This document shows, piece after piece, positions 1-64,000 of a DNA stretch of 64,000 bases. The DNA comes from Leptolinea tardivitalis (GTDB taxonomy: Bacteria; Chloroflexota; Anaerolineae; Anaerolineales; Anaerolineaceae). The notes beneath the pieces were generated by a model. The model did not search any database and was not told the DNA's origin. It saw only the letters and a program-made list of their open reading frames with translations. The position numbers and the translations under genes were made by a program. The stretch covers positions 62,001 to 126,000 of the forward strand of contig NZ_BBYA01000012.1 of the NCBI RefSeq assembly GCF_001050275.1. Reading direction: 5' to 3'. Position 1 is the stretch's first letter. Each line of letters opens with the position of its first letter.

Positions 1-1
1 G

Positions 2-340
2 CAATCCGAGAATCTGGTGACCATTCAGGCGCTGCAGGAGTCACGGATTCTGGAAGCCCGTTATTCAGACATCCAGATGTTAAACGAGCGCTTTCCGGAA
101 TTCCATTTTCTGGCAGAGCGGGGGATGCAGCATCGGTATCAGGCTATATGCGACCGATTGGAAGAAATGTCAACACTGGATGCCCGCGGACGGTACAGCC
201 TGTTTCAATCCACATTTGGAGACCTGGAAGAAAACATCCCGCAATATCTGGTGGCGTCTTATATCGGGGTGACTCCCACCCAGTTAAGCCGCATCCGCAA
301 TTCTCCGGAGAAATCTGTCAAAATGTCTCAACAAATGTAA
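2..340 (+). CDS. Crp/Fnr-family transcriptional regulator, C-terminal part (cut by window edge)
   Basis: The reading frame is open to the left edge of the window, so only about the last 112 residues are visible and the true start lies outside. The visible part has the layout of the end of a cyclic-nucleotide-binding-type regulator: a helical stretch that would follow the sensor barrel, then a C-terminal helix-turn-helix with YIGVTPTQLSRIR, the usual recognition-helix pattern of Crp/Fnr proteins of the type found in anaerobes. The nucleotide-binding domain cannot be judged. A GTG at 17 is in frame but is unlikely to be the start, because coding continues upstream of it. A 55-base gap separates it from the next gene on the same strand, so the two may be co-transcribed. 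Family assignment is fairly secure; the ligand is unknown. Confidence 0.7.
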   Translation, partial: QSENLVTIQALQESRILEARYSDIQMLNERFPEFHFLAERGMQHRYQAICDRLEEMSTLDARGRYSLFQSTFGDLEENIPQYLVASYIGVTPTQLSRIRNSPEKSVKMSQQM

Positions 341-395
341 ATGACAGTTTTTCAACCCTCCCGTATAGTTGGCGAAAAACGTGGAGGGATGAAAT

Positions 396-878
396 ATGTC
401 AGACCAGAAAACCGGTGAAGATGGATTGAAGCAGGCATTGAAGGCAGTGCACGGCATGTATATCGGGCAGCAAATTTCGCTGCTGAATGCCCTGAAGGCA
501 GAATTTGGTCCGCGCGTGGTTGAGGTGGTTCGTCAGGCTGGCAGCCGGGATGTTTGCGCGGTGTATCATGAACTGGCAGAAAAAAGCGGAAAACGTTCCA
601 TAGATGACCTCGTGGATGCATTATGGGAACCATTGAGACAAAAGGGATATGTTTTCACCCGTGAAAACACAGGGACGGGAATTCAGATGCATTGCACAGC
701 CTGTCCATTTGCCGCCATGTATAAAGCGATGGGCGGTACAGAATGGGGATACGCGCTCTATTGTGCGGCCGATGCCGATTTAACGGCGGCGTTTAATCCG
801 CAGATTGGTTTTAAACGTACAAAGACATTAATGGAAGGCAGCGATTGTTGCGATCATTTTTATTTTGACAGGGAATAA
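396..878 (+). CDS. L-2-amino-thiazoline-4-carboxylic acid hydrolase-like protein
   Basis: This 160-residue protein resembles the ATC-hydrolase family (Pfam ATC_hydrolase), named after the Pseudomonas enzyme that opens L-2-amino-thiazoline-4-carboxylate on the way to cysteine. The family is broad, and most members probably do something else. The conserved C-terminal half is visible: a CTACPFA segment near residue 105, then YALYCAADADLTAAFNP, and a final GSDCCDHFYF. The cluster of cysteines and histidines suggests a metal or thiol site. There is no signal peptide, so it should be cytoplasmic. The start at 396 follows GGAGGGATGAAAT, a good ribosome-binding site. It sits just after a Crp/Fnr-type regulator. 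The substrate cannot be told from sequence. Confidence 0.7.
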   Translation: MSDQKTGEDGLKQALKAVHGMYIGQQISLLNALKAEFGPRVVEVVRQAGSRDVCAVYHELAEKSGKRSIDDLVDALWEPLRQKGYVFTRENTGTGIQMHCTACPFAAMYKAMGGTEWGYALYCAADADLTAAFNPQIGFKRTKTLMEGSDCCDHFYFDRE

Positions 879-921
879 GCCATCTCCATTTTGTCGAAAT
901 AGAAGGGAGTGTTTTTCTCAC

Positions 922-1086
922 ACCCTGCGCAGGGTAGAAGCAGGCGGGAGGTTCTCATGGATGGGAACGGGTCAATGATTTCGCCTGCTTCTACCGGAGG
1001 CATGTGAGGGCAGGGGGCCGGTGGAAGCAACCGGAGACGAGGTGCCTTTGATTGAACGAGGTTTCGTCCGGTTGCTTCTGCCCTGC
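922..1086. repeat. Bipartite GGTAGAAGCAGGCGG repeat, copy 1
   Basis: This intergenic element is built from two long hairpins. The first pairs GGTAGAAGCAGGCG with CGCCTGCTTCTACC around a spacer of about 50 bases; the second pairs CCGG(T)GGAAGCAACCGG with CCGGTTGCTTCTGCC around about 35 bases. It opens with the palindrome ACCCTGCGCAGGGT at 922-935. It lies between the convergent ATC-hydrolase-like and FAD oxidoreductase genes. Related copies lie at 15807-15991 (inverted), 22974-23144, 23158-23270 (truncated) and 44721-44774 (one hairpin only). I see no open reading frame in it. Confidence 0.85.
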
Positions 1087-1106
1087 AAGGTGTATTTTGT
1101 TCGGGC

Positions 1107-2588
1107 TTAAACCCGTGTGGTTGTAAAGGTTTTTCCGTCTTCTTTGCAGATTCGTTTGATCATATTGCGACCTGACATGCCCGCCGTGGGTAAACCGCCG
1201 CCCGGTTCAACCCACTGACCGACCATGTAAAAATTCTTCAACCCCGGCAGGGTATGTGCCAGACCACCGGAGATAGATTTATTCATGTTCTTCGTCGTGA
1301 TCCGCCAGCCTTCGAACGATCCCTGCCAGTTGCCGGTATACCGCTCGGTTGTCAGCGGGGTAGCCACGTCCACCATTTCCACGTCTTTCTCAAAGCCGGG
1401 AATGATCTTTTCGATGGTCGAAATGACCGTCAGGGCGGCCTGTTTCTTTTCGGCGTCATATCGTTCGGGATCTTCCGCCAGTTTTTTCCAGTAGTCGTAC
1501 GTGGAGCTAAACATAGACATCACCACCGACTTCCCTTTCGGGGCGAGCGTCGGGTCATACCCATAGTGTTTCACCTGGATGTATGTCTCCTCATTGCCGG
1601 CAATGGTGATGGGTGTTTTCAGTGAATGAATGGCCGTATGAGGCTGGTCTGAGAGGTCGCGGTTCACACCCAGTGTGACCATCACCAGCGGTTCAAAGAT
1701 CTCACTCTTCCTATAATATTCCTGCAATTCGGGTTCAAGGAATTTGCCGTCGAGCATTTTATAAATGGTGTTGAAACCGTCAGCCGCCGAGATGACCCGG
1801 TCTGCTCGGAACTCTTGCCCATCCGTCAGGCGGATGCCTGCAGCCTGACCATCTTCCACCAGAATTTTTTCTACCCGGGCGTTATAAAGAATCTCTCCGC
1901 CCAGGTCTTTATACCGTTTTTCGATGGATTTGGAGAAAGCCAGACTTCCACCAATCGGATAACCGGCATCTTTCTGATTCATCCATCCCAGGGTAAAGAT
2001 GAGCCCCATCATGGGAAAGTCAGGCATATCAAAGAATGTCTGCCAGGCTTCTTTAAGGAAGGGATCCTTCAACTTTGCGGCAAAATCTGCCACAGACATT
2101 TTGCCGAATTTCATATAGATGGTCATCATGGAAATCGTTTTTTTCAGGCTGCCCGGTCCGGAATCTGGTGACATATCCAGCGCGCTCACTTTGCGGATGA
2201 CAGAGCAGAGCTCTTTGATCACCTTTACATCCACCGGCGAAAGCTCGAGCATGTGTTTTTCCAGGCGGTCGATATCGTTATACAGGTGGAATGCCTTGCC
2301 GTCAGAATCGTAAAATGACATGAATTCTTCGTGGTTTACGATTTCAACATCTTTCAATGCACCCAATTCTTCCCACATCACATGGGAACTGGATTTTGGA
2401 TTGGTACCGACCAACCAGTGGATGCACCCATCAATGGTGAATCCTTTGCGTTGCCAGGAGGTGCACAGGCCGCCGGGCAGGGAATGCATTTCAAAAATAC
2501 GGGTTTTATAGCCGTTCATCTGGCCGTAAACGCCGGCCGCCAGTCCTGCGATTCCACCGCCAATAATAATGATCGAATTGTCTGCCAT
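1107..2588 (-). CDS. Phytoene dehydrogenase-like FAD-dependent oxidoreductase
   Basis: The 493-residue protein belongs to the CrtI/retinol-saturase-like group of FAD-dependent amine-oxidase-fold enzymes. An N-terminal Rossmann motif IIIIGGGIAGLAAG (about residues 5-18) binds the FAD adenosine; MPGGLCTSW-like residues (LPGGLCTSWQRKGF) follow at the second conserved block. The C-terminus carries the flavin-proximal motif YMVGQWVEPGGGLPTAGMSGR. Such enzymes desaturate or saturate long polyene or fatty chains; the substrate here is unknown because no carotenoid genes flank it. The frame extends to 2648, but the ATG at 2588 is preceded by AAAGG and begins right at the FAD motif, so I prefer it. 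It is monocistronic and convergent with the upstream gene across a hairpin repeat. Confidence 0.85.
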   Translation of the reverse strand: MADNSIIIIGGGIAGLAAGVYGQMNGYKTRIFEMHSLPGGLCTSWQRKGFTIDGCIHWLVGTNPKSSSHVMWEELGALKDVEIVNHEEFMSFYDSDGKAFHLYNDIDRLEKHMLELSPVDVKVIKELCSVIRKVSALDMSPDSGPGSLKKTISMMTIYMKFGKMSVADFAAKLKDPFLKEAWQTFFDMPDFPMMGLIFTLGWMNQKDAGYPIGGSLAFSKSIEKRYKDLGGEILYNARVEKILVEDGQAAGIRLTDGQEFRADRVISAADGFNTIYKMLDGKFLEPELQEYYRKSEIFEPLVMVTLGVNRDLSDQPHTAIHSLKTPITIAGNEETYIQVKHYGYDPTLAPKGKSVVMSMFSSTYDYWKKLAEDPERYDAEKKQAALTVISTIEKIIPGFEKDVEMVDVATPLTTERYTGNWQGSFEGWRITTKNMNKSISGGLAHTLPGLKNFYMVGQWVEPGGGLPTAGMSGRNMIKRICKEDGKTFTTTRV

Positions 2589-2911
2589 GATTAATCCTTT
2601 ACTCTCAAATTTGTCACGATCTATCCAATGACATGGATAGTATTGCACAAAAAAGAATTAGCTATTGTGCTTTCTGGCAAAGATACGATCAAGTTAGACT
2701 GCGTAATCTAAATATCAGGCAATCATTATTACTACCTATGGAAAGAGTACGTTGGGGGTTAAAACCATACCAGGTCATTATCAAGACGGTTTGTGCAAGA
2801 TGATTTCCTATAGCGGGATGGAGGTGTATAAATCCATCCCGCGGGTCCGTCTTTGGCATTTCCAGTCATGAACAACACTGGCAGAACAACCGGTGCTGTT
2901 GTTCTCTATTT
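2589..2911. other. Intergenic stretch with a perfect hairpin, no gene seen
   Basis: No convincing coding region is present on either strand. A perfect 10-bp inverted repeat (GCGGGATGGA / TCCATCCCGC, loop 10) lies at 2813-2842, and an imperfect GAACAACA/TGTTGTTC inverted repeat lies near 2868-2905. Both are downstream of the minus-strand DinB gene and could act as its terminators, though neither has a clear T-run. The promoter of the FAD oxidoreductase must also lie here. Confidence 0.5.
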
Positions 2912-3370
2912 CTATCCGTTATCTTGACCCTGATCCAATACCTGGTTCAGGTGCATATTCATATGACGCAAATAATCGGTGATGACAAAGTCCAGGGTGA
3001 CCGGCTCGTCGCGGCCGATACCACATAGATTTTGCAGGCATTCTTCCGGCAGCCGTTCCATTACGGCGCACAGATGCCGGTTGGTCATCACCCACATTTC
3101 AATGATCTCGTGCCAGTCTCGTTCGTTGTACCCCTGAATGGCTACCCAGTCATCCTGCCGGTAGGGCGGGAAATCTCTGGCTGCATTGTATGAACCACGC
3201 ACCAGCCGCTGGATGTTATTCATAGCCGAATCGATCAGGTGACCGAGGATTTCCTGTTTTGACCATTCAGAGGGCGCCGGTTTTATCCGGGCGGTTTCAG
3301 GTGGAATAGACAGCAGGCAGGGGCGGGCGAGAGCAACGGTTTGAAGAATCCGGTCGGGGATGGTTGTCAT
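2912..3370 (-). CDS. DinB superfamily protein
   Basis: This 152-residue protein has the size and pattern of the DinB/YfiT four-helix bundle family (DinB_2). Members are metal-binding and include thiol transferases and damage-inducible proteins of unknown role. The metal-ligand histidines characteristic of the fold are visible: the first in ILGHLIDSA (about residue 45) and two in YLRHMNMHLNQV near the C-terminus (about residues 135-140). PAPSEWSKQEILGHLID matches the usual WS(x)xxxxxHL signature of the family. The ATG at 3370 has AAGGA eight bases upstream. There is no export signal. The neighbours give no functional clue. Confidence 0.8.
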   Translation of the reverse strand: MTTIPDRILQTVALARPCLLSIPPETARIKPAPSEWSKQEILGHLIDSAMNNIQRLVRGSYNAARDFPPYRQDDWVAIQGYNERDWHEIIEMWVMTNRHLCAVMERLPEECLQNLCGIGRDEPVTLDFVITDYLRHMNMHLNQVLDQGQDNG

Positions 3371-3592
3371 GGCAGGTATCCTTGAAAGAAATTTTATTAA
3401 GCATACCGCGAAGTGATGAAATTAATGGCTTTTTCCCCTCTTTTTCTCTTCTGCGGGTTCTCAACAGACGAAATAATTATTCAACGCATATTGCGTATAG
3501 TGTAACATCCTCTAAAACGCTAATTCGTTTCAGGGGAGTGAAAACCAGTCTATTTTAACCAGATAGAAACAGATGGTGAAGTGGAAATCCGA

Positions 3593-4648
3593 TCAATAGA
3601 ATCCAATCCGATGATCGGTCTCTTTTTTAATATGAAAAACCGGTTCGTATTCTGGAATTGATTTGCCCCAGGCGGCTACCTGGTTATTGCCGCGTTTCCT
3701 GGCCTGGTAGAGGGCATGATCGCCATTATTAATAAATTCTTCCAACGACCGGACGGAGGGGTCCAAACCGACCACCCCCAGACTGATGGTAACGGGCAGT
3801 GGGACGGAATCGACCTCAAATGGGAAATCGGCGATCCGCAGGCGCAGGCGTTCAGCGAGTGACTGGGCATACCTGAGGGTGGTTTCAGGCAGCAGGATGA
3901 GCAATTCTTCACCACCCATCCGCACCCGGATGTCTGAGTCGCGCAGTTCTTTATTGAAAATCCGTGATATTTCCATCAATACCCGGTCGCCGGTGTGAGC
4001 GCCGTGCATCTTGTTCAGGTTGTTGAAATCATCAATACCCACCAGAATGGCGCTCAGGGGGCGGTTGTAACGTTTTGAGCGCTTAAATTCCGCTTCGGCA
4101 ATTTCAAAGAAATATCTGCGGCTCGAAAGGCCGGTCATACCATCTGCAGATGTGGATTGTTGAAGCAGACGTTCATCTTCCACCAGTTTCTGCCGCGAGC
4201 GGATATTCGAAATCACCACTCCGGTATAAACAGACAACCTGTGCCCGATTTCCAGAATCTCTAGATCGGATGCAGGCACGCCGCCGGTTTGGATGGCCAG
4301 AACACCCATGAGATCGTCTTCGTTGGCAATGGCAAAGACCGGGTTGTCCGTGAGGTCTGATGGACGTTTTCCCGTCAGTATGTCACGGGCTTGCTGGATC
4401 AACACCTGGGAAACCTCCGGCGGCACACGCGGGTTGACAGAAAGGATCAGGTCACCCATCAGGGAAATATAGGTGGTTTTATTCGTCTGGAAGACGGTGG
4501 AAAAAATCTTGTTAATTATCTGTATAGCTTCTGTTTCTGTCTTACAGTGAGCCAATTGAGCCAATGTATCGAATACCTGTGCATAGTATTCAGAAGGTTG
4601 TTTCAATATTAATTTTGAATTATGTCTTGGATTTACTTGTGTTTGCAT
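3593..4648 (-). CDS. Diguanylate cyclase (GAF-like sensor + GGDEF)
   Basis: This 351-residue protein should make cyclic di-GMP from two GTP. The N-terminal 150 residues look like a divergent GAF-type sensory domain, and the C-terminal 170 residues are a GGDEF domain starting near DGMTGLSSRRYFFE. The active-site loop reads GGEEL (residues 245-249), a functional variant of GGDEF. An RDSD inhibitory I-site lies exactly five residues before it, so product feedback inhibition is likely. No transmembrane segments or signal peptide are apparent in the chosen form. The open frame reaches 4861, but the ATG at 4648 has GGAGAG just upstream, and the extra N-terminal residues in the longer form look non-coding. 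It stands alone between long intergenic regions. Confidence 0.88.
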   Translation of the reverse strand: MQTQVNPRHNSKLILKQPSEYYAQVFDTLAQLAHCKTETEAIQIINKIFSTVFQTNKTTYISLMGDLILSVNPRVPPEVSQVLIQQARDILTGKRPSDLTDNPVFAIANEDDLMGVLAIQTGGVPASDLEILEIGHRLSVYTGVVISNIRSRQKLVEDERLLQQSTSADGMTGLSSRRYFFEIAEAEFKRSKRYNRPLSAILVGIDDFNNLNKMHGAHTGDRVLMEISRIFNKELRDSDIRVRMGGEELLILLPETTLRYAQSLAERLRLRIADFPFEVDSVPLPVTISLGVVGLDPSVRSLEEFINNGDHALYQARKRGNNQVAAWGKSIPEYEPVFHIKKETDHRIGFY

Positions 4649-5281
4649 AAGACTCTCCAATCCTGGTGTTTTCTTCCTAATGATAAGGAATTTCAGTCCG
4701 GCACATCCGGCAAAATCGGCATTGGCATCATCTCCAGAGGCCGATACAACCCCTTCTTTCCAATGAGACATTCCTGCAGCATTAAAGAAAAGAAGGCAGC
4801 CCGGATAACTCCGGGGAGGATAAAATTCGGATACCTGTAAGATGAGCGGAAAACCCTGCAAAACCCAATAAACCGGAAAACGGAAACTGTGACTGCCTGC
4901 AATTGACCCAATACGTACTCACGCCCCTGAAAATTCGTGATCGGGTGAATAAAAGATCCCTGGCAGACCATTTTACCGATACCTCCGATAATCGCTGTCG
5001 GGAAAGATTAAGAATTAACTATAGAATAGTGCTTTTTCGGGAAAAAAATATTAAGAAAATGCTTATTTTGCCTCAAAAATGCCAAAAAATGGGACAAAAA
5101 TGTAAGCTGCTACGGGGAATTACAGGTAAGGACTTACAATTTTGAAGCGCATGGATAATCTACTACCCGCGACCGACTGAAAAACAAGCCAATACCTACT
5201 GAAATTGATAAAAATATACCAGATGAGTGCCTTTAACCAACCTGGATTCAAATTTGAGACGACAGAAAAATAGGGATTTTC
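4649..5281. other. Long AT-rich intergenic region, no gene recognised
   Basis: This 633-base stretch lies upstream of the diguanylate cyclase and downstream of the MarR gene. Short open frames exist on both strands, but none has a ribosome-binding site or protein-like composition. The part from about 4990 to 5280 is AT-rich. I looked for a GEMM-type c-di-GMP riboswitch in front of the cyclase and did not see its conserved segments. Confidence 0.4.
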
Positions 5282-5749
5282 TTATGACCGCCCTGCGATT
5301 TCCGTCAACCTCATAAGAATCCGTTCCGCCTCTGCCTGTTCATCCGATGACAGGGTTTCCGCCAGTTCATGCACCCATTTTTCATGGAGTCTGATGCATC
5401 CCTGTACCATTTCTTCCCCCTGCCTGGTCAGATGGACCAACCGGATGCGTCGGTCACCGGGGACTTCGTTGCGGGTGACCAACCCCTGCTGTACCATGCG
5501 TTCCACCATTTGACTGGCACCGGCCGGTGTCATTTGCATCAGATCAGATACACCGCTGACTTCACAGGCTCCGCGGTAATGGATATGCAGCATCAAATTC
5601 ATCTGACCGAAAGACAGGCCGGATGTACGGGTGAACTGATTGATGTCATGCATCCATAACCGGGTAATAATAGCTGTCCAATCCATAATGGCTGATTCAA
5701 TCGAGTTCATATCTTTTTCTAATACACCATTCTCTTGACAGGATTCCAT
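5282..5749 (-). CDS. MarR-family transcriptional regulator
   Basis: A 155-residue winged-helix protein of the MarR family, usually a ligand-responsive repressor of a neighbouring transporter. The family pattern is clear: a helical dimerisation segment, then LSFGQMNLMLHIHYRG, the recognition helix region SDLMQMTPAGASQMVERMVQQGLV (middle of the protein), the wing VPGDRRIRLVHLTRQGEEM, and a C-terminal dimerisation helix. It is divergent from an MFS exporter operon, so that operon is the likely target. A promoter with TTGAAT, a 17-base spacer and TATAAT ends six bases before the ATG at 5749, which would give a leaderless message, so I keep that start. A second ATG at 5707 lacks a good ribosome site. 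Confidence 0.88.
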   Translation of the reverse strand: MESCQENGVLEKDMNSIESAIMDWTAIITRLWMHDINQFTRTSGLSFGQMNLMLHIHYRGACEVSGVSDLMQMTPAGASQMVERMVQQGLVTRNEVPGDRRIRLVHLTRQGEEMVQGCIRLHEKWVHELAETLSSDEQAEAERILMRLTEIAGRS

Positions 5750-5755
5750 AGACAG

Positions 5756-5784
5756 ATTATATATAACATTACTTAACTATTCAA
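5756..5784 (-). promoter_or_regulatory. Promoter of the MarR gene (leaderless type)
   Basis: Read on the minus strand, TTGAAT (5779-5784) and TATAAT (5756-5761) are separated by 17 bases. The -10 box ends six bases before the ATG at 5749, so transcription should start at or very near the start codon. No ribosome-binding site is present, which fits a leaderless message. Confidence 0.65.
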
Positions 5785-5796
5785 GATTGTTAACTA
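5773..5796. promoter_or_regulatory. Putative MarR operator, direct repeat TTAACTA
   Basis: Two copies of TTAACTA lie at 5773-5779 and 5790-5796, start-to-start spacing 17. They overlap the spacer and -35 side of the MarR promoter and sit 25 bases upstream of the divergent MFS gene, so one regulator could control both directions. Assignment as the operator is inferred from position only. Confidence 0.4.
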
Positions 5797-5820
5797 AATT
5801 TGGTCTTTGCAGGTAATGAA

Positions 5821-7110
5821 ATGAAATCGGAACAACAAAAAACATCCAAGATAATTCTGGCGGCATCACTGGTTATTGTAATGCTCGGATTTGGTATTGC
5901 CATCCCTTTGATGCCTTTCTATATCATCCATTTTAAAGCATCGGGAAGCGCACTGGGCTTGATGATGTCGCTCTATTCATTGATGCAATTTCTGTTTGCA
6001 CCTATGTGGGGCCGCCTTTCTGACCGGATCGGCCGCAAACCGGTCATCTTGATCGGTATCGGCGGATATTTTCTGGCCTTCATTCTGCAGGGTCTTTCAC
6101 AAAACCTGTTCGAGTTTACGTTTTCCCGAACTCTGGCGGGAATCCTCTCATCGGCTACACTGCCTACGGCAATGGCTTATGTGGCAGATATCACTCCCCT
6201 GGAAGATCGGTCCAAAGGGGTTGGGCTTATGGGAGCCGCCATGGGAATTGGCATGATTTTCGGTCCCATGCTGGGCGGCCTATTGACCGGACTTGCTCTT
6301 CCGATGCCGGAATGGATTCGTCCATTGTTGCAGGTCACCACCGATGTTTCAACCGGAAAATTGATCAACCTTTCCATTCCTTTTTTTGCCAGTGCGCTGC
6401 TGGCTCTGCTGGCTGTTCCCTTCATTATGGTTTTTCTGCCAGAATCACTACCTCCACAGAATCGAAAACATGAGAAGGTTGACCGGCGTACATCACGGTT
6501 GACTTTGCTTTTTGCCGGCTTGAAAGGACCTTCCGGTTTTTTGCTTGCCCTGGCTTTTCTGTTGGCTTTTGCTCTGGCTAATATGGAATCTGTGTTGGCA
6601 TTGTACGGTGGTCAACATTTTTCCATGGGGCCGTCTGAAATCGGACTGCTCATGGGTGGACTGGGGATCATATCCGTCATCGAGCAGGGCGCGGCCATTG
6701 GACCGCTCACGCGGAAGTTCGGGGAAATCCGAATCATCCAGGGCGGCTTGCTGGTCAGCGTGATCGGTTTTCTCGGTATGGCGCTGCTTAAATTCAAAGC
6801 TGGTCTGGTCATCAGTTCGCTGGTGTTCAATATGGGGAATGTATTACTGGCACCTTCGGTTACATCGCTGGTTTCCAAACGGGCAAAGTCAGGGCAGGGT
6901 GAGGCGATGGGATTGAATAATTCCTTTCAGGCGCTCGGTAGGGGCATTGGACCTTTATGGGCTGGCTTTGCCTATGATCTTTATTCAACACTGTCCTTCT
7001 GGTCTGGAGCCCTGATCCAACTTGTCGCCCTTATTTTGACTTTGAAATTTTTCACCGATTCTTTTTCAGAGCGTATTCCGAACTCTGTTCAGGTTGTTGG
7101 AGAGGATTAG
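5821..7110 (+). CDS. MFS transporter (multidrug-exporter type)
   Basis: This 429-residue integral membrane protein of the major facilitator superfamily has about 12 hydrophobic segments. The loop 2-3 signature is clear: GRLSDRIGRKPVILIG near residue 65. The long central loop after the sixth segment (PPQNRKHEKVDRRTSR) is also typical. The closest general type is the TetA/multidrug antiporter group that exports small molecules with proton exchange; the substrate is unknown. The ATG at 5821 has AGGT just upstream; an in-frame TTG at 5800 is less likely. It is divergent from a MarR regulator and is followed after 15 bases by a short-chain dehydrogenase, so the three form a small regulated unit. 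Confidence 0.85.
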   Translation: MKSEQQKTSKIILAASLVIVMLGFGIAIPLMPFYIIHFKASGSALGLMMSLYSLMQFLFAPMWGRLSDRIGRKPVILIGIGGYFLAFILQGLSQNLFEFTFSRTLAGILSSATLPTAMAYVADITPLEDRSKGVGLMGAAMGIGMIFGPMLGGLLTGLALPMPEWIRPLLQVTTDVSTGKLINLSIPFFASALLALLAVPFIMVFLPESLPPQNRKHEKVDRRTSRLTLLFAGLKGPSGFLLALAFLLAFALANMESVLALYGGQHFSMGPSEIGLLMGGLGIISVIEQGAAIGPLTRKFGEIRIIQGGLLVSVIGFLGMALLKFKAGLVISSLVFNMGNVLLAPSVTSLVSKRAKSGQGEAMGLNNSFQALGRGIGPLWAGFAYDLYSTLSFWSGALIQLVALILTLKFFTDSFSERIPNSVQVVGED

Positions 7111-7125
7111 TAGAAAGGAATTGTC

Positions 7126-7995
7126 ATGGGTAGTCTGGATGGAAAAGTTGCCGTAATCACTGGAAGCACCCGCGGGCTTGGTCTGGCCATTGCCCGGGCG
7201 TATGCCGCCGAAGGAGCATTTGTGTTCATTTCCTCCCGGTCTGCAGACAGCGTTAAACAGACAGTCGAATCGATGAATGCGGAAGGGTGGAAGGCTGCCG
7301 GTCTGGCTGTGGATGTGGCTGACCTTCGCCAGGTGCAATTGTTGGCAGATCGCGCCATTCAAACCTGCGGTCATATTGATATCTGGGTTAATAATGCCGG
7401 TACCACCGGTCCATATGGACCGACAGTTCAGATGGATCCATCTGTCTTTGCGGGTGTAGTTCAGACGAATATCATGGGGACGTATCACGGCTCGATAACG
7501 GCCATGCATATCTTCCGCCGGCAGGGATCGGGCAAGTTGATCAATATGCTGGGGATGGGATATAACAAACCGGCCCCCTGGCAGAACGTGTACGGTTCAA
7601 GTAAGGTGTGGATACGGCATTTCACCAAAGCACTGGCGGAAGAAAACAAAGACTGCCCGGGTGTGGGTGTATTTGCCCTTAACCCAGGGATGGTTCTGAC
7701 CGACCTGCTTATTCATAATGATGTTATTGCCGGTTCGGAAGATCGTTTGAAAGCCTTTCCCACTGTGGTGCGGATGTGGGCGAAACCGGGAGAAGTGCCC
7801 GCTCGCAAGGCGGTCTGGCTGGCATCATCGGCTACTGATGGAAAAACCGGTCTGGAAGCCAATGTCTTTACAACCTCCGTCATGCTGATGGGCTTGTTGC
7901 GGGAAGGCCTGCATAAACTGACTGGAAACAAGGCAGATGATTCCGGCGTCAAGATGAAGTCGGTTGCCCCCTGGAAACCTGGATCGGAGAATTGA
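7126..7995 (+). CDS. Short-chain dehydrogenase/reductase (SDR)
   Basis: A 289-residue classical SDR oxidoreductase. The dinucleotide-binding motif TGSTRGLG is at about residues 12-19, NNAG near residue 87, and the catalytic YGSSK (Tyr-x-x-x-Lys) near residue 152. The proline-glycine segment after it, NPGMVLTDLL, is the usual place where the substrate loop begins. The family interconverts alcohols and ketones with NAD(P)H; the substrate is not evident. It lies 15 bases after the MFS exporter gene and 3 bases before a small membrane protein, so it is surely co-transcribed and possibly MarR-regulated. The ATG at 7126 has AGAAAGGAA upstream. Confidence 0.88.
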   Translation: MGSLDGKVAVITGSTRGLGLAIARAYAAEGAFVFISSRSADSVKQTVESMNAEGWKAAGLAVDVADLRQVQLLADRAIQTCGHIDIWVNNAGTTGPYGPTVQMDPSVFAGVVQTNIMGTYHGSITAMHIFRRQGSGKLINMLGMGYNKPAPWQNVYGSSKVWIRHFTKALAEENKDCPGVGVFALNPGMVLTDLLIHNDVIAGSEDRLKAFPTVVRMWAKPGEVPARKAVWLASSATDGKTGLEANVFTTSVMLMGLLREGLHKLTGNKADDSGVKMKSVAPWKPGSEN

Positions 7996-7998
7996 GAA

Positions 7999-8709
7999 AT
8001 GTCGGAAGAATTACGTACTGTTGTAGAAATTACGTTTAATATTTCATACCTGCTGGTTATCTGGACGCTGGTGGTTTTAATGCTGCAGAAGTTTAATGGT
8101 ACAGAGCGGGCAGACCGGCCCGTGATACAACGCATGATTATCATGTTTGCCCTGCTGGCTCTGGGCGATACCGGTCATGTTGGTTTCCGGGTGATCGCTT
8201 ACCTGCGCGGTGGGCTCGAAGCAAATGCCGGACTGGTGGGTCTGGGTTCGTTGAGCACAGCCATCACAGTGACCTTCTTCTACATGATCCTGGTGGATGT
8301 CTGGCGTATACGGTTCGGGAAGAAAATGGACGCCTTTGGCTGGTCACTGATCGCCGCTGGAGTAATCCGTCTGATTGTTTTGTTCTTTCCACAAAACCAG
8401 TGGGAGGCTCTGGTGCCGCCTTATAACTGGAGCCTGCTCAGGAATGCGTTTCTCGTCTATCAGGGTGTGGGAATCATGTACCTGATCCTGCGGGATGCCC
8501 GCAAAAGCGGTGACAGGTCCTTTGAACGTATTGGCTGGATGATCGCCCTGTCGTATCTTTTCTATACACCGGTAATCCTGTGGTCTGCCCGTGTTCCATT
8601 ACTGGGGATGTTGATGATCCCAAAAACCTGTGCCTATCTGGCGGCGGCTTTTATTGCCTACCGGATGGAAGTGGGGAAGAAGCAGACGGCGAGCCCGATT
8701 TTGTCTTAA
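7999..8709 (+). CDS. Polytopic membrane protein of unknown function
   Basis: This 236-residue protein has about seven hydrophobic segments spread along its length, for example YLLVIWTLVVLMLQ, MFALLALGDTGHVGF and YLFYTPVILWSA. Short charged loops separate them, and the tail is cytoplasmic (YRMEVGKKQTAS). I do not recognise the family. It is the last gene of the MFS-SDR operon, starting 3 bases after the SDR stop, with a GGAG a little upstream. An inverted repeat at 8742-8803 closes the unit. A role linked to the exporter or dehydrogenase is only an inference from position. Confidence 0.75.
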   Translation: MSEELRTVVEITFNISYLLVIWTLVVLMLQKFNGTERADRPVIQRMIIMFALLALGDTGHVGFRVIAYLRGGLEANAGLVGLGSLSTAITVTFFYMILVDVWRIRFGKKMDAFGWSLIAAGVIRLIVLFFPQNQWEALVPPYNWSLLRNAFLVYQGVGIMYLILRDARKSGDRSFERIGWMIALSYLFYTPVILWSARVPLLGMLMIPKTCAYLAAAFIAYRMEVGKKQTASPILS

Positions 8710-8741
8710 TGGCTTAAAGAGATGGAAATAACCCTTCATAG

Positions 8742-8803
8742 GGGCAAAGCATCCGGAATGAGACCTGTCTGAAGAGGTTTACTTTACTCCGGATACTTTG
8801 CCC
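8742..8803. terminator. Inverted repeat between convergent genes, probable bidirectional terminator
   Basis: GGGCAAAGCATCCGGA at 8742-8757 pairs with TCCGGATACTTTGCCC at 8788-8803, 16 bases with one mismatch and a 30-base loop. It separates the membrane-protein gene from the convergent Ig-like gene. There is no strong T-run, so termination efficiency is uncertain. Confidence 0.5.
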
Positions 8804-8825
8804 TTACCTGCCTGTCATATTGTTT

Positions 8826-10199
8826 TTAAGGTTTAATTGGAACCAGTTTTGTTGGCACAATCAGAGTCAATTTGGGTTTGATGGGTTTGAGCGGCGCAGA
8901 AGGTGTTTCCCCTTCCTCCGGGAGTGCAACATTGATCAACACCCAGAAGGCATTACTTCCATTCGGCTGAATTCCAAAAACCGCACCGCCGGGAGCCCGC
9001 ATCTTAAAATAGCCCTGATACGATCCAGGATTTTCCGGTGCCGTCAATGAGACGGACACATCCAGATTGCCGTTAGGTGGCACGCTGGCATTTGTTAATT
9101 TGGAGGCCGCCTGTGCCCCCATGGCATCGCCAGACAGGAACACAAGCCGGTAATCTGTGGTCCAGGTGCAGGTGCCGATATTCTTCAGGCGCCATACCTT
9201 TTTAAAAGCAGCTCCCGGCTCAAATGTGGTATTGTCTGGCACGGTAATATCGGCGACAAACCCCGCCAGATTCGTACAGCCGGATGGAGAGTTCGTTACG
9301 GTAACAGTCGGCTGGATGGTGGGTTTGCCTGCGGCCGGCGCCTTTTTCTCAATGACCAGACTCTTAATCATGGCGTCCAACGAAGCCAGACTGGGGGAGA
9401 AGGAATTCGGCTGTTCAGCATTCAACTGTTTCTGGATGTAATCAATATAGGCCGGGTAATTGGACTGGAACTGGCCATAATCTTCCTGCATACGGGCCAG
9501 GCCGTCGTCCCCTTCCAGGGCTGCATGGTTGACCGGCAGCACCGCACTGACGTAATAGGCGCCGTCATCCGTCAATCCCTGATACGTGTAAAAGAGCCGG
9601 CTGTTGTCGAACGGCCAGGGTTGTTCGCCGTACTGGGTAATGTACCGAATCCCGCTGCCGTTCTGGAATTTGACAGATTCCAGGTTGGCACGCATCAGCT
9701 GGACGGCCGGTTCGCCCAGCAGCATGGGCAGGTCACCGGCCGGGTTGGCCGTTAGTGAACTGAGCAATTGTTTCAATTTGTCTGCCTGCCGGTTGACGGA
9801 TTCACCGCCCAGATCTTTAAGATCCTGCAGGGCGAAAACTGTAATCCGGGGTTTCAGTTGAGAAATGGCGGCATAATTCTGGAATTCAAACTGGTCCAAT
9901 TTCGGGGTAATGGGGTTGTTGACATCCAGGTTCTTATCCAGTGTCGAACCGGTTACTTTGCTGGCTACGGAAGAGATGTAGTAAAAAGAGATATCGTCAT
10001 ATTGCATGAAATAGCGGGTGGGGGCTTCGACTGTGGGTGTGGGAGTGGGAGTGGAATCGGTCTGGTTCCTCTGGTCAGGATAACCCACAGGATGCCCATT
10101 CTCATACTCACCGGGCAGGTTGAAGCCGGAAAGCAGGCCTCCGATGATGGTTCCGATAAAGAGAATGGATAACACTTTTCTGGCTGAAGCCGTATTCAT
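8826..10199 (-). CDS. Secreted or membrane-anchored protein with NBR1-Ig-like domain
   Basis: This 457-residue protein starts with a hydrophobic signal or anchor (VLSILFIGTIIGGLLSGF). A low-complexity PTPTPT linker near residue 50 follows, of the kind common in Chloroflexota surface proteins, and then about 230 residues of unknown fold. Residues of about 300-410 form an Ig-like beta domain of the NBR1 type, with the signature FKKVWRLKNIGTCTWTTDY and LTAPENPGSYQGYFKM. In bacteria this domain is usually extracellular and its role is poorly known. The ATG at 10199 has GAGAGGCG upstream; the longer frame from 10214 would start inside that site. It is probably a cell-surface protein; nothing nearby suggests a partner. 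Confidence 0.75.
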   Translation of the reverse strand: MNTASARKVLSILFIGTIIGGLLSGFNLPGEYENGHPVGYPDQRNQTDSTPTPTPTVEAPTRYFMQYDDISFYYISSVASKVTGSTLDKNLDVNNPITPKLDQFEFQNYAAISQLKPRITVFALQDLKDLGGESVNRQADKLKQLLSSLTANPAGDLPMLLGEPAVQLMRANLESVKFQNGSGIRYITQYGEQPWPFDNSRLFYTYQGLTDDGAYYVSAVLPVNHAALEGDDGLARMQEDYGQFQSNYPAYIDYIQKQLNAEQPNSFSPSLASLDAMIKSLVIEKKAPAAGKPTIQPTVTVTNSPSGCTNLAGFVADITVPDNTTFEPGAAFKKVWRLKNIGTCTWTTDYRLVFLSGDAMGAQAASKLTNASVPPNGNLDVSVSLTAPENPGSYQGYFKMRAPGGAVFGIQPNGSNAFWVLINVALPEEGETPSAPLKPIKPKLTLIVPTKLVPIKP

Positions 10200-10383
10200 A
10201 ATCGCCTCTCTCAATCAGTGAAATACCAGCTGCCTGATTCGTGGATATCACATCAGTTACCTGAAAATTCGCCTGTGAATAAAATCCCACTCATATACCG
10301 ATAGTCCGGTCAGATTTCAGGATAACCTTTTCCATTGTACTATTTTCATCGAAACCGAACTAAACGGTTTGCTTAAATATTTT

Positions 10384-12292
10384 TACCGTTGCATTTTTAT
10401 CGATAGGGTGGGTTGAACGCATTGATAGATATCCCGTCCATTCGAAATACTTTCACCCGGGCGGTTGTGCGGTCAACCCACCGTATTGAGTGAATAATGG
10501 TTTGGTGGGATCAAAAGCGATCCCACCCTATGTCTTAAAAATTCGACCGTTTTATACCTATCGATAGGGTGGGTTGAACGGTTTGACAGATATCCCGTCC
10601 ATTCGGCATGTTCCTGCCAGGCAGGTAGTGCGGTCAACCCACCACACACTCGCGGAATACGATTAATGGACAAGGACATGTATGAATAATGGTTTGGTGG
10701 GATCAAAAGCGATCCCACCCCATGTTGTGCCCTAAAAATTTGACCGTTGCATTTTTATCGATAGGGTGGGTTGAACGCATTGACAGATCTCCTGTCCGTT
10801 CGAAATGCTCCTGCCCGGGCGGTTGTGCGGTCAACCCACCACACACTCGCGGAATACGATTAATGGACAAGGACATGTATGAATAATGGTTTGGTGGGAT
10901 CAAAAGCGATCCCACCCCATGTTGTGCCCTAAAAATTTGACCGTTGCATTTTTATCGATAGGGTGAGTTGAACGGTTTGACGGATATCCCGTCTTTTTGA
11001 AATACTTTCACCCGGGCGGTTGTGCGGTCAACCCACCGGATTGCCGAGTGAACAATGGGGTAATGTGGGATCGAAAGCGATCCCATCCTATGTGTACTCT
11101 CCAGTCAAAATTTATGCATACAATTAATCATGCCTGAATACCGCCGCATTATGCAACCGGGAGGAACCTATTTCTTTACCGTCGTCACATATAACCGGCA
11201 ACCGCTTTTTTTATCTCAACAATGCCGGGATATTCTTCATTCCGCCTGGGTGAATGTACAATCGTGTCATCCATTCGAAACCATTGCTTTATGTTTGCTG
11301 CCAGAGCATATTCATGTCATCTGGAAAATGCCCGAAGAAGATGCCGATTACCCGATGCGATGGAAAGAGATTAAACGGATTTTTACCAGAGAGTATTTGC
11401 GAGAAGTTGGTCCGGGGGGTGTACGAAACGAGTCACGCATTTTTCAGGGTGAAGCGGCTATCTGGCAGCGTCGGTATTGGGCTCATCTTATTCTTGATCA
11501 GGACGACCTGAACAATCATATCGATTACATCCATATCAATCCACTGAAACACAGATTGGTGCATCAGGTTTCAGAATGGCCGTGGTCAACATTTAATGGA
11601 TATAGAAAAAAAGGAATATATTCGTCAGATTGGGGTGGCAAGGCTGATATACGATTAATGGACAAAGACCTGGGTGAATAATGGTTTGGTGGGATCAAAA
11701 GCGATCCCACCGTATGTCTTAAAAATTCGACCGTTTCATACCTATTGATAGGGTGGGTTGAACGGTTTGACAGATATCCCGTCTGTTCGGCATGTTCCTG
11801 CCAGGCTGGTTGTGCGGTCAACCCACCACACACTCGCGGAATACGATTAATGGACAAGTACCAGGGTGAATAATGGTTTGGTGGGATCAAAAGCGATCCC
11901 ACCCTATGTCTTAAAAATTCGACCGTTTTATACCTATCGATAGGGTGGGTTGAACGGTTTGACGGATATCCCGTCTGTTCGGCATGTTCCTGCCAGGCTG
12001 GTTGTGCGGTCAACCCACCACACACTGCCGACATACGATTAATGGACAAGTACCTGGGTGAATAATGGTTTGGTGGGATCAAAAGCGATCCCACCCTATG
12101 TCTTAAAAATTCGACCGTTTCATCATATCGATAGGGTGGGTTGAACGGTTTGACGGATATCCCGTCTGTTCGGCATATTCCTGCCAGGCTGGTTGTGCGG
12201 TCAACCCACCACACACTCGCGGAATACGATTAATGGACAAGTACCAGGGTGAATAATGGTTTGGTGGGATCAAAAGCGATCCCACCCTATGT
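10384..12292. repeat. Array of two-hairpin (BIME/REP-like) units flanking a RAYT transposase gene
   Basis: Two hairpins alternate through the array. Hairpin A is GGTGGGATC-aaaagc-GATCCCACC (24 bp), at 10504, 10696, 10893, a decayed copy near 11065, then 11688, 11880, 12072 and 12263. Hairpin B is GGGTGGGTTGAAC closing on GGTCAACCCACC, exactly 77 bp in all seven copies, at 10406, 10567, 10764, 10961, 11751, 11943 and 12134. Where undisturbed, A copies are 191-197 bp apart. Between B and the next A is a conserved ATACGATTAATGGACAAG segment. The transposase gene at 11130-11681 splits the array. All units have the same orientation. Minus-strand open frames through the array are repeat artefacts. 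Confidence 0.93.
11130..11681 (+). CDS. REP-associated tyrosine transposase (RAYT, Y1/HUH family)
   Basis: A 183-residue single-strand DNA transposase of the TnpA-REP group, related to IS200/IS605 TnpA. The HUH metal site is HIH at residues 60-62 (LLPEHIHVIWKMP), and the catalytic tyrosine is probably Tyr133 in IDYIHINPLKH. WPWSTFNGY near residue 150 is another family hallmark. RAYTs bind and cut REP hairpins, and this gene lies inside an array of such hairpins. The last 11 or so residues (from ADIRLMDKD) and the stop codon are encoded by the repeat unit itself. No terminal inverted repeats or target duplications of a conventional insertion sequence are seen, which suits a RAYT. The sequence just before the start (ATACAATTAATC) also resembles the unit. 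Confidence 0.92.
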   Translation: MPEYRRIMQPGGTYFFTVVTYNRQPLFLSQQCRDILHSAWVNVQSCHPFETIALCLLPEHIHVIWKMPEEDADYPMRWKEIKRIFTREYLREVGPGGVRNESRIFQGEAAIWQRRYWAHLILDQDDLNNHIDYIHINPLKHRLVHQVSEWPWSTFNGYRKKGIYSSDWGGKADIRLMDKDLGE

Positions 12293-12495
12293 CTCTCTAA
12301 ACCTGTCAGGTTGTTTTTCGATCTGATATTACCCCGTTATTCCCATCACAGACACCTGGTAATTGTGATCCAGGTGGACAGGGCTGGCTATTTCCACTCT
12401 GGCAGGGTCAAAAAACGCCTCACAGGAAGCCCCAGGACGCGTTTAAATCAACCGGGTGGTATAAAATGACCTGTGAATTTTGGTAAAAATCGATT

Positions 12496-13215
12496 TTACG
12501 ATTTCAGCAATCCCGGTAAATCTGAAAGACTGTGAATTACAGGGTGATTCCGGCGGATGAGACGCATAAGGTAATACTCTGTTCTATCGCGGCATAATAA
12601 TGCGGTGTGAATTCCCAGTTGACGGGCGCCGTCACAATTTTTGGGATTATCATCCACAAAAAGCGCTTCTTGCGGATTCACCCCCAGCGCATCAAGGGCG
12701 GCATGGTAAATAAACGGGTCCGGTTTGTTCACCCCGATTTGTGACGAGAGGATGAACGCCGAAAAATAATCGCGCATTCCGGCATGGGTGTAAACATCTT
12801 CCAGCGAAGGCCAGGCATCTGACACAATAGCCAGCTTATACGATTTTGCCAGGCGGGGGATCGTATCCAACGCGTCTGGAATGAACTCATATTTTTCCGG
12901 ATTGTAGACGAGATCGCGGGCGATCCCTTCCACCTGTTCGTTGGTGGCCTTCAGGCGGGGAATGCTCATAAAGAAAATCCGGTAATACTCCATAAAAACG
13001 TTAAATTCTTCTTCTTTTGTCCGCACCAGCGGGTAGAACGTCAATTGTTCGGCTGCCTGGGCAAAGGCGGCATTCTTTTCAATATCGCGGATTTTCTCAA
13101 AATTATCCGGATGAATGAACTGGAAGAAATTCGGCGGTATGAACCAGTGACCGGTTGCCGGTCGGTTCATTACCCGGCCGGAATCAAGGAGAATGGCTTT
13201 AATATCTTGGATCAT
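12496..13215 (-). CDS. HAD-superfamily hydrolase
   Basis: A 239-residue haloacid dehalogenase-like protein with an alpha-helical cap. Motif I is ILLDSGRVM near residue 8: the nucleophile Asp is present, but the second Asp of the usual DxD is replaced by Gly, so phosphatase activity is in doubt. Motif II lies in LAIVSDAWPS, motif III is the lysine in IGVNKPDPFIY, and motif IV is ALFVDDNPKNCDGA, with its acidic pair intact. The frame extends to 13347, but that part overlaps the upstream gene, so I take the ATG at 13215; an in-frame GTG three codons earlier is possible. It starts 37 bases after the glycosyltransferase stop and is probably in the same operon. Confidence 0.8.
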   Translation of the reverse strand: MIQDIKAILLDSGRVMNRPATGHWFIPPNFFQFIHPDNFEKIRDIEKNAAFAQAAEQLTFYPLVRTKEEEFNVFMEYYRIFFMSIPRLKATNEQVEGIARDLVYNPEKYEFIPDALDTIPRLAKSYKLAIVSDAWPSLEDVYTHAGMRDYFSAFILSSQIGVNKPDPFIYHAALDALGVNPQEALFVDDNPKNCDGARQLGIHTALLCRDRTEYYLMRLIRRNHPVIHSLSDLPGLLKS

Positions 13216-13252
13216 GGTTGACACACATTCTGATACAGCGGGTATGGTTACC

Positions 13253-14767
13253 TCAACGGTTGACTTCGTATACCAGCAGTCCATCTGAACCGTAGAAGTC
13301 GGTGGGAATCTTTTCCAGCAAATGGTATTGCGCGCCAAAGCGTTCATCTTTCAGCAGGGTCAGGCGGCCGTACACTTCAAGGATCACCACATATGCCGGC
13401 TTTTCATCCAATATCAGGTCAGACGGAACGGCGTAGTTAATAACGTAGTCTTCCGCCGGAAGAGGATAATACTTTCCGGTGACGGGTGAATTCAACCCGA
13501 CCAGATCCAGAATAGGCGCGCGGGTTTTCCATCCCAGCACCCCCACATCTCCGGCAGCCACCACATCACCGGGGCGGTAATCTTGCAAAACAACATCCGC
13601 CGCCTGCGAATATAAATCCTCCAGTTTCGTCCAGGCCATATCGGGGCAGGGAGTGCGGTTACCGTGATCTGGAACGGCCACCCACTCGCTGGCAATGGAA
13701 CAAAACGGGAGAAGAAAAAGACAGACGATGCTGACCAATTTTTGGCTCGCCGGGGATTTCTGCAGAAAAGCCAGCCCGTTGATGATCCGCTCGATGCCGA
13801 TCAAGATGACCAGCATCAGCATGGGCAGGGGAGGGGTAAGGTACCAGCGGAAGATCAGTGGATTGGGAAGGGAGAAGACGACCAGATACACCCAGGGGTA
13901 GAGCACCAGCGGCCAGGCGGCGGGCAGCTTTTTGAGGAATGGCCGGGCACCCAGCATGAAAAACACCGGGAAGAACACCAGTCCCAGCCCGATCCCGATG
14001 GGACCGGTCAGCCGGTTGCCCATGAACGGTTGCGCATAGTGTTGCACCAGGCGGATGAAGGCGGCGTTTTCTCCCAGCCGGTAGGCGGCCATTTTGGCCG
14101 TGATGGAATGCGGTAGAGGAGAGCCGTAATACAACCAGGCAAAGGCGTACCAGCCAGCGGCCGGCAAAAGCAATGCCAGCCATTCCGTGAAGGCAGGCCA
14201 TTCTTCTTTGCGGCGGAGAATACCCCACAGGCGGTCCAGCACGAGAAACCCGATCAGAATGGCGGCATCCGGCCGGGTGATGAAGGCCAGCGAGGCACAC
14301 AGGGCGGCCGGTATGCGGCGTTTCTCTGCATGGGCTGTGCCTGATGCCATGAGTAGAAATACAAACAGGCTGGTTTCCATCCCGCCAATGGCAAATGTGA
14401 CGGCATACGGATGGATCGCCCAGATGAAGGCAGCTGCCAGCCCGGCTTTTTCAAACGAGGTGATTCTGCCGAGGTGCAGCAAAAGAAGGCAGGTCAGGCA
14501 GTCAGCCGCGGCGGAAACCACAAGGGCAAGCCACGGATACGGAGTTTGTTCCCCACCAACTATACCGAAACCGGCCATGATCAGACTGAACAGGGGAGTG
14601 GTTGTTCCCAGTACGCGTTCGCCGGGGTTGTACACCAGACCCTGGCCTTCGATCAGGTTGCGGGCATACCGAAAAGTGATGTAGGCATCGTCAATCACCC
14701 GCGGTCCGGGGATCAGGCGGGCGGTCAGCGCCAGCAGGAGGATGAGTACAGGGATGTATTTTCGCAT
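13253..14767 (-). CDS. GT-C-fold membrane glycosyltransferase (GT39/ArnT-like)
   Basis: This 504-residue integral membrane protein has around 10 hydrophobic segments and a C-terminal extracytoplasmic domain of about 130 residues. The first loop after the N-terminal helix carries IDDAYITFRYARNLIEG followed by GLVYNPGERVLGTTTPLF. This is the acidic, aromatic signature of GT-C transferases that use polyprenyl-phosphate sugars, such as the mannosyl and arabinosyl transferases. The acceptor is unknown. The ATG at 14767 has AAAAGGCGGC upstream; the frame reaching 14809 adds only weak sequence. Its partners are an RmlD-like reductase upstream (58 bases) and an HAD protein downstream, which suggests a small surface-glycan or nucleotide-sugar unit. 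Confidence 0.8.
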   Translation of the reverse strand: MRKYIPVLILLLALTARLIPGPRVIDDAYITFRYARNLIEGQGLVYNPGERVLGTTTPLFSLIMAGFGIVGGEQTPYPWLALVVSAAADCLTCLLLLHLGRITSFEKAGLAAAFIWAIHPYAVTFAIGGMETSLFVFLLMASGTAHAEKRRIPAALCASLAFITRPDAAILIGFLVLDRLWGILRRKEEWPAFTEWLALLLPAAGWYAFAWLYYGSPLPHSITAKMAAYRLGENAAFIRLVQHYAQPFMGNRLTGPIGIGLGLVFFPVFFMLGARPFLKKLPAAWPLVLYPWVYLVVFSLPNPLIFRWYLTPPLPMLMLVILIGIERIINGLAFLQKSPASQKLVSIVCLFLLPFCSIASEWVAVPDHGNRTPCPDMAWTKLEDLYSQAADVVLQDYRPGDVVAAGDVGVLGWKTRAPILDLVGLNSPVTGKYYPLPAEDYVINYAVPSDLILDEKPAYVVILEVYGRLTLLKDERFGAQYHLLEKIPTDFYGSDGLLVYEVNR

Positions 14768-14825
14768 GCCGCCTTTTGACGGGATTTCGAACCACGGGGA
14801 TGAGATCAATTTATTCGACAGTATG

Positions 14826-15698
14826 CTAGATGGTACCGTCAGCCTTCATGTCGGCGACAACTTCATCGAGGGCAGATTGAAGCGGCTGGAGTGTGATGCC
14901 GAATACAGGTTGAAGCAGTTTGCTGGTGAGGCAGATGTGATGGTTGCGCTTGGCCGGCTTTTTCATTTCACTGATCGAACTGACCGTCACCCAGTCTGGG
15001 TCCATTCCGATGGCTTTCAGGAAAGCCTGAAGGATTCCCGCCCGGGAAATTTCGCCCGCATTGGCAAAATGGTAGGTTCCATAAAACGGTGTTTTGAGCA
15101 TGATGGCCACAGAGCGGGCGACATCTCTCACCGAGCACACAGTGGAGACGGCGTCTCCGGCCGCCACGACCTTCTGACCTGACATGGCCGTATGCCTGAC
15201 CTTCAGCAGATTGTTGCGGGTCGGTCCGCCGGTGCGGCCGATAAGCAGCGGCAGGCGCAGGTTGAAGTGTTTGGGCAGGTATTGGAGCACCAGTTTTTCA
15301 GAGGCAAGTTTCGTCTGCCCGTAGATGTTTGGCGGGTTGATGGCTTCGTCGAATTCATGGTAGGGTTCGTCGCGGTCGCCCGGAAAAACGCTGTCAGAGG
15401 AGGCATGTACAAAAACGGCATTCAATTCGCGGGCGGCATTGACCACGTTGTAGGTCACCAGAGTGTTTGACGTCCAGGCCAGGTCGGGATCCTTTTCACA
15501 CGGATCCGGATCGCGGTTGGCTGCCGTGTGGATGATGACATCCGGATGGGCATCCAGCAGCCATTTTCGGGTGGCGTGGAAGTCCACCAGGTCAAGTTCG
15601 CGGTGAGATGGGAGCGGCAGCATGGTGTGTTCCGTCCCCAAAGTACGGATAAATTCTTCACCCAGAAGACCCTGGGCACCGGTAACAGCGATTTTCAT
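14826..15698 (-). CDS. dTDP-4-dehydrorhamnose reductase-like NAD(P)-dependent reductase
   Basis: The 290-residue protein is an extended SDR of the RmlD type, which reduces the 4-keto sugar to dTDP-L-rhamnose with NADPH. The nucleotide motif is VTGAQGLLGEEF (residues 5-16, GxxGxxG), the catalytic motif is YGQTKLASE (Tyr-x-x-x-Lys, about residue 130), and AANRDPDPCEKDP corresponds to the region that binds the cofactor and substrate in RmlD. No rmlA, rmlB or rmlC is nearby, so the exact sugar is uncertain, and some relatives are methionine adenosyltransferase beta-like. The ATG at 15698 is preceded by AGGAGAAACCCC, a strong site. It heads the minus-strand set with the membrane glycosyltransferase and HAD protein. 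Confidence 0.8.
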   Translation of the reverse strand: MKIAVTGAQGLLGEEFIRTLGTEHTMLPLPSHRELDLVDFHATRKWLLDAHPDVIIHTAANRDPDPCEKDPDLAWTSNTLVTYNVVNAARELNAVFVHASSDSVFPGDRDEPYHEFDEAINPPNIYGQTKLASEKLVLQYLPKHFNLRLPLLIGRTGGPTRNNLLKVRHTAMSGQKVVAAGDAVSTVCSVRDVARSVAIMLKTPFYGTYHFANAGEISRAGILQAFLKAIGMDPDWVTVSSISEMKKPAKRNHHICLTSKLLQPVFGITLQPLQSALDEVVADMKADGTI

Positions 15699-15806
15699 GG
15701 GGTTTCTCCTGTGGAAAAAAGGTAGAGCAGATTAACAATGAGAAAGTTGAATTAATCATACCAAATAAACCGATCCGAAAAATACCATGCGAAAATAATG
15801 GAATTT

Positions 15807-15991
15807 ACGCAGGGTAGAAGGAACCGGAACACATCTCGTCTATTAATAGATGCTCCGTCACCGGTTGCTTCTACCGGTGCCCTGCCGACATTTGCGCACG
15901 ATGCCTGCCTTTACATGCCCCCGGTAGAAGCAGGCGGAAATGGTGGCCGTTTACCATTCATACAATTGCACCGCCTGCTTCTACCCTACGC
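15807..15991. repeat. Bipartite GGTAGAAGCAGGCGG repeat, copy 2 (inverted)
   Basis: This copy has the same two-hairpin structure as the one at 922-1086 but in the opposite orientation: the AAC(C)GG hairpin comes first (15811 to about 15870), then the GCAGGCGG hairpin (about 15920-15990). The outer ends TACGCAGGGTAG and CTACCCTACGC are themselves complementary. It lies in the divergent gap between the RmlD-like gene and the LacI gene. Confidence 0.85.
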
Positions 15992-16046
15992 AAAAACACA
16001 ATCGCCGGTTTCTAATTCCTGTGACATGTCAATGACAAATTGCCTA

Positions 16047-16075
16047 TTGACTCTGCCTTATTAAATCTGTACTAT
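16047..16075 (+). promoter_or_regulatory. Promoter of the LacI regulator / sugar locus
   Basis: TTGACT at 16047-16052 and TACTAT at 16070-16075 are separated by exactly 17 bases, close to a housekeeping sigma-factor consensus. It would start transcription about 50 bases before the LacI start at 16130 and may read through into the binding-protein gene. Confidence 0.6.
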
Positions 16076-16129
16076 ATACTATGTAAGTCCTTTCATAAAA
16101 GTATATTCAGGTATAACTCGGATAACACT

Positions 16130-17134
16130 TTGACAAAGAACTTGACCCCAACTATCTACGATGTCGCCACGGCTGCGCATGTCAGCATTGCCACAGTATC
16201 CCGGGTGATCAACAACCTGGAAAAAGTCAAACCTGAAACCCGCGCAGCCGTTCTGGAAGCCATCGATGCGCTCGGTTTTGTCCCCAAAGCAGATGCCCGC
16301 GCCCGCGCCATTCGTACGCAGCGGCGTATTGGAGTGATTACCCCGTTCTTCACCGCACCTTCATTCGTTCAACGTTTGCGCGGGGTGGCGGCGGCACTGG
16401 GGCCTACCCCATATGAACTGGTGATTTACACGGTCACCAACAGCAAACACCTGAACAGTTATCTTGATACCCTTCCCCTGACGGGCAATCTGGATGGGTT
16501 GATCATCCTTTCACTGGAACTCACTGACCATTATGTGCAGCGTCTGCTGGATTATCACCTGGAAACTGTGCTGGTCGAATATCCGCATGACCTGCTTTGC
16601 AGTGTAGAAATCGATAACGAAGATGGCGGTAAGCAAGCTGCCGGATACTTCTACAAAAAAGGGCTGCGTCGTTTCGCCTTTGTAGGCGATACTTCCACAG
16701 CCGAATATGGTATCCATCCTATTTCGTTGCGCCTGAACGGTTTTCGGAAAGAATTGACCCGGTTGGGGGCAAAATTGCCGGATTGCCAAATTTTAATTGC
16801 GCCGTATGATATTAACAAGACTCGCGAACAGGCTGTGCAGTTTCTTCAGAATCAGGAACTCCCCTTGGCGATCTTTGCAGCCACCGATTTGCAGGCAATA
16901 TCCATCATCCAGGCCGCCAGGCAATTAGACCTGAAAATCCCTGAAGATCTTGCCGTCATCGGGTTTGATGACCTGGATATGGCTGAATACTTTAATCTGA
17001 CAACCATCCGGCAGCATCTAGACGAATCTGGACAGATTGCTGTCGAGATGCTGCTTTCGCGTCTAAACAATCCGGGTCGCCCGGTACAGATATCCAAACT
17101 GCCTCTGGAAATCATAGAAAGAGGCACAGCATGA
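16130..17134 (+). CDS. LacI-family transcriptional regulator
   Basis: A 334-residue LacI/GalR regulator. The N-terminal helix-turn-helix and hinge are textbook: TIYDVATAAHVSIATVSRVINN, with VLEAIDALGFVPKADARARA following. A periplasmic-binding-like sugar domain occupies the rest (RIGVITPFFTAPSF to the C-terminus). The most upstream in-frame start is a TTG at 16040, which would add about 30 unlikely residues; the TTG at 16130 puts the HTH in its usual place and gives a normal length. The ribosome site is weak. It lies 91 bases before an alpha-glucoside-type ABC transporter and amylosucrase on the same strand, so it most likely controls them in response to sucrose or a glucoside. I could not pick out a palindromic operator. 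Confidence 0.87.
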   Translation: MTKNLTPTIYDVATAAHVSIATVSRVINNLEKVKPETRAAVLEAIDALGFVPKADARARAIRTQRRIGVITPFFTAPSFVQRLRGVAAALGPTPYELVIYTVTNSKHLNSYLDTLPLTGNLDGLIILSLELTDHYVQRLLDYHLETVLVEYPHDLLCSVEIDNEDGGKQAAGYFYKKGLRRFAFVGDTSTAEYGIHPISLRLNGFRKELTRLGAKLPDCQILIAPYDINKTREQAVQFLQNQELPLAIFAATDLQAISIIQAARQLDLKIPEDLAVIGFDDLDMAEYFNLTTIRQHLDESGQIAVEMLLSRLNNPGRPVQISKLPLEIIERGTA

Positions 17135-17225
17135 GAGGAGGTGGTTGTTTCGTCAGGCGCATTCTTAATCTGTAATCCTGAGATGTGTAGTGGGAAACTA
17201 TCAACAAATCCTTAAGGAGAAAAGT

Positions 17226-18557
17226 ATGAAGCGCATTGCAATGGTTATCAGCAGTCTTATCATTGCTACTATGGTTCTGGCCGTCTTCGCGCCGGTCGCT
17301 CCTGTAGCAGCCCAGAAACAGGGCACCGAATTGGCAGATGCTTTTGCCGGTAAGTTCAAAGGCAAAGTGGTCACCATGGCCGGTCCTTTCACCGACAATG
17401 ATGCCGTCAAATTTGATGATTCTATGAAAGATTTCGAATCCAAGACCGGTATTGATATTCAGTATTCCGGTTCCAAGGAATTCGAAGCCTCCATCGGCAT
17501 CGCCATTGAAGGCAACAATCCCCCCGATATCGTAGATTTCCCGCAGCCTGGTTTGCTGGCTACGTTTGTCAAAAAAGGCAAAGTTGTTGACCTGAACAAG
17601 GTAATGGATCTGGACAAATTGAAAGCCAATTACATCCAATCCTGGATCGATATGGGAACCATGGATGGACCTAATGGCAAGGTTCTGGCCGGTGTCTGGG
17701 GCCGTGTGAATGGCAAATCCGCTGTCTGGTATCCCAAGAAAGCCTTCGATGAAGCCGGTTACAAAGTGCCAAAGACCTGGGACGAACTGATGGCTCTGAC
17801 CGAACAGATCAAAAAAGATGGTGACACCCCCTGGTGCGTTGGTATTGAATCCGGCGCTGCCACTGGTTGGGCCATGACCGACTGGATCGAAGAGTTCATG
17901 CTGCGCACCACCTCACTTGAGAACTATGACAAGTGGGTAAAAGGCGAACTGAAATTCAGCTCCCCCGAAGTCAAGAATGCCGTCCAGAAAGTCTCTGACC
18001 TGTGGTTCGGTGAAGGCAATGTGTACGGCGGCCGCAAAGCCATCGCCACCACCGCCTTCGGTGATGCCCCCAAACCCATGTTCGAGAATCCTCCGAAGTG
18101 CTGGCTGCACAAGCAGGGCAACTTCATCACCACCTTCTTCCCCAAGGAAGCTAAAGCTGGTGTGGATTATGACTTCTTCTATCTGCCCGGAATTGATCCC
18201 AAGTACGGCAGCCCCGTTCTGGTCGCTGGCGACATCTACGCCATGTTCAATGACCGCCCCGAAGTCCGCGCCGTCATGGAATACTTCTCGACCGGTGCTT
18301 CTGTTGAGGGTTGGGTAAAAGCCGGTGGCGCCATCTCTCCGCACAAAGACTCCAAACTGGAATGGTACACCAATGATGTGGACCGTGGTATTGCCAAGAT
18401 GATCATGGATGCCACCTCCGTCCGCTTTGATGGTTCAGACCTGATGCCGGGTGCCGTGGGTGCTGGTTCCTTCTGGAAAGAAATGACCTCCTACGTCAGC
18501 GGTTCCATTGATCTGGATACCGCCCTCAAAGATATTGACGCCTCCTGGCCGAAATAA
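17226..18557 (+). CDS. Alpha-glucoside ABC transporter substrate-binding protein (AglE-like)
   Basis: A 444-residue family-1 extracellular solute-binding protein. An N-terminal signal sequence of about 27 residues ends in PVAPVAAQ, with no lipobox cysteine. The body resembles AglE, the alpha-glucoside (sucrose, maltose, trehalose) binding protein of rhizobia: GVWGRVNGKSAVWYPKKAF, TPWCVGIESGAATGWAMTDWIEE and FGDAPKPMFENPPKCWL are all in the expected order. Aromatic residues in these segments usually stack on the sugar. The ATG at 17226 has AAGGAGAAAAGT upstream; the frame from 17190 is not needed. It is followed by a strong hairpin, then by two AglF/AglG-like permeases and an amylosucrase. High expression relative to the permeases is likely. 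Confidence 0.9.
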   Translation: MKRIAMVISSLIIATMVLAVFAPVAPVAAQKQGTELADAFAGKFKGKVVTMAGPFTDNDAVKFDDSMKDFESKTGIDIQYSGSKEFEASIGIAIEGNNPPDIVDFPQPGLLATFVKKGKVVDLNKVMDLDKLKANYIQSWIDMGTMDGPNGKVLAGVWGRVNGKSAVWYPKKAFDEAGYKVPKTWDELMALTEQIKKDGDTPWCVGIESGAATGWAMTDWIEEFMLRTTSLENYDKWVKGELKFSSPEVKNAVQKVSDLWFGEGNVYGGRKAIATTAFGDAPKPMFENPPKCWLHKQGNFITTFFPKEAKAGVDYDFFYLPGIDPKYGSPVLVAGDIYAMFNDRPEVRAVMEYFSTGASVEGWVKAGGAISPHKDSKLEWYTNDVDRGIAKMIMDATSVRFDGSDLMPGAVGAGSFWKEMTSYVSGSIDLDTALKDIDASWPK

Positions 18558-18589
18558 TCGTTTGAGCGGTTGATGTAAACAATTTCGTC

Positions 18590-18640
18590 GGGGACAGGGA
18601 AGGATTTTTCCCTGTCCCCAAAATCCCCCTGATTTTTTTT
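18590..18640 (+). terminator. Strong hairpin after the binding-protein gene (attenuator or terminator)
   Basis: GGGGACAGGGAA (18590-18601) pairs perfectly with TTCCCTGTCCCC (18608-18619) around a 6-base loop. An 8-base or longer T-run follows after a 12-base gap. It separates the binding-protein gene from the permease genes and probably lowers or uncouples their expression, or protects the upstream message. A possible new promoter (TATACT near 18685) lies after it. Confidence 0.65.
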
Positions 18641-18768
18641 GTTTTATCCCTTATGCTGGCCGGCCGCGTTCACTCACTTTTGCTATACTGAACTTATCCC
18701 TTTTCTTTCATTCCAAACTACGCGACCTATTCTACCTACTGTAATTCCGAACTAAACAGGAGGCAGGC

Positions 18769-19890
18769 ATGCAAAATCCCAACGAGATACCAAACGGTAA
18801 AACCGGTCCATTAACCTGGATCGGTGCGAACCTTGGGCGAATTCTGGTATCCCTGATCGTTCCCATCTTAACTTTCGTCATCCTGTGGCAGGGATACATT
18901 TTTTTGCGTGATTCAGACGCACCCAAGCTGGTGATCGCGACAATCGCCATTATCTGGGGGGTTGGAGGCGTAGCCCTGCTCTTCTATGTTACCAATTGGC
19001 TGGTTGAGAAACTTCCCGGCAGTTGGGTACGGCGAATCCAGCCATTCGTATTTGTAGGCCCCGGGCTTGCCCTGCTTGGCTGGTTTCTCGCGCTTCCTGT
19101 CCTCCGCACTCTCTACCTGTCACTTCTGGATGAAACAAGCACAAAATTCGTCGGATTGGAAAATTATAAATATGCGTTCACCGACCGCATCATGCTCGAA
19201 GCCTTCCGCAATAACCTGTTGTGGATGATAGTGGGTACCAGCGTGTGCGTGGTGCTCGGCCTGTTGATTGCCGTACTGGCCGACCGCACCAAATATGAAT
19301 CGATCTATAAATCGATCATTTTCCTGCCGATGGCCATTTCATTCGTCGGTTCAGGTGTCATCTGGAAATTTGTGTACGCCTACAAAGGTGAAGGGGTGGG
19401 AATTCAGGAAATCGGCCTGCTAAATGCCATTGTTGTGGCCTGTGGCGGACAGGCCCAGGCCTGGCTGCTTAACCCGCCGTGGAATAATTTTCTGTTGATC
19501 GTCATCATGGTATGGATGCAGACCGGTTATGCCATGGTACTGCTCTCTTCTGCCATCAAGGGCATTCCGGCCGAATTGCTGGAAGCCGCGCGGGTTGACG
19601 GCGCTTCCGAAGTGCAGGCCTTCTTCAAGATCACCATTCCTTATATTCAGGGGACGATCATTACTGTTACAACCACCATTTTGATCTTCAGTCTCAAGCT
19701 GTTTGATATCGTACGCGTGATGACCGGCGGTAACAACGGAACCAATGTGATTGCCAACGAGTTTTATATTGAAAGGTTTACGTATAACAGCCCCGGACGT
19801 GCCTCCGCCATCGCCATTGTGCTCTTGATTGCCGTTATTCCGGTGATGGTCTACAACCTGCGGCAATTCCGCGAAAGGAAGGCGTTCTAA
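18769..19890 (+). CDS. Alpha-glucoside ABC transporter permease (AglF/MalF-like)
   Basis: A 373-residue binding-protein-dependent permease with about eight hydrophobic segments. The ATPase-coupling EAA loop is visible as EAARVDGASEVQAFFKITIPYI (about residues 268-290). FVFVGPGLALLGWFLALPVLRTLYLSL matches the conserved transmembrane start of the sugar-permease domain. It would pair with the second permease to form the channel. The ATG at 18769 follows AGGAGGCAGGC. The stop codon overlaps the next start by one base (TAATG), so the two are translationally coupled. No ATP-binding subunit is encoded here, so a shared MsmK/UgpC-type ATPase elsewhere is expected. Confidence 0.9.
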   Translation: MQNPNEIPNGKTGPLTWIGANLGRILVSLIVPILTFVILWQGYIFLRDSDAPKLVIATIAIIWGVGGVALLFYVTNWLVEKLPGSWVRRIQPFVFVGPGLALLGWFLALPVLRTLYLSLLDETSTKFVGLENYKYAFTDRIMLEAFRNNLLWMIVGTSVCVVLGLLIAVLADRTKYESIYKSIIFLPMAISFVGSGVIWKFVYAYKGEGVGIQEIGLLNAIVVACGGQAQAWLLNPPWNNFLLIVIMVWMQTGYAMVLLSSAIKGIPAELLEAARVDGASEVQAFFKITIPYIQGTIITVTTTILIFSLKLFDIVRVMTGGNNGTNVIANEFYIERFTYNSPGRASAIAIVLLIAVIPVMVYNLRQFRERKAF

Positions 19891-20999
19891 TGGCTGCCAG
19901 AACTGCAAGTAAATCAGGTCAACAACGCACCTCCAATATCATTGTCAACGGCGTCCTCATTTTGATCTGCCTCCTGTGGACCATCCCGACCATCGGCGTT
20001 CTGGTCACCTCGTTCCGAGACAGCCGCGATATCTTTACAACCGGCTGGTGGACGGTTCTTCCCCACAGGGGTGTGGTGGATGCCGGTGAGATCAAAATTG
20101 CGCCAGATGTGGATGTAAACGGCCCTATCACCATCGACGGGGTTACCCATACCTTCGCCGAATGGCGGCAGGGCGTCACCATGCCCGATAAACGCATCAT
20201 CACCTGGTATGGCAATAAACGCACCCGCACCCTGCATGTGCAGGAATCAAAATGGATCTGGTTCGGTGCCAATTTGACACTGGATAACTACAAGAACGTA
20301 ATTACCGGACAGGATATCAGTTACAAGGATGCCGAAGGAAATACCATTATTCGCAAGGGCAGTAATTTTAGCGCGGCGTTCCTGAACTCTATTGCGGTGA
20401 CTGTGCCTTCCACCATCATCCCCATTTTGATTGCTGCTTTTGCTGCCTATGGCTTTGCGTGGATAAACTTTCCCGGCCGCAAGTTTTTCTTTACCCTGGT
20501 GGTGGCGCTGCTCGTGGTTCCTTTGCAATTGGCGCTGGTTCCTATTCTTCAAGATTACACTGTGTTGGGCCTGAACGGTACCTATATGGCCATGTGGCTG
20601 GCGCACACGGGCTTTGGTCTACCGTTGGCTATCTACCTCTTGTTTAACTATATTTCCACCATCCCGCGAGACATCCTTGAATCTGCTTTTATTGACGGGG
20701 CGTCGAACTTCACCATCTTCACCCAGTTGATCTTCCCCCTGTCTGTGCCGGCGCTGGCTTCATTCGCCATTTTCCAGTTTCTGTGGGTCTGGAATGACTA
20801 CCTGGTGGCTCTGGTCTTCCTGGGTGACAAGAATCGCGTGGTCACGGTGGCGCTGGCGGCCATGGTGGGCGAAAAAGGTGCAGACTGGCACCTGCTCACA
20901 TCTGGCGCTTTCATCAGTATGGTCCTGCCGCTGGTCATCTTCTTTGCCCTGCAGCGGTACTTTGTACGCGGCTTGATGGCAGGCTCAGTAAAGGGATAA
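19890..20999 (+). CDS. Alpha-glucoside ABC transporter permease (AglG-like)
   Basis: A 369-residue permease, partner of the preceding one. After the first transmembrane helix comes an unusually long extracytoplasmic loop of about 110 residues (from FTTGWWTVLP to DNYKNVI), which is typical of AglG-type alpha-glucoside permeases rather than MalG. The EAA coupling loop is ESAFIDGASNFTIFTQLIFPLSVPAL (around residue 265). About six helices follow the loop. The start overlaps the previous stop by one base, and amylosucrase begins 10 bases after its end, so all three are co-transcribed. The transported sugar is inferred as sucrose or a related glucoside from the neighbouring enzyme. Confidence 0.9.
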   Translation: MAARTASKSGQQRTSNIIVNGVLILICLLWTIPTIGVLVTSFRDSRDIFTTGWWTVLPHRGVVDAGEIKIAPDVDVNGPITIDGVTHTFAEWRQGVTMPDKRIITWYGNKRTRTLHVQESKWIWFGANLTLDNYKNVITGQDISYKDAEGNTIIRKGSNFSAAFLNSIAVTVPSTIIPILIAAFAAYGFAWINFPGRKFFFTLVVALLVVPLQLALVPILQDYTVLGLNGTYMAMWLAHTGFGLPLAIYLLFNYISTIPRDILESAFIDGASNFTIFTQLIFPLSVPALASFAIFQFLWVWNDYLVALVFLGDKNRVVTVALAAMVGEKGADWHLLTSGAFISMVLPLVIFFALQRYFVRGLMAGSVKG

Positions 21000-21009
21000 A
21001 TTCAGGTTA

Positions 21010-22962
21010 ATGCCTGATCCTTCCTCCTTTCCTTTGGATGCAGCCGAGCGGACCTTTGCCCGGCTGTTTCCGCGAGTAGAAGCCGCCTTCGGAGAATACC
21101 GTCAGAGTTTTCCGGAAGACTGGGAACGATTTACCCGCCAGTTGACGGGCAATTTTAATGCTCTGTTTAACGCCCTGATACAGGTTTACGGCGATCAGTA
21201 TGATTTTTATTATCATCTTGAGTCACTGCTGGTAGCACTGGCAGAAAGCTGGTGCCGCCGCCCGGCGGATCTTAAACATCTTGATCGTCTTCGCCAGACG
21301 GAACCAATGTGGTTCCAGTCCAACCGGCAGATAGGCGGTGTCTGCTATGTCGATCTCTTTTCCGGCGATCTGTCTGGAGTGATGTCCAGGATCCCTTATT
21401 TCAAAGAGTTAGGTCTCACGTATTTACATTTGATGCCGCTTTTTAAGTGTCCGGCTGGCGAAAATGACGGTGGTTATGCCATCAGCAGCTACCGGGATGT
21501 AAATCCAGATATTGGCTCTATGCAGGAATTGACGGACCTGGCTGCGAAATTGCGGGAAAATGGGATCAGTCTGGTATTGGATTTTGTCTTCAACCATACA
21601 TCGCACGAACACGAGTGGGCGCTTAAAGCCCGGTCGGGAGATCCATTATTCCAGCAATATTATTACATGTTCCCTGACCGATCAAAACCCGATGCTTACG
21701 AGCGCACCCTGCGTGAAATCTTCCCAGACGAACACCCGGGGGCTTTCACCTGGTTCCCTGATGTCAAACGCTGGGTCTGGACAACATTCCATTCGTATCA
21801 ATGGGATCTCAACTATGCTAATCCGGAAGTTTTTATTGCCATGGCTCAAGAGATGCTTGGTCTGGCCAATGCCGGGGTGGAAATTTTGCGTCTGGATGCC
21901 GTAGCATTTATCTGGAAACAAATGGGGACTTCCTGCGAGAACCTGCCCCAGGCGCATTTATTAATTCAGGCTTTCAACGCCTGTGCCCGGATTGCTGCGC
22001 CGGCCATGTTGTTTAAATCAGAAGCCATTGTGCACCCTGATGAGGTGGCGAGGTATATCAAGCCTCGTGAATGTCAACTCTCCTATAATCCGCTTCTGAT
22101 GGCTCTTCTGTGGGAAAGCCTGGCTACCCGCAAGGTGAGTTTGCTGACGGCTTCGATGCGCGGGCGTTTTGCCATCGATCCAGCCTGTGCCTGGGTGAAC
22201 TACGTCCGCTGCCATGATGATATCGGCTGGACCTTTTCTGACGAAGATGCCGGTCACCTGGGGATGAACGGGTATGATCACCGACGTTTCTTGAACGATT
22301 TTTATACCGGCCGGTTTGAGGGCTCCTTTGCCCGCGGACTGCCTTTTCAGGAAAATCCCAAAACAGGTGACTGCCGTATTTCGGGGACATGCGCTTCGCT
22401 GGCCGGTTTGGAACAGGCTGAGGCAGAGCAAAATCAAGAAGCGATTGACCTGGCCGTCAAACGCATCCTGTTGATTCATTCTATTATCATGACCATCGGT
22501 GGCATCCCATTGATCTATCTGGGTGATGAGTTGGCCACCATCAATGATTATGCCTTCAGGAACGATCCGCATAAAGTACAGGACAGCCGCTGGGTGCATC
22601 GTCCGTCGTTTGATTGGAAAAAAACCGAAGACCGCAATAATACATCTACACCCACCGGGCGGGTATTTACCGGTTTGAAGAAATTGGTCGAAATCCGCAA
22701 GAACAATTCAGTGTTTGCCGGCCATCAGACAGAAATCATCGATACAGGGAATCCGCATGTGTTTGGGTTTCTGCGAATTGGGGATGATCAGCGGGCGTTG
22801 ATATTGGCCAATTTCAGCGAGCACGAACAGCCTGTTCCGGCCAACCTGCTGCGGTTGTATGGGCTTGGTTACCTGTATACAGACCTTCTATCCGGCAACC
22901 CGTTTCCTCCGGTGGATTTTCAGATGAGTCCCTATCAATTTATCTGCCTGTTGGTGGCCTAG
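21010..22962 (+). CDS. Amylosucrase (GH13 subfamily 4)
   Basis: A 650-residue glucansucrase that transfers glucose from sucrose to an alpha-1,4-glucan and releases fructose. The length and the order of domains match Neisseria amylosucrase: a helical N-terminal domain, the barrel, and a C-terminal beta domain. The catalytic nucleophile is Asp296 in LRLDAVAFIWKQMGTS, the acid/base Glu338 in FKSEAIVHPD, and the transition-state Asp403 in VRCHDDIGW. The strings GYDHRRFLNDFY and DGGYAISSYRDV are also typical. It has no signal peptide, so it acts on imported sucrose inside the cell, consistent with the AglEFG-like transporter encoded just before it. The related sucrose hydrolase activity cannot be excluded. 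AGGTTA lies directly before the ATG. Confidence 0.92.
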   Translation: MPDPSSFPLDAAERTFARLFPRVEAAFGEYRQSFPEDWERFTRQLTGNFNALFNALIQVYGDQYDFYYHLESLLVALAESWCRRPADLKHLDRLRQTEPMWFQSNRQIGGVCYVDLFSGDLSGVMSRIPYFKELGLTYLHLMPLFKCPAGENDGGYAISSYRDVNPDIGSMQELTDLAAKLRENGISLVLDFVFNHTSHEHEWALKARSGDPLFQQYYYMFPDRSKPDAYERTLREIFPDEHPGAFTWFPDVKRWVWTTFHSYQWDLNYANPEVFIAMAQEMLGLANAGVEILRLDAVAFIWKQMGTSCENLPQAHLLIQAFNACARIAAPAMLFKSEAIVHPDEVARYIKPRECQLSYNPLLMALLWESLATRKVSLLTASMRGRFAIDPACAWVNYVRCHDDIGWTFSDEDAGHLGMNGYDHRRFLNDFYTGRFEGSFARGLPFQENPKTGDCRISGTCASLAGLEQAEAEQNQEAIDLAVKRILLIHSIIMTIGGIPLIYLGDELATINDYAFRNDPHKVQDSRWVHRPSFDWKKTEDRNNTSTPTGRVFTGLKKLVEIRKNNSVFAGHQTEIIDTGNPHVFGFLRIGDDQRALILANFSEHEQPVPANLLRLYGLGYLYTDLLSGNPFPPVDFQMSPYQFICLLVA

Positions 22963-22973
22963 TTTTTCTATTT

Positions 22974-23144
22974 ACCCTGTGCAGGGTAGAAGCAGGCGGC
23001 GGGGTTCGATGGATGGAAAAGGGGTAATATTTCGGCCTGCTTCTACCGGGGTCAGGTTTAGGGCAGGGCACCGGTAGAAGCAACCGGAGACGGGTTGGTT
23101 GTGAATAGATAAGATGTATTCCGGTTGCTTCTACCCTACACAGG
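22974..23144. repeat. Bipartite GGTAGAAGCAGGCGG repeat, copy 3
   Basis: A complete two-hairpin copy in the same orientation as the first one, starting 12 bases after the amylosucrase stop, with ACCCTGTGCAGGGT at its left end and CTACCCTACACAGG at its right end. It may serve as the terminator of the sugar operon. A truncated copy follows within 20 bases. Confidence 0.87.
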
Positions 23145-23157
23145 TGTCGTTTTTTTT

Positions 23158-23270
23158 ACGTAGGGTAGAAGCAGGCGGTGAGGTTCGATGGATGGGAAAG
23201 GGGTAATATTTCGGCCTGCTTCTACCGGGGGAATGTGAGGGCAGGGCACCGGTAGAAGCAGGGTAGAACC
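23158..23270. repeat. Bipartite GGTAGAAGCAGGCGG repeat, copy 4 (truncated)
   Basis: The first hairpin is intact and nearly identical to that of the adjacent copy (about 23161-23228). The second has only its left arm (CACCGGTAGAAGCA) before ending in GGGTAGAACC, so the unit looks like a recent duplicate with an internal deletion. It ends 15 bases before the stop of the minus-strand flavodoxin gene. Confidence 0.82.
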
Positions 23271-23285
23271 GATTATTGACCTTTG

Positions 23286-23927
23286 TCAGGCCAGGGCATC
23301 CACCCAACCATCGATCTGATTCCAATCACGGAAATCGCCGACCGGAGATTTCATCATGGTGACGGCAATGGTGCGGTCCATCAACGTCAGGTTATCCGGA
23401 TTCATCACGCCGGCAAACTGGCCTTCGCTGTTCGGTTTAATAATGGCGCGAATCGGATCAAGGAAGGTATCTGCTTTCTTTCGGGATGCTTCATCCGTTT
23501 CCTTTAAGGTCAGGCACATGATGAATAGGCCAAAGGTCTTTTTCTCCAGAGCTGCCTTGTTGGCTTCAATAAATGTCTTAAATTCGGGCAGCACATTCCC
23601 CATGCGAATGGCGCTGCCGGCGATGACGGTCTCATATGGTGAAATATCGTTTACTCTGTCGATGGGCAGCACATCGACAGACAATCCCTTTTTGGTTAGG
23701 GTTTCTGCCATGCGGGCGGCTGTTTCTGCTGTGGAACCCGCTTTGGTGGCATACGCGATCAGGACCCGTTTGCCGGAACCAGAATCTGGGGATGTCACCT
23801 GGGGCAGGTCAATTTTGGGTTTGATATTGGCTATCAGCGCCCCGCCTCCGCATACCGTCACACCTACGGCCAATGCTGTGAGGCATCCAGTTTTTAGAAA
23901 TTTACGTCGTGAATTATTCTCTGCCAT
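23286..23927 (-). CDS. Flavodoxin-domain protein with a Tat-type signal
   Basis: A 213-residue protein whose N-terminus has a twin-arginine motif SRRKFLKTG (about residues 6-14) followed by a hydrophobic stretch (LTALAVGVTVCGGGALIA). It should be exported folded or membrane-anchored by the Tat system. The rest is a flavodoxin_5/HemG-like domain: the phosphate loop YATKAGSTAETAARMAE (near residue 60) binds FMN, and PYETVIAGSAIRMGNVLPEF matches the aromatic loop region. HemG-type proteins oxidise protoporphyrinogen in the cytoplasm, so an exported one is odd. It is the last of three minus-strand genes and is a paralogue of the first. Its ATG has AAAGGAGGAAAA upstream. Confidence 0.85.
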   Translation of the reverse strand: MAENNSRRKFLKTGCLTALAVGVTVCGGGALIANIKPKIDLPQVTSPDSGSGKRVLIAYATKAGSTAETAARMAETLTKKGLSVDVLPIDRVNDISPYETVIAGSAIRMGNVLPEFKTFIEANKAALEKKTFGLFIMCLTLKETDEASRKKADTFLDPIRAIIKPNSEGQFAGVMNPDNLTLMDRTIAVTMMKSPVGDFRDWNQIDGWVDALA

Positions 23928-23948
23928 TTTTCCTCCTTTGGATAATTC

Positions 23949-24170
23949 TCAATTTTCCTGAGATAAGATTTCAATTGAAAGCAATACCAGACCGATCCCA
24001 TGAAGGTGGCGGATCAAACCGATCATCCCGGCCTGGTCTGTTTGAAAATACAGGCCGGTGTTGCCGCCGTCCTCCGGCTTGATCTGATACCCCGGAACGC
24101 AAAACGCATCGATATCAGCCGCCCGAAGTTCGCCGGGGATCAGAACGCGGTACCTGCGAACATCGTCCAC
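23949..24170 (-). CDS. Small conserved protein of unknown function between two flavodoxin genes
   Basis: A 73-residue protein with a GTG start three bases after the stop of the upstream flavodoxin gene, so it is almost certainly translated in the operon. The pattern YRVLIPGEL, then LYFQTDQAGMIGLIRHLHGIGLVLLSIE resembles a family of about 70-residue proteins I associate with Chloroflexota, which have a beta-rich start and a DQAALHGLL...LGLPLLSV-like end. Their function is unknown. It has no signal peptide or cysteine pair. The arrangement flavodoxin, small protein, Tat flavodoxin suggests a shared redox or regulatory role, but that is inference. Confidence 0.65.
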   Translation of the reverse strand: MDDVRRYRVLIPGELRAADIDAFCVPGYQIKPEDGGNTGLYFQTDQAGMIGLIRHLHGIGLVLLSIEILSQEN

Positions 24171-24173
24171 GCT

Positions 24174-24689
24174 TTATGCCCGTACACTGGGTGAATCAGA
24201 CTGGAGGACACTTTCCATCCATGTTTCCATGGCAATCCAGTCCTGAAAATCGCCCACCTGAGATTTGACCATACCGATAATCTTTCGATCCAGCCAACCC
24301 AGGGATTTCAGGTTGATTTCCCCGGGAAAGACGGCCGCATGCGCCGGTTCCACCACCATTTTGATCGGATCGAGGAAGGCATTGGATTTTTTCAGGTTCT
24401 CTTCGTTGACCGTTGAAAGGGTCATGCACAGCGCAAAGGTATCGAACTCTTTTTGTTTTAAACCAGCCTGATTTTTCTCCACAAAAGACTGTGCTTCCGG
24501 CAATACACGTCCCATCCGGACGGCACTGCCGAGCACGACTGTATCATAAGAATCAATGGATTTGACGGCTGAAACCGGCAGCAGGTCGGCGGAAAAGCCG
24601 TGTTGAGAAGCCAGTTCTGCCATGCGGGCGGCAACTTTTTTTGTCGAACCGGCTTTTGTAGCATAAGTTATTAATATTTTCCTTGACAT
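24174..24689 (-). CDS. Flavodoxin-domain protein (HemG-like)
   Basis: A 171-residue cytoplasmic flavodoxin of the flavodoxin_5 group. YATKAGSTKKVAARMAE near residue 10 is the FMN phosphate loop, SYDTVVLGSAVRMGRVLPEA is the second FMN loop, and QVGDFQDWIAMETWMESV near the end is shared with the Tat-signal paralogue downstream. The family includes the protoporphyrinogen oxidase HemG, but many members have unknown partners. Two ATGs are adjacent (24692 and 24689); GGAGAA lies 3 and 6 bases before them, so the second is better placed. It is the first gene of a three-gene minus-strand unit, downstream of the LuxR-type regulator. Confidence 0.85.
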   Translation of the reverse strand: MSRKILITYATKAGSTKKVAARMAELASQHGFSADLLPVSAVKSIDSYDTVVLGSAVRMGRVLPEAQSFVEKNQAGLKQKEFDTFALCMTLSTVNEENLKKSNAFLDPIKMVVEPAHAAVFPGEINLKSLGWLDRKIIGMVKSQVGDFQDWIAMETWMESVLQSDSPSVRA

Positions 24690-24810
24690 CATTTCTCCGA
24701 TTTACTCATACAGATTTGATACTGGAATCTTACGAGTCTCTGTCGGAGGGCGGGCTACATCAAGATGTAGTTTTTTCAGGGAAAGGAATGTAGTTTTAAA
24801 AAGGGAACCT

Positions 24811-27585
24811 TTATGATAACCATCCCCGCTGACGGGCATAGTCAACGGCGTTCATGCGGTTATCAACTCCCAGTTTCCGGTAGATTTCTTTCACAAAGAA
24901 TCTCACGGTGTTTTTGCTGATAAAGAGTCTTTCAGCCGTTTCCTCATAGGTCAAACCGGCCGCGATCAGTCGCAGCACATCCAATTCGCGGATGGTGAGT
25001 ACATCATGTTCATCAACCGATTGTGTCAGGTTGGACGGATGCGGCACAACCTGAGCTGCTTCGTTGACGGGACGACAGAGGTTTACGAGCGATTCGACAA
25101 ATGCCCGTTTCTGGGGGTCTCCTGATTCTAAAGAGACCAGTCGTTTTAGAAGCGGGGAAATCACTGCCTGTTCTTCCAGAAATACCTGGCGATACCCTTC
25201 CGGTTCGGCCAGATCGACCGCCCGGTCTAAATCATCCATCGCAGACTCGGACTGCCCGGCAAGGCTGTGCAGGATGGCACGCAACAGGCAGGCATGCAGA
25301 TAGAAGCCGTTGCGTTGGGCCGCTGATGTTTCAGCCATCAGACTGTCTGCCAATGACATGGCGGAGGCAAGGTCAGCAGAAGAATGCCTCTCTCCGGCCG
25401 GGGTGTGTTGAGCCCGGTAAATGGCCAGTTTGAGCGCTGCCAGAAAAACGTTTTCATCCGGGTGGATGGGACGGTCTTCGAGGCGTCTCTGGTATGGATG
25501 GATCAACATTTCGGCGGAAAGATCGTCATTTTCTGCCAGGGCAAGGTCAACCTGAAGGTAAAGAAGATCAGGGAGGTACCATTGCGGAACCCCAAACGGA
25601 ATCAGGTCAGCTGCTTCGCGAAAAACCTCCCGCGCTGCTTGCAGGTCGCCTTCAGCAAGAAAGATGCGGCACAGGGCGGCTTTTCCGGCGATCAGAGTGG
25701 CATTGTGGCCTGATAACGTGCTTAAAGTAATACACTTTTCCAATTCCCGGCGGGCATCCTCCAACCGGTTCCAATCATAATAGACGCTCCCCAGGGATGA
25801 ATGAATGGCCCCCAGAATGGGTATCTGTTTATCACCAATTGCTTCCACCCGTTCAATGACCTGACTTGCCACCCGGGCGGCAAATTGCAACCGGCCGTAC
25901 TGTATACCCATCATACTGAGATATGAGGCTGCCAGTATTTCAGAAACCATACTCCCTTTGAGCCGGCTGAAATACATAGACTGCTGGTAGGCATCCACAG
26001 CTTTTTGAAATTCACCCAGTTGGCGGTAGGAACTCCCCAGTCCCAGGTATGCCACTCCCCGGATGTAGCTATCCTCTTCCCTGCATAACTCCAGTGCCTT
26101 TTCGGCCATCAGCCGGGCTTGATCCACTTTTCCTTTTATGGATTGCAGGAGGTTGGATTGCAGGGCAGACCATTCGGCCCGCAATTTGACAGCTTCTCTG
26201 GAGGAATGACCGTCAGAATTTTCAAGGGCAGAAATGGCGGAATCAGTTATACCAAGGTATTCTTCCACCAGGGCATATTTTCCGCGGAGCAGATACATCC
26301 AGGCAAATGACAGGTTCGTTTTTGGACTTCGACTATGCCATTCTGCCGGAATCAGTTTCAACCAATCGTCCAGACGGCGGGCATACCCGTACAGCATCAT
26401 TTCGGGCGCCGATTTTTCCAGCAGATCCATAACACGAGCATAATCTTGCACAACCAGGGCATGCTGGATGGCTTCCTGAAGCATATTGTTGTTTTCATAC
26501 CATTGGCTGGCGCGCCGGTGCAGGCTGGCCACTTCTTCGGGCGGTAGACGGTTTTGCTGGTTTCGCAGAAATTCGGCGAACAGGTGATGAAACCGGAACC
26601 AGTGCTGTTCATCGTCCAGTTGAACCAGGAACAGATTGGTGGAGAACAGGTGCTGCAACAGGGCTTGACCATCGATCCGGCCGGTAAGTGCATTGCACAG
26701 ATCACCGTTTAATCGCTCAAGGATGGCTATTCTTAATAAGAAAGACTGAATTTCTTCCGTCTGACGGTTGAGCACTTCTTCGGTCAGATAGCTTAAAATG
26801 AACCGTTTGCTGCCTCCCAATGAATGGATGATCCTGCCGGGTTCGGTTTGACCGCGCAGAGAGAGCCCTACAAGCTGAAGTCCGGCGACCCATCCTTCCG
26901 TCCGATCTTCCAGTGAATTTACTTCGTCCACCGATAGAGGCAACTCCATCATTTCGTGAAAGAAAGCTCCGGTTTCCTGCCGGGTAAACCGCAGGTCATC
27001 TGCACGGATTTCTGTGATCTGGTTATTGGCGCGGTGGCGCGAAAGGGGAAGCAATGGGTCTTCCCGCGTGATGACTACCAGGTGGAGATTGGGCGGCTGA
27101 CGTGAGATCAAATTTTCCAGCACGTCCATCAAGAAATTATTCTGGATCAGGTGAAAATCATCCAGCACCAGAAGAAATGGTTTTTCACAGGTAAGTATAT
27201 CTCTCTGTAGAATCGAAGCAATGTGCAGTGCCGGAGGAAGGGTTTCGATGGCCTGAAAATTTCCCAAACCGGTGCCGATCGAAGCTTTAACCGCCTGCAG
27301 AGCAGACACCAGGTAATAGAGAAAATTTCGTGGATCATCATCTGACGCATCCAGAGAAAGCCACGTAACCGGGCGGTCAACCGTTTGCAGCCACTCGACG
27401 ACGCAGGTGGTCTTCCCAAAACCTGCCGGAGCGGATACCAGAGTCAATGGGCGGCCGTCCTGTAATCCCTCATTTAATCGGCGGATCAGTCGGTCGCGCA
27501 CCACCCGCCCGGGTTGAAGGGCGGGTCGGTAGAGCTTTGTGGAAACAGGTATCAGACTGGCTATTTCATTTATTTGAGGATTCAC
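24811..27585 (-). CDS. Large ATP-binding LuxR-family regulator (MalT/LAL type)
   Basis: A 924-residue signal-transduction ATPase of the STAND class. The P-loop SAPAGFGKTT is at residues 51-60, the Walker B segment is FLLVLDDFHLI near residue 140, and a long helical repeat (TPR-like) sensor region covers about residues 350-820. The C-terminal LuxR helix-turn-helix reads LTIRELDVLRLIAAGLTYEE followed by LFISKNTVRFFVKEIYRKLG (about residues 860-905). Like MalT it probably forms an oligomer on ATP and inducer binding and activates promoters. The inducer is unknown. The nearest possible targets are the flavodoxin genes downstream on the same strand (119 bases away) and the UroD-like gene, which is divergent. 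Confidence 0.92.
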   Translation of the reverse strand: MNPQINEIASLIPVSTKLYRPALQPGRVVRDRLIRRLNEGLQDGRPLTLVSAPAGFGKTTCVVEWLQTVDRPVTWLSLDASDDDPRNFLYYLVSALQAVKASIGTGLGNFQAIETLPPALHIASILQRDILTCEKPFLLVLDDFHLIQNNFLMDVLENLISRQPPNLHLVVITREDPLLPLSRHRANNQITEIRADDLRFTRQETGAFFHEMMELPLSVDEVNSLEDRTEGWVAGLQLVGLSLRGQTEPGRIIHSLGGSKRFILSYLTEEVLNRQTEEIQSFLLRIAILERLNGDLCNALTGRIDGQALLQHLFSTNLFLVQLDDEQHWFRFHHLFAEFLRNQQNRLPPEEVASLHRRASQWYENNNMLQEAIQHALVVQDYARVMDLLEKSAPEMMLYGYARRLDDWLKLIPAEWHSRSPKTNLSFAWMYLLRGKYALVEEYLGITDSAISALENSDGHSSREAVKLRAEWSALQSNLLQSIKGKVDQARLMAEKALELCREEDSYIRGVAYLGLGSSYRQLGEFQKAVDAYQQSMYFSRLKGSMVSEILAASYLSMMGIQYGRLQFAARVASQVIERVEAIGDKQIPILGAIHSSLGSVYYDWNRLEDARRELEKCITLSTLSGHNATLIAGKAALCRIFLAEGDLQAAREVFREAADLIPFGVPQWYLPDLLYLQVDLALAENDDLSAEMLIHPYQRRLEDRPIHPDENVFLAALKLAIYRAQHTPAGERHSSADLASAMSLADSLMAETSAAQRNGFYLHACLLRAILHSLAGQSESAMDDLDRAVDLAEPEGYRQVFLEEQAVISPLLKRLVSLESGDPQKRAFVESLVNLCRPVNEAAQVVPHPSNLTQSVDEHDVLTIRELDVLRLIAAGLTYEETAERLFISKNTVRFFVKEIYRKLGVDNRMNAVDYARQRGWLS

Positions 27586-27698
27586 TGGTCTGATTATACA
27601 AAATTAAACCGGAAACAATGTGCGATCCTGTTTTCGCCTGTTGGCCCGGATGACCAAATGATCAGGCCAAAATGGTGGTGAACTCGCCGCTGCCGGGC

Positions 27699-27704
27699 TA
27701 CAAT
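27699..27704 (+). promoter_or_regulatory. -10 box of the UroD-like gene (leaderless type)
   Basis: TACAAT ends seven bases before the ATG at 27712, and there is no ribosome-binding site between them. Transcription would begin at or next to the ATG. The -35 region is weak (TGGTGA at the 17-base spacing). Confidence 0.45.
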
Positions 27705-27711
27705 CAATATC

Positions 27712-28836
27712 ATGACAACCAGCCGAAACCGTGTTCTGACCGCATTAAGTCACCGGCAGCCTGACCGTACGCCGGTTGACCTGTTGGCCGTCCCATCCAT
27801 CTGGGACAAATTGATGGCACATTTTAATGTGCACAACCGCGAGGAAGTCCTCCGGGCTTTGCAGGTGGATTGCCGCCGGGTTTCTTATGATTCATATGCC
27901 ATTCCGCCGGAGCGGGTAACCGCCGGCGGGGTGGTTGACTGGACGGACCATCCGGCCTGTACCACCACGGAGCGGGTCTACCGGCTGCGAAAAAATGACC
28001 GTCTGATGGACATCTGGGGTGCCTGCCGCCGGTTGGCGGAGAATCCATTCGGTGTCTATGAGGAACTGGCGGAATATCCGCTTGCCAAAGCTGATTCGAT
28101 TGCGGATCTGGCCGCCTATGAATGGCCGTCGCCGGATTGGTTTGATTTTTCGGGATTATCGGCGGAAATTAAAGAGCTGGACTCTGCCGGGGAAGTTCAC
28201 ATCCGCTACCGTATCGGTTCACTGTTTGAGACCGCCTGGTCACTGCGCGGATTCGAGCAAACACTGATAGACCTGGCGGAATCACCCGACATACCGGGTT
28301 ATTTGATGGACCGCATTCTCGAAGTGCATCTGGCCAACCTGGATGCTGCTGTCAGGGCATCTGGCGGCCGGCTGGATATGGTGTACTACTACGATGACCT
28401 GGCCAGTATGGAAAACCTGCTGATGAGTCCGGCGGCCTACCGGCGGATCATTAAACCCCGGCAGGAAAAACTGCTTGAGGCGGCGCGGTCATACAACCTG
28501 CCGGTGATGTACCATTGCGACGGCTCTATCATCAAGCTGATTCCTGACCTGATAGATCTGGGAGTTACGCTGTTGAATCCCATTCAGGTAAATGCCAGAG
28601 ATATGTCTGCCGCCAGCCTCAAGGAAAAGTTTGGCGACAGGCTCAGTTTTCACGGCGGGGTGGATATTGTCAACCTGCTGCCAAAGGGGACGGTTGAGGA
28701 TGTGCGGCAGGGTGTGAAAGACCTGGTGAACATCCTCGGGCATGACGGAGGCTACATTCTGGCGCCTTCACATCACCTGCAGGGTGATACTCCGCTGGAA
28801 AATGTTCTGGCCATGTATGATCCTTCCCTGCGGTAA
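27712..28836 (+). CDS. Uroporphyrinogen decarboxylase-family protein (MtaA/CmuA-like)
   Basis: This 374-residue TIM-barrel protein is of the URO-D superfamily. The superfamily includes haem-biosynthetic HemE and the corrinoid-dependent methyltransferases MtaA, MtbA and CmuA, which move methyl groups to coenzyme M or tetrahydrofolate. The features that point to the methyltransferase branch are the C-terminal HGGVDIVNLLPKGTVEDV and GYILAPSHHLQGDTPLENV, and VMYHCDGSIIKLIPDLIDLGV, in which the cysteine and histidine would be zinc ligands. The N-terminal Arg-rich motif of HemE is not evident. No corrinoid protein is next door, so the substrate is unknown. A TACAAT box directly before the ATG and the missing ribosome site suggest a leaderless message. 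Confidence 0.82.
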   Translation: MTTSRNRVLTALSHRQPDRTPVDLLAVPSIWDKLMAHFNVHNREEVLRALQVDCRRVSYDSYAIPPERVTAGGVVDWTDHPACTTTERVYRLRKNDRLMDIWGACRRLAENPFGVYEELAEYPLAKADSIADLAAYEWPSPDWFDFSGLSAEIKELDSAGEVHIRYRIGSLFETAWSLRGFEQTLIDLAESPDIPGYLMDRILEVHLANLDAAVRASGGRLDMVYYYDDLASMENLLMSPAAYRRIIKPRQEKLLEAARSYNLPVMYHCDGSIIKLIPDLIDLGVTLLNPIQVNARDMSAASLKEKFGDRLSFHGGVDIVNLLPKGTVEDVRQGVKDLVNILGHDGGYILAPSHHLQGDTPLENVLAMYDPSLR

Positions 28837-28866
28837 GGCGGGGCAGGGAGAATCTTGTTTCCTGTA

Positions 28867-28901
28867 CAATAGAACCGGACAAACCGGTTCTATTGTTTTT
28901 T
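28867..28901 (+). terminator. Rho-independent terminator of the UroD-like gene
   Basis: CAATAGAACCGG (28867-28878) pairs perfectly with CCGGTTCTATTG (28884-28895) around a 5-base loop, followed by six T. The right arm contains the stop codon of the convergent PTS IIB gene, so the hairpin serves the plus strand, while the minus strand lacks a T-run. Confidence 0.85.
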
Positions 28902-29192
28902 CTGCAAAATCTGTTCCACAACCGGGATCAGTTTTTCTTCGATTTCTTTCTCACTGAACAGGTTATTGATCAGCACATAGGGTGTGCCGTTTTTATCCAG
29001 CGATGATTCGAAGGCTGGCGTGGTGACGATCAAGTCGCTGAAATTGGCGATCCCTCGGCCGGTTTGCAGGTCTGCCTGTTCATATTCGAAATCGCGTTCA
29101 TTATAGCCGTGGCGGGCGAGAACTCTCTCAATCCCCATCTTTACCAGTAAACTGCTGCCGACACCCATACCGCACATGCATACGATCTTCAT
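28890..29192 (-). CDS. PTS sugar transporter IIB component (ascorbate/galactitol type), orphan
   Basis: A 100-residue cytoplasmic phosphocarrier domain. The phosphorylated cysteine lies in CMCGMGVGSSLLVKM, the CxxGxGxS P-loop-like motif at residues 5-16 that marks PTS_IIB of the lactose/cellobiose and ascorbate/galactitol families; the tail KNGTPYVLINNLFS suits the SgaB/GatB branch. A IIB normally takes phosphate from IIA and passes it to sugar in IIC, but neither lies nearby. The open frame reaches 29348; the ATG at 29192 with GAGGACACTGGT upstream starts right at the IIB fold. Enzyme I and an HPr-like protein are encoded 30 kb away. It may be regulatory or belong with genes outside the window. 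Confidence 0.85.
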   Translation of the reverse strand: MKIVCMCGMGVGSSLLVKMGIERVLARHGYNERDFEYEQADLQTGRGIANFSDLIVTTPAFESSLDKNGTPYVLINNLFSEKEIEEKLIPVVEQILQKKQ

Positions 29193-29460
29193 ACCAGTGT
29201 CCTCTTTTCTACCAAATAACTGTGAATAAGATGATGTTCTGATATTGCGTATAGACACTAAGTAACAAATACATGTTGCTTTATTCATTATAGGAATAAA
29301 CGAAGAGATGAAAGTCACAGAAACATCACCCGGCAACTTAAATTTCATGGATATTTGTTACACTGGATATTATTGAATGGTCTGATCAGACGGGCGGTTG
29401 CGGTACAATTTTGTCATAATTATTGGATTTGCATCAAAATGATTCATCGGGGAGATAACC

Positions 29461-30546
29461 ATGCAGCTACATGTGGTCGGGGGATTTCTGGGAAGCGGCA
29501 AATCGACAGCCATTGCTACGGCCTGCAAATCGCTGGCCGCCCGCAAATTGACGGCCGGTGTGATCACCAATGACCAGGGGAAATACCTGGTGGATACCGC
29601 CTTCTATGACATGCTGAAAATCCCGGCCGTGCAGGTAACCGGCGGTTGTTTTTGCTGCAACTATGATGACCTGAACAGCAAGCTCGACCGTCTGGTTCAC
29701 ACCGTGCAGCCTGATGTGGTCTTTGCCGAAGCGGTGGGTTCCTGTGCCGATGTGGTGGCCACGGTGATCAAACCCTTGCATGAGCTGGAAAAAACCATCG
29801 GCAGCAAGGCTACCTACTCGGTGTTCGCTGATACACGCCTTTGCTCCGATTGGCTGGACGGCCGTGAAACTCCATTCAGCGAGCCGGTCATGTACCTTTA
29901 CAGCAAACAGATCGAAGAAGCCGGATTGCTGGTGTTGAACAAACGCAATCTGGTGTCACCGGAGAAAGCCCGTTTGACGATGGAGGCAGCCCGCAGTCGA
30001 TTCCCGGGGAAATCCATCCGCCTCCAGAATTCGCTGGACCTGCTGCAAGTGGATGCCTGGCTGGACGAACTATCCAACCAGGCACGGCAAGGCATAGCCC
30101 CGGCTTCCCTGCAGATTGACTACAACCGTTATGCCGCCAGTCTGACGGCGATTGGCTGGCTTGACAGCCGGCTGCAAATTTCAATGACGTCGTATACAGA
30201 CCTGCGTCAGTTGATGGTGGACTGGGTGGCGGGCTTGAACCGTGAATTGCATAACCATTCCATCGGGGTGGGGCATATTAAGATTATGTTGAAGTGCGGC
30301 CACACGGAATCAAGGGTCAGCCTGACGGCCGGTGATACGGCAGGTTGGCGGGCGCAGATCCCCGATATGCACGGCAAAGAGCTGAATCTCCTCCTTAATG
30401 CACGCGCTGAAACCGATCCGGCGCTGCTGCGGGAACTGGTCATCCGGTCTCTGGAAGCGGCGGTGAATGGAAAGGGGCAGGTGCAGGAAAAAGACACTGA
30501 AGCCTTCACCCTTCCGTACCCCAAACCGAAACGCCGGGTGCCGTAA
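29461..30546 (+). CDS. CobW/G3E-family GTPase
   Basis: A 361-residue P-loop GTPase of the COG0523 group, metallochaperones for zinc, cobalt or nitrile hydratase iron. The Walker A motif is GGFLGSGKST (residues 7-16), the metal-binding GGCFCC lies at about residues 60-65, and EAVGSCADVVATVI matches the E(x)xGxxxP-like block, with serine and cysteine in place of the usual residues. LVLNKRNLV is the NKxD guanine-specificity motif with Asp changed. The C-terminal CobW_C domain is replaced by about 130 residues I do not recognise. It is followed 58 bases later by an isoprenoid-synthase-like gene. GGGGAGATAACC precedes the ATG. The metal or client protein is unknown. Confidence 0.82.
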   Translation: MQLHVVGGFLGSGKSTAIATACKSLAARKLTAGVITNDQGKYLVDTAFYDMLKIPAVQVTGGCFCCNYDDLNSKLDRLVHTVQPDVVFAEAVGSCADVVATVIKPLHELEKTIGSKATYSVFADTRLCSDWLDGRETPFSEPVMYLYSKQIEEAGLLVLNKRNLVSPEKARLTMEAARSRFPGKSIRLQNSLDLLQVDAWLDELSNQARQGIAPASLQIDYNRYAASLTAIGWLDSRLQISMTSYTDLRQLMVDWVAGLNRELHNHSIGVGHIKIMLKCGHTESRVSLTAGDTAGWRAQIPDMHGKELNLLLNARAETDPALLRELVIRSLEAAVNGKGQVQEKDTEAFTLPYPKPKRRVP

Positions 30547-30604
30547 TTTCTGGAAGTGGTTTCCAGAGCGAATCTACGGGATCCGGTTTTATGGGGAGAG
30601 AAAA

Positions 30605-31630
30605 ATGACACAAAAAACGGCATTTGAAAAGTTCGCCCCGGCAATACTACAGGTCTTTCATCGCAACAGGGAAGCCTTCTGGGCGGCCATCATGGCGCCT
30701 TTCCTGGTCAATCAAACCACGTTTGTATCCTGGCTGCAGAATGCGAGAGTGGATATCGGGCTTCTCTCTGCATTCAAGGGGTTGGATGATCAGGCAAAAC
30801 AGGTATTGCGTGATTTTAGCGCCCCGCTCGGGTTGGATGTGACAACGTGGGAGAGTAACCGACTCCAATATTTCAAAGATGCCTATCCCGTGTTTGCCTT
30901 TCTGGCGGTGTGGATGGACGAAGAAGGGCTTGATGAGCTGCTGGAAAATTTTGTCGATATTTTACGTGCCGGTGTCTATGCTGTAGCCGGTTATGGCATC
31001 CTGGATGTCAATGTAGACAGCCGGTCTCCCTCACCGGTGGAAATTCTGACGGCTCAGGCTCTGATTTCGGAATATGAAACCCTGGCCTTGCGAATCTTTG
31101 GAATTTCTCGTGTGAATCTGGATATCATGCAGCGAATGCGCACACTTTTCCTGGAAGCAGAGATCAGGGAAAAATCCATGCGAGGTGTGGCCAGTCCATA
31201 TCGTTTGGACAAACCGGAAGAACTTGGAGCCAAAGGCGCCAATTCTGTCACCCCTTTTATGCTCAGCCTGGAGAGACTTGGCAAAGCCGCTCTGGTGGAT
31301 GATTACTGGGAAGTATTTTTACTCTTTGGCGCGGCAATTCAGATGATTGATGACTGGAATGATCTGGAAGATGATCTGGCAAACGGGCATTATTCCTATG
31401 TGACGCTGGGGGTTGAATACCTCAATCTTCACGATGATCCCGGAAAAACCGCCCGGATTCTTCGGGAAGATCAAAAGCACATTCGAGACACCTACACCTG
31501 CAGCAAAGAAATGATCGCCCGAGCCCGGTTAATTCTGGACCGGTTGAAGGATCCATGCCTTGTCAGGTTTGTTGATGTAACAGAAGCGCGGCTTGATGTT
31601 TTCTTTCAAAAAGAGCTGAAGATGGCCTGA
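30605..31630 (+). CDS. Class I isoprenoid synthase-like protein
   Basis: A 341-residue all-helical protein that looks like a divergent trans-prenyltransferase (polyprenyl synthetase fold). The segment QMIDDWNDLEDDLANG near residue 252 corresponds to the second aspartate-rich motif DDxxD. The first aspartate-rich motif is degenerate: LDVNVD near residue 137 is the best candidate. Classical enzymes need both to hold Mg-diphosphate, so activity on allylic diphosphates is uncertain. The ATG at 30605 follows GGGGAGAGAAAA; the longer frame from 30467 overlaps the CobW gene. It is the last gene of the plus-strand set and stops 4 bases before the convergent kdpE. Confidence 0.6.
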   Translation: MTQKTAFEKFAPAILQVFHRNREAFWAAIMAPFLVNQTTFVSWLQNARVDIGLLSAFKGLDDQAKQVLRDFSAPLGLDVTTWESNRLQYFKDAYPVFAFLAVWMDEEGLDELLENFVDILRAGVYAVAGYGILDVNVDSRSPSPVEILTAQALISEYETLALRIFGISRVNLDIMQRMRTLFLEAEIREKSMRGVASPYRLDKPEELGAKGANSVTPFMLSLERLGKAALVDDYWEVFLLFGAAIQMIDDWNDLEDDLANGHYSYVTLGVEYLNLHDDPGKTARILREDQKHIRDTYTCSKEMIARARLILDRLKDPCLVRFVDVTEARLDVFFQKELKMA

Positions 31631-31634
31631 AGGT

Positions 31635-32324
31635 TTATTCGAGCGATCTTAACCGGTATCCCACGCCCAGTTCCGTGAGGATGTATTCGGGTTTTGAGGG
31701 ATTGCTTTCCAGTTTTCGACGCAAGTTGGCAATATTCACCCGCAGGAGCCGGTCTTCATCTTCATAGGCGGTTCCCCAGACCTGTGTGATGAGCTGCCGG
31801 TGGGTCATCACTTTGCCTGAATTTTGTGCGAGGGTTTTAAGAAGGTCAAATTCGGTGGGAGTCAGGGTGATATCCTGACCCGCGAGGTTCACCCGGTGAC
31901 GTGCCAAATCGATCTGTAAACCGCCGACCGAATAGGTGGATGTTCCCTCCGGGGTGACAACCCGGCGCATCACCACGCGGATGCGTGCCATGAGTTCCCC
32001 CACGCCAAAAGGTTTGGTCAGATAATCGTCAGCGCCAGCATCCAGCGCCTGAACCTTGTCCTGTTCCTGATTGCGCACCGATAAGATAATGATGGGTATC
32101 TGGCTCCATTCCCGCAGCCGCCGCGTTACCTCCACACCATCCAAATCTGGCAAACCGAGATCGAGAATTAGAAGATCCGGTCGACGGTTCACGACCATTT
32201 CAATGGCGTCTTGACCGCAGTTGGCTTCGAAAATGGTATTTCCATGGGCCGATAAGGTTGCCCTGAGGAACCTTCGGATTTCAATTTCATCATCAACTAT
32301 CAGAATTCGCAGGCTGTCTGTCAT
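31635..32324 (-). CDS. kdpE: Response regulator KdpE
   Basis: A 229-residue OmpR/PhoB-type response regulator. The receiver domain has the acidic pair DDE near residue 11, the phosphorylated Asp in LLILDLGLPDLDG (about residue 54), and Lys in YLTKPFG (about residue 103). The C-terminal winged helix contains LTPTEFDLLKTLAQNSGKVMTHRQL and ends with GVGYRL. It is encoded directly after kdpD, the normal partner, and closes the kdp operon on the minus strand. It should activate kdp when potassium is low. A direct repeat near 39918-39935 with 11-bp spacing, in front of the operon, is a candidate binding site. Confidence 0.95.
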   Translation of the reverse strand: MTDSLRILIVDDEIEIRRFLRATLSAHGNTIFEANCGQDAIEMVVNRRPDLLILDLGLPDLDGVEVTRRLREWSQIPIIILSVRNQEQDKVQALDAGADDYLTKPFGVGELMARIRVVMRRVVTPEGTSTYSVGGLQIDLARHRVNLAGQDITLTPTEFDLLKTLAQNSGKVMTHRQLITQVWGTAYEDEDRLLRVNIANLRRKLESNPSKPEYILTELGVGYRLRSLE

Positions 32325-32349
32325 TCGTAAAGAACTCCCTGCCAGCTCA

Positions 32350-35022
32350 TTATGTTAAAGGAAGAGAAATGGTGACCGTCAATCCTCCTCCGGGATTATT
32401 CTTTGCCCATATTCTACCCTGATGGGCTTCCACAATTCCCTTGCAGATGGAAAGACCCAACCCGGTTCCTGTGGATGTCCCGGTGGTGCTGCCCCGATAG
32501 AACTTATCGAAGATTTTTTCCCGTTCTTCTTCTGGAACACCTGCACCGTGATCCACAACATTGATTCTGACATAATTGCTATCGTGTTCACAGAGAATGG
32601 AAATAGGTCTTTCGGGCGGGGAAAACTTATCCGCATTATCCAGCAGGTTGACCAAAGCCTGTCCAATGAGCACCATATCCATGTGAATGACCGGAAAATT
32701 TTCAGGGATCTGAATGTCAATCTGGCGATTTTTCAGCCTGTTTTCCATCTGGTTGAGAACGGCACCTATTAAATCCTGCACATCCACCGGGCTGCGGTTC
32801 AGTTTGACGGTGCCGGATTGGAGACGGGTCATATCCAGCAGATTGCCCACCAGTCGGTTCAACTGCCGGGTCTGGCCGGCAGCGGATCGAATCAGTTCAA
32901 TCCGGGTATCCCGGTTCATCTTATCGCCGTTTTCATCATTTTCATCATCTTCAAGGCTGGTCAATACACCCATGATCGAAGCCAGAGGAGTGCGAAGTTC
33001 ATGTGAGATCGAGTTTAACAGGGCAGATTGCAGGCGTTCTGTAGCTCTTAACGATTCAGTCTGGCTGGCTTGATCGGCAAAAATGGCCCGCTCTACAGCC
33101 AGCGCTGCCAGGTTGGTGAAATTTTCCAGCAGCATCCGATCGTTGGAGAAAACCTTATGGTTGTGGTTCAGGGGTTTTAATCCCAGCACACCCACTATAC
33201 CGCGCGAGGTTATCAATGGCAGGCAGCGAATCGTGGAAGCGGGCAGGGTATCCGTTCCCATCCCGGCTACCCGCCTGTTTTGATACGTCCATCGGGCTAC
33301 GGCATTTTCATTCTGCTCCAGTACGAAATCCGTGGAAGCCTTTTTAATCTGCAGAGATGTTTCATCAGGAAGAAGGATGACGACACTACAATCAAAGGTC
33401 TGACTGAGCTTCTTCTCGACGATATTCAAAACACCATCAAGGTTTACGGCTGCCGTGAGTTCTTTGCTCATGGCGTTGATCGCCTGGGCATTTCTTTCCC
33501 GTTTGCGGAGCTGGTCAACCTGATCGCGCACCTGGGAGCCAAACGAACTGATAATGAGGCCTACGCTTAGCAGACCCACAAACGTTACGATATATTCGGT
33601 ATCCGTTACCGCAAAACTGAACTGGGGGTGAATAAAAAAGAAGTCAAATGTCAGAACGCTGACCAGCGAAGCCAGAATGGATGGGCCCCTGCCCCAGTAC
33701 AGAGCTGATATCACCACCGATGCCAGGTAAAACATGACCAGATTGGTGGGCTCCAGCTCTTTGAAAAACATCGCGTTGACCGCTGTTACCATCCCTACCA
33801 GCAAAATGCTTTTCAGGTAATTTTCCCATTTCCATCGAAAGAAATTCGTCGACGGGGTGAATGAGACGGGTTCACTATGTTCTTCGCTGATCACATAGAT
33901 ATCAATTGTGCCGCTTTCCCGGATGATCTGGTCAACCACTGAACCGCCGCGAAGAATTTCAAACCAACGGGGACGCAACGGTTTCCCGGCGATAATTTTA
34001 GTGATGTTATTGGCTTTGGCAAAATCAACAACCGCCCGGGCTACTGTTGTCCCGAAGAGATATTCAATGCGGGCTCCCAATTGTTCCGCCAGACTGAGAT
34101 TTCGAATAATACGGTCATGGTTCTCTGCTGGCATATGGGTATGACCCGGGGTTTCAACGAAGGCGACAATCCATTCGGCATCCAGATCATCTGAGAGTTT
34201 GCGTCCGGCGCGGATAAGGCGTTCACCCAGCGGATGAGAGCTGATGCACACCAGAATGCGGTCTCCGGCCGGCCAGGGGCCGGAGATGGACTCGTCGCGC
34301 ATATAGGTGCGCATCTGGTTGTCAACCCGCTCGGCCGCCCGGCGCAGGCTGATCTCACGCAGAGCGGTCAGGTTACCTTTGCGGAAAAATTTCTCGATGG
34401 CGCGGCTGGCCTGCTCAGGGATATAGACTTTCCCTTCCTTCAGCCGCTGTATCAATTCATCGGGAGGGAGGTCGATCACCTCTATCTCATTGGCTTCGTC
34501 CAGCAGACTATCCGGAACTGTTTCACGCACGGTCACGCCGGTGATCTGACGGACAATATCATTCATACTCTCAAAGTGCTGGACGTTAACGGATGTATAA
34601 ACATCAATCCCGGCGGAGAGCAATTCTTCTACATCATTATGTCGTTTGGGATGACGCGAACCAGTCACATTGGTATGGGCGAGTTCGTCCACAATCACCA
34701 ACTGCGGTTTGCGTTCCAGAATGGCATCGAGGTCCATTTCTGTGAGACGTGTACCGTGGTAGTTGATCTGTTTTCTCGGGATGACCTCCAACCCTGCGAG
34801 CCGGGCTTCCGTATCCTTGCGTCCGTGGGTTTCCACCAGCCCGATGACAACATCAATGTTCTGTTCTTTTCTCTGTTGAGCGGCTTCCAGCATGGCAAAG
34901 GTTTTTCCCACACCGGCGGCATACCCCAGGAAAATCTTCAATTTTCCTGAAGCTTTTTGTTGTTCTTCGGATTGTATTTTTGCCAGAAGCGCGTCTGGAT
35001 CAGGCCGTTCGTTTTCGTTCAT
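32350..35022 (-). CDS. kdpD: Sensor histidine kinase KdpD
   Basis: The 890-residue membrane kinase senses potassium limitation and phosphorylates KdpE. The N-terminal KdpD domain has a Walker A motif GYAAGVGKTFA near residue 35 and is followed by a Usp-like domain (near 250-370). Four transmembrane helices lie about 395-485. A GAF-like segment, the H-box SISHELRTPLASIMGV (about residue 670), and the ATPase boxes DNADKFSP and GTGLGLSICKGIV complete it. The length is normal. It starts 4 bases after the kdpC stop and is followed 25 bases later by kdpE. Confidence 0.95.
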   Translation of the reverse strand: MNENERPDPDALLAKIQSEEQQKASGKLKIFLGYAAGVGKTFAMLEAAQQRKEQNIDVVIGLVETHGRKDTEARLAGLEVIPRKQINYHGTRLTEMDLDAILERKPQLVIVDELAHTNVTGSRHPKRHNDVEELLSAGIDVYTSVNVQHFESMNDIVRQITGVTVRETVPDSLLDEANEIEVIDLPPDELIQRLKEGKVYIPEQASRAIEKFFRKGNLTALREISLRRAAERVDNQMRTYMRDESISGPWPAGDRILVCISSHPLGERLIRAGRKLSDDLDAEWIVAFVETPGHTHMPAENHDRIIRNLSLAEQLGARIEYLFGTTVARAVVDFAKANNITKIIAGKPLRPRWFEILRGGSVVDQIIRESGTIDIYVISEEHSEPVSFTPSTNFFRWKWENYLKSILLVGMVTAVNAMFFKELEPTNLVMFYLASVVISALYWGRGPSILASLVSVLTFDFFFIHPQFSFAVTDTEYIVTFVGLLSVGLIISSFGSQVRDQVDQLRKRERNAQAINAMSKELTAAVNLDGVLNIVEKKLSQTFDCSVVILLPDETSLQIKKASTDFVLEQNENAVARWTYQNRRVAGMGTDTLPASTIRCLPLITSRGIVGVLGLKPLNHNHKVFSNDRMLLENFTNLAALAVERAIFADQASQTESLRATERLQSALLNSISHELRTPLASIMGVLTSLEDDENDENGDKMNRDTRIELIRSAAGQTRQLNRLVGNLLDMTRLQSGTVKLNRSPVDVQDLIGAVLNQMENRLKNRQIDIQIPENFPVIHMDMVLIGQALVNLLDNADKFSPPERPISILCEHDSNYVRINVVDHGAGVPEEEREKIFDKFYRGSTTGTSTGTGLGLSICKGIVEAHQGRIWAKNNPGGGLTVTISLPLT

Positions 35023-35026
35023 GGGT

Positions 35027-35605
35027 TTATTTCAATGCATCCAAAGCCAGGTTCAATTGCAGTACATTTACCCGCGGTTCTCCCAAAAGGTAAAAATCGC
35101 GGTTTTCAATATGACTATACACCAGATTGCGGACCTGTTCTTCCGTCAACCCGCGGGCGCGAGCCACCCGGCTCACCTGAATTAATGCCGCCGCCGGAGA
35201 AATATGCGGGTCAAGACCGCTGGCCGAAGATGTGAGCATATCCATGGGGACAGACAGGCTGATTGACCCGTTTCCGTCCTCAAGATCCATCAAGTGCTGG
35301 CTGGCGGCTTCCTTTAGTTTCGGGTTAAGGGCGCTCCAGTTGGATCCGCCGGATGCCCCGGCATTGTATGGACTGCCTTCGGTCGAAGATGGGCGGCTCC
35401 AGAAATATGCCGGGCCTGTGAAGGATTGCCCGATATTCTGCAGTCCGATGGTTTCACCACCGGCTGTTTTAACCGGGCTTCCGTTGGATTGCCAGGGGAA
35501 AACCACCTGTGCGATTCCCGTGATCAAAGCCGGATAGACCAACCCCGTCAGGATTGCAAAGGATAAGAGGAATACGAGGGATTGTTTGACAATTCGCCAG
35601 TTCAT
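35027..35605 (-). CDS. kdpC: Potassium-transporting ATPase subunit KdpC
   Basis: A 192-residue subunit with one N-terminal membrane anchor (VFLLSFAILTGLVYPALITGIAQ), needed to stabilise the KdpA-KdpB contact and raise affinity for ATP. The extracytoplasmic part has the conserved QNIGQSFTGPAYFWSRPS, SGGSNWSALNPKL and SASGLDPHISPAAALIQ blocks, and ends in VNVLQLNLALDAL. The frame extends to 35830, but the ATG at 35605 matches all family N-termini and has AGGAG upstream. It overlaps the stop of a small membrane-protein gene by four bases. Confidence 0.95.
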   Translation of the reverse strand: MNWRIVKQSLVFLLSFAILTGLVYPALITGIAQVVFPWQSNGSPVKTAGGETIGLQNIGQSFTGPAYFWSRPSSTEGSPYNAGASGGSNWSALNPKLKEAASQHLMDLEDGNGSISLSVPMDMLTSSASGLDPHISPAAALIQVSRVARARGLTEEQVRNLVYSHIENRDFYLLGEPRVNVLQLNLALDALK

Positions 35606-35856
35606 TTTGAAATTTTCTCCTTCCCCTGCCGGGAAGAAAATTGGTTTTCTTTCTCCAGAGCTCTCTGCAAATTGAGCCTGAAAATATGCCTGTCCCAGTA
35701 AATTACCCACAGGCAGGTGGACAGAAGGACAGCAGCCTGAATGAATAGATGGGATTGGTTGGAAATCGTTAAAAAATGCTCCCAATACTCCAGACCGGCC
35801 ACAGCAGGAATGGTCATCCAGAACATACATTTGGAGATAAACAGCTGGAGTTTCAT
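35602..35856 (-). CDS. Small membrane protein encoded between kdpB and kdpC
   Basis: An 84-residue protein with one clear hydrophobic helix (LFIQAAVLLSTCLWVIYW, about residues 37-54) and a positively charged tail. It starts 15 bases after the kdpB stop with AGGACACATC before the ATG, and its stop codon overlaps the kdpC start by four bases, so it is translated as part of the operon. It is not one of the classical KdpFABC subunits, and I do not recognise its family. A role as an accessory or regulatory subunit of the pump is inferred only from position and coupling. Confidence 0.7.
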   Translation of the reverse strand: MKLQLFISKCMFWMTIPAVAGLEYWEHFLTISNQSHLFIQAAVLLSTCLWVIYWDRHIFRLNLQRALEKENQFSSRQGKEKISK

Positions 35857-35871
35857 GATGTGTCCTGCCGA

Positions 35872-37977
35872 TCAGTGAATACCCAATAAGACCAGGAAAA
35901 GGTCAATCAATTTGATACCGATAAACGGAGCAATGATGCCGCCCAGACCATAGATCAACAGATTGTCTCGCAACAACTTTGCCGCACCAACAGCCCGATA
36001 AGGGATCCCTTTCAGAGCCAGCGGGATCAACAACACAATGATGATGGCATTGAAAATCACGGCAGAGAGTATGGCGTTATACGGGGAAGACAGACCGATA
36101 AAATTCAATATTCCGAGCTGCGGGTAGGTGTTGGCAAAAGCTGCCGGGATAATGGCAAAGTATTTGGCGATATCATTGGATATGCTGAACGTGGTCAATG
36201 AACCGCGGGTCATCAGCAGCTGCTTGCCGATCTCAACAATCTCAATCAACTTGGTCGGGTTGGATTCCAGGTCGATCATATTGGCGGCTTCGCGGGCAGG
36301 TTGCGTGCCGGTATTCATGGCCACAGCCACATCTGCCTGGGCCAGTGCGGGGGCATCGTTGGTGCCGTCACCGGTCATGGCTACCAGACGGCCGTCTGCC
36401 TGATATTCGCGGATCAATTTCAGCTTGTTTTCCGGGGTGGCCTGCGCCAGAAAATCATCCACCCCGGCTTCGGCGGCAATGGCGGCAGCTGTCAACGGGT
36501 TATCGCCAGTGATCATCACCGTCTTGATTCCCATCTTGCGCAACTGGGCAAAACGTTCTTTCAACCCGCCTTTGACAATATCTTTCAAATGGATCACTCC
36601 CAAAGGTCTTTCATTTTTAGTGACTACAAGGGGAGTTCCACCCGCATGGGCAATTTCTTCCACAATGGTTTTAAGATCCGCAGGGACGGATCCTCCATTA
36701 GTTTCCAGCAGATCGAACATGGTATCGGGGGCGCCCTTGCGAATGCGGGTATGGTCGAGGTCAACGCCGCTCATGCGGGTTTGTGCTGAGAATAGCATGA
36801 ATTTCATGCCTTCAGGGTATTCACCTGAAGAAGAAAAAGTGCGTCCACGCATATTGAATCGCTCTTTTGCCAGAATGACCACACTGCGGCCTTCAGGAGT
36901 CTCATCGGCGAGTGATGCCAGTTGGGCGGCTTCTGCCAGTTCCACTTCCTTTACACCGTGCACAGGCAGGAATTCAACCGCCTGACGGTTTCCCAGGGTG
37001 ATGGTTCCAGTCTTATCCAGAAGGAGAACATCAATATCACCGGCTGCCTCCACAGCCCGGCCGGAAAGGGCAATCACATTCCGCTGGATCAGGCGGTCCA
37101 TCCCGGCGATGCCAATGGATGAAATCAATCCACCGATCGTGGTGGGGATCAGGCAAACGAGCAGGGCGATCAGGATGGTGATGGAAATCGGGCTGCCCTG
37201 ACCCGCCTGATTGACGCTGTAAATTGAGAAAGGCAGCAGTGTGGCGCAGACGACCAGAAAGATGATGGTGAACGAGGCCAGCAGAATATTCAGGGCGATT
37301 TCGTTCGGTGTTTTCGATCGTTTTGCGCCTTCCACCAGGTTGATCATCTTGTCCAAAAAACCTTCACCGGGGTCGGAGGTCACTTTGACAACCAGCCAGT
37401 CAGAAAGCAGTCGGGTGCCACCGGTCACTGCCGAGCGGTCACCGCCGGCTTCACGGATCACCGGGGCGGATTCTCCGGTGACGGCGCTTTCATCCACCGA
37501 TGCGATCCCCAGAACAATTTCACCGTCTGATGGAAGAATATCGCCGGTTTCGACCAGATACATGTCACCGCGGCGCAGTTTTGTGGAAACGGTCAGAGAA
37601 AAATCCTGCGGTTTGGTCTGTCCTTTGGGAAGACTGGAAAGTCGCTTTGCCTGTGTGTCTTGCCGTGTTTTCCTTAAGGCTTCAGCCTGGGCTTTCCCCC
37701 GGCCTTCCGCCAGCGCTTCCGAGAAGTTGGCAAACAGAACAGTGAACCACAACCAGGCGGCGATTGTACCGATGAACCAGGCCGGAGCTTCCCCCCTGGC
37801 AGATAACGCCTGCAACCACAGGAGGGTGGTGATGAGGCTGCCGATTTCGACGATGAACATAACCGGGTTATGGATCATGCGTAAAGGGTTCAGTTTGATA
37901 AACGCATCAAAGACAGCCTGCTGGATGAGACCGGGCATGTGTTTCTTTGATATATGAAGGGTTGCTGTGGGTTTCAT
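35872..37977 (-). CDS. kdpB: Potassium-transporting ATPase subunit KdpB (P-type ATPase)
   Basis: The 701-residue catalytic subunit hydrolyses ATP to drive potassium uptake through KdpA. The phosphorylated aspartate is in [12 protein letters not shown] (around residue 320); the TGES loop appears as AVTGESAPV, the nucleotide-binding KGAP in [10 protein letters not shown], and the hinge as [21 protein letters not shown]. The selectivity-linked [16 protein letters not shown] is present. The start overlaps the kdpA stop by one base (TAATG), so they are coupled. A small membrane protein gene follows within 15 bases. Confidence 0.96.
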
Positions 37978-39698
37978 TACATACCTGCCATCATGATGTG
38001 CTCAATGATCGGACCGATCGCCAGAGCAGGGAGAAAGTTCAAAGCACCCACCACCAGAACAATGAGCACAAGCCAGATGATGAACAACGGGGATGTGGTG
38101 GGCAGTGTTCCGGCTCCCACCGGGACTTTTTTCTTTTCTGCCAGTGAACCGGCCAGGGCAAGGGTGGGTAGAATCAACCAGAATCGGGAAGCAAACATGA
38201 TGAAAGCCCCGGCCAGGTTATAGAAAGGTGAATTGGCGGATATTCCGGCAAATGCCGATCCGTTGTTATTCCCCATTGACGAAAAGGCATACAGCACCTG
38301 ACTGAATCCGTGCGGCCCGGGGTTGGTGATGCCAGACAGGCCGGCTTGAGTTGAAACTGCCAACGCTGTAAGTGAAAGTACCAGAAGCGGCATGATCAAG
38401 ATGAGAAGGGCGGCCATTTTCATTTCAAATGGCTCAATCTTTTTGCCCAGATACTCGGGTGTGCGCCCCACCATCAGACCGGCAATGAATACAGCCACCA
38501 GCACAAAAACCAGCATACCGTATAATCCGGAGCCAATTCCACCGGGAGCAACTTCACCCAGCTCCATCAAAACCAGGGCAGCCATTCCACCCAGCGGCGT
38601 GTAGGAATCATGCAGACTGATCACAGCCCCGGATGAGGTGGATGTGGTCAATGTGGTAAACAGGGATGATGTGGCCACGCCAAAACGGACTTCCTTGCCT
38701 TCCATATTCCCGGCAGGTGCCGCCGGTGTGGAACTGGTTGGGGCTGCCAGGTGTTGGAGGATCGGGTTTCCAGCAGATTCACTGGCATAGGCCAACCCGG
38801 TGAAGGGGAGCAGCAAGATCAACATAACGATTAAAATTGCCCAACCCTGACGGGTATCTCCAATCAGCCTGCCAAATATATAGGTCAACGAGAACGGGAT
38901 GACCGTCTCTGCCAGCATGAGCAGCAGATTTGACATCGGAGAGGGATTTTCAAACGGATGGGCGGCATTTGCATTGTAGTAACCACCGCCATTGGTACCC
39001 AGATGTTTAATGGCAATCTGAGAGGCTACCGGACCGGCTGGTATGGATTGCGTCGCGTGGTTTTCGAGCGTGGTGAACAAAATGGAAGGCTGCAGAGTCT
39101 GTACACTGCCCAGCCCGACCAGGCACAGGCTCAGTACGATGGAAAGAGGCAGCAGCACATAAAGAACACTGCGGGTCAGGTCTACCCAGAAATTGCCCAG
39201 CAGACTGGTCTGCCGGCGGGTAAATCCCCGGATAAACGCCAGCAGAACGGCCATCCCTGTGGCTGCCGATAGAAAATTCTGAACGGTCAGCCCGATTGTC
39301 TGAGAAAAGATCCCCAGGGTTGATTCGCCCGAATACGATTGCCAGTTCGTGTTGGTGACAAAACTGACGGCTGTGTTAAAGGCCAGGTCAGGGGAGAGCG
39401 GCTCTGGGACACCAAGGGAGACTGGAAGAAGATGTTGAATTCGCAAGATAACATAAAGAAAGATAATCCCGGCAATATTGAAAACCAGAACACTCTTGCC
39501 ATATTCTTTCCAATCCATTTCGTTTTCTACGGAAACATCGGCTAACCGGTAAAAAAAAGCTTCAACCGGCCGGATCACCGGCGAGAGAAGGTTTTTTTCA
39601 CCTGAAAATACCCGCGCCAGGTAGATCCCCACCGGTTTCACCAGCAGGATCACAAGGATAAAATACAATAAGATTTGCTGCCAGCCGATGAAAGTCAT
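37977..39698 (-). CDS. kdpA: Potassium-transporting ATPase subunit KdpA
   Basis: The 573-residue channel-like subunit has about ten transmembrane helices and four pore-type repeats of the SKT superfamily. Selectivity segments are seen as [48 protein letters not shown] and [13 protein letters not shown]. It selects potassium and passes it to KdpB. The start overlaps the stop of kdpF by one base. Length and order are as expected for the operon. Confidence 0.96.
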
Positions 39699-39781
39699 TA
39701 GAAAATCTCCGGTTTGAGCAGGGCGATAAAGAGATACACCAGGGCAGCGGCCACGATAATGCCAATAATCCAGTACATCAT
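39698..39781 (-). CDS. kdpF: Potassium-transporting ATPase subunit KdpF
   Basis: A 27-residue single-helix protein, MMYWIIGIIVAAALVYLF then IALLKPEIF. The final (L)xKPExF pattern is the family signature of KdpF, a lipid-like stabiliser of the KdpABC complex. The stop codon overlaps the kdpA start by one base. The two adjacent ATGs are at 39781 and 39778; AAGGA lies six bases before the first. The gene is too short for most gene callers. Confidence 0.93.
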   Translation of the reverse strand: MMYWIIGIIVAAALVYLFIALLKPEIF

Positions 39782-39873
39782 TTTGTGTCCTTCAATTTTT
39801 CCAATAAACGGAAAAAGGCAACTGTGAGAAAAAGAATAGAAAGAAAAAAACCCAGGATGATGACATCATTCAT
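39778..39873 (-). CDS. 31-residue hydrophobic small protein upstream of kdpF
   Basis: The frame encodes MNDVIILGFFLSILFLTVAF then FRLLEKLKDTK. It has one strong hydrophobic helix and a charged tail with the FxRLLEKL ending that I associate with small unnamed proteins encoded before kdpF in other phyla. The ribosome site AAAGGAG is excellent, six bases before the ATG at 39873. The TGA stop is embedded in the ATGATG that starts kdpF, so translation is coupled. It is the first gene of the kdp operon. Its function is unknown. Confidence 0.75.
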   Translation of the reverse strand: MNDVIILGFFLSILFLTVAFFRLLEKLKDTK

Positions 39874-39902
39874 GGCGGCTCCTTTAGTGTTTCATCAATT
39901 GT

Positions 39903-39935
39903 TTTATATCCCTGCCGGTGTTAATCCTGTGTTAA
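39903..39935 (-). promoter_or_regulatory. kdp promoter with putative KdpE direct repeat
   Basis: Read on the minus strand, two TTAACAC copies (39929-39935 and 39918-39924) are spaced exactly 11 bp, one helical turn, the layout that OmpR-type regulators bind. A TATAAA -10-like box lies at 39903-39908, ten bases further downstream, and there is no good -35. This fits activator-dependent transcription of kdp. It is inferred from position and spacing. Confidence 0.5.
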
Positions 39936-40063
39936 GGATTCTGCTATTTGAATAAAAGATCTATAAATTAACCTTCTCCCGATGATCAGGGAACGATCCG
40001 GCATGGTGAAACAGCCTGATGAATAAAGGGATACCGAAATCATGGAGAACCTCCCGAATCGCG

Positions 40064-40069
40064 TATAAT
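40064..40069 (+). promoter_or_regulatory. -10 box of the SGNH-like gene (leaderless type)
   Basis: A perfect TATAAT ends seven bases before the GTG start at 40077 with no ribosome site between, which points to a leaderless message. The -35 region is weak. Confidence 0.5.
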
Positions 40070-40076
40070 TCCGGGC

Positions 40077-41180
40077 GTGAAATTTTCCTTCCTGCGCAAT
40101 GTAGCCTTCAAAGGTCTGGTGATCTTCTTGATGTTGACCGTGATCATTGGCGATATTCCTGCCAGTTCACTCGGTCAGCTTTCCATCTATAACCATCTGG
40201 TTCCCGGAAGGCCGCGATTTCCCTTTGGAGAAACCCCTCAGCGTTCCTATAACTTAAGCCTTTACAACCTGGAGGCCATGTTTCAATCGCACGAAATAGA
40301 AGGAGAAGCCAATTCGGGGAAGGAATATCGTGTGATCGTACTGGGAGATTCGTCCGTCTGGGGAACACTGCTCAAACCGGAGGAAACCCTGACCGGGCGT
40401 TTGAACGCTCTATCCCTGCAGCAATGCGGGAAACCGGTGCGGTTTTTTAACCTGGGATACCCGACCATCTCCCTGACCAAAGATGTATTGATCTTGCAGC
40501 GCGCCATGCAGGAAAAGCCAGATTTGGTGATCTGGGTCACCACACTCGAAGCCTTTCCAGTCAATAAACAATACGCCTCCCCGCTGGCAGAAAACAACCG
40601 GGCGCTGGTTGAACCTATTCTGGGAGGTTCCGGCAAGGCCGCAGAAGAGCCGGTCTCCTTCTGGGGTACAACTCTCTTTGGCCGCCGCCGTGAATTTGCT
40701 GATTGGGCGCGGCTGCAGCTTTACGGCATCCCCTGGGCAGCCACCAGAGTTGACCAGGATTACCCGGACCATTTCACCCCGGCGGACATTGACCTGGAAG
40801 CGGACGACACCTACTATGATTTGAAACCGGGCAGCGACCTTAAATCAGCGCTTTCATGGAATGTTCTTCAAAAGGGTATGGATCTGGCCGCCCGGTCAGG
40901 CATACCGGTTCTACTGGTAAACGAACCCATATTGATTTCCAATGGCGAGAACAGCCAGATTCGTTACAATTTTTATTACCCCCGCTGGGTATACGATGCC
41001 TACCGTACAAACCTGCAGGAATTGACCGACTCGTCTGATTGGCCCTATCTGGATGCCTGGGATTTGATCCCCATGGACCAATTTACAAACAGCGCAATTC
41101 ATCTCACACCAAAGGCAGAAGCCAATCTGGCTGCGGTTATCGGGGGAAAACTTACCTGTATTCCATGCGATAAAAAATAA
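40077..41180 (+). CDS. Membrane-anchored SGNH/GDSL-like hydrolase
   Basis: A 367-residue protein with an N-terminal anchor (GLVIFLMLTVIIGDIPASSLG). It has an SGNH-hydrolase-like pattern: block I is VIVLGDSSVWGTLL near residue 88 (the Ser of GDS), FNLGYPTIS follows near residue 123 (block II Gly), and the last block is SAIHLTPKAEANLA near residue 345, with the His present but Ser where the catalytic Asp is expected. It is probably extracytoplasmic and may act on cell-surface acyl or acetyl groups, as many membrane SGNH proteins do. The GTG start directly follows a TATAAT box, so the message is probably leaderless. Its neighbours give no clue. Confidence 0.65.
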   Translation: MKFSFLRNVAFKGLVIFLMLTVIIGDIPASSLGQLSIYNHLVPGRPRFPFGETPQRSYNLSLYNLEAMFQSHEIEGEANSGKEYRVIVLGDSSVWGTLLKPEETLTGRLNALSLQQCGKPVRFFNLGYPTISLTKDVLILQRAMQEKPDLVIWVTTLEAFPVNKQYASPLAENNRALVEPILGGSGKAAEEPVSFWGTTLFGRRREFADWARLQLYGIPWAATRVDQDYPDHFTPADIDLEADDTYYDLKPGSDLKSALSWNVLQKGMDLAARSGIPVLLVNEPILISNGENSQIRYNFYYPRWVYDAYRTNLQELTDSSDWPYLDAWDLIPMDQFTNSAIHLTPKAEANLAAVIGGKLTCIPCDKK

Positions 41181-41347
41181 CGGTAAAAACAACCAAAACC
41201 AAACAATAGTAAAAAAAATATAAATTACATTTGTTTCAAAAAGAAACGAAACTCAATACATTCTTACATTTTTGAAAGTATTTATACTGATTAACAACAG
41301 ACGCTGTACATTGGCGTTTGCACGAATACATTACACAAAGGGGCGAT

Positions 41348-43894
41348 ATGGAGATGGAGAAAACATCTGCGATGAAAAAAGATTCAGTATCTCTATTCGC
41401 TGGAAGGATTCCAGCCGTCCTGGCCGTGCTTTGCATTTTCATCACAATTTTTGGCCTATTTTTGCTCGAAAAAACGCTGGTATCTGATTCCCTGAACAGT
41501 ATCACAATATGGGCTGCCCGAATTTTGATCGTCCTCGGAGCAGCGGGGTCGGCTGCCAGCTGCCTGGTCATGCGGGCAAACGAACGGAAAACAGACGCAC
41601 AAACCAAAGAGCTCATCTCGATGAGTGTCTCACTGGCTGAGGTCGATACCCCTGCACTGGCGTCATCCCTTTCTGCGCTTACCACTGGCGACCTCACCCA
41701 TCGGGTTCATATTGAAACACCGCTTTTAGATCTGTCTGATTCAGTCGCCCGCGGACGGAATCTCCAGAGTTCCATGAATGCCATCATCTCCAGTCTGCGC
41801 GAATGTGCCCGGTCATACAACTGGATCACTGACGAGCCCTGTAAAAGAATGTTCTATAAAGGCACAGATTCCTTTCAGGAAGGATTATCCGCCGGTGATG
41901 CCATGGGCAATCTGGTGGGCAGCCGGGCGAAGGTGATGGTTTCCAGCGCACTGCATCAAGATAATTTGAAATTGCGCATTAACGGGTTTACCACATCACT
42001 GACCACCAATTTCCCCGGGGCTCGAATTGTTTATATTCTTGATTCCTCGGGAAAAGATGAAAATCAGATCATTGCAGAAATCCAATCCGTGATTGATCAG
42101 CATCCGGATCTGGCCGGTTTCTATGGGACGGATATCGAATCGTTCATGCCAATGGTTCACTACGTCAAAAAGAGCCGAATGGAAGGCAAGATCAAGATCG
42201 TCAGCCATGACCTTTCCGATGAAATTGCCCGGCTTATTCAGGATGGTGCAATATCCGTCAGTGTCTGCCAGAATCCCTTTGCCCAGGGATATGACACAGT
42301 TGTGCATCTGTACAATCATCTGGTCGGCGGGTGGACTCCGCAAGTGGAACGTTTGTTGATTAAACCGGATATTGTCAACCGGGAAAACCTGAATAAATAT
42401 TGGAAAATCGGCCAGGGAGCTTTTCAATCTGAAGAAGCCATTGCCCACCGGCCGGTAGCATTGCCGAATGCCAACCATAAACCCATCAAGATTGCCATGG
42501 TTGGCGCAGATTTTGCCTTTTTTGATGATGTCCGTGAAGGTGTTGAAGTTGCCTCTAAAGAACTGAAAGCGTTTAATGCGAAAGCTGACTGGCTGTTGCC
42601 GCCGGGAACTCGTACCAAACATGGAATTTCCGTTTCATCTGAAATCTACAGCCCATTCCTCGAGAAACTGGCTGCCAGCGGCTACGATGCCATCGGGGTT
42701 ATGGTTGCTGATTCTGAAATCAATAAAACCATCAATAAGCTGGTGGCAAAGGGTGTCCCCATTGCCACATTCAATGCCGAAACTAGCAGTATGCGAAGTT
42801 TGATGCTGATGTTGGTAGACCGCGCCCGCCAATTATTGGAGGCCAGCGAGATTCTGAATACGGTTTCACGCGATGCCCAGCATGCCACAGACACAGTGGC
42901 CATCACCATCCAGCAGATCACCAAGTCGGTGAATGATGAAGCGGCTATGATGAGCCGGGCCAACAATAGTGTACAAACCATTGTGGATAACATCCAGCAG
43001 ATCAATCGCGGAGCTGTGGAACAATCGCAGGCGGCGGAAAGCGCCGTAGCCGCTTCGATGCAAATCTCCAAAGCCGTAGAGCAAACCTCTGAAGCTATTT
43101 CAAGAGTAGCCAGAACAGCAGACCATTCTGTTGAGGTGGCACGTGAAGGGGCCGCCTCTGTCCGACAGGCATTGGATCAGATGGGCAGCATCCAACAGGC
43201 GGTGGAAACGTCTGCCGGTTCCATCCGCTTGATGGATCAGTATTCCAAGCAGATCGGTGAAATTGTGGAGACTATCCGCGATATTGCCGATCAGACCAAC
43301 CTGCTGGCATTAAACGCCGCCATTGAAGCCGCCCGCGCTGGAGAACAGGGACGTGGTTTTGCTGTGGTGGCCGGTGAGGTGCGTAAATTGGCGGAAAAAT
43401 CTGGCGAAGCCACCCGCGAAATCGCCACCATTGTTCAGAATACCCAGAAAAACATTGCTGAAACGGTAACGTCTATGCAGACTGCCATCGAACGAGTGAC
43501 CAGGGGAAGCAGCCTGGCTGCCAGTTCCGGAGAGGCACTGGAAAAACTCGTCACCTCGGCGGCGGAAATGCAGTCTCAATCGGCGGAAGCCAGCAAGGCT
43601 AATTCTGACATGGTTAGCGTGATGGAATCGTTGAATACAGCCATCGAACGGGTCTCCGCCGTAATCGAACAAAACAGCGCCTCTTCGGCAGAGATCAGTC
43701 AAAATGCCTCCAACACGCTGGAAATCATGGAATCGGTGGCGGCTTTCAGCGAAGAGAATGCGGCATCATCCGAAGAAATTGCCGCCTCCACCATTGAAGT
43801 CAATGAGAAGGTTGCCCAGATGGCCGGGTCCATCCAGAAGTTGGGTTTGATCGCCCGCGAAATGCAGATCTCTACCGCAAATTTCAAACTGTAG
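41348..43894 (+). CDS. Methyl-accepting chemotaxis protein with an apparently circularly permuted sugar-binding domain
   Basis: An 848-residue chemoreceptor. Two N-terminal helices (residues 22-41 and 53-75) form a membrane hairpin, a HAMP-like [10 protein letters not shown] follows, and then come two halves of a type-1 periplasmic-binding fold in reversed order. Residues about 168-345 look like a C-terminal half ([19 protein letters not shown] to the PFAQGYD region), and residues 378-480 look like an N-terminal half ([18 protein letters not shown] to [12 protein letters not shown]). The signalling domain has the standard tip [20 protein letters not shown]. With only two N-terminal helices, the sensor should be in the cytoplasm. 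There is no CheR-binding pentapeptide. AAGGGG lies before the ATG at 41348. The signal sensed may be an intracellular sugar. Confidence 0.85.
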
Positions 43895-43912
43895 TTGATT
43901 AAAAAACGATAG

Positions 43913-43948
43913 AGCCGCCTGTGGTGTTCCTTCCACGGGCGGCTTTTA
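43913..43948 (+). terminator. Rho-independent terminator of the chemoreceptor gene
   Basis: AGCCGCCTGTGG (43913-43924) pairs with CCACGGGCGGCT (43933-43944) with one mismatch and an 8-base loop, followed by TTTATTT. Confidence 0.8.
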
Positions 43949-44096
43949 TTTCGAAAAATTTGTAACTGGCTTTTTGTATAAACATTTACCCCGGTAAACA
44001 CTTTTCATTTCTCTTTTCGGATTCTATAATAGGCACATATTTGTGGTGATGTACAGGTGATGATTAAGCGGGGAGATCAATTATTCCGGTAGAGTG

Positions 44097-44702
44097 ATGG
44101 AACAGGGGAGCGTATTTTTGGCGCAATTTATGACTCTTTCAGATGGCGTCGAAGTGAATGGCGAAACCATTTCTGTTATCGTGGATGGAATGGCCAATTT
44201 TCGGGATACGGCCATTAAGATCCTGGCGGAAAATGGAATCATCAATCCGCAGGCGGGAGAATGGTATGACCAGCAAGCCTGGTTGAACAGCTTTAAGAAA
44301 ATTTCTTCCGCACTGCACGCTGTTACATTAACCTATATAGGACGAAAGATCCCAGAGAGCGCCAATTTTCCTGTAGAGCTGGATGGTATAGAGGCGGCGT
44401 TGAAGTCTATAGATGTGGCCTATCATATGAATCACCGGCGGAATGGTGAAATTCTTTTTGATTCAGTGACCGGAAAGATGAAAGAAGGGATTGGCCACTA
44501 TTTATACAAACGCATTGCCGTCAATCGAGCGGTGATGGTTTGCCACAATCCGTATCCATGTGATTTTGACCGGGGAATCATCGATGCCGTGGCTTTCAGA
44601 CACAAACCGGTTGGAACGACAAACGTCCGAGTGACTCATGAGGCACCCGATCATTGCCGTAAAAATGGCTATGATTTTTGTACCTACATGGTGGAATGGT
44701 GA
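44097..44702 (+). CDS. Unidentified protein with a Cys-rich C-terminal segment
   Basis: A 201-residue protein with no signal peptide or membrane segment. The last 70 residues hold a striking pattern: VCHNPYPCDFDRGIIDAVA, then VTHEAPDHCRKNGYDFCTYMVEW. Similar Cys-Asn-Pro-Tyr-Pro-Cys plus Cys-x-x-x-Gly-x-x-x-Cys endings occur in sensory proteins with V4R or haem-NO-binding-like folds, where they may bind metal or a small ligand. I do not recognise the family with certainty. It follows the chemoreceptor by about 200 bases, separated by a terminator. The ATG at 44097 has GGTAGAG upstream; a GTG one codon earlier is possible. Confidence 0.6.
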   Translation: MEQGSVFLAQFMTLSDGVEVNGETISVIVDGMANFRDTAIKILAENGIINPQAGEWYDQQAWLNSFKKISSALHAVTLTYIGRKIPESANFPVELDGIEAALKSIDVAYHMNHRRNGEILFDSVTGKMKEGIGHYLYKRIAVNRAVMVCHNPYPCDFDRGIIDAVAFRHKPVGTTNVRVTHEAPDHCRKNGYDFCTYMVEW

Positions 44703-44720
44703 CCAGACAGGTATTCCTTA

Positions 44721-44774
44721 CCTGCTTCTACCCTGCACAAATCCCATTTCCTTTTGCAGGGTAGAAGCAGGCGG
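44721..44774. repeat. Single-hairpin relative of the GGTAGAAGCAGGCGG repeat, copy 5
   Basis: CCTGCTTCTACCCTGCA (44721-44737) and TGCAGGGTAGAAGCAGG (44755-44771) form a perfect 17-bp stem with a 17-base loop. The arms are the outer parts of the bipartite repeat, joined inside-out compared with the other copies. It lies 19 bases after the preceding gene and may act as its terminator. Confidence 0.8.
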
Positions 44775-44886
44775 AAAGGATGGCCGATATGCCGCTGGAA
44801 ATTGTCTATCAGATTGCGACCGCAGACTGACCACAGTATTTGATGTTTGAAAGAAAGCGCCTGCCGGGGAAATTGCGGCAGGCGCG

Positions 44887-45435
44887 TTATTGCAGAACAG
44901 CATTAGGGTCAAATGTGGATAAACAGAGAATGGGTCTGAGACCTTTGCGCGATTCTGGCGGCACCATTTGATCACCGTTGGGTGCAAAATAGACGGGTTC
45001 GCTGGAGCGGATTTGTTTGAGAGCCTGGCGGGTCAACCGGTCAGCAGGATGATTATCACGGCGGGGCGTCCAGTTCCACTGTACATTTTTAAAATTGCGG
45101 CAAAGTTTTCGCGCCTGCCGGTGGAATTGTTCGATGCGCGGCGAGTGGGTCAGCGATTGGTTTTGCATCTGTTCAATGATGCTCTTGGCATCTCCTTGAA
45201 TGATGACCAACTCATTGAAAGCTTTCAATTCCATGAGGGCTTCCAGACCGGCAATAAGTGCCAGGTATTCCGCCCCATTCGATGTGGCCAGTTTCCAGTG
45301 GGCATATCCTCCGTGTCCCTGGGCAACCATCCGTTCATCCTGGAAAATCAGCCATCCATAACACATAATGCCAGAAAACTCGCTGGTTTCCGTATGAATC
45401 CGGCGAAAGAGCCCGTCAAATTGCAGGGTATACAT
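44887..45435 (-). CDS. RNase H-like protein (ribonuclease HI type, RVT_3)
   Basis: A 182-residue protein with the RNase H fold of the RVT_3 group. The metal-binding acidic residues are in place: Asp7 in LQFDGLF, Glu56 in SNGAEYLALIAGLEAL, Asp82 in IIQGDAKSIIEQM, and Asp132 in NHPADRLTRQAL. It should cut the RNA strand of RNA-DNA hybrids. Compared with minimal RNase HI enzymes it has an extra C-terminal tail of about 40 residues with no recognisable motif. GGAG lies before the ATG at 45435. It is monocistronic. Confidence 0.85.
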   Translation of the reverse strand: MYTLQFDGLFRRIHTETSEFSGIMCYGWLIFQDERMVAQGHGGYAHWKLATSNGAEYLALIAGLEALMELKAFNELVIIQGDAKSIIEQMQNQSLTHSPRIEQFHRQARKLCRNFKNVQWNWTPRRDNHPADRLTRQALKQIRSSEPVYFAPNGDQMVPPESRKGLRPILCLSTFDPNAVLQ

Positions 45436-45773
45436 GCAACGGCTCCATTAAGTTGTGTTGAACACCTCTGCTCATGGGGAGAAGCGGCAGGGTATTAAGT
45501 GGAACAGATCGGAAGGAATCTACCGTCTGATATATGATTAAAAAATCCGAAAGGGAGAATTCAGCCAGCTGCAAATGGGTCAACAACGCACATTAAAAAA
45601 GATGAATAACTGCCTGTATTATAGATGATATTGATTAACAGTGGTTAAACTTTGGGTTAAGAGGAAGTTCCGGGTTTGATCATGTCATATGATCCATGTG
45701 CAGGTATTTGAAACGGAGTACAATAAGAGTACCACTGTGTACCTCATTCTCAACAGTGTTGTGAGGCAGACAT
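45436..45773. other. Intergenic region between divergent genes, no gene seen
   Basis: This 338-base stretch must hold the promoters of the RNase H-like gene (minus) and the small zinc-ribbon gene (plus). A TACAAT box at 45719-45724 is a possible -10 for the latter, about 50 bases before its ATG. I see no other structure or open frame. Confidence 0.4.
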
Positions 45774-45971
45774 ATGACTACTGGTTCAACCCCCAAAGGC
45801 GAATTGGAAACCATCACATTCGGTGAAAAAATTCTTACCGTTAAACGGAAATGTTCTTGCGGCGGCGATGTGGAAATCAAGAAAATGGACGACGGCACCA
45901 ATGTAGCCACATGCATGGTATGCGGCGCCACATTATCCTGGGGCGGTCCATCTCAGGCAAAAACCGCCTGA
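45774..45971 (+). CDS. Small zinc-ribbon protein
   Basis: A 65-residue protein with two cysteine pairs, CSCGG near residue 27 and CMVCG near residue 47, which should form a zinc ribbon. No function can be assigned; such small proteins often bind nucleic acid or protein. GTGAGGCAGACAT before the ATG is a good ribosome site. It stands alone between the RNase H-like gene and the convergent diguanylate cyclase gene. Confidence 0.7.
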   Translation: MTTGSTPKGELETITFGEKILTVKRKCSCGGDVEIKKMDDGTNVATCMVCGATLSWGGPSQAKTA

Positions 45972-45994
45972 ATGGTTTGAAAAATAAATTATCC

Positions 45995-46027
45995 CTGCCG
46001 CAGAAGTAATATCTACTCCTGCGGCAG
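45995..46027. terminator. Hairpin between convergent genes, probable bidirectional terminator
   Basis: CTGCCGCAG (45995-46003) pairs perfectly with CTGCGGCAG (46019-46027) around a 15-base loop. On the minus strand an AT-rich tail follows; on the plus strand there is no T-run. Confidence 0.5.
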
Positions 46028-46060
46028 AAAAATACGGGCATAAAATCAGCGTTTGAGATT

Positions 46061-48721
46061 TCAGGCAAACGGGGTGATTTGGTGATCGGGCAGAGGGCCA
46101 GTCCCGCGGCCGCCCCGCCGGGCTTTTTCCATATACATTTCCCGGTCAGCCCGTTCCATGACCTGTTCCAGTGTCTGCCCGTTTTCCGAAGTGGCAGCAC
46201 CCAGAGAGATCTGGATTTCGATCTGCTGCTTCCCCTTAGGTTTCAGCTTGTTCTCGTTATTGTAATTTTCAATCAGCATTCGCACACGTTTGAGTATTTC
46301 CAGAACCATTTTGTCATTGGTATGCGGCAGCAGGATGGCAAATTCATCACCCCCGATTCGCGCAACCACATCTTCAGGGCGGAAGGCGCTTTTCAAAATA
46401 TTCGCTGTCTGGCGCAAGAGGGCATCTCCAGCGGCGTGTCCGTAGGTGTCATTGGTGAACTTTAGACCGTCAACATCACCCAGAATAATACTCACCGGGT
46501 GACTGCGGCTGTTGGCCAGACGATCCATTTCTGCTTTGAAGTATGCCCGGTTGTACAGGCCGGTCAAATTATCATGCAAACCCAGGATGCGCAGGTTTTC
46601 TTCCAGTAATTTTCGATCGGTGATATCATGCCCGACGGCCTGCATTTCCTCCAGATTCCCATTTGATCCAAACAGTCCGTGGATGGACCATTGCTGCCAA
46701 CGGATGTGTCCATCTGGTTGATGCTGGCTTTGTTCAATCCGGATAACCGGATTATCGCTGGTAAGCAGGGTCTCAAAAGCCTCACCTGTCTGTGGAATCA
46801 CCAGCGGCAGGAATGGGGTAATAGACTGACCGACCAATTGTTCGGTTGGATGGGCGTAATACTCACAGAAAGCATTATTCACAAAAGTTAAGGTTCCATC
46901 CGGAAGCATCCGGCAGATCAAGTCCGTCTGATCTTCCACAATGGCACGGTAGCGGGCTTCACTGGCGGTAAGCCGTTCACGACTTTCATGTTGTTCGGTG
47001 ATATCCTGGCTCATCACCATGACCTGGTCTACCACACCGGCTGTTGACCGGACCGGAATAAAGAAGAAGTTGAAAATCCGGCCGAACATACTCACTTCAT
47101 GGTTGTTTTGTTTCCCATGGAAGGCATCCAGAATGGCATGTTCCAGAATGTCTGACGTATGGTTTTCAACGGGTAGAACTTCGGTCAATGTTTTTCCTTC
47201 CATGAGAATTTTATTCTGGTTCAGGAAGGCGGTTCCTTCACCCGTCAAGAGAGTACACCGTAAATCCCTGTCAAACAGGCCGACCACACCATTGGGGAAG
47301 TTTTCTGCCAGGGTGCGGTACAGTTCTTCACTGTCTCGTAATTGTTGCTGGGCCTTCTTCAATGCGGAAATGTCTGTGACAGCCGTCAGCCAGCCGTTGG
47401 TTTGCCCCTTATTATCTCGGGTGGGGGAGAGCAACAAAAGGACATCGAAGCGTTGGCCGTCTTTGCGCAGCAGCTTCACTTCTACCCCAGATTCGGGATA
47501 ATCATCTTCCATGGCAGACTTGTAAATCGCCGTTAATCGCTCAATATCTTCGGGCGGCCAGAATGGGAAGGGGAAGGCAATTCCCTGCAATTCAGTGCTG
47601 GTGTAACCAAGCATACGGCAGAATCCGGGATTGGTGTAGGTGATCCTTCCATTCAAACCAATGACCGAAATGCCAGACATGATTGATTCTTCAATGGCTT
47701 TTCTGAAGTTCTTTTCACGGATTACACTGGCATACAGGCGGGCATTATCAACAATGATAGCTGTCTGATCGGCGAACAATTGCATCAGGTGGATTTCTTC
47801 TTCTGTAAAAGGCCCGGTCTTATCGGTATCTCCGATGTTAATAACGCCCAGTATCCGCCCCGCTATTTTTAGCGGAATGGAAAGCACTCGGTGAATACTC
47901 GTGGTCACCGTGTGACCGGCAGGCTGATCCCAGTTGGCCAGATCTTCCACAAAAAAGGGTTGCCCGCTCACAGCCACCCGGCCGGCAATCCGTTCACCGA
48001 GTTCATGCCCTTTTTCCATGATATCTTCTGGATAGTTGTACGTAACCACAAGATTAAGCTTACGGTTATCTTCATCCATTAAATACAATTCGGCCGTACT
48101 GGCATAAATAAGGGAGGCGGCTTTTTCGACAATGGTAGAAAGCAGGTCTTCCAGGTTAATTTGTGAAGTGAGTACCAGAGATGTGTCATACAGTGTTGAC
48201 ATTTGCTGGGCGCGTCGCCGGGCAGCGTCTTCCGCCTGCATACGGGCGGTCACCTCTTTGATTAAATTCAGATTGGCCCGGTTTAATTCCGAGTTGACTC
48301 GCTTCAGGCTGAGCATATCATCAAAACGGGCCAGGCTGATGATAATGGCTCGTTCCAGCTCGGAATCTTGAACAGGTTTGAGAAGGTAGGCGCCTACACC
48401 GGCTTCAACAGCACGCTGGATGAGCGGAGGATTTTCGTATGCTGTCAACATTATGACAGGTGTGGGACAGATCTTTTGAATGGCCAGGGTTGCTTTAATC
48501 CCGGCTTCGGGATCATCTTCCCCCGTGGTTGGATCAGCCATGTGCAGGTCCATCAGAATCAGGCCGGGTTTCAGGTCACCGGCCATTTGCACGGCACTGA
48601 CAGCATCAAAAGCCGCTCCGGCTATTTGATACCCCAGACGTTGCAGCTGGCTTTGAATCAGTCGGTTGACAATGGCTTCGTCTTCTACAACAAGAATTCT
48701 TAAGGAAGAGGGTTTTCGCAA
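46061..48721 (-). CDS. Response regulator-GAF-PAS-GGDEF diguanylate cyclase
   Basis: An 886-residue soluble signalling protein. A receiver domain covers residues 8-135 (acidic pair in VVEDEA, phosphorylated Asp in LILMDLHMADP, Lys in YLLKPVQ). A GAF domain (about 190-335) and three PAS domains (about 345-715) follow, with a C-terminal GGDEF domain (about 720-875). The catalytic motif is intact, ARIGGDEFAILLP, with an RPED inhibitory site five residues before it, so it should make c-di-GMP with feedback control. The start is a TTG preceded by AAGGAG. It is divergent from an HD-GYP phosphodiesterase-type gene across 401 bases. The partner histidine kinase is not nearby. Confidence 0.93.
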   Translation of the reverse strand: MRKPSSLRILVVEDEAIVNRLIQSQLQRLGYQIAGAAFDAVSAVQMAGDLKPGLILMDLHMADPTTGEDDPEAGIKATLAIQKICPTPVIMLTAYENPPLIQRAVEAGVGAYLLKPVQDSELERAIIISLARFDDMLSLKRVNSELNRANLNLIKEVTARMQAEDAARRRAQQMSTLYDTSLVLTSQINLEDLLSTIVEKAASLIYASTAELYLMDEDNRKLNLVVTYNYPEDIMEKGHELGERIAGRVAVSGQPFFVEDLANWDQPAGHTVTTSIHRVLSIPLKIAGRILGVINIGDTDKTGPFTEEEIHLMQLFADQTAIIVDNARLYASVIREKNFRKAIEESIMSGISVIGLNGRITYTNPGFCRMLGYTSTELQGIAFPFPFWPPEDIERLTAIYKSAMEDDYPESGVEVKLLRKDGQRFDVLLLLSPTRDNKGQTNGWLTAVTDISALKKAQQQLRDSEELYRTLAENFPNGVVGLFDRDLRCTLLTGEGTAFLNQNKILMEGKTLTEVLPVENHTSDILEHAILDAFHGKQNNHEVSMFGRIFNFFFIPVRSTAGVVDQVMVMSQDITEQHESRERLTASEARYRAIVEDQTDLICRMLPDGTLTFVNNAFCEYYAHPTEQLVGQSITPFLPLVIPQTGEAFETLLTSDNPVIRIEQSQHQPDGHIRWQQWSIHGLFGSNGNLEEMQAVGHDITDRKLLEENLRILGLHDNLTGLYNRAYFKAEMDRLANSRSHPVSIILGDVDGLKFTNDTYGHAAGDALLRQTANILKSAFRPEDVVARIGGDEFAILLPHTNDKMVLEILKRVRMLIENYNNENKLKPKGKQQIEIQISLGAATSENGQTLEQVMERADREMYMEKARRGGRGTGPLPDHQITPFA

Positions 48722-49122
48722 AATACTCCTTCTACTATGGCCTTTTGCTTCCTTGTTATCGAGTGGAAAGAAGTTTCTCGCCCCCTGACGGCCATGATGG
48801 AAATACTTCGCCTGTTCAGGTTAATACCTGTGGTTATATTTATTATTATAGAAGAAAGGATCAGGTTTGACTATTGATTGATATATTTCTCTATCAAAAA
48901 TTAATGGATATTTTATGGGGTGTTGACGTATGATATAGGAGCATTTGTCGCCCGTCGCAGCCATCTGGATTCCGGCTAGTAGAGGGATGTGTGGCCCGGA
49001 AAATGCAACGAGTTTGCTGTTACGGGGAAGACTGTTGGACGTAATCCCAATCTCCGAAACCACCACCAGGCATCATCGCCTTATTTCACTATGGAAAGAC
49101 CCAAAGGGAACGATCCAATCCA
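48722..49122. other. Intergenic region between divergent c-di-GMP genes, no gene recognised
   Basis: This 401-base gap lies between a diguanylate cyclase and an HD-GYP gene. The left half is AT-rich and likely holds the promoters. The right 180 bases (about 48940-49120) are GC-richer and would form a long 5' leader of the HD-GYP message; I could not match them to the GEMM-I or c-di-GMP-II riboswitch patterns. Open frames there look non-coding. Confidence 0.4.
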
Positions 49123-51294
49123 ATGACTGTTCTTCAACGCAGGGAGCGGGTAAAGAACAAACCAATGGCCAAAAGATTCAGCCATTTGTCTATTCTTGAT
49201 TCTCTCCCGGCGGCATCGATTATCCTGAACAGGGCAGGGCAGATTGAATATGCAAACCCTATTGCGGTCGAACTTATTGGCGCAGAAACTGCCGCACAGT
49301 TGAAACAGAACCATCTGGATGAACTGATTACACCCAAAGATGGTGGTTCGTTTGATCAAATGCTGGCTGAAATGCTTGATACTGGCGAACGAAAGACAGT
49401 GCCAGTTGAGTTGCATCGTCTGGATGGAATTGACGTGTCCATCCAATTGGATGGCGGACCGCTTGAAGAAGAAGGCAAGTTCTTGTTCCTGATGACCCGG
49501 CTTCCGCAGGTGGGCCTGGAAACAGACGAGCTACATCGGGCATATATCCGACAGAAAACGATGAACAAACGTCTGGCAGAAATCCTTGAACTGGGACGTA
49601 CGTTCAGCCTGTATACCGATCTGAACAAGGTGACAGACAGGATCGTAAGGGTGGTGGGTGAATCGCTGGGTTTTGGGTTTACTGGTTTGTATCTAAAAGA
49701 GCCGAACGCTGATAGAATGCGCGTAGCCACTTATATCAACAACAAACTCAATTATGAATCCTTCAAACAATCCAACCCGGGCAATGACTGGGATATCCTG
49801 ATGACCGTCACCCGAAATCCGAATGATCTTGTCAAAATTGGGGGAATCCGCATTCCCGTCAAATTCGGGGCAGATTCCTTCGGAGCAGGGGATGACCAAC
49901 ATTCCGATCCGGCAGCCAGTATTTCCGGCAGTATCTGGAAAGTTGATGGTGCTTTTCTGGCAATGGTGCAACTTAATGGCGCCGTCACCGGAGGTTACCT
50001 GCGGGTGAGCCACCCAATCAGCGAGCCGTGCAGAGAATTTCCCGAAAATGAGTCACCCAATGCCGATGTGTTTTGTCCCCAGGCTCTTTGGATTTTCGCC
50101 AATCAGGCGGCTATTGCCATCGAGAACGCCCATCTGATTGAACGAGCCCGCAACGACCTGGAAAAAAGGGCCATGGCTGAACGCGATCTGACTGCCACAC
50201 AGGGTGCACTGGAAAATCGTATTCGTGAACGTACACATGAATTGGAAAAATTGAATACAGAACTGCGTTCTGAAATCAAGGATAGGGAAGTAGCCCAGAG
50301 AGAACTTGACCAACAAACCCGCTTTCTCCGGCAGGTGTTGGATATAAACCCGACATTAATTTATGCCCGAGACCGTAAAGGCCGTTATACACTGATCAAT
50401 GAAGCCGCTGCCCGATTTGAAGGTCTGACGGTGGACGATGTGATGGGAAAGACAGACAACGAACTTCACCATGAGATCTCACAAATTTTACGCTGGCGGC
50501 ATGAAGATCTCAACGTGATGGATAACAAGCAGGAGCTTTTTCTCCCTGTTGAGCGAATCACAGATACGCATGGCACAGAACATTTTATGCAATCTATCAA
50601 ACGTCCCATCTTTGGGCCAGATGGAAATGTGGATCAGGTTCTGGGTGTTTCCATTGAAATTTCCGCCCGGATCAAGGCAGAACAACGGGCGGTTCAGGCG
50701 AATGTGGAACTGGCTCAGGCGTATGATGCCACCATTGAGGGTTGGTCAAAAGCGCTTGATCTTCGCGACAAGGAAACCGAAGGGCACAGCCTGCGGGTCA
50801 CATTAATGACGTTACGACTGGCGCAGCAGATTGGTATTGAACCAAGCGAGTTTCTTCATCTACGGCGAGGCGCCTTGTTGCATGATATTGGAAAAATGGG
50901 GATACCCGACGAGATTCTCTTCAAAAAAGGCTCATTAAATGCGAATGAATGGGTGATCATGCGCAAACATCCTACCTACGCATATGAGATGCTCAAAGAG
51001 ATCGATTACCTCCGTCCGGCGCTGGTGATACCAAGATATCATCATGAAAAATGGGATGGAACAGGATATCCGGAGATGCTGGCAGGTGAGTTGATCCCTA
51101 TGGCGGCCCGCATTTTTGCCATTGTGGATGTGTGGGATGCCTTGACCAGCGACCGTCCATACCGTTCGGCCTGGGATCCCGGGGATGTTTTGGACCATAT
51201 CATAAAGAATTCAGGTACACACTTCGACCCGAAAGTGGTTGAGGTTTTCACCCAAAATCTGGACGAAATCGTTTCTAACACTGAAAGCGAGTGA
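49123..51294 (+). CDS. PAS-GAF-PAS-HD-GYP protein, likely c-di-GMP phosphodiesterase
   Basis: A 723-residue soluble sensor. A PAS domain (about residues 20-130), a GAF domain (about 160-335), a coiled coil (about 340-400), a second PAS (about 400-525) and an HD-GYP domain (about 545-715) are seen in order. The catalytic HD is in RRGALLHDIGKMGIPDEIL, and the signature HHEKWDGTGYP is complete, so it should hydrolyse c-di-GMP to GMP or pGpG. It is divergent from a diguanylate cyclase, and the two together could set local c-di-GMP levels. The ATG at 49123 has AAGGGAAC about 12 bases before it. ATG 49165 is a weaker alternative. Confidence 0.9.
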   Translation: MTVLQRRERVKNKPMAKRFSHLSILDSLPAASIILNRAGQIEYANPIAVELIGAETAAQLKQNHLDELITPKDGGSFDQMLAEMLDTGERKTVPVELHRLDGIDVSIQLDGGPLEEEGKFLFLMTRLPQVGLETDELHRAYIRQKTMNKRLAEILELGRTFSLYTDLNKVTDRIVRVVGESLGFGFTGLYLKEPNADRMRVATYINNKLNYESFKQSNPGNDWDILMTVTRNPNDLVKIGGIRIPVKFGADSFGAGDDQHSDPAASISGSIWKVDGAFLAMVQLNGAVTGGYLRVSHPISEPCREFPENESPNADVFCPQALWIFANQAAIAIENAHLIERARNDLEKRAMAERDLTATQGALENRIRERTHELEKLNTELRSEIKDREVAQRELDQQTRFLRQVLDINPTLIYARDRKGRYTLINEAAARFEGLTVDDVMGKTDNELHHEISQILRWRHEDLNVMDNKQELFLPVERITDTHGTEHFMQSIKRPIFGPDGNVDQVLGVSIEISARIKAEQRAVQANVELAQAYDATIEGWSKALDLRDKETEGHSLRVTLMTLRLAQQIGIEPSEFLHLRRGALLHDIGKMGIPDEILFKKGSLNANEWVIMRKHPTYAYEMLKEIDYLRPALVIPRYHHEKWDGTGYPEMLAGELIPMAARIFAIVDVWDALTSDRPYRSAWDPGDVLDHIIKNSGTHFDPKVVEVFTQNLDEIVSNTESE

Positions 51295-51334
51295 TAAATC
51301 CTTTCTGGTGAGGATTCTTCTATTGTTTTTAATA

Positions 51335-51372
51335 CCGATTTATTATACAAATCGGCATTAATAAGGTACAAT
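51335..51372 (+). promoter_or_regulatory. Inverted repeat and -10 box before the recombinase gene
   Basis: CCGATTT (51335-51341) and AAATCGG (51349-51355) form a 7-bp inverted repeat around ATTATAC. A TACAAT box (51367-51372) follows 11 bases later and lies 18 bases before the ATG. It may be an operator plus promoter, inferred from position. Confidence 0.4.
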
Positions 51373-51390
51373 CATTGCAACAGGAAAATT

Positions 51391-52470
51391 ATGACAGATA
51401 TTCCCAGGCCGGTGATGCTCCCGGGGTTGAATTTACGTGATTCTGTGGCGCAGGCTGCCAACCAGGCAGCTGCAGCCAGTGCTTTCCATGATTACCGCCT
51501 GGCACTGGCTCCCAATACGCTGCGCCGTCACCGGGCTGCCCTCGAGCTTTTTGCCGAATATCTGAGCGAAAAAGGACTGCGGCCAGCTCACCTGCACGAT
51601 GACCCGGCCGCCTGGCGCGGAATCACCTGGGGACTTGTAGACGGATATTACAAATGGCTGCTACTGCAGGGTTATTCAGTGGGCAGTGCCAATGTCAACC
51701 TGTCTACCATAAAAACCTATGCCCGGTTGGCCATAAAAGCCGGTGCGGTAGACCCGGCGGAAAGCCAGTTGATAGAAACCGTCCGTGCCCGCAGCAAGCG
51801 GCGCGACCGTCAACGCATTGATGAACAACGCCGCAAAGAAGATATCCCCACCCGAATTGGTGCCAAAAAAGCCGAACCGGTTCTGCTGACTGCTGCTCAA
51901 ATTGCCGCCCTTAAAGATCAACCCGATACTCCTCAAGGGCGCCGCGATCGGTTATTAATCTGCCTGCTGCTGGATCACGGCCTGCGTGTTGGTGAAGCCG
52001 CCGCCCTCAAATCGGCAGATATTGACCTTCAGGCCGGAACCATTTCTGTGTACCGCCCGAAAGTGGATAAATGGCAGATTCATCGTTTGAGTGAAGATAC
52101 CCTTCAGGCTGCCCGTCAGTATTGTCTGCAAGATTTACTGGCTATGCGAAAACCGTCACCCGCCCTGCTCGCCGGAAGTTCTAAAAACGGGACTCTTACC
52201 GGCGTTTTGAGTATCCGCGCCATCTTCAACCGGGTGCGTCTGCTCGGCCGGCAAATTGGTATTGTTGATCTCTCACCCCACGATTGCCGCCATACCTGGG
52301 CCACCCAGGCATCCCGCGCACACACCCCTCTGGAACGTTTGATGGATGCCGGCGGTTGGGCCAGCTATGCCATGCCGCTGCGCTATATCCAGACCAATGA
52401 AATCGCCAATGAAGGGGTCAGGCTCGAAAATAAGGACGATCAAAAGCCCGACACCCGTCATTCCGAATAA
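51391..52470 (+). CDS. Tyrosine recombinase (XerC/D-like integrase)
   Basis: A 359-residue site-specific recombinase of the lambda-integrase family. An N-terminal SAM-like core-binding domain (about residues 30-135) precedes the catalytic domain. The active-site set is complete: Arg199 in GLRVGEAAAL, a Lys in YRPKVDK (about 224-227), His297 and Arg300 in SPHDCRHTW, Trp323 in DAGGWAS (where Xer proteins have His or Trp), and the nucleophile Tyr332 in LRYIQ. A basic insert (RSKRRDRQRIDEQRRKED, about 134-151) joins the two domains. No tRNA, attachment repeat or phage gene is nearby, so it may be a chromosomal rather than mobile recombinase. CAGGAAAATT precedes the ATG. Confidence 0.88.
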   Translation: MTDIPRPVMLPGLNLRDSVAQAANQAAAASAFHDYRLALAPNTLRRHRAALELFAEYLSEKGLRPAHLHDDPAAWRGITWGLVDGYYKWLLLQGYSVGSANVNLSTIKTYARLAIKAGAVDPAESQLIETVRARSKRRDRQRIDEQRRKEDIPTRIGAKKAEPVLLTAAQIAALKDQPDTPQGRRDRLLICLLLDHGLRVGEAAALKSADIDLQAGTISVYRPKVDKWQIHRLSEDTLQAARQYCLQDLLAMRKPSPALLAGSSKNGTLTGVLSIRAIFNRVRLLGRQIGIVDLSPHDCRHTWATQASRAHTPLERLMDAGGWASYAMPLRYIQTNEIANEGVRLENKDDQKPDTRHSE

Positions 52471-52515
52471 GAAAACAAATAAATTCGTTCATTATGATGA
52501 ATAAATACGAAAACA

Positions 52516-52546
52516 GGCCGCCCTGCCCCGAAAAGTCAGGGCGGCC
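52516..52546. terminator. Bidirectional terminator between recombinase and SH3 lipoprotein genes
   Basis: GGCCGCCCTG (52516-52525) pairs perfectly with CAGGGCGGCC (52537-52546) around an 11-base loop. It lies between convergent genes. On the minus strand the tail TGTTTTCG gives a short T-run. Confidence 0.7.
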
Positions 52547-52572
52547 TTATCCATTATCAAGGAATACTTGTT

Positions 52573-53418
52573 TTATTGAGCAGCAGGCTGCGTTGGCTGG
52601 ATATTGATAACAGGCAGTGAGCTTTCCTGTCCGGCGAGCTTGATCAACTGTTTGGGTACCCATCCGGCATAACCCGGATTACTGGGAACCTCAATTTCGA
52701 TCCAATCACCCTTGTCATTGCGGCCCATTACATTGGTGATCTGCCCTTTCAAGAAGGTACCCACCGCCGGATACGTCAAACCTGGACCTTGCACCACGTA
52801 AATATCCTGATCTGTTGTGGCGGTCACCGGAGAAACCGTGCTTGTGGGCGGTACGGCTGTAGGCGCCGTGGTGGGAACCGGTGTGGCGGTAATGTATTTC
52901 AGACCCAGCTGGTTGGCTAATTCCTGGTCAAAAACACTGCGGTAGGTTCTTGTCTGCGCCAGTTGTTTTTGAATGGCTTCCTTATCCGATTTTGACATAA
53001 TGGAGATTGATGTCAGCACCACACCACTCATAAAATTGACCTGGGCTTCTTTTAACTTTTTCAGGCATTCCGGCGGCTTATTATCAATGGCATCCCTGCG
53101 GATACGCTGTAACACCAGAATAACCTGTACCATTTGTCCGCTGTCTGGAATGGATTGGATGAGATAACTGGTATCATCGAATTCACCCATGATTCGGGCA
53201 ATGGTTTCAATCTCCGGTTTTTTGGCCTCCAGGGATGAACATGGGTCAACTACCGGCACTTGAGTTGCCAGAGAAACAACAGCCGGCTGTGTGTAAGCCG
53301 GCGATAATGGTTGTGGTTGTGTTGGCGAACCTTCTGGCATTCGGACTGCCGAACAACTGGCTGTCAGCAAAGAGAGCATCATAGCAGCCATTACGTAAAA
53401 ACGCATGGATTTCTGCAT
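52573..53418 (-). CDS. Lipoprotein with C-terminal bacterial SH3 domain
   Basis: A 281-residue protein with a lipoprotein signal: MMLSLLTASC near residues 12-21, where the cysteine would be lipidated. The following 20 residues are Pro/Gln-rich. The central 130 residues are helical and unrecognised. After a TAPTAVPPT linker, residues about 200-265 form an SH3b domain: DIYVVQGPGLTYPAVGTF, then WIEIEVPSNPGYAGWVPKQ. SH3b domains often bind peptidoglycan or surface ligands. The ATG at 53418 has GGGAGGGAAACC upstream, better than 53433. It is convergent with the recombinase. Confidence 0.83.
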   Translation of the reverse strand: MQKSMRFYVMAAMMLSLLTASCSAVRMPEGSPTQPQPLSPAYTQPAVVSLATQVPVVDPCSSLEAKKPEIETIARIMGEFDDTSYLIQSIPDSGQMVQVILVLQRIRRDAIDNKPPECLKKLKEAQVNFMSGVVLTSISIMSKSDKEAIQKQLAQTRTYRSVFDQELANQLGLKYITATPVPTTAPTAVPPTSTVSPVTATTDQDIYVVQGPGLTYPAVGTFLKGQITNVMGRNDKGDWIEIEVPSNPGYAGWVPKQLIKLAGQESSLPVINIQPTQPAAQ

Positions 53419-53564
53419 GGTTTCCCTCCCCAAATGACTTGTGTATTACTCCCCTCGGTAAAAAAAATTATAGCACGCTGGTTTTCAGGAATCACGTGCC
53501 AACTTTCTATTTAATCGAGTTTTTGGACAAAAAGAATCGGATTTTTACGTCAGTGAAGAAAGAT

Positions 53565-55349
53565 TTACGGGCAGGAAATAGAAATCATGTAAATATTATG
53601 AACTATAGCCGGTCCGCTTACCCCGCGCATTTCGGGACCACGCTCAAACACCAGATACCCGCCAGACATATTTTCAGGTATGTTTATAGATACCCCCTGC
53701 GTTTTGGTGATAAATGTCCATCCATTGGTCTGAGGTTCCTGATTCCAATCCATGGCGGGTCCCCCAAAAAGAGAAGCTGCCTCCGCTTTCGATCGGGGGC
53801 AGCTTGCATTGGCGAGAGTGCCTGCGGGTAATTCCTCTACTTTTGGACTTTCGTTCAGGATATGGATCCCATTGGGCACCAGGGTTTGGATGGGCGCCGG
53901 GAGCGATTTTGTATCCAGGATTTTCCCCGGAAGCAGGCTGGTTTCCTGTGTGGGGCTGCCCGCCGGAGGTGTAGGCGTTGAACGGTTCAAGAAAAACTGG
54001 GTTGTAAAGAATATGGCCAGGAGGGCAAAAATCACCATGGCTATAATAAAGAAAATGATCAACATCCGGTTGCTTCGTTTACGCTCTTCCGGTCTTTCAA
54101 GGTTCTTTAACACCTCAGAAACCTGTTCTGGTGTCAACCCGGAGGAACGCTGAAGTATTGACCGAACTTCGCTATCTGTGTTGCCCAGTTTGTACAGCTC
54201 CCGGGCTCGTTCAATGGCATCTTCCATCTTTTCGTTAACGGCGGTAGCGCTGATATTGCTGCCAATATGAGTGCGAAGATCTTCAAGATTATCTTCTGAA
54301 CCATTAAAACCGATCCCCAACCGTGATGCGGGATAAGACGGAACTTCAGATACCGGGGCTGGTTTGATAATGGACGGCGGGGTATCATCCATCGGGCGGA
54401 TGGGGGGTTCATATTCCAATGAGGAATAATCCACTGAAGCTGGGATGTCCGTTTTCGTTTCCTTGGGAACAGGAGGAACCCAGGCATTTTCCTGCTGCCG
54501 GGGAATGGTCGGAGTAGGTTCAGATGCTTTTGGCAGACCGGGTTCAGGTTCGGGAATTTCGGTTTTGGCTGGAGGCCAGGGGATTTCCGATGTGAGACTC
54601 CCGGCAAAATCACTGTCTGGCGGGTTCACCAGAGCTGTTTTAACCCGTTCTTCTTCCAGGTCTTTCCAGGGTTCTTTCTCTTCAACCGCCGGTTTTTCTT
54701 CAACAGCAGGTTCCGCAGGGGTTTCTTTTTCCAGATAATCTTCATCGAAGAAGGGCGCGGTTCCACCGGTGTGTTTCTGGGGTTTATCAGCGGCAAACAG
54801 GAAATTGTTTTCTACCGGAATTTCCTTTGCCAGTTCCTCAATGGAAGGTTCAGCCGGCGCCGCTGGAAGTACGGGCGTTTCAACAGCCGGTACTTCAGAA
54901 ACAGCTGCAGGTTCCTCAGAAGCAACTTTCGTTTCCTGTAATTCCTGTGGTGCAGGCGTTTGTAATTCTACCGGTTTGACGGCTTCTGCTGCCGGTATAG
55001 ATTCCGGTGGTTGACCCTCTGCCCCTTCAACAGTTGCTCCCGTATCTTCCATTGTCAGCTCAGCCTGACCGCTGCGGAACAATTCAAAAGCTGCCAGAGC
55101 TTCTTCCAGAACAACCCACTGACCGCGCATCCAGGGAGTAACCCCGTGCGGCAGGGTGACAAATCTCACGCGTTTTCCCGCATCTTCCAATTCAAAAGAG
55201 GTTTCACACGACTGGCAGGCAAACCGATCGGCATGTCCGCTCGGGTGAAACACTCCCAACGGCCGCGAACCACAGATCGGGCAGGCCATCTTCTCTGCCC
55301 ATGATTCAGGTAGCTGCATTTTTGGATTTGGATTGTCTGTTTGGGCCAT
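53565..55349 (-). CDS. Membrane protein with N-terminal zinc ribbon and Glu/Pro-rich linker
   Basis: A 594-residue protein. The N-terminus has a zinc ribbon (CPICGSRPLG and CQSCETSF, about residues 23-52). A long acidic, proline-rich, low-complexity region (about 110-320) comes next, then a helical segment with SILQRSSGLTPEQVSEVLKNL, one transmembrane helix (LIIFFIIAMVIFALLAIFFTT, about residue 435) and a C-terminal extracytoplasmic domain of about 130 residues. I do not recognise a family for the whole. The layout suggests a bitopic protein linking the cytoplasm to the cell surface. It lies 29 bases downstream of the malic enzyme gene, on the same strand. Its own ribosome site is weak. Confidence 0.7.
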   Translation of the reverse strand: MAQTDNPNPKMQLPESWAEKMACPICGSRPLGVFHPSGHADRFACQSCETSFELEDAGKRVRFVTLPHGVTPWMRGQWVVLEEALAAFELFRSGQAELTMEDTGATVEGAEGQPPESIPAAEAVKPVELQTPAPQELQETKVASEEPAAVSEVPAVETPVLPAAPAEPSIEELAKEIPVENNFLFAADKPQKHTGGTAPFFDEDYLEKETPAEPAVEEKPAVEEKEPWKDLEEERVKTALVNPPDSDFAGSLTSEIPWPPAKTEIPEPEPGLPKASEPTPTIPRQQENAWVPPVPKETKTDIPASVDYSSLEYEPPIRPMDDTPPSIIKPAPVSEVPSYPASRLGIGFNGSEDNLEDLRTHIGSNISATAVNEKMEDAIERARELYKLGNTDSEVRSILQRSSGLTPEQVSEVLKNLERPEERKRSNRMLIIFFIIAMVIFALLAIFFTTQFFLNRSTPTPPAGSPTQETSLLPGKILDTKSLPAPIQTLVPNGIHILNESPKVEELPAGTLANASCPRSKAEAASLFGGPAMDWNQEPQTNGWTFITKTQGVSINIPENMSGGYLVFERGPEMRGVSGPAIVHNIYMISISCP

Positions 55350-55378
55350 TGTTCTATTCCAAAATTGAAGTATTCGGA

Positions 55379-56644
55379 CTACAGATTGTCCAATTCTTTG
55401 GCCAGGCGCTGCCGGTAAGCGGCATCTTCCAATTGAATTTGCGCTTCCCCGCTCTCCAGGGCTGCTTTAACAATAACAGGCGGCAGGCTCGTATACAACC
55501 TTCGATCCATTGGTTTGGGTATGAACCAATCCTGGCCAAAGGAAAGTCGATGCAAATTATATGCCGATAACACATCCGGTGTGACGGGAAGACGGCAGTG
55601 ATCAGCCAGGGCATGTGCCGCCGCCAGTTTCATTTTAGAATTGATATGCCTGGCGCGGCAATCCAACGCTGCCCTGAAGATATACGGGAATGCCAGCAGA
55701 TTGTTGACCTGGTTGGGGCTGTCTGACCGGCCGTTGGCCAGCAAGGCATCTGGCCGGGCGGCACGGGCTTCTTCCCAGCCGATTTCGGGCACCGGGTTGG
55801 CCATGGCAAAAATGATCGGGTTGGCGGCCATCCGCTTGATCATTTCTCCTGTGAGCAGGTTGGCCGCCGAAAGACCAATAAACACATCTGCTCCTTCGAG
55901 GAGTTCAGACAGGGATTTTGGTTCATCGCCGTGGGCAAAAACAGCCTGTTCAGGGAACATGCCCTGCGGCCGGTCGTGATACAGCAGGCCGTGTAAATCT
56001 GTCATATATATATTTTCGCGGGGAACCCCAAATTCCACCAGCAGGTTGGCGGTGGCTACGGCTGCCGCCCCTGCCCCGCTGAAAACAACTTTGATACCAT
56101 CTTGTTTCTTTCCGGCCAGTTCCAGCGCATTGATCAGTCCGGCACAGACGATGATCGCCGTACCGTGCTGGTCATCATGAAATACGGGTATGTCCAGTGC
56201 ATTGATCAATGCGCGTTCTATCTGGAAACATTCGGGAGCTTTGATATCTTCCAGATTGATCCCGCCAAAGCTGGGAGAGATGGATGTGACTATGCGAATG
56301 ATTTCTTCGGGATCTCTTGCGTTAATCTCAATATCAATCGCATCCACCCCGGCAAATTTCTTGAAAAGTACGGCCTTGCCTTCCATTACCGGTTTACTGG
56401 CCAGTGCTCCCCGTTCTCCCAGACCGAGTATGGCTGTCCCGTTACTGATGACCGCCACCAGGTTGCCCCGGTTGGTATACTCATAGGCCAGCGCCGGGTC
56501 TCGCGCAATTTCTAATACCGGTTCTGCCACACCAGGCGTGTAAGCCAGGCTGAGGTCATGCTGGGTGTTCAATGGTTTTGTGGCTGCAACAGCCAGCTTT
56601 CCCGGTCTGCCCGGGCTGTGATGGTATTCCAACGCTTCGCTCAT
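55379..56644 (-). CDS. Malic enzyme (oxaloacetate-decarboxylating, short bacterial type)
   Basis: A 421-residue enzyme that converts malate to pyruvate, CO2 and NAD(P)H. The N-terminal domain carries DLSLAYTPGVAEP and the catalytic Lys region KAVLFKKFAGVDAIDIE. EDIKAPECFQIE supplies metal-binding acidic residues, and PVFHDDQHGTAIIV is the hallmark of the short form. The nucleotide domain has VVFSGAGAAAVATANLL and MANPVPEI. It lacks the C-terminal phosphotransacetylase-like domain of MaeB. No ribosome site is visible; a TAAAAT box ends six bases before the ATG, so the message may be leaderless. The enzyme feeds pyruvate and reducing power and complements the PPi-type glycolysis encoded beside it. 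Confidence 0.92.
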   Translation of the reverse strand: MSEALEYHHSPGRPGKLAVAATKPLNTQHDLSLAYTPGVAEPVLEIARDPALAYEYTNRGNLVAVISNGTAILGLGERGALASKPVMEGKAVLFKKFAGVDAIDIEINARDPEEIIRIVTSISPSFGGINLEDIKAPECFQIERALINALDIPVFHDDQHGTAIIVCAGLINALELAGKKQDGIKVVFSGAGAAAVATANLLVEFGVPRENIYMTDLHGLLYHDRPQGMFPEQAVFAHGDEPKSLSELLEGADVFIGLSAANLLTGEMIKRMAANPIIFAMANPVPEIGWEEARAARPDALLANGRSDSPNQVNNLLAFPYIFRAALDCRARHINSKMKLAAAHALADHCRLPVTPDVLSAYNLHRLSFGQDWFIPKPMDRRLYTSLPPVIVKAALESGEAQIQLEDAAYRQRLAKELDNL

Positions 56645-56650
56645 AATGTA

Positions 56651-56656
56651 ATTTTA
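56651..56656 (-). promoter_or_regulatory. -10-like box of the malic enzyme gene (leaderless type)
   Basis: TAAAAT on the minus strand ends six bases before the ATG at 56644, with no ribosome site between. No good -35 hexamer is seen. It is one of four such arrangements in the window. Confidence 0.4.
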
Positions 56657-56690
56657 ATGTTGTATGCGTTTATTTGGAAGTCGTTTTTGT

Positions 56691-56903
56691 TTACAAATAT
56701 GTCAAGCTCGCAGTGATTCTGAGGGATTGAATTCCGTAGATCGCAAAGGCTGAAACTTTTTGTTCCTCAAAGGTGAGGTTAACTTCCATCTTGTAGTTTG
56801 AAAGAGATACAACCTGATACTTGATCTAAACAGCACCTGTCTTATCCAGCCGCCCCGCTTTGACTGTTTTGATATTAAACCCGGCCAGGTCATATCCTTC
56901 CAT
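56691..56903 (-). pseudogene. Small open frame interrupted by one amber codon
   Basis: Reading from the ATG at 56903, 25 codons give MEGYDLAGFNIKTVKAGRLD followed by KTGAV, then a single TAG, then 44 further in-frame codons with protein-like composition (for example YKMEVNLTFEEQKVSAFAIY) to a TAA at 56691. The frame on both sides looks similar in composition. It could be a decayed small gene or chance. There is no clear ribosome site. It lies just upstream of the malic enzyme on the same strand. Confidence 0.3.
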
Positions 56904-57031
56904 TTTATTCGTCAAGTGTTAGTCATATGACCCCAACCACCTTTTATAGTCCGACGACAATCCGCCAGTTCATACGACGCTGAATTGTGATACAGTATGG
57001 TTAAATCCCACTTTATTGGAGACTTATTGTT
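56904..57031. other. Intergenic region upstream of the phosphofructokinase gene
   Basis: The stretch contains no gene. It is the likely place of the promoter of the phosphofructokinase gene; a TACAGT near 56990 is a possible -10 box. Together with the broken frame at 56691-56903 it fills the 387-base gap between the malic enzyme and phosphofructokinase genes. Confidence 0.35.
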
Positions 57032-58192
57032 ATGAATATTGGTATCCTTACCGGAGGGGGTGACGTCCCTGGACTGAACCCCTGTATCAAACAGGTGACG
57101 TATCGCGCATTGGATGAAGGGCACTCCGTCACCGGGATTTTCCGCGGCTGGGGCGGTTTATTAAATCTGAATCCGTCCGATCCTGCCTCTCTGCCTGCCA
57201 ACACAATAGCCCTCGATAAACTTAACACCCGCACCATTGACCGCACCGGAGGCACCATCCTGTGGTCATCACGTACTAACCCGGCCAAGACAGCCCCGGC
57301 AAAAGCCCCCGAGTTTTTACGCGGCAACGGGTTTGACCCGAATGCCAAAACGCTGGACTTCACACCGCATGTTCTTTCGGTTCTGGCCTATTTGAAGCTC
57401 GATGTGTTGATCGCCATCGGCGGAGATGATACCCTCAGCTATGGAGCCCGCCTTCATAAAGAGGGATTCCCTGTAATCCTCATCCCGAAGACTATGGACA
57501 ACGATGTAACCGGAACAGATTATTGCATCGGGTTTTCCACCGCCATCACGCGATCGATCAGCGCTATCAATAAGTTGCGCACCACCACCGGCTCGCATGA
57601 ACGTCTGGGGATTATTGAATTGTTCGGGCGGAATGCCGGTCACACCTCCCTGGTCTCCGCCTACCTTTCCAGTGCAGACCGCTGTCTGATCTCAGAAGTC
57701 CCCTTTGAGATAGAGCATCTGGCTGAGCTGTTGATGAAGGATAAGCGTGCCAATCCGCGCAACTACGCCATGTTGACAGTGTCTGAAGGAGCCCGATCTG
57801 TCACCGGGGAGATTGTGGAGCGAGAAAAACAGAGCTACGATCCATACGGGCATAAGAAACTCGGCGGTATCGGCCAGGTGATCGCCGCCGATCTGGAACG
57901 GATCACCGGCCAGGCCACAGTGCCGGTGGCTCTTTCCTTCTTAATGCGTTCCGGTCCGGCCGATACCCTTGACCAGATGGTCGCCCGGACGTTTGCCCAT
58001 TGCGCCATGGATCTGCTCGAAAGCCGCACGTTCGGGCGCATGGTGGCAGTTCGTGACGGCCGTTACACCCATGTGGATGCCTCTGAACCGGCCATCGGGC
58101 CGCGTCAGGTGGATGTTGAAGCGCTCTATGATAAAATGGAGTATAGGCCCCGTTTGAAGCGGGCACTCGACCTGCCCATGTTCCTGCGGTAA
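57032..58192 (+). CDS. 6-phosphofructokinase, probably diphosphate-dependent
   Basis: A 386-residue group-A phosphofructokinase that phosphorylates fructose 6-phosphate. The N-terminal phosphoryl-donor loop is [12 protein letters not shown]. Two residues distinguish donors in this family: GGDD (residues 130-133) in place of GGDG, and Lys153 in PKTMDND in place of Gly. Both are the PPi-type states, so pyrophosphate rather than ATP is the expected donor and the reaction would be reversible. [11 protein letters not shown] is the substrate-binding block. GGAGACTTATTGTT precedes the ATG. It is followed on the same strand by an HPr-like gene and PTS enzyme I, so a glycolytic/PTS grouping is likely. 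Confidence 0.88.
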
Positions 58193-58245
58193 AGCAGCAG
58201 GTTCATCCGGCCGGGCAAATCTTTTATCGATAAGAAAACAACCAA

Positions 58246-58515
58246 ATGCCCGAATTGACCATCACCATGTTGAACAGGGAAGGTCTGAACATTCAACCGG
58301 CAGCAAGTTTTATTCGTGTTAAGAGCTTTAATGCCGGCGCTGATTCCCCTATGAATATTCATCGTGAGTTTTCTACCGGGAGCATACCTGTGCGGCCTGC
58401 TCCTGGTATTTTTATTCGTAGTTTTCGAACAATCCATGCACAGGGTGACAGCATGAAAATTCCGGCGCCCTGCCTGCAGGCCTTGATTGATTCCATATTT
58501 GGAGAGGCACAATGA
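58246..58515 (+). CDS. Degenerate HPr-like protein without the active-site histidine
   Basis: An 89-residue protein whose start lines up with HPr: LTITMLNREGLNIQPAASFI matches the strand and the active-site segment GLHxRPAA, but His is replaced by Asn and Arg by Gln. FIRSFRTIHAQGDSMKI corresponds to the Ser46 region and the following turn. The middle is diverged. Its stop overlaps the enzyme I start by four bases (ATGA), the normal place for ptsH. Without the histidine it cannot carry phosphate the usual way; Crh in Bacillus is a known regulatory HPr paralogue that also lacks it. A regulatory role or decay are both possible. The ribosome site is weak. Confidence 0.6.
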   Translation: MPELTITMLNREGLNIQPAASFIRVKSFNAGADSPMNIHREFSTGSIPVRPAPGIFIRSFRTIHAQGDSMKIPAPCLQALIDSIFGEAQ

Positions 58516-60245
58516 GAAAAATTCAAGGAGTTGCCAGTTCCAGGGGGATTGCCATTGGTCCGGTTTTTCAATTCCGCCGGGCCGAGTTAAAAATCGAAAC
58601 GTGTCAGAATCAGGATCCGGCCAGGGAATGGAAGCGGTTTGAACAGGCTCTTGAAACCGCCCGCGGCCAACTCACTCAGGTGTACGAGAAAGCCCAGAAA
58701 GAGACTGACCAGGCACAGGCTGAAATCTTCCAGTTCCATCTGATGATGACGGAAGACGCCGACCTGCTGGATCGGGTCAAGAAAATGCTGGAAGAACGGC
58801 GAACCAATGTCGAACCGATCTACATGGAAGTCAGTGAAGGGTATGCCAAAGAGCTGGCTGCCATGGACAACGAATATTTCGCCGCCCGCTCCGCCGATGT
58901 ACTGGATGTGGCCAACCGGGTTGAACGCATTTTGATGGGCGTGGCCGAAAGTCCGACCGCCGGTCTTAAGGTCCCCAGTCTGATCGTGGCTGACGACCTG
59001 ACTCCATCTGACACAATTTTGCTGGATAAAACACTGGTGCTTGGTTTCTTGACGGCCCAGGGTTCGACCACCAGTCATGCCGCGATTCTGGCTAGAGGAT
59101 TGGGTCTGGCGGCGGTGGGTGGTGCCGGAAATGAAGTCCTCTGGCTGCCAGATGGCTCCACCATCCTGCTGGATGGCGGCACCGGTACGGTGATTGTTGA
59201 TCCTGATGAAGCCACCATTACCGCCTATAAACGGCGCGCCGAGCAGGTTGAACAGTTGCGCGGGGAAGCCCAGAAACATGCCCACGAACCGGCCGTCACC
59301 CTGGATGGATTCAAACCCGAAGTCTCCTCCAATATTGGTGATGTGGCGGGTGCTAAGAAGGCAGTCTCCTACGGGGCCGAAGGTGTGGGGCTGCTGCGCA
59401 CCGAGTTCCTGTATATGGACCGGCCTTCCATGCCCACAGAAGAGGAACAATACCAGGCGTATAAAGCCATCCTTGAAGAGTTCGGCCATATGCCGGTGGT
59501 CTTGCGCACGCTGGATATCGGCGGTGACAAGGAATTGTCTTATCTGAAGATGGATCCTGAAATGAACCCCTTCCTGGGAGTCCGCGCCCTGCGGCTGTGC
59601 TTCAAGCACCCTGAAATCTTCAAGGCACAGTTACGCGCCGCCCTGCGTGCCAGTGTGGGGCACAATCTGAAAATCATGTTCCCCATGGTGGCTACATTAA
59701 GCGAGGTACGCGAAGCCAAGAAGTGGGTCAACATCTGCCGTGACGAATTGAAGGCGGAAGGGAAACCCTTTGCCGAAGATATTGAAGTGGGTATTATGGT
59801 GGAAATTCCAGCTGCTGCCGTCTGCGCAGATATGCTGGCCCGCGAGGTAGACTTCTTCTCCATTGGCACCAACGACCTGAGTCAATACACCATGGCCGCC
59901 GACCGCGGCAACCCCGGTGTGGCGCACCTGAGTGACGCCTTCCAACCGTCCGTTCTGCGGTTGATCCGCGATGTGATCAATGCCTCCCACAAATATGGCA
60001 AATGGACCGGTATGTGCGGCGAACTGGCCGGTGAACCGCTGGCTGCTCCCCTGCTCATCGGGCTTGGCCTGGATGAATTCTCCATGTCGCCACCCATGGT
60101 ACCGGTCATCAAAGCGCTCATCCGCACGCTGGATTCAAATGAAATGAAGAAGCTGGCAGAAGAGGCGCTTGATAAGGAAACCGTGGAAGAGGTACGCGAA
60201 CTGGTACGCAAGCGTGTTCCCGCCGCTGCTGCGTTGGAAGGTTAG
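58512..60245 (+). CDS. ptsI: PTS enzyme I (phosphoenolpyruvate-protein phosphotransferase)
   Basis: The 577-residue enzyme takes phosphate from PEP onto a histidine and passes it to HPr. The N-terminal segment GVASSRGIAIGPVF is typical. The phosphorylated His189 is in GSTTSHAAILARG, at the same number as in E. coli. The PEP-binding barrel has LLRTEFLYMDRPSMPTEEEQ, LRTLDIGGDKEL, FFSIGTNDLSQYTMAADR and the catalytic Cys in GMCGELAGEP. It looks fully functional. It overlaps the HPr-like gene by four bases and ends at a strong terminator. No complete sugar-specific permease is in the window. Confidence 0.95.
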   Translation: MRKIQGVASSRGIAIGPVFQFRRAELKIETCQNQDPAREWKRFEQALETARGQLTQVYEKAQKETDQAQAEIFQFHLMMTEDADLLDRVKKMLEERRTNVEPIYMEVSEGYAKELAAMDNEYFAARSADVLDVANRVERILMGVAESPTAGLKVPSLIVADDLTPSDTILLDKTLVLGFLTAQGSTTSHAAILARGLGLAAVGGAGNEVLWLPDGSTILLDGGTGTVIVDPDEATITAYKRRAEQVEQLRGEAQKHAHEPAVTLDGFKPEVSSNIGDVAGAKKAVSYGAEGVGLLRTEFLYMDRPSMPTEEEQYQAYKAILEEFGHMPVVLRTLDIGGDKELSYLKMDPEMNPFLGVRALRLCFKHPEIFKAQLRAALRASVGHNLKIMFPMVATLSEVREAKKWVNICRDELKAEGKPFAEDIEVGIMVEIPAAAVCADMLAREVDFFSIGTNDLSQYTMAADRGNPGVAHLSDAFQPSVLRLIRDVINASHKYGKWTGMCGELAGEPLAAPLLIGLGLDEFSMSPPMVPVIKALIRTLDSNEMKKLAEEALDKETVEEVRELVRKRVPAAAALEG

Positions 60246-60260
60246 AAAAAACGAAATCCA

Positions 60261-60295
60261 AACCCTCAGGGTCATAAAAACCCTGAGGGTTTTTT
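60261..60295 (+). terminator. Rho-independent terminator of ptsI
   Basis: AACCCTCAGGG (60261-60271) pairs perfectly with CCCTGAGGGTT (60281-60291) around a 9-base loop, followed by six T. Confidence 0.92.
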
Positions 60296-60624
60296 ATGGC
60301 GTTATATCTTCATACCAGTAATGTAGTTGGAAAAATGAAGATATTACTGGAGCAAGGCAGATCACCAGGCAGGCAATGGAGAATTGTTTTCTCAATGATG
60401 TGCTCCAAATAATCCATGTTTTCGATTTGTATAGTGAATACTATCTTTGTTTTTCCCCAAACCGCTTTTGACGAATCAGATGGCTGCCTGTGATTTTAGT
60501 GACAGTAGATATGATCGGTGTTATCAGAATTTTTTATGCGTGATCCCCTGAATTCGCGGGAGGATGTCATTTTCGGGTGCGTCAAGTTTGGGTTCTATCG
60601 CTCCCTATTCTATCTCGTTCCCAT
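60296..60624. other. Intergenic region, no gene seen
   Basis: This stretch lies between the ptsI terminator and the 158-bp repeats. A short inverted repeat (CCAGTAAT/ATTACTGG, near 60315-60350) is present. The last 50 bases (from about 60578) look like a decayed left-hand copy of the tandem-repeat unit. Confidence 0.4.
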
Positions 60625-61128
60625 GTAGGGGCGCACGGCCGTCCGCCCCTACATTTATGTGCGAATCACAATCACATGTCCAACCGAAGCCCTAACCCCA
60701 AAAGTCTTCGAAGATCCATATAGGGGGTGTTTATTCTTGGCAGGTTTGGGTTTTATCCCTCCCTCTTTTATCATGTTCCCGCGTAGGGGCGCACGGCCGT
60801 CCGCCCCTACATTTATGTGCGAATCACAATCACATGTCCAACCGAAGCCCTAACCCCAAAAGTCTTCGAAGATCCATATAGGGGGTGTTTATTCTTGGCA
60901 GGTTTGGGTTTTATCCCTCCCTCTTTTATCATGTTCCCGCGTAGGGGCGCACGGCCGTCCGCCCCTACATTTATGTGCGAATCACAATCACATGTCCAAC
61001 CGAAGCCCTAACCCCAAAAGTCTTCGAAGATCCATATAGGGGGTGTTTATTCTTGGCAGGTTTGGATGTCAACCCTGCATCTCTTTTGTCATGCTCCCGC
61101 GTAGGGGCGGACGGCCGTCCGCCCCTAC
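60625..61128. repeat. 158-bp tandem repeat with GTAGGGGCG palindromes
   Basis: Three units start at 60625, 60783 and 60941 (period 158, 158, then 160), each opening with a 28-base palindrome that begins GTAGGGGCG, has ACGGCCGT at its centre and ends CGCCCCTAC. A fourth palindrome at 61101-61128 is perfect and closes the array; the other three have one mismatch. The units are almost identical, so the array is recent. The 64-residue open frame repeated in each unit is an artefact. The array lies between ptsI and the GH94 gene. Confidence 0.93.
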
Positions 61129-61227
61129 ACGCGGGTGATAGGAACCATATCAGATTCTGGTTTCTGCTTAAGACACAAATGCAATACAATTGACCTCTGA
61201 TACTTCCAATTTCAGAGGGAGACGCAT

Positions 61228-63621
61228 ATGCAATACGGTTATTTTGACGATAAAGCCAGAGAATATGTTATCACCCGGCCGGATACACCGGCGTCCTGGA
61301 GTAACTATCTCGGCAGCACCGAATACGGCGCCATCATCACCAACAACGCCGGAGGCTACAGTTTTTACCAATCTGCCGCACAGGGACGCTTCCTGCGCCT
61401 GCGTTTCAACAGCATTCCCATGGATCAACCGGGCCGTTACATCTACCTGCGCGACCGCGACTCCGGCGATTACTGGTCAACCTCATGGCAGCCGGTTGGC
61501 AAACCGCTGAAGGAATACAAATCCACCTGCCGGCACGGAACAGCCTATACCGTGATCGAATCAGACTATGCCGGCATCAATAGTCAGACCACGTATTTTG
61601 TTCCACTCGGGCAATTATTTGAATACTGGTGGGTGCGTATCACCAATACCTCTGACCGGCCGCGCAAACTCTCGGCTTTCACCTACTGCGAATTCTCCAA
61701 CAACTGGGATACCAGTCAAGACCTGGTCAACCTGCAATATTCTCTCTTTATCGTCAAAGGCGAGATGCGCGACAACCTCCTGCGCATTGCCATTAACGAT
61801 AACCTGACGGTGGATGCCTCCAATTTCATCAACAACGATCAAAGCCGCCACTCGTGGATGGCACTGCTCGGTGCGCCCATTGTGGGTTTTGATACCGACC
61901 GAACGTCTTTCCTGGGGACCTACCGCAGCTACCATAATCCGTTGGCGGTTGAGCGGGGGTTGTGTTCCAACAGCAAGGCGTATGGTGATAATGCCTGTGG
62001 TTCGTTCCAGGCTGACCTTGACCTGGCGCCCGGTGAATCACGTGACCTGCTGGTGATGCTGGGCATCGGCGAAAGCGGCAGTTTCGGCAAATGCACTGTC
62101 GAAGAATTTGGCTCTGTCAGCCGGGCGGAGAAAGAGCTTCAAACGTTAAAAAGCACGCTTCATTCCCGGTTGGAATCGCTGAAGGTGGAGACCCCCGATC
62201 CAGAATTCAACTCCATGATGAACGTCTGGGCGCCCTACAACAGTCAGGTCAGTTTCAACTGGTCGCGGTCAGCCTCGCTGGTGTATAACGGTGAACGCAA
62301 CGGACTCGGTTTCCGGGATTCAGTTCAGGATGTGCTGGGCATTCTGGCAGCCGACCCCGAAGCGGCCCGCTCGCGCCTGGAATTGATGCTCACCGGTCAG
62401 GTTGCCTGCGGTGGAGCCATACCGGTCATCAAACCGTTTGACCATCATCCCGGCTCCGAGCCTGCCCCCGCCGATGAACATTTCCGGTCAGATGACTGCC
62501 TCTGGTTTTTTAACGCCATTCCGGTGTATGTGGCTGAAACCGGGGATGAGGCGTTCTACCGTAAAATCCTGCCGTATGCCGATCACGGAGAAGCCACCGT
62601 GCTCGGTCACCTGCGGCGGGCGCTGGAATTCAATCTCGAACGCACCGGCAGACACGGTCTGCCCTGCGGTCTCGAGGCTGATTGGAATGACTGCCTTAAA
62701 CTGGGATACCACGGTGAAAGTCTGTTTGTCGCTTTCCAACTCTCCATGGGGTTGGCCGTCTATGCCGAAGTGGCCGGGCGGCTGGGTCTCCCGGCAGAAG
62801 CCGAATGGGCCCGGAAGCAGCGTGAAGTGCTAAACACCAGCATTCAAAAACACTGCTGGGATGGAGAATGGTTCATCTGGGCCATCGGTGAAGACGGCAC
62901 GGTTTATGGGACGAAAGATTTCGCCGAAGGGCAGGTCTATCTGAACACACAGGTCTGGTCTGTTATCAGCGGGGCGGCCACTCCCGAACAGGCTGAGAAA
63001 GCCATGCAGACCGTCAAAGACCGCCTGGCTACCCCCTACGGCCTGATGCTTTCCGCTCCTCCCTTTATAAAAACCTCCATCGATGTAATGCGGGCTGTCC
63101 TGTTCAACCCGGGCATTAAAGAAAACGCCGGCATCTTCAACCATACCCAGGGATGGGGCGTAATGGCGGAATGCCTGCTGGGTCATGGTGACCGCGCTTA
63201 TGAGTACTACCGGGCTTTCATGCCGGCTGCCTATAACGACCGCGCAGAAGTTCGTCAATGCGAACCATATGTGCAGGCACAAACCACCTATGCGGGTATT
63301 TCTCCCCGCCCTGGCAATGCCCGCACCACCTGGTTGACCGGTGCTGCCGCCTGGGCGTATTTTTCTGCCACCCATTACCTGTTGGGCATCCGCCCTGAAA
63401 TCGATGGGCTGCGCATTGATCCCTGCATCCCATCCACCTGGCCGGGTTTCAAAGTCATCCGCCAGTTCCGCGGTAAACGTCTTGAAATTGTGGTATCGAA
63501 CCCGAACCATGTCTGCCGGGGAGTCACGTCGCTTGTATTGAATGGTGAAACGATGGAAGGGTCATTGCTTCCCATCCAATTGTTGAAAAATGAAAACAGG
63601 GTTACCGTCACTCTGGGTTGA
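61228..63621 (+). CDS. GH94 glycoside phosphorylase, probably cellobiose phosphorylase
   Basis: A 797-residue cytoplasmic enzyme that splits a beta-linked disaccharide with phosphate, giving a sugar 1-phosphate. The N-terminus MQYGYFDDKAREYVITRPDT is the shared start of cellobiose and diacetylchitobiose phosphorylases. The catalytic acid is Asp485 in LEADWNDCLKLGYHGES; WSRSASLVYNGERNGLGFRDSVQD forms the sugar site, and KENAGIFNHTQGWGVMAE and WLTGAAAWAYF the phosphate site. NPNHVCRGV and ILP-like tail features are closest to Clostridium cellobiose phosphorylase. Which disaccharide is used cannot be fixed from sequence. GAGGGAG precedes the ATG, and a terminator follows. No transporter is next to it. 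Confidence 0.9.
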   Translation: MQYGYFDDKAREYVITRPDTPASWSNYLGSTEYGAIITNNAGGYSFYQSAAQGRFLRLRFNSIPMDQPGRYIYLRDRDSGDYWSTSWQPVGKPLKEYKSTCRHGTAYTVIESDYAGINSQTTYFVPLGQLFEYWWVRITNTSDRPRKLSAFTYCEFSNNWDTSQDLVNLQYSLFIVKGEMRDNLLRIAINDNLTVDASNFINNDQSRHSWMALLGAPIVGFDTDRTSFLGTYRSYHNPLAVERGLCSNSKAYGDNACGSFQADLDLAPGESRDLLVMLGIGESGSFGKCTVEEFGSVSRAEKELQTLKSTLHSRLESLKVETPDPEFNSMMNVWAPYNSQVSFNWSRSASLVYNGERNGLGFRDSVQDVLGILAADPEAARSRLELMLTGQVACGGAIPVIKPFDHHPGSEPAPADEHFRSDDCLWFFNAIPVYVAETGDEAFYRKILPYADHGEATVLGHLRRALEFNLERTGRHGLPCGLEADWNDCLKLGYHGESLFVAFQLSMGLAVYAEVAGRLGLPAEAEWARKQREVLNTSIQKHCWDGEWFIWAIGEDGTVYGTKDFAEGQVYLNTQVWSVISGAATPEQAEKAMQTVKDRLATPYGLMLSAPPFIKTSIDVMRAVLFNPGIKENAGIFNHTQGWGVMAECLLGHGDRAYEYYRAFMPAAYNDRAEVRQCEPYVQAQTTYAGISPRPGNARTTWLTGAAAWAYFSATHYLLGIRPEIDGLRIDPCIPSTWPGFKVIRQFRGKRLEIVVSNPNHVCRGVTSLVLNGETMEGSLLPIQLLKNENRVTVTLG

Positions 63622-63642
63622 AATCCAATTTTAATCGCCTTC

Positions 63643-63682
63643 AAACCATCCCCGGCTTCACCTGCATGGGGATGGTTTTTTC
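63643..63682 (+). terminator. Rho-independent terminator of the GH94 gene
   Basis: AAACCATCCCC (63643-63653) pairs with GGGGATGGTTT (63668-63678) around a 14-base loop, followed by a run of T. Confidence 0.88.
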
Positions 63683-63733
63683 TTTGTTTGATTCTAAATA
63701 ATATGAATATCCTGTGAAAACAATCAAAATCTA

Positions 63734-63761
63734 TTTACATCACCTTCACAATTTCTATACA
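63734..63761 (+). promoter_or_regulatory. Candidate promoter of the last gene
   Basis: TTTACA (63734-63739) and TATACA (63756-63761) are 16 bases apart, about 60 bases before the ATG at 63821. A second -10-like TATAGT lies just downstream. Confidence 0.45.
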
Positions 63762-63820
63762 TATTGCCTGTATAGTGTATTCATCATAAATGAGTAAACA
63801 GTTGGTTTTTGAGGAGATGT

Positions 63821-64000
63821 ATGAATAAATTCGTAAGAATACTACTGGTAATTTTGGCCGCCCTGATCGTGGCAGCCGGTGGTTTCTGGAGTGGAATGCA
63901 GTTTAGCCGGCGACAGGCAGTCTCATTGCCAGGACCAGCCGCCATCACTACAGATACAGCAAATGGTATTACCCCGGGTGACCGGTCATCGCGGAACCGT
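63821..64000 (+). CDS. N-terminus of a membrane-anchored or secreted protein (cut by window edge)
   Basis: Only the first 60 codons are present, and the frame stays open to the window end. The ATG has GAGGAG just upstream. It begins with a signal or anchor, VRILLVILAALIVAAGGFW, with two positive charges before it and an SRRQ after it. A low-complexity segment rich in Ala, Thr and Gly follows. Nothing beyond export or anchoring can be said. Confidence 0.65.
   Translation, partial: MNKFVRILLVILAALIVAAGGFWSGMQFSRRQAVSLPGPAAITTDTANGITPGDRSSRNR

Follow-up and report, generated by a model that had tools for sequence, protein, structure and literature searches.

A chemoreceptor of Leptolinea tardivitalis with a probably circularly permuted sugar-binding fold that should lie on the cytoplasmic side of the membrane

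The window is the whole stretch of 64,000 nucleotides from Leptolinea tardivitalis that was analysed. On its forward strand it contains a gene coding for a chemoreceptor (MCP), which is composed of the following features.

41348–43894, forward strand: whole chemoreceptor gene, 848 amino acids (homologous stop-to-stop frames of relatives comprise 844–867 residues)
41408–41464, forward strand: membrane helix 1, residues 21–39, hydropathy peak 2.81
41516–41572, forward strand: membrane helix 2, residues 57–75, after a loop of about 17 residues, hydropathy peak 1.86
41600–41824, forward strand: HAMP-like stretch, residues 85–159, with GDLTHRV at residue 114 (identified by eye)
41825–42397, forward strand: half A, the C-lobe plus return segment of a type-1 binding fold, residues 160–350
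42398–42484, forward strand: linker between the former C-terminus and the former N-terminus, residues 351–379
42485–42784, forward strand: half B, the opening four N-lobe strands up to the hinge, residues 380–479
42788–43891, forward strand: MCP helical hairpin, residues 481–848, following half B directly

The reading frame, the quoted motifs (YKGTDSF at residue 170, KIAMVGADF at 381 and ATFNAET at 473) and the domain order are all as given in the preliminary description of this locus. The Pfam profile MCPsignal (PF00015) matched residues 590–772 with an E-value of 2e-42, and the tip of the MCP hairpin is located near residue 668, with the tip motif at residues 660–685. The best stretch of the Peripla_BP_4 match comprises residues 165–327, which correspond to positions 93–256 of the 258 profile positions. 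For HAMP, no Pfam match was obtained in the window protein; sub-threshold matches occurred in five of the 12 relatives scanned, the best of them reaching 24.8 bits at a cut-off of 25.

The neighbours of the receptor gene include a 367-residue protein (40077–41177) and a 202-residue protein (44094–44699). Neither gave a Pfam match at an E-value of 0.001, and frames resembling both in size and direction are present in two other Leptolinea. Further neighbours in the window are an RVT_3 (RNase-H-like) protein, a response regulator-GAF-PAS-GGDEF protein and a PAS-HD protein; no sugar operon was seen beside the receptor in the window.

In the encoded order, the strongest Pfam segment corresponds to the latter part of the Peripla_BP_4 profile only, as would also be found if two unrelated half-domains had met by chance or if the contig were wrongly assembled. 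Four solute-binding proteins from relatives, either unpermuted or tandem, served as blastp subjects for 15 receptors. For the window protein, residues 156–356 matched residues 156–355 of the unpermuted protein L021 (34% identity, E 3e-36), and residues 378–489 matched its residues 66–171 (32% identity, E 9e-15); these E-values refer to the subject set of four proteins. All 15 receptors matched the single-copy proteins L021 and L047 twice, the order of the two matches being inverted, with best-subject E-values of at most 1e-12 for half B and at most 1e-24 for half A. The closest resemblance was observed for the receptors L036–L039, whose best identities were 45–51% in half A and 47–53% in half B, in a comparison that took in L021, L047 and L041, not L072 and L073. 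The preliminary description had proposed that two halves of a binding fold occur in swapped order; both halves do match the same unpermuted proteins in reverse, far beyond chance.

Profile and structure searches gave the same picture. In native order, Peripla_BP_4 matched in two pieces, with 95.8 bits for the whole protein and 103.6 bits for the sensor alone. After the window sensor had been de-permuted, a single continuous match to positions 7–256 of 258 resulted, with 116.3 bits. Both lobes of the Peripla_BP_4 fold are thus present, as judged from the re-ordered match and from the structure models described below, and their order is not the usual one with the N-lobe first. Among solved structures, residues from about 160 onwards matched the second half of a Thermotoga glucose-binding protein (E 1e-18), and the later residues gave 6.1 bits against its first half, which by itself is not significant. 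Re-ordering improved the best match from 1e-18 to 2e-23. This best match, to the Thermotoga proteins, spans only positions 58–264 of the de-permuted query, beginning in the later part of half B; 5hqj and XylFII cover it nearly completely (positions 5–293 and 14–292 of 295). Chance resemblance and an assembly artefact were rejected on the basis of the double matches in 15 of 15 receptors, the continuous de-permuted match and the recurrence of the same order in 26 genomes, and their probability is close to negligible.

The position of the cut can be deduced from the motifs. The fourth strand, ATFNAET, has been moved as well; the cut therefore sits at the hinge itself. In unpermuted relatives the new ends would be neighbouring residues (ATFNSE-TAEPNKRLFF in L021), so that the helices leading in and out should be near each other, as far as can be predicted from sequence. 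Taken as a whole, the sensor is most probably a complete, circularly permuted type-1 (Peripla_BP_4) fold whose two ends adjoin at the first lobe-to-lobe hinge.

Two AlphaFold2 models were considered. The first, of residues 95–520 of a homologue, has a mean pLDDT of 75.3 and a pTM of 0.69; block means are 73–96 over model residues 71 to 380, and prediction is poor for the HAMP-like part and for the beginning of the last helix. The second, of the L030 sensor alone, is similar (mean 81.0, pTM 0.78), and in both the greater part of the sensor is modelled with confidence. Both are models of homologues of 46–48% identity computed from the same pool of 13 sequences, and are hence not fully independent; they are monomers and carry no inter-lobe error estimate. 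For the structural comparison, the solved permuted protein TpMglB-2 of Treponema pallidum stood in for RbsB. Residues 63/64–374 of the first model aligned with the TpMglB-2 entries 6bgd (Z 20.6, 284 residues, rmsd 3.8) and 5jx2 (Z 20.4, 283 residues, rmsd 3.9). Among the 50 matches listed, 42 of the 48 chains other than TpMglB-2 ended by residue 278, for example 3g1w (Z 24.2, 195 residues) and 3c6q (Z 23.1, 200 residues), and the other six reached into half B with at most 217 residues aligned. The second model aligned with three TpMglB-2 entries (5jx2, 6bgd and 6bgc) over 279–286 residues at an rmsd of 4.0–4.5; among the matches listed for it, 43 of 47 other chains ended by residue 225, four reached into half B, and none exceeded 216 residues. 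In both models the TpMglB-2 alignments stop just short of the last strand of half B, as is expected if this strand sits elsewhere in TpMglB-2. That the two halves form one unit is hence supported by two homologue models, each of which aligns across both halves with a solved permutant.

MCPs are dimers, and a linker of about 30 residues could reach either way. Half A of one chain might pair with half B of its partner, so that the protein would be permuted in sequence while two subunits share the sensor. Such a domain swap is unlikely, since the two monomer models pack both halves within one chain and match TpMglB-2 across both. In addition, the linker sequence is conserved and its length nearly constant, which suits a defined path. 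The distance from an FW/YW motif to the first strand is 34–36 residues in 26 of the 35 genes, namely those in which the pattern matched. The usual linker pattern is W..G.G....S......RP.P, from which the forms with a GGDEF output partly depart, and according to the alignment the linkers of L030–L032 are a few residues longer. The linker looks like a built part and not like a slack tether.

A natural permutation of this fold is already known from TpMglB-2 (Tp0684). TpMglB-2 is described as a monomeric, "Type Ic" circularly permuted glucose-binding lipoprotein in which three N-lobe strands have been moved to the end and which has a fourth lobe crossing (PMC4990184). The window sensor resembles TpMglB-2 in that a type-1 sugar-binding fold has been permuted naturally, the chain crosses between the lobes a fourth time and an extended segment has been added. 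The two differ in that TpMglB-2 is cut between N-lobe strands 3 and 4, whereas four strands are moved and the cut lies at the hinge in the window family. Moreover, TpMglB-2 is an ABC transporter lipoprotein with no output fusion, and its identity to the models in the structural alignments is 11–14%. The Rhodopirellula baltica solute-binding protein 5er3 likewise has its C-lobe before its N-lobe by match coordinates. This suggests that it is also circularly permuted, though its title is silent on this; its cut lies apparently inside the C-lobe and, unlike the window protein, it is no receptor.

The closest solved sequence relatives are CUT2-type proteins, namely the Thermotoga glucose/xylose-binding protein (2h3h, 2qvc, 3c6q), GanP (6gq0) and XylFII (5xsj). 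In contrast to the window sensor, these are unpermuted binding proteins of transporters; according to the structure title, XylFII was solved in complex with part of the sensor LytS. The kinship to LacI suggested earlier was not borne out, as the closest relatives are instead binding proteins of CUT2-type sugar ABC transporters. Like the window receptor, the hybrid two-component sensor BT1754 (2x7x) contains a sugar-binding type-1 domain in a signalling receptor. Its fructose-binding domain is periplasmic by title, whereas the window sensor is predicted to be cytoplasmic, and we know of no permutation in BT1754. Membrane-anchored MCPs with the sensor on the inside are known in the form of the Aer-type PAS receptors. 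These sense with a PAS domain, the window receptor with a permuted sugar-binding fold.

Membrane topology was assessed with a 19-residue Kyte-Doolittle window on the stop-to-stop frames of 35 distinct genes. The two N-terminal membrane helices of the preliminary description correspond to the sole hydropathy peaks of the window protein, residues 21–39 and 57–75; past the start of its sensor no membrane helix was found, the highest 19-residue mean being 0.99. Each of the 35 genes has two or three peaks reaching 1.3 or more ahead of the sensor; no membrane helix was detected at the sensor end and in the next 60 residues (highest mean 1.13). The claim that no helix separates sensor and signalling domain thus stood in 35 of 35 genes. 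Higher values of 1.5–1.7 occur inside the sensors of L059, L060 and L061, with a maximum of 1.71 in L059, at places where the homologue models show ordinary strands and helices; inside the MCP part, values up to 1.62 (L036) were obtained.

Binding proteins of type-1 fold are normally exported and signal to receptors from outside, which would speak for a sensor outside the cell. Against this, the sensor comes after two hydrophobic segments that are separated by a short loop, and no segment resembling a membrane helix lies between it and the cytoplasmic outputs in any of the 35 genes. On the topology given by the hydropathy scan an external sensor was rejected; it is very improbable. Since the outputs are cytoplasmic by nature and no helix intervenes, the sensor should be on the cytoplasmic side, and the proposed orientation was borne out as far as prediction goes.

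Homologues with the same domain order were sought in several partly overlapping genome sets. At an E-value of 1e-20, seven of 61 genomes of relatives gave a match, six of them permuted and one an unpermuted binding protein (G029). At 1e-30, five of 396 genomes of the class matched, with two permuted genes (G000 and G423), two single binding proteins and one tandem binding protein. In the phylum set five of 400 genomes matched, all permuted. In the family set 12 of 147 matched, ten of them permuted (G1012 with partial genes only) and two unpermuted (G948 and G029). In the class of G490, 15 of 177 genomes matched; these belong to a single genus and are all permuted. The search yielded 35 distinct genes, and every receptor frame with both halves has the order A-B. 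Single binding proteins have the order B-A and the tandem gene L041, also fetched as L020, has the order B-A-B-A. Left out of the 35 were the partial genes at contig ends L018/L033, the pair L034/L075 (probably one gene), L071, L065 (masked letters, A-B order), a hit on G822:C79 and repeat fetches of the same gene; L027, which is cut by a contig end, and L060, in which masked letters break the MCP frame, were kept though incomplete.

A pattern-limited scan beyond Chloroflexota, made with two patterns of the Leptolinea type, gave 12 loci, all titled Leptolinea, Anaerolineae, Anaerolineaceae or Chloroflexi. No gene of the L036–L039 type was among the 12, so that a wider occurrence is possible. 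One scan of viral contigs gave no relative of the window sensor. In 72,556 plasmid records, the window sensor matched one at an E-value of 1e-15. With the sensor of L042, 27 records were matched at 1e-20. Only the record of Leptolinea sp. HRD-7 reaches a query coverage of 80% or more; in the remaining 26 the coverage is 50–61%, all in half A, and the annotated ones among them are named as ABC transporter or substrate-binding proteins. At the locus of L042 itself (G423, 4072–9036), the permuted receptor adjoins a second MCP with an external-looking sensor. By eye, the two MCP signalling domains are nearly identical, as if the output had been copied from the neighbour.

The 35 genes comprise 29 with an MCP output and six (L061, L066, L077, L078, L079 and L080) with a GGDEF domain instead of it (Pfam E-values of 8e-40 to 3e-44). 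The latter stem from five genomes of another class of the phylum. In a tree calculated from the re-ordered modules, all 35 permuted rows lie on one side of a branch with support values of 90/85, which is moderate and was drawn open. The GGDEF rows cluster together (100/100) within the MCP rows, and the enclosing forks have values of 99/95 and 95/81. The root was placed at midpoint for drawing only, and three distant rows of solute-binding proteins have very long branches. Judging from these sequences, there was probably one permutation, followed by one output swap.

The closest unpermuted relatives found are Anaerolineae binding proteins (L021, L047, L072, L073 and the tandem L041). By eye, the unpermuted relatives have export-type N-termini, and ABC transporter genes are their neighbours. 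For L081, Pfam identified a two-domain ATPase and a BPD_transp_2 permease, and for L082 a permease; the transporter neighbours of L041 and L047 were read by eye. Further neighbours are a xylose-isomerase-like barrel (L041), a PfkB kinase plus a LacI regulator (L082), DUF4380 (L041 and L081) and URO-D (L081). L041 (6372–8417) and, in the window genome itself, L040 (contig C10, 1715–3949) are single frames, each with two near-identical tandem solute-binding proteins, that adjoin ABC transporter genes; they could be real or products of assembly.

Several residues are common to permuted and unpermuted rows. The opening Phe and the hinge Asn are present in 40 of 41 rows each and the hinge Glu in all 41; half A has an Arg in 41/41 and, in its late strands, an Asp in 41/41 and a Gln in 40/41. 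These counts refer to 41 of 45 rows, four distant binding proteins of the window genome having been dropped, and the six unpermuted rows include near-copies. In the permuted rows alone, the hinge Asn, the Glu, the Arg, the Asp and the Gln are found in 35 of 35 and the opening Phe in 34 of 35. By homology to ribose-binding protein, we take these six positions to be sugar contacts. Pocket-type columns are thus kept, and the unpermuted relatives have sugar and ABC transporter genes as neighbours; on these grounds the ligand is likely a pentose, a hexose or a polyol.

The window genome's own binding proteins match the sensor weakly (E-values of 1.9e-8 to 1.2e-4), and no close unpermuted counterpart of the sensor was found in this genome. 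This would fit a module that binds nothing and serves as a structural spacer or for protein interaction. The conservation, in the permuted rows, of the residues common with unpermuted binding proteins and the retention of the module with two different outputs argue against this function, which is improbable.

The genome contains one match above cut-off to CheA (PF02895, contig C11) and two to flagellin. For Ornatilinea apprima, flagella and chemotaxis genes are reported (PMC4653792), though the organism is classed as non-motile. A 212-kb plasmid of Leptolinea sp. HRD-7 (AP024711.1) has a layout similar to that of the window by size and direction of the genes, and its receptor is annotated as "hypothetical protein". 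The window contig (G000:C12, 216,541 bases) is similar to this plasmid in its size and in the local arrangement of genes, so that in the window organism, too, the receptor may be located on a plasmid.

With a probability of about 0.78, the gene codes for a chemoreceptor that is anchored in the membrane and responds to an intracellular sugar or sugar-like metabolite. A sugar entering the cleft would cause the lobes to close. The HAMP-like helix leading in and the MCP helix leading out would both be fixed at the hinge; lobe closure would then shift or twist the stalk and change the activity of CheA. The permutation would thereby allow a two-lobed binding protein to be inserted in line into a helical stalk. 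It is plausible to assume that the gene of a binding protein was duplicated in tandem and that the N-half of the first copy and the C-half of the second were lost when it was fused to a receptor. The B-A-B-A arrangement of L041 is as expected of an evolutionary intermediate.

In the open PubMed Central literature searched, no receptor with a permuted sugar sensor was found. Permutation of the type-1 fold as such is known from TpMglB-2; within this literature, the hinge cut, the cytoplasmic place, the fusions to MCP and diguanylate cyclase outputs and the intermediate-like tandem gene appear to be new. We slightly favour the view that permutation at the hinge is an evolved way to place a Venus-flytrap sensor in line in a cytoplasmic stalk, and that it created a portable cassette, used first in CheA-linked receptors and then in diguanylate cyclases, for a direct read-out of internal sugar pools. 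In the window family a binding protein would have been re-ordered, brought inside and wired to chemotaxis and, in relatives, to cyclic-di-GMP output. The family would allow the question of why circular permutation is favoured to be studied in a natural system. It may include an intracellular sugar receptor, and it would provide an in-line sensor cassette ready for use, such as protein engineers assemble by hand. Through the rearrangement, a protein of transport may have become an internal sensor of the plug-in type.
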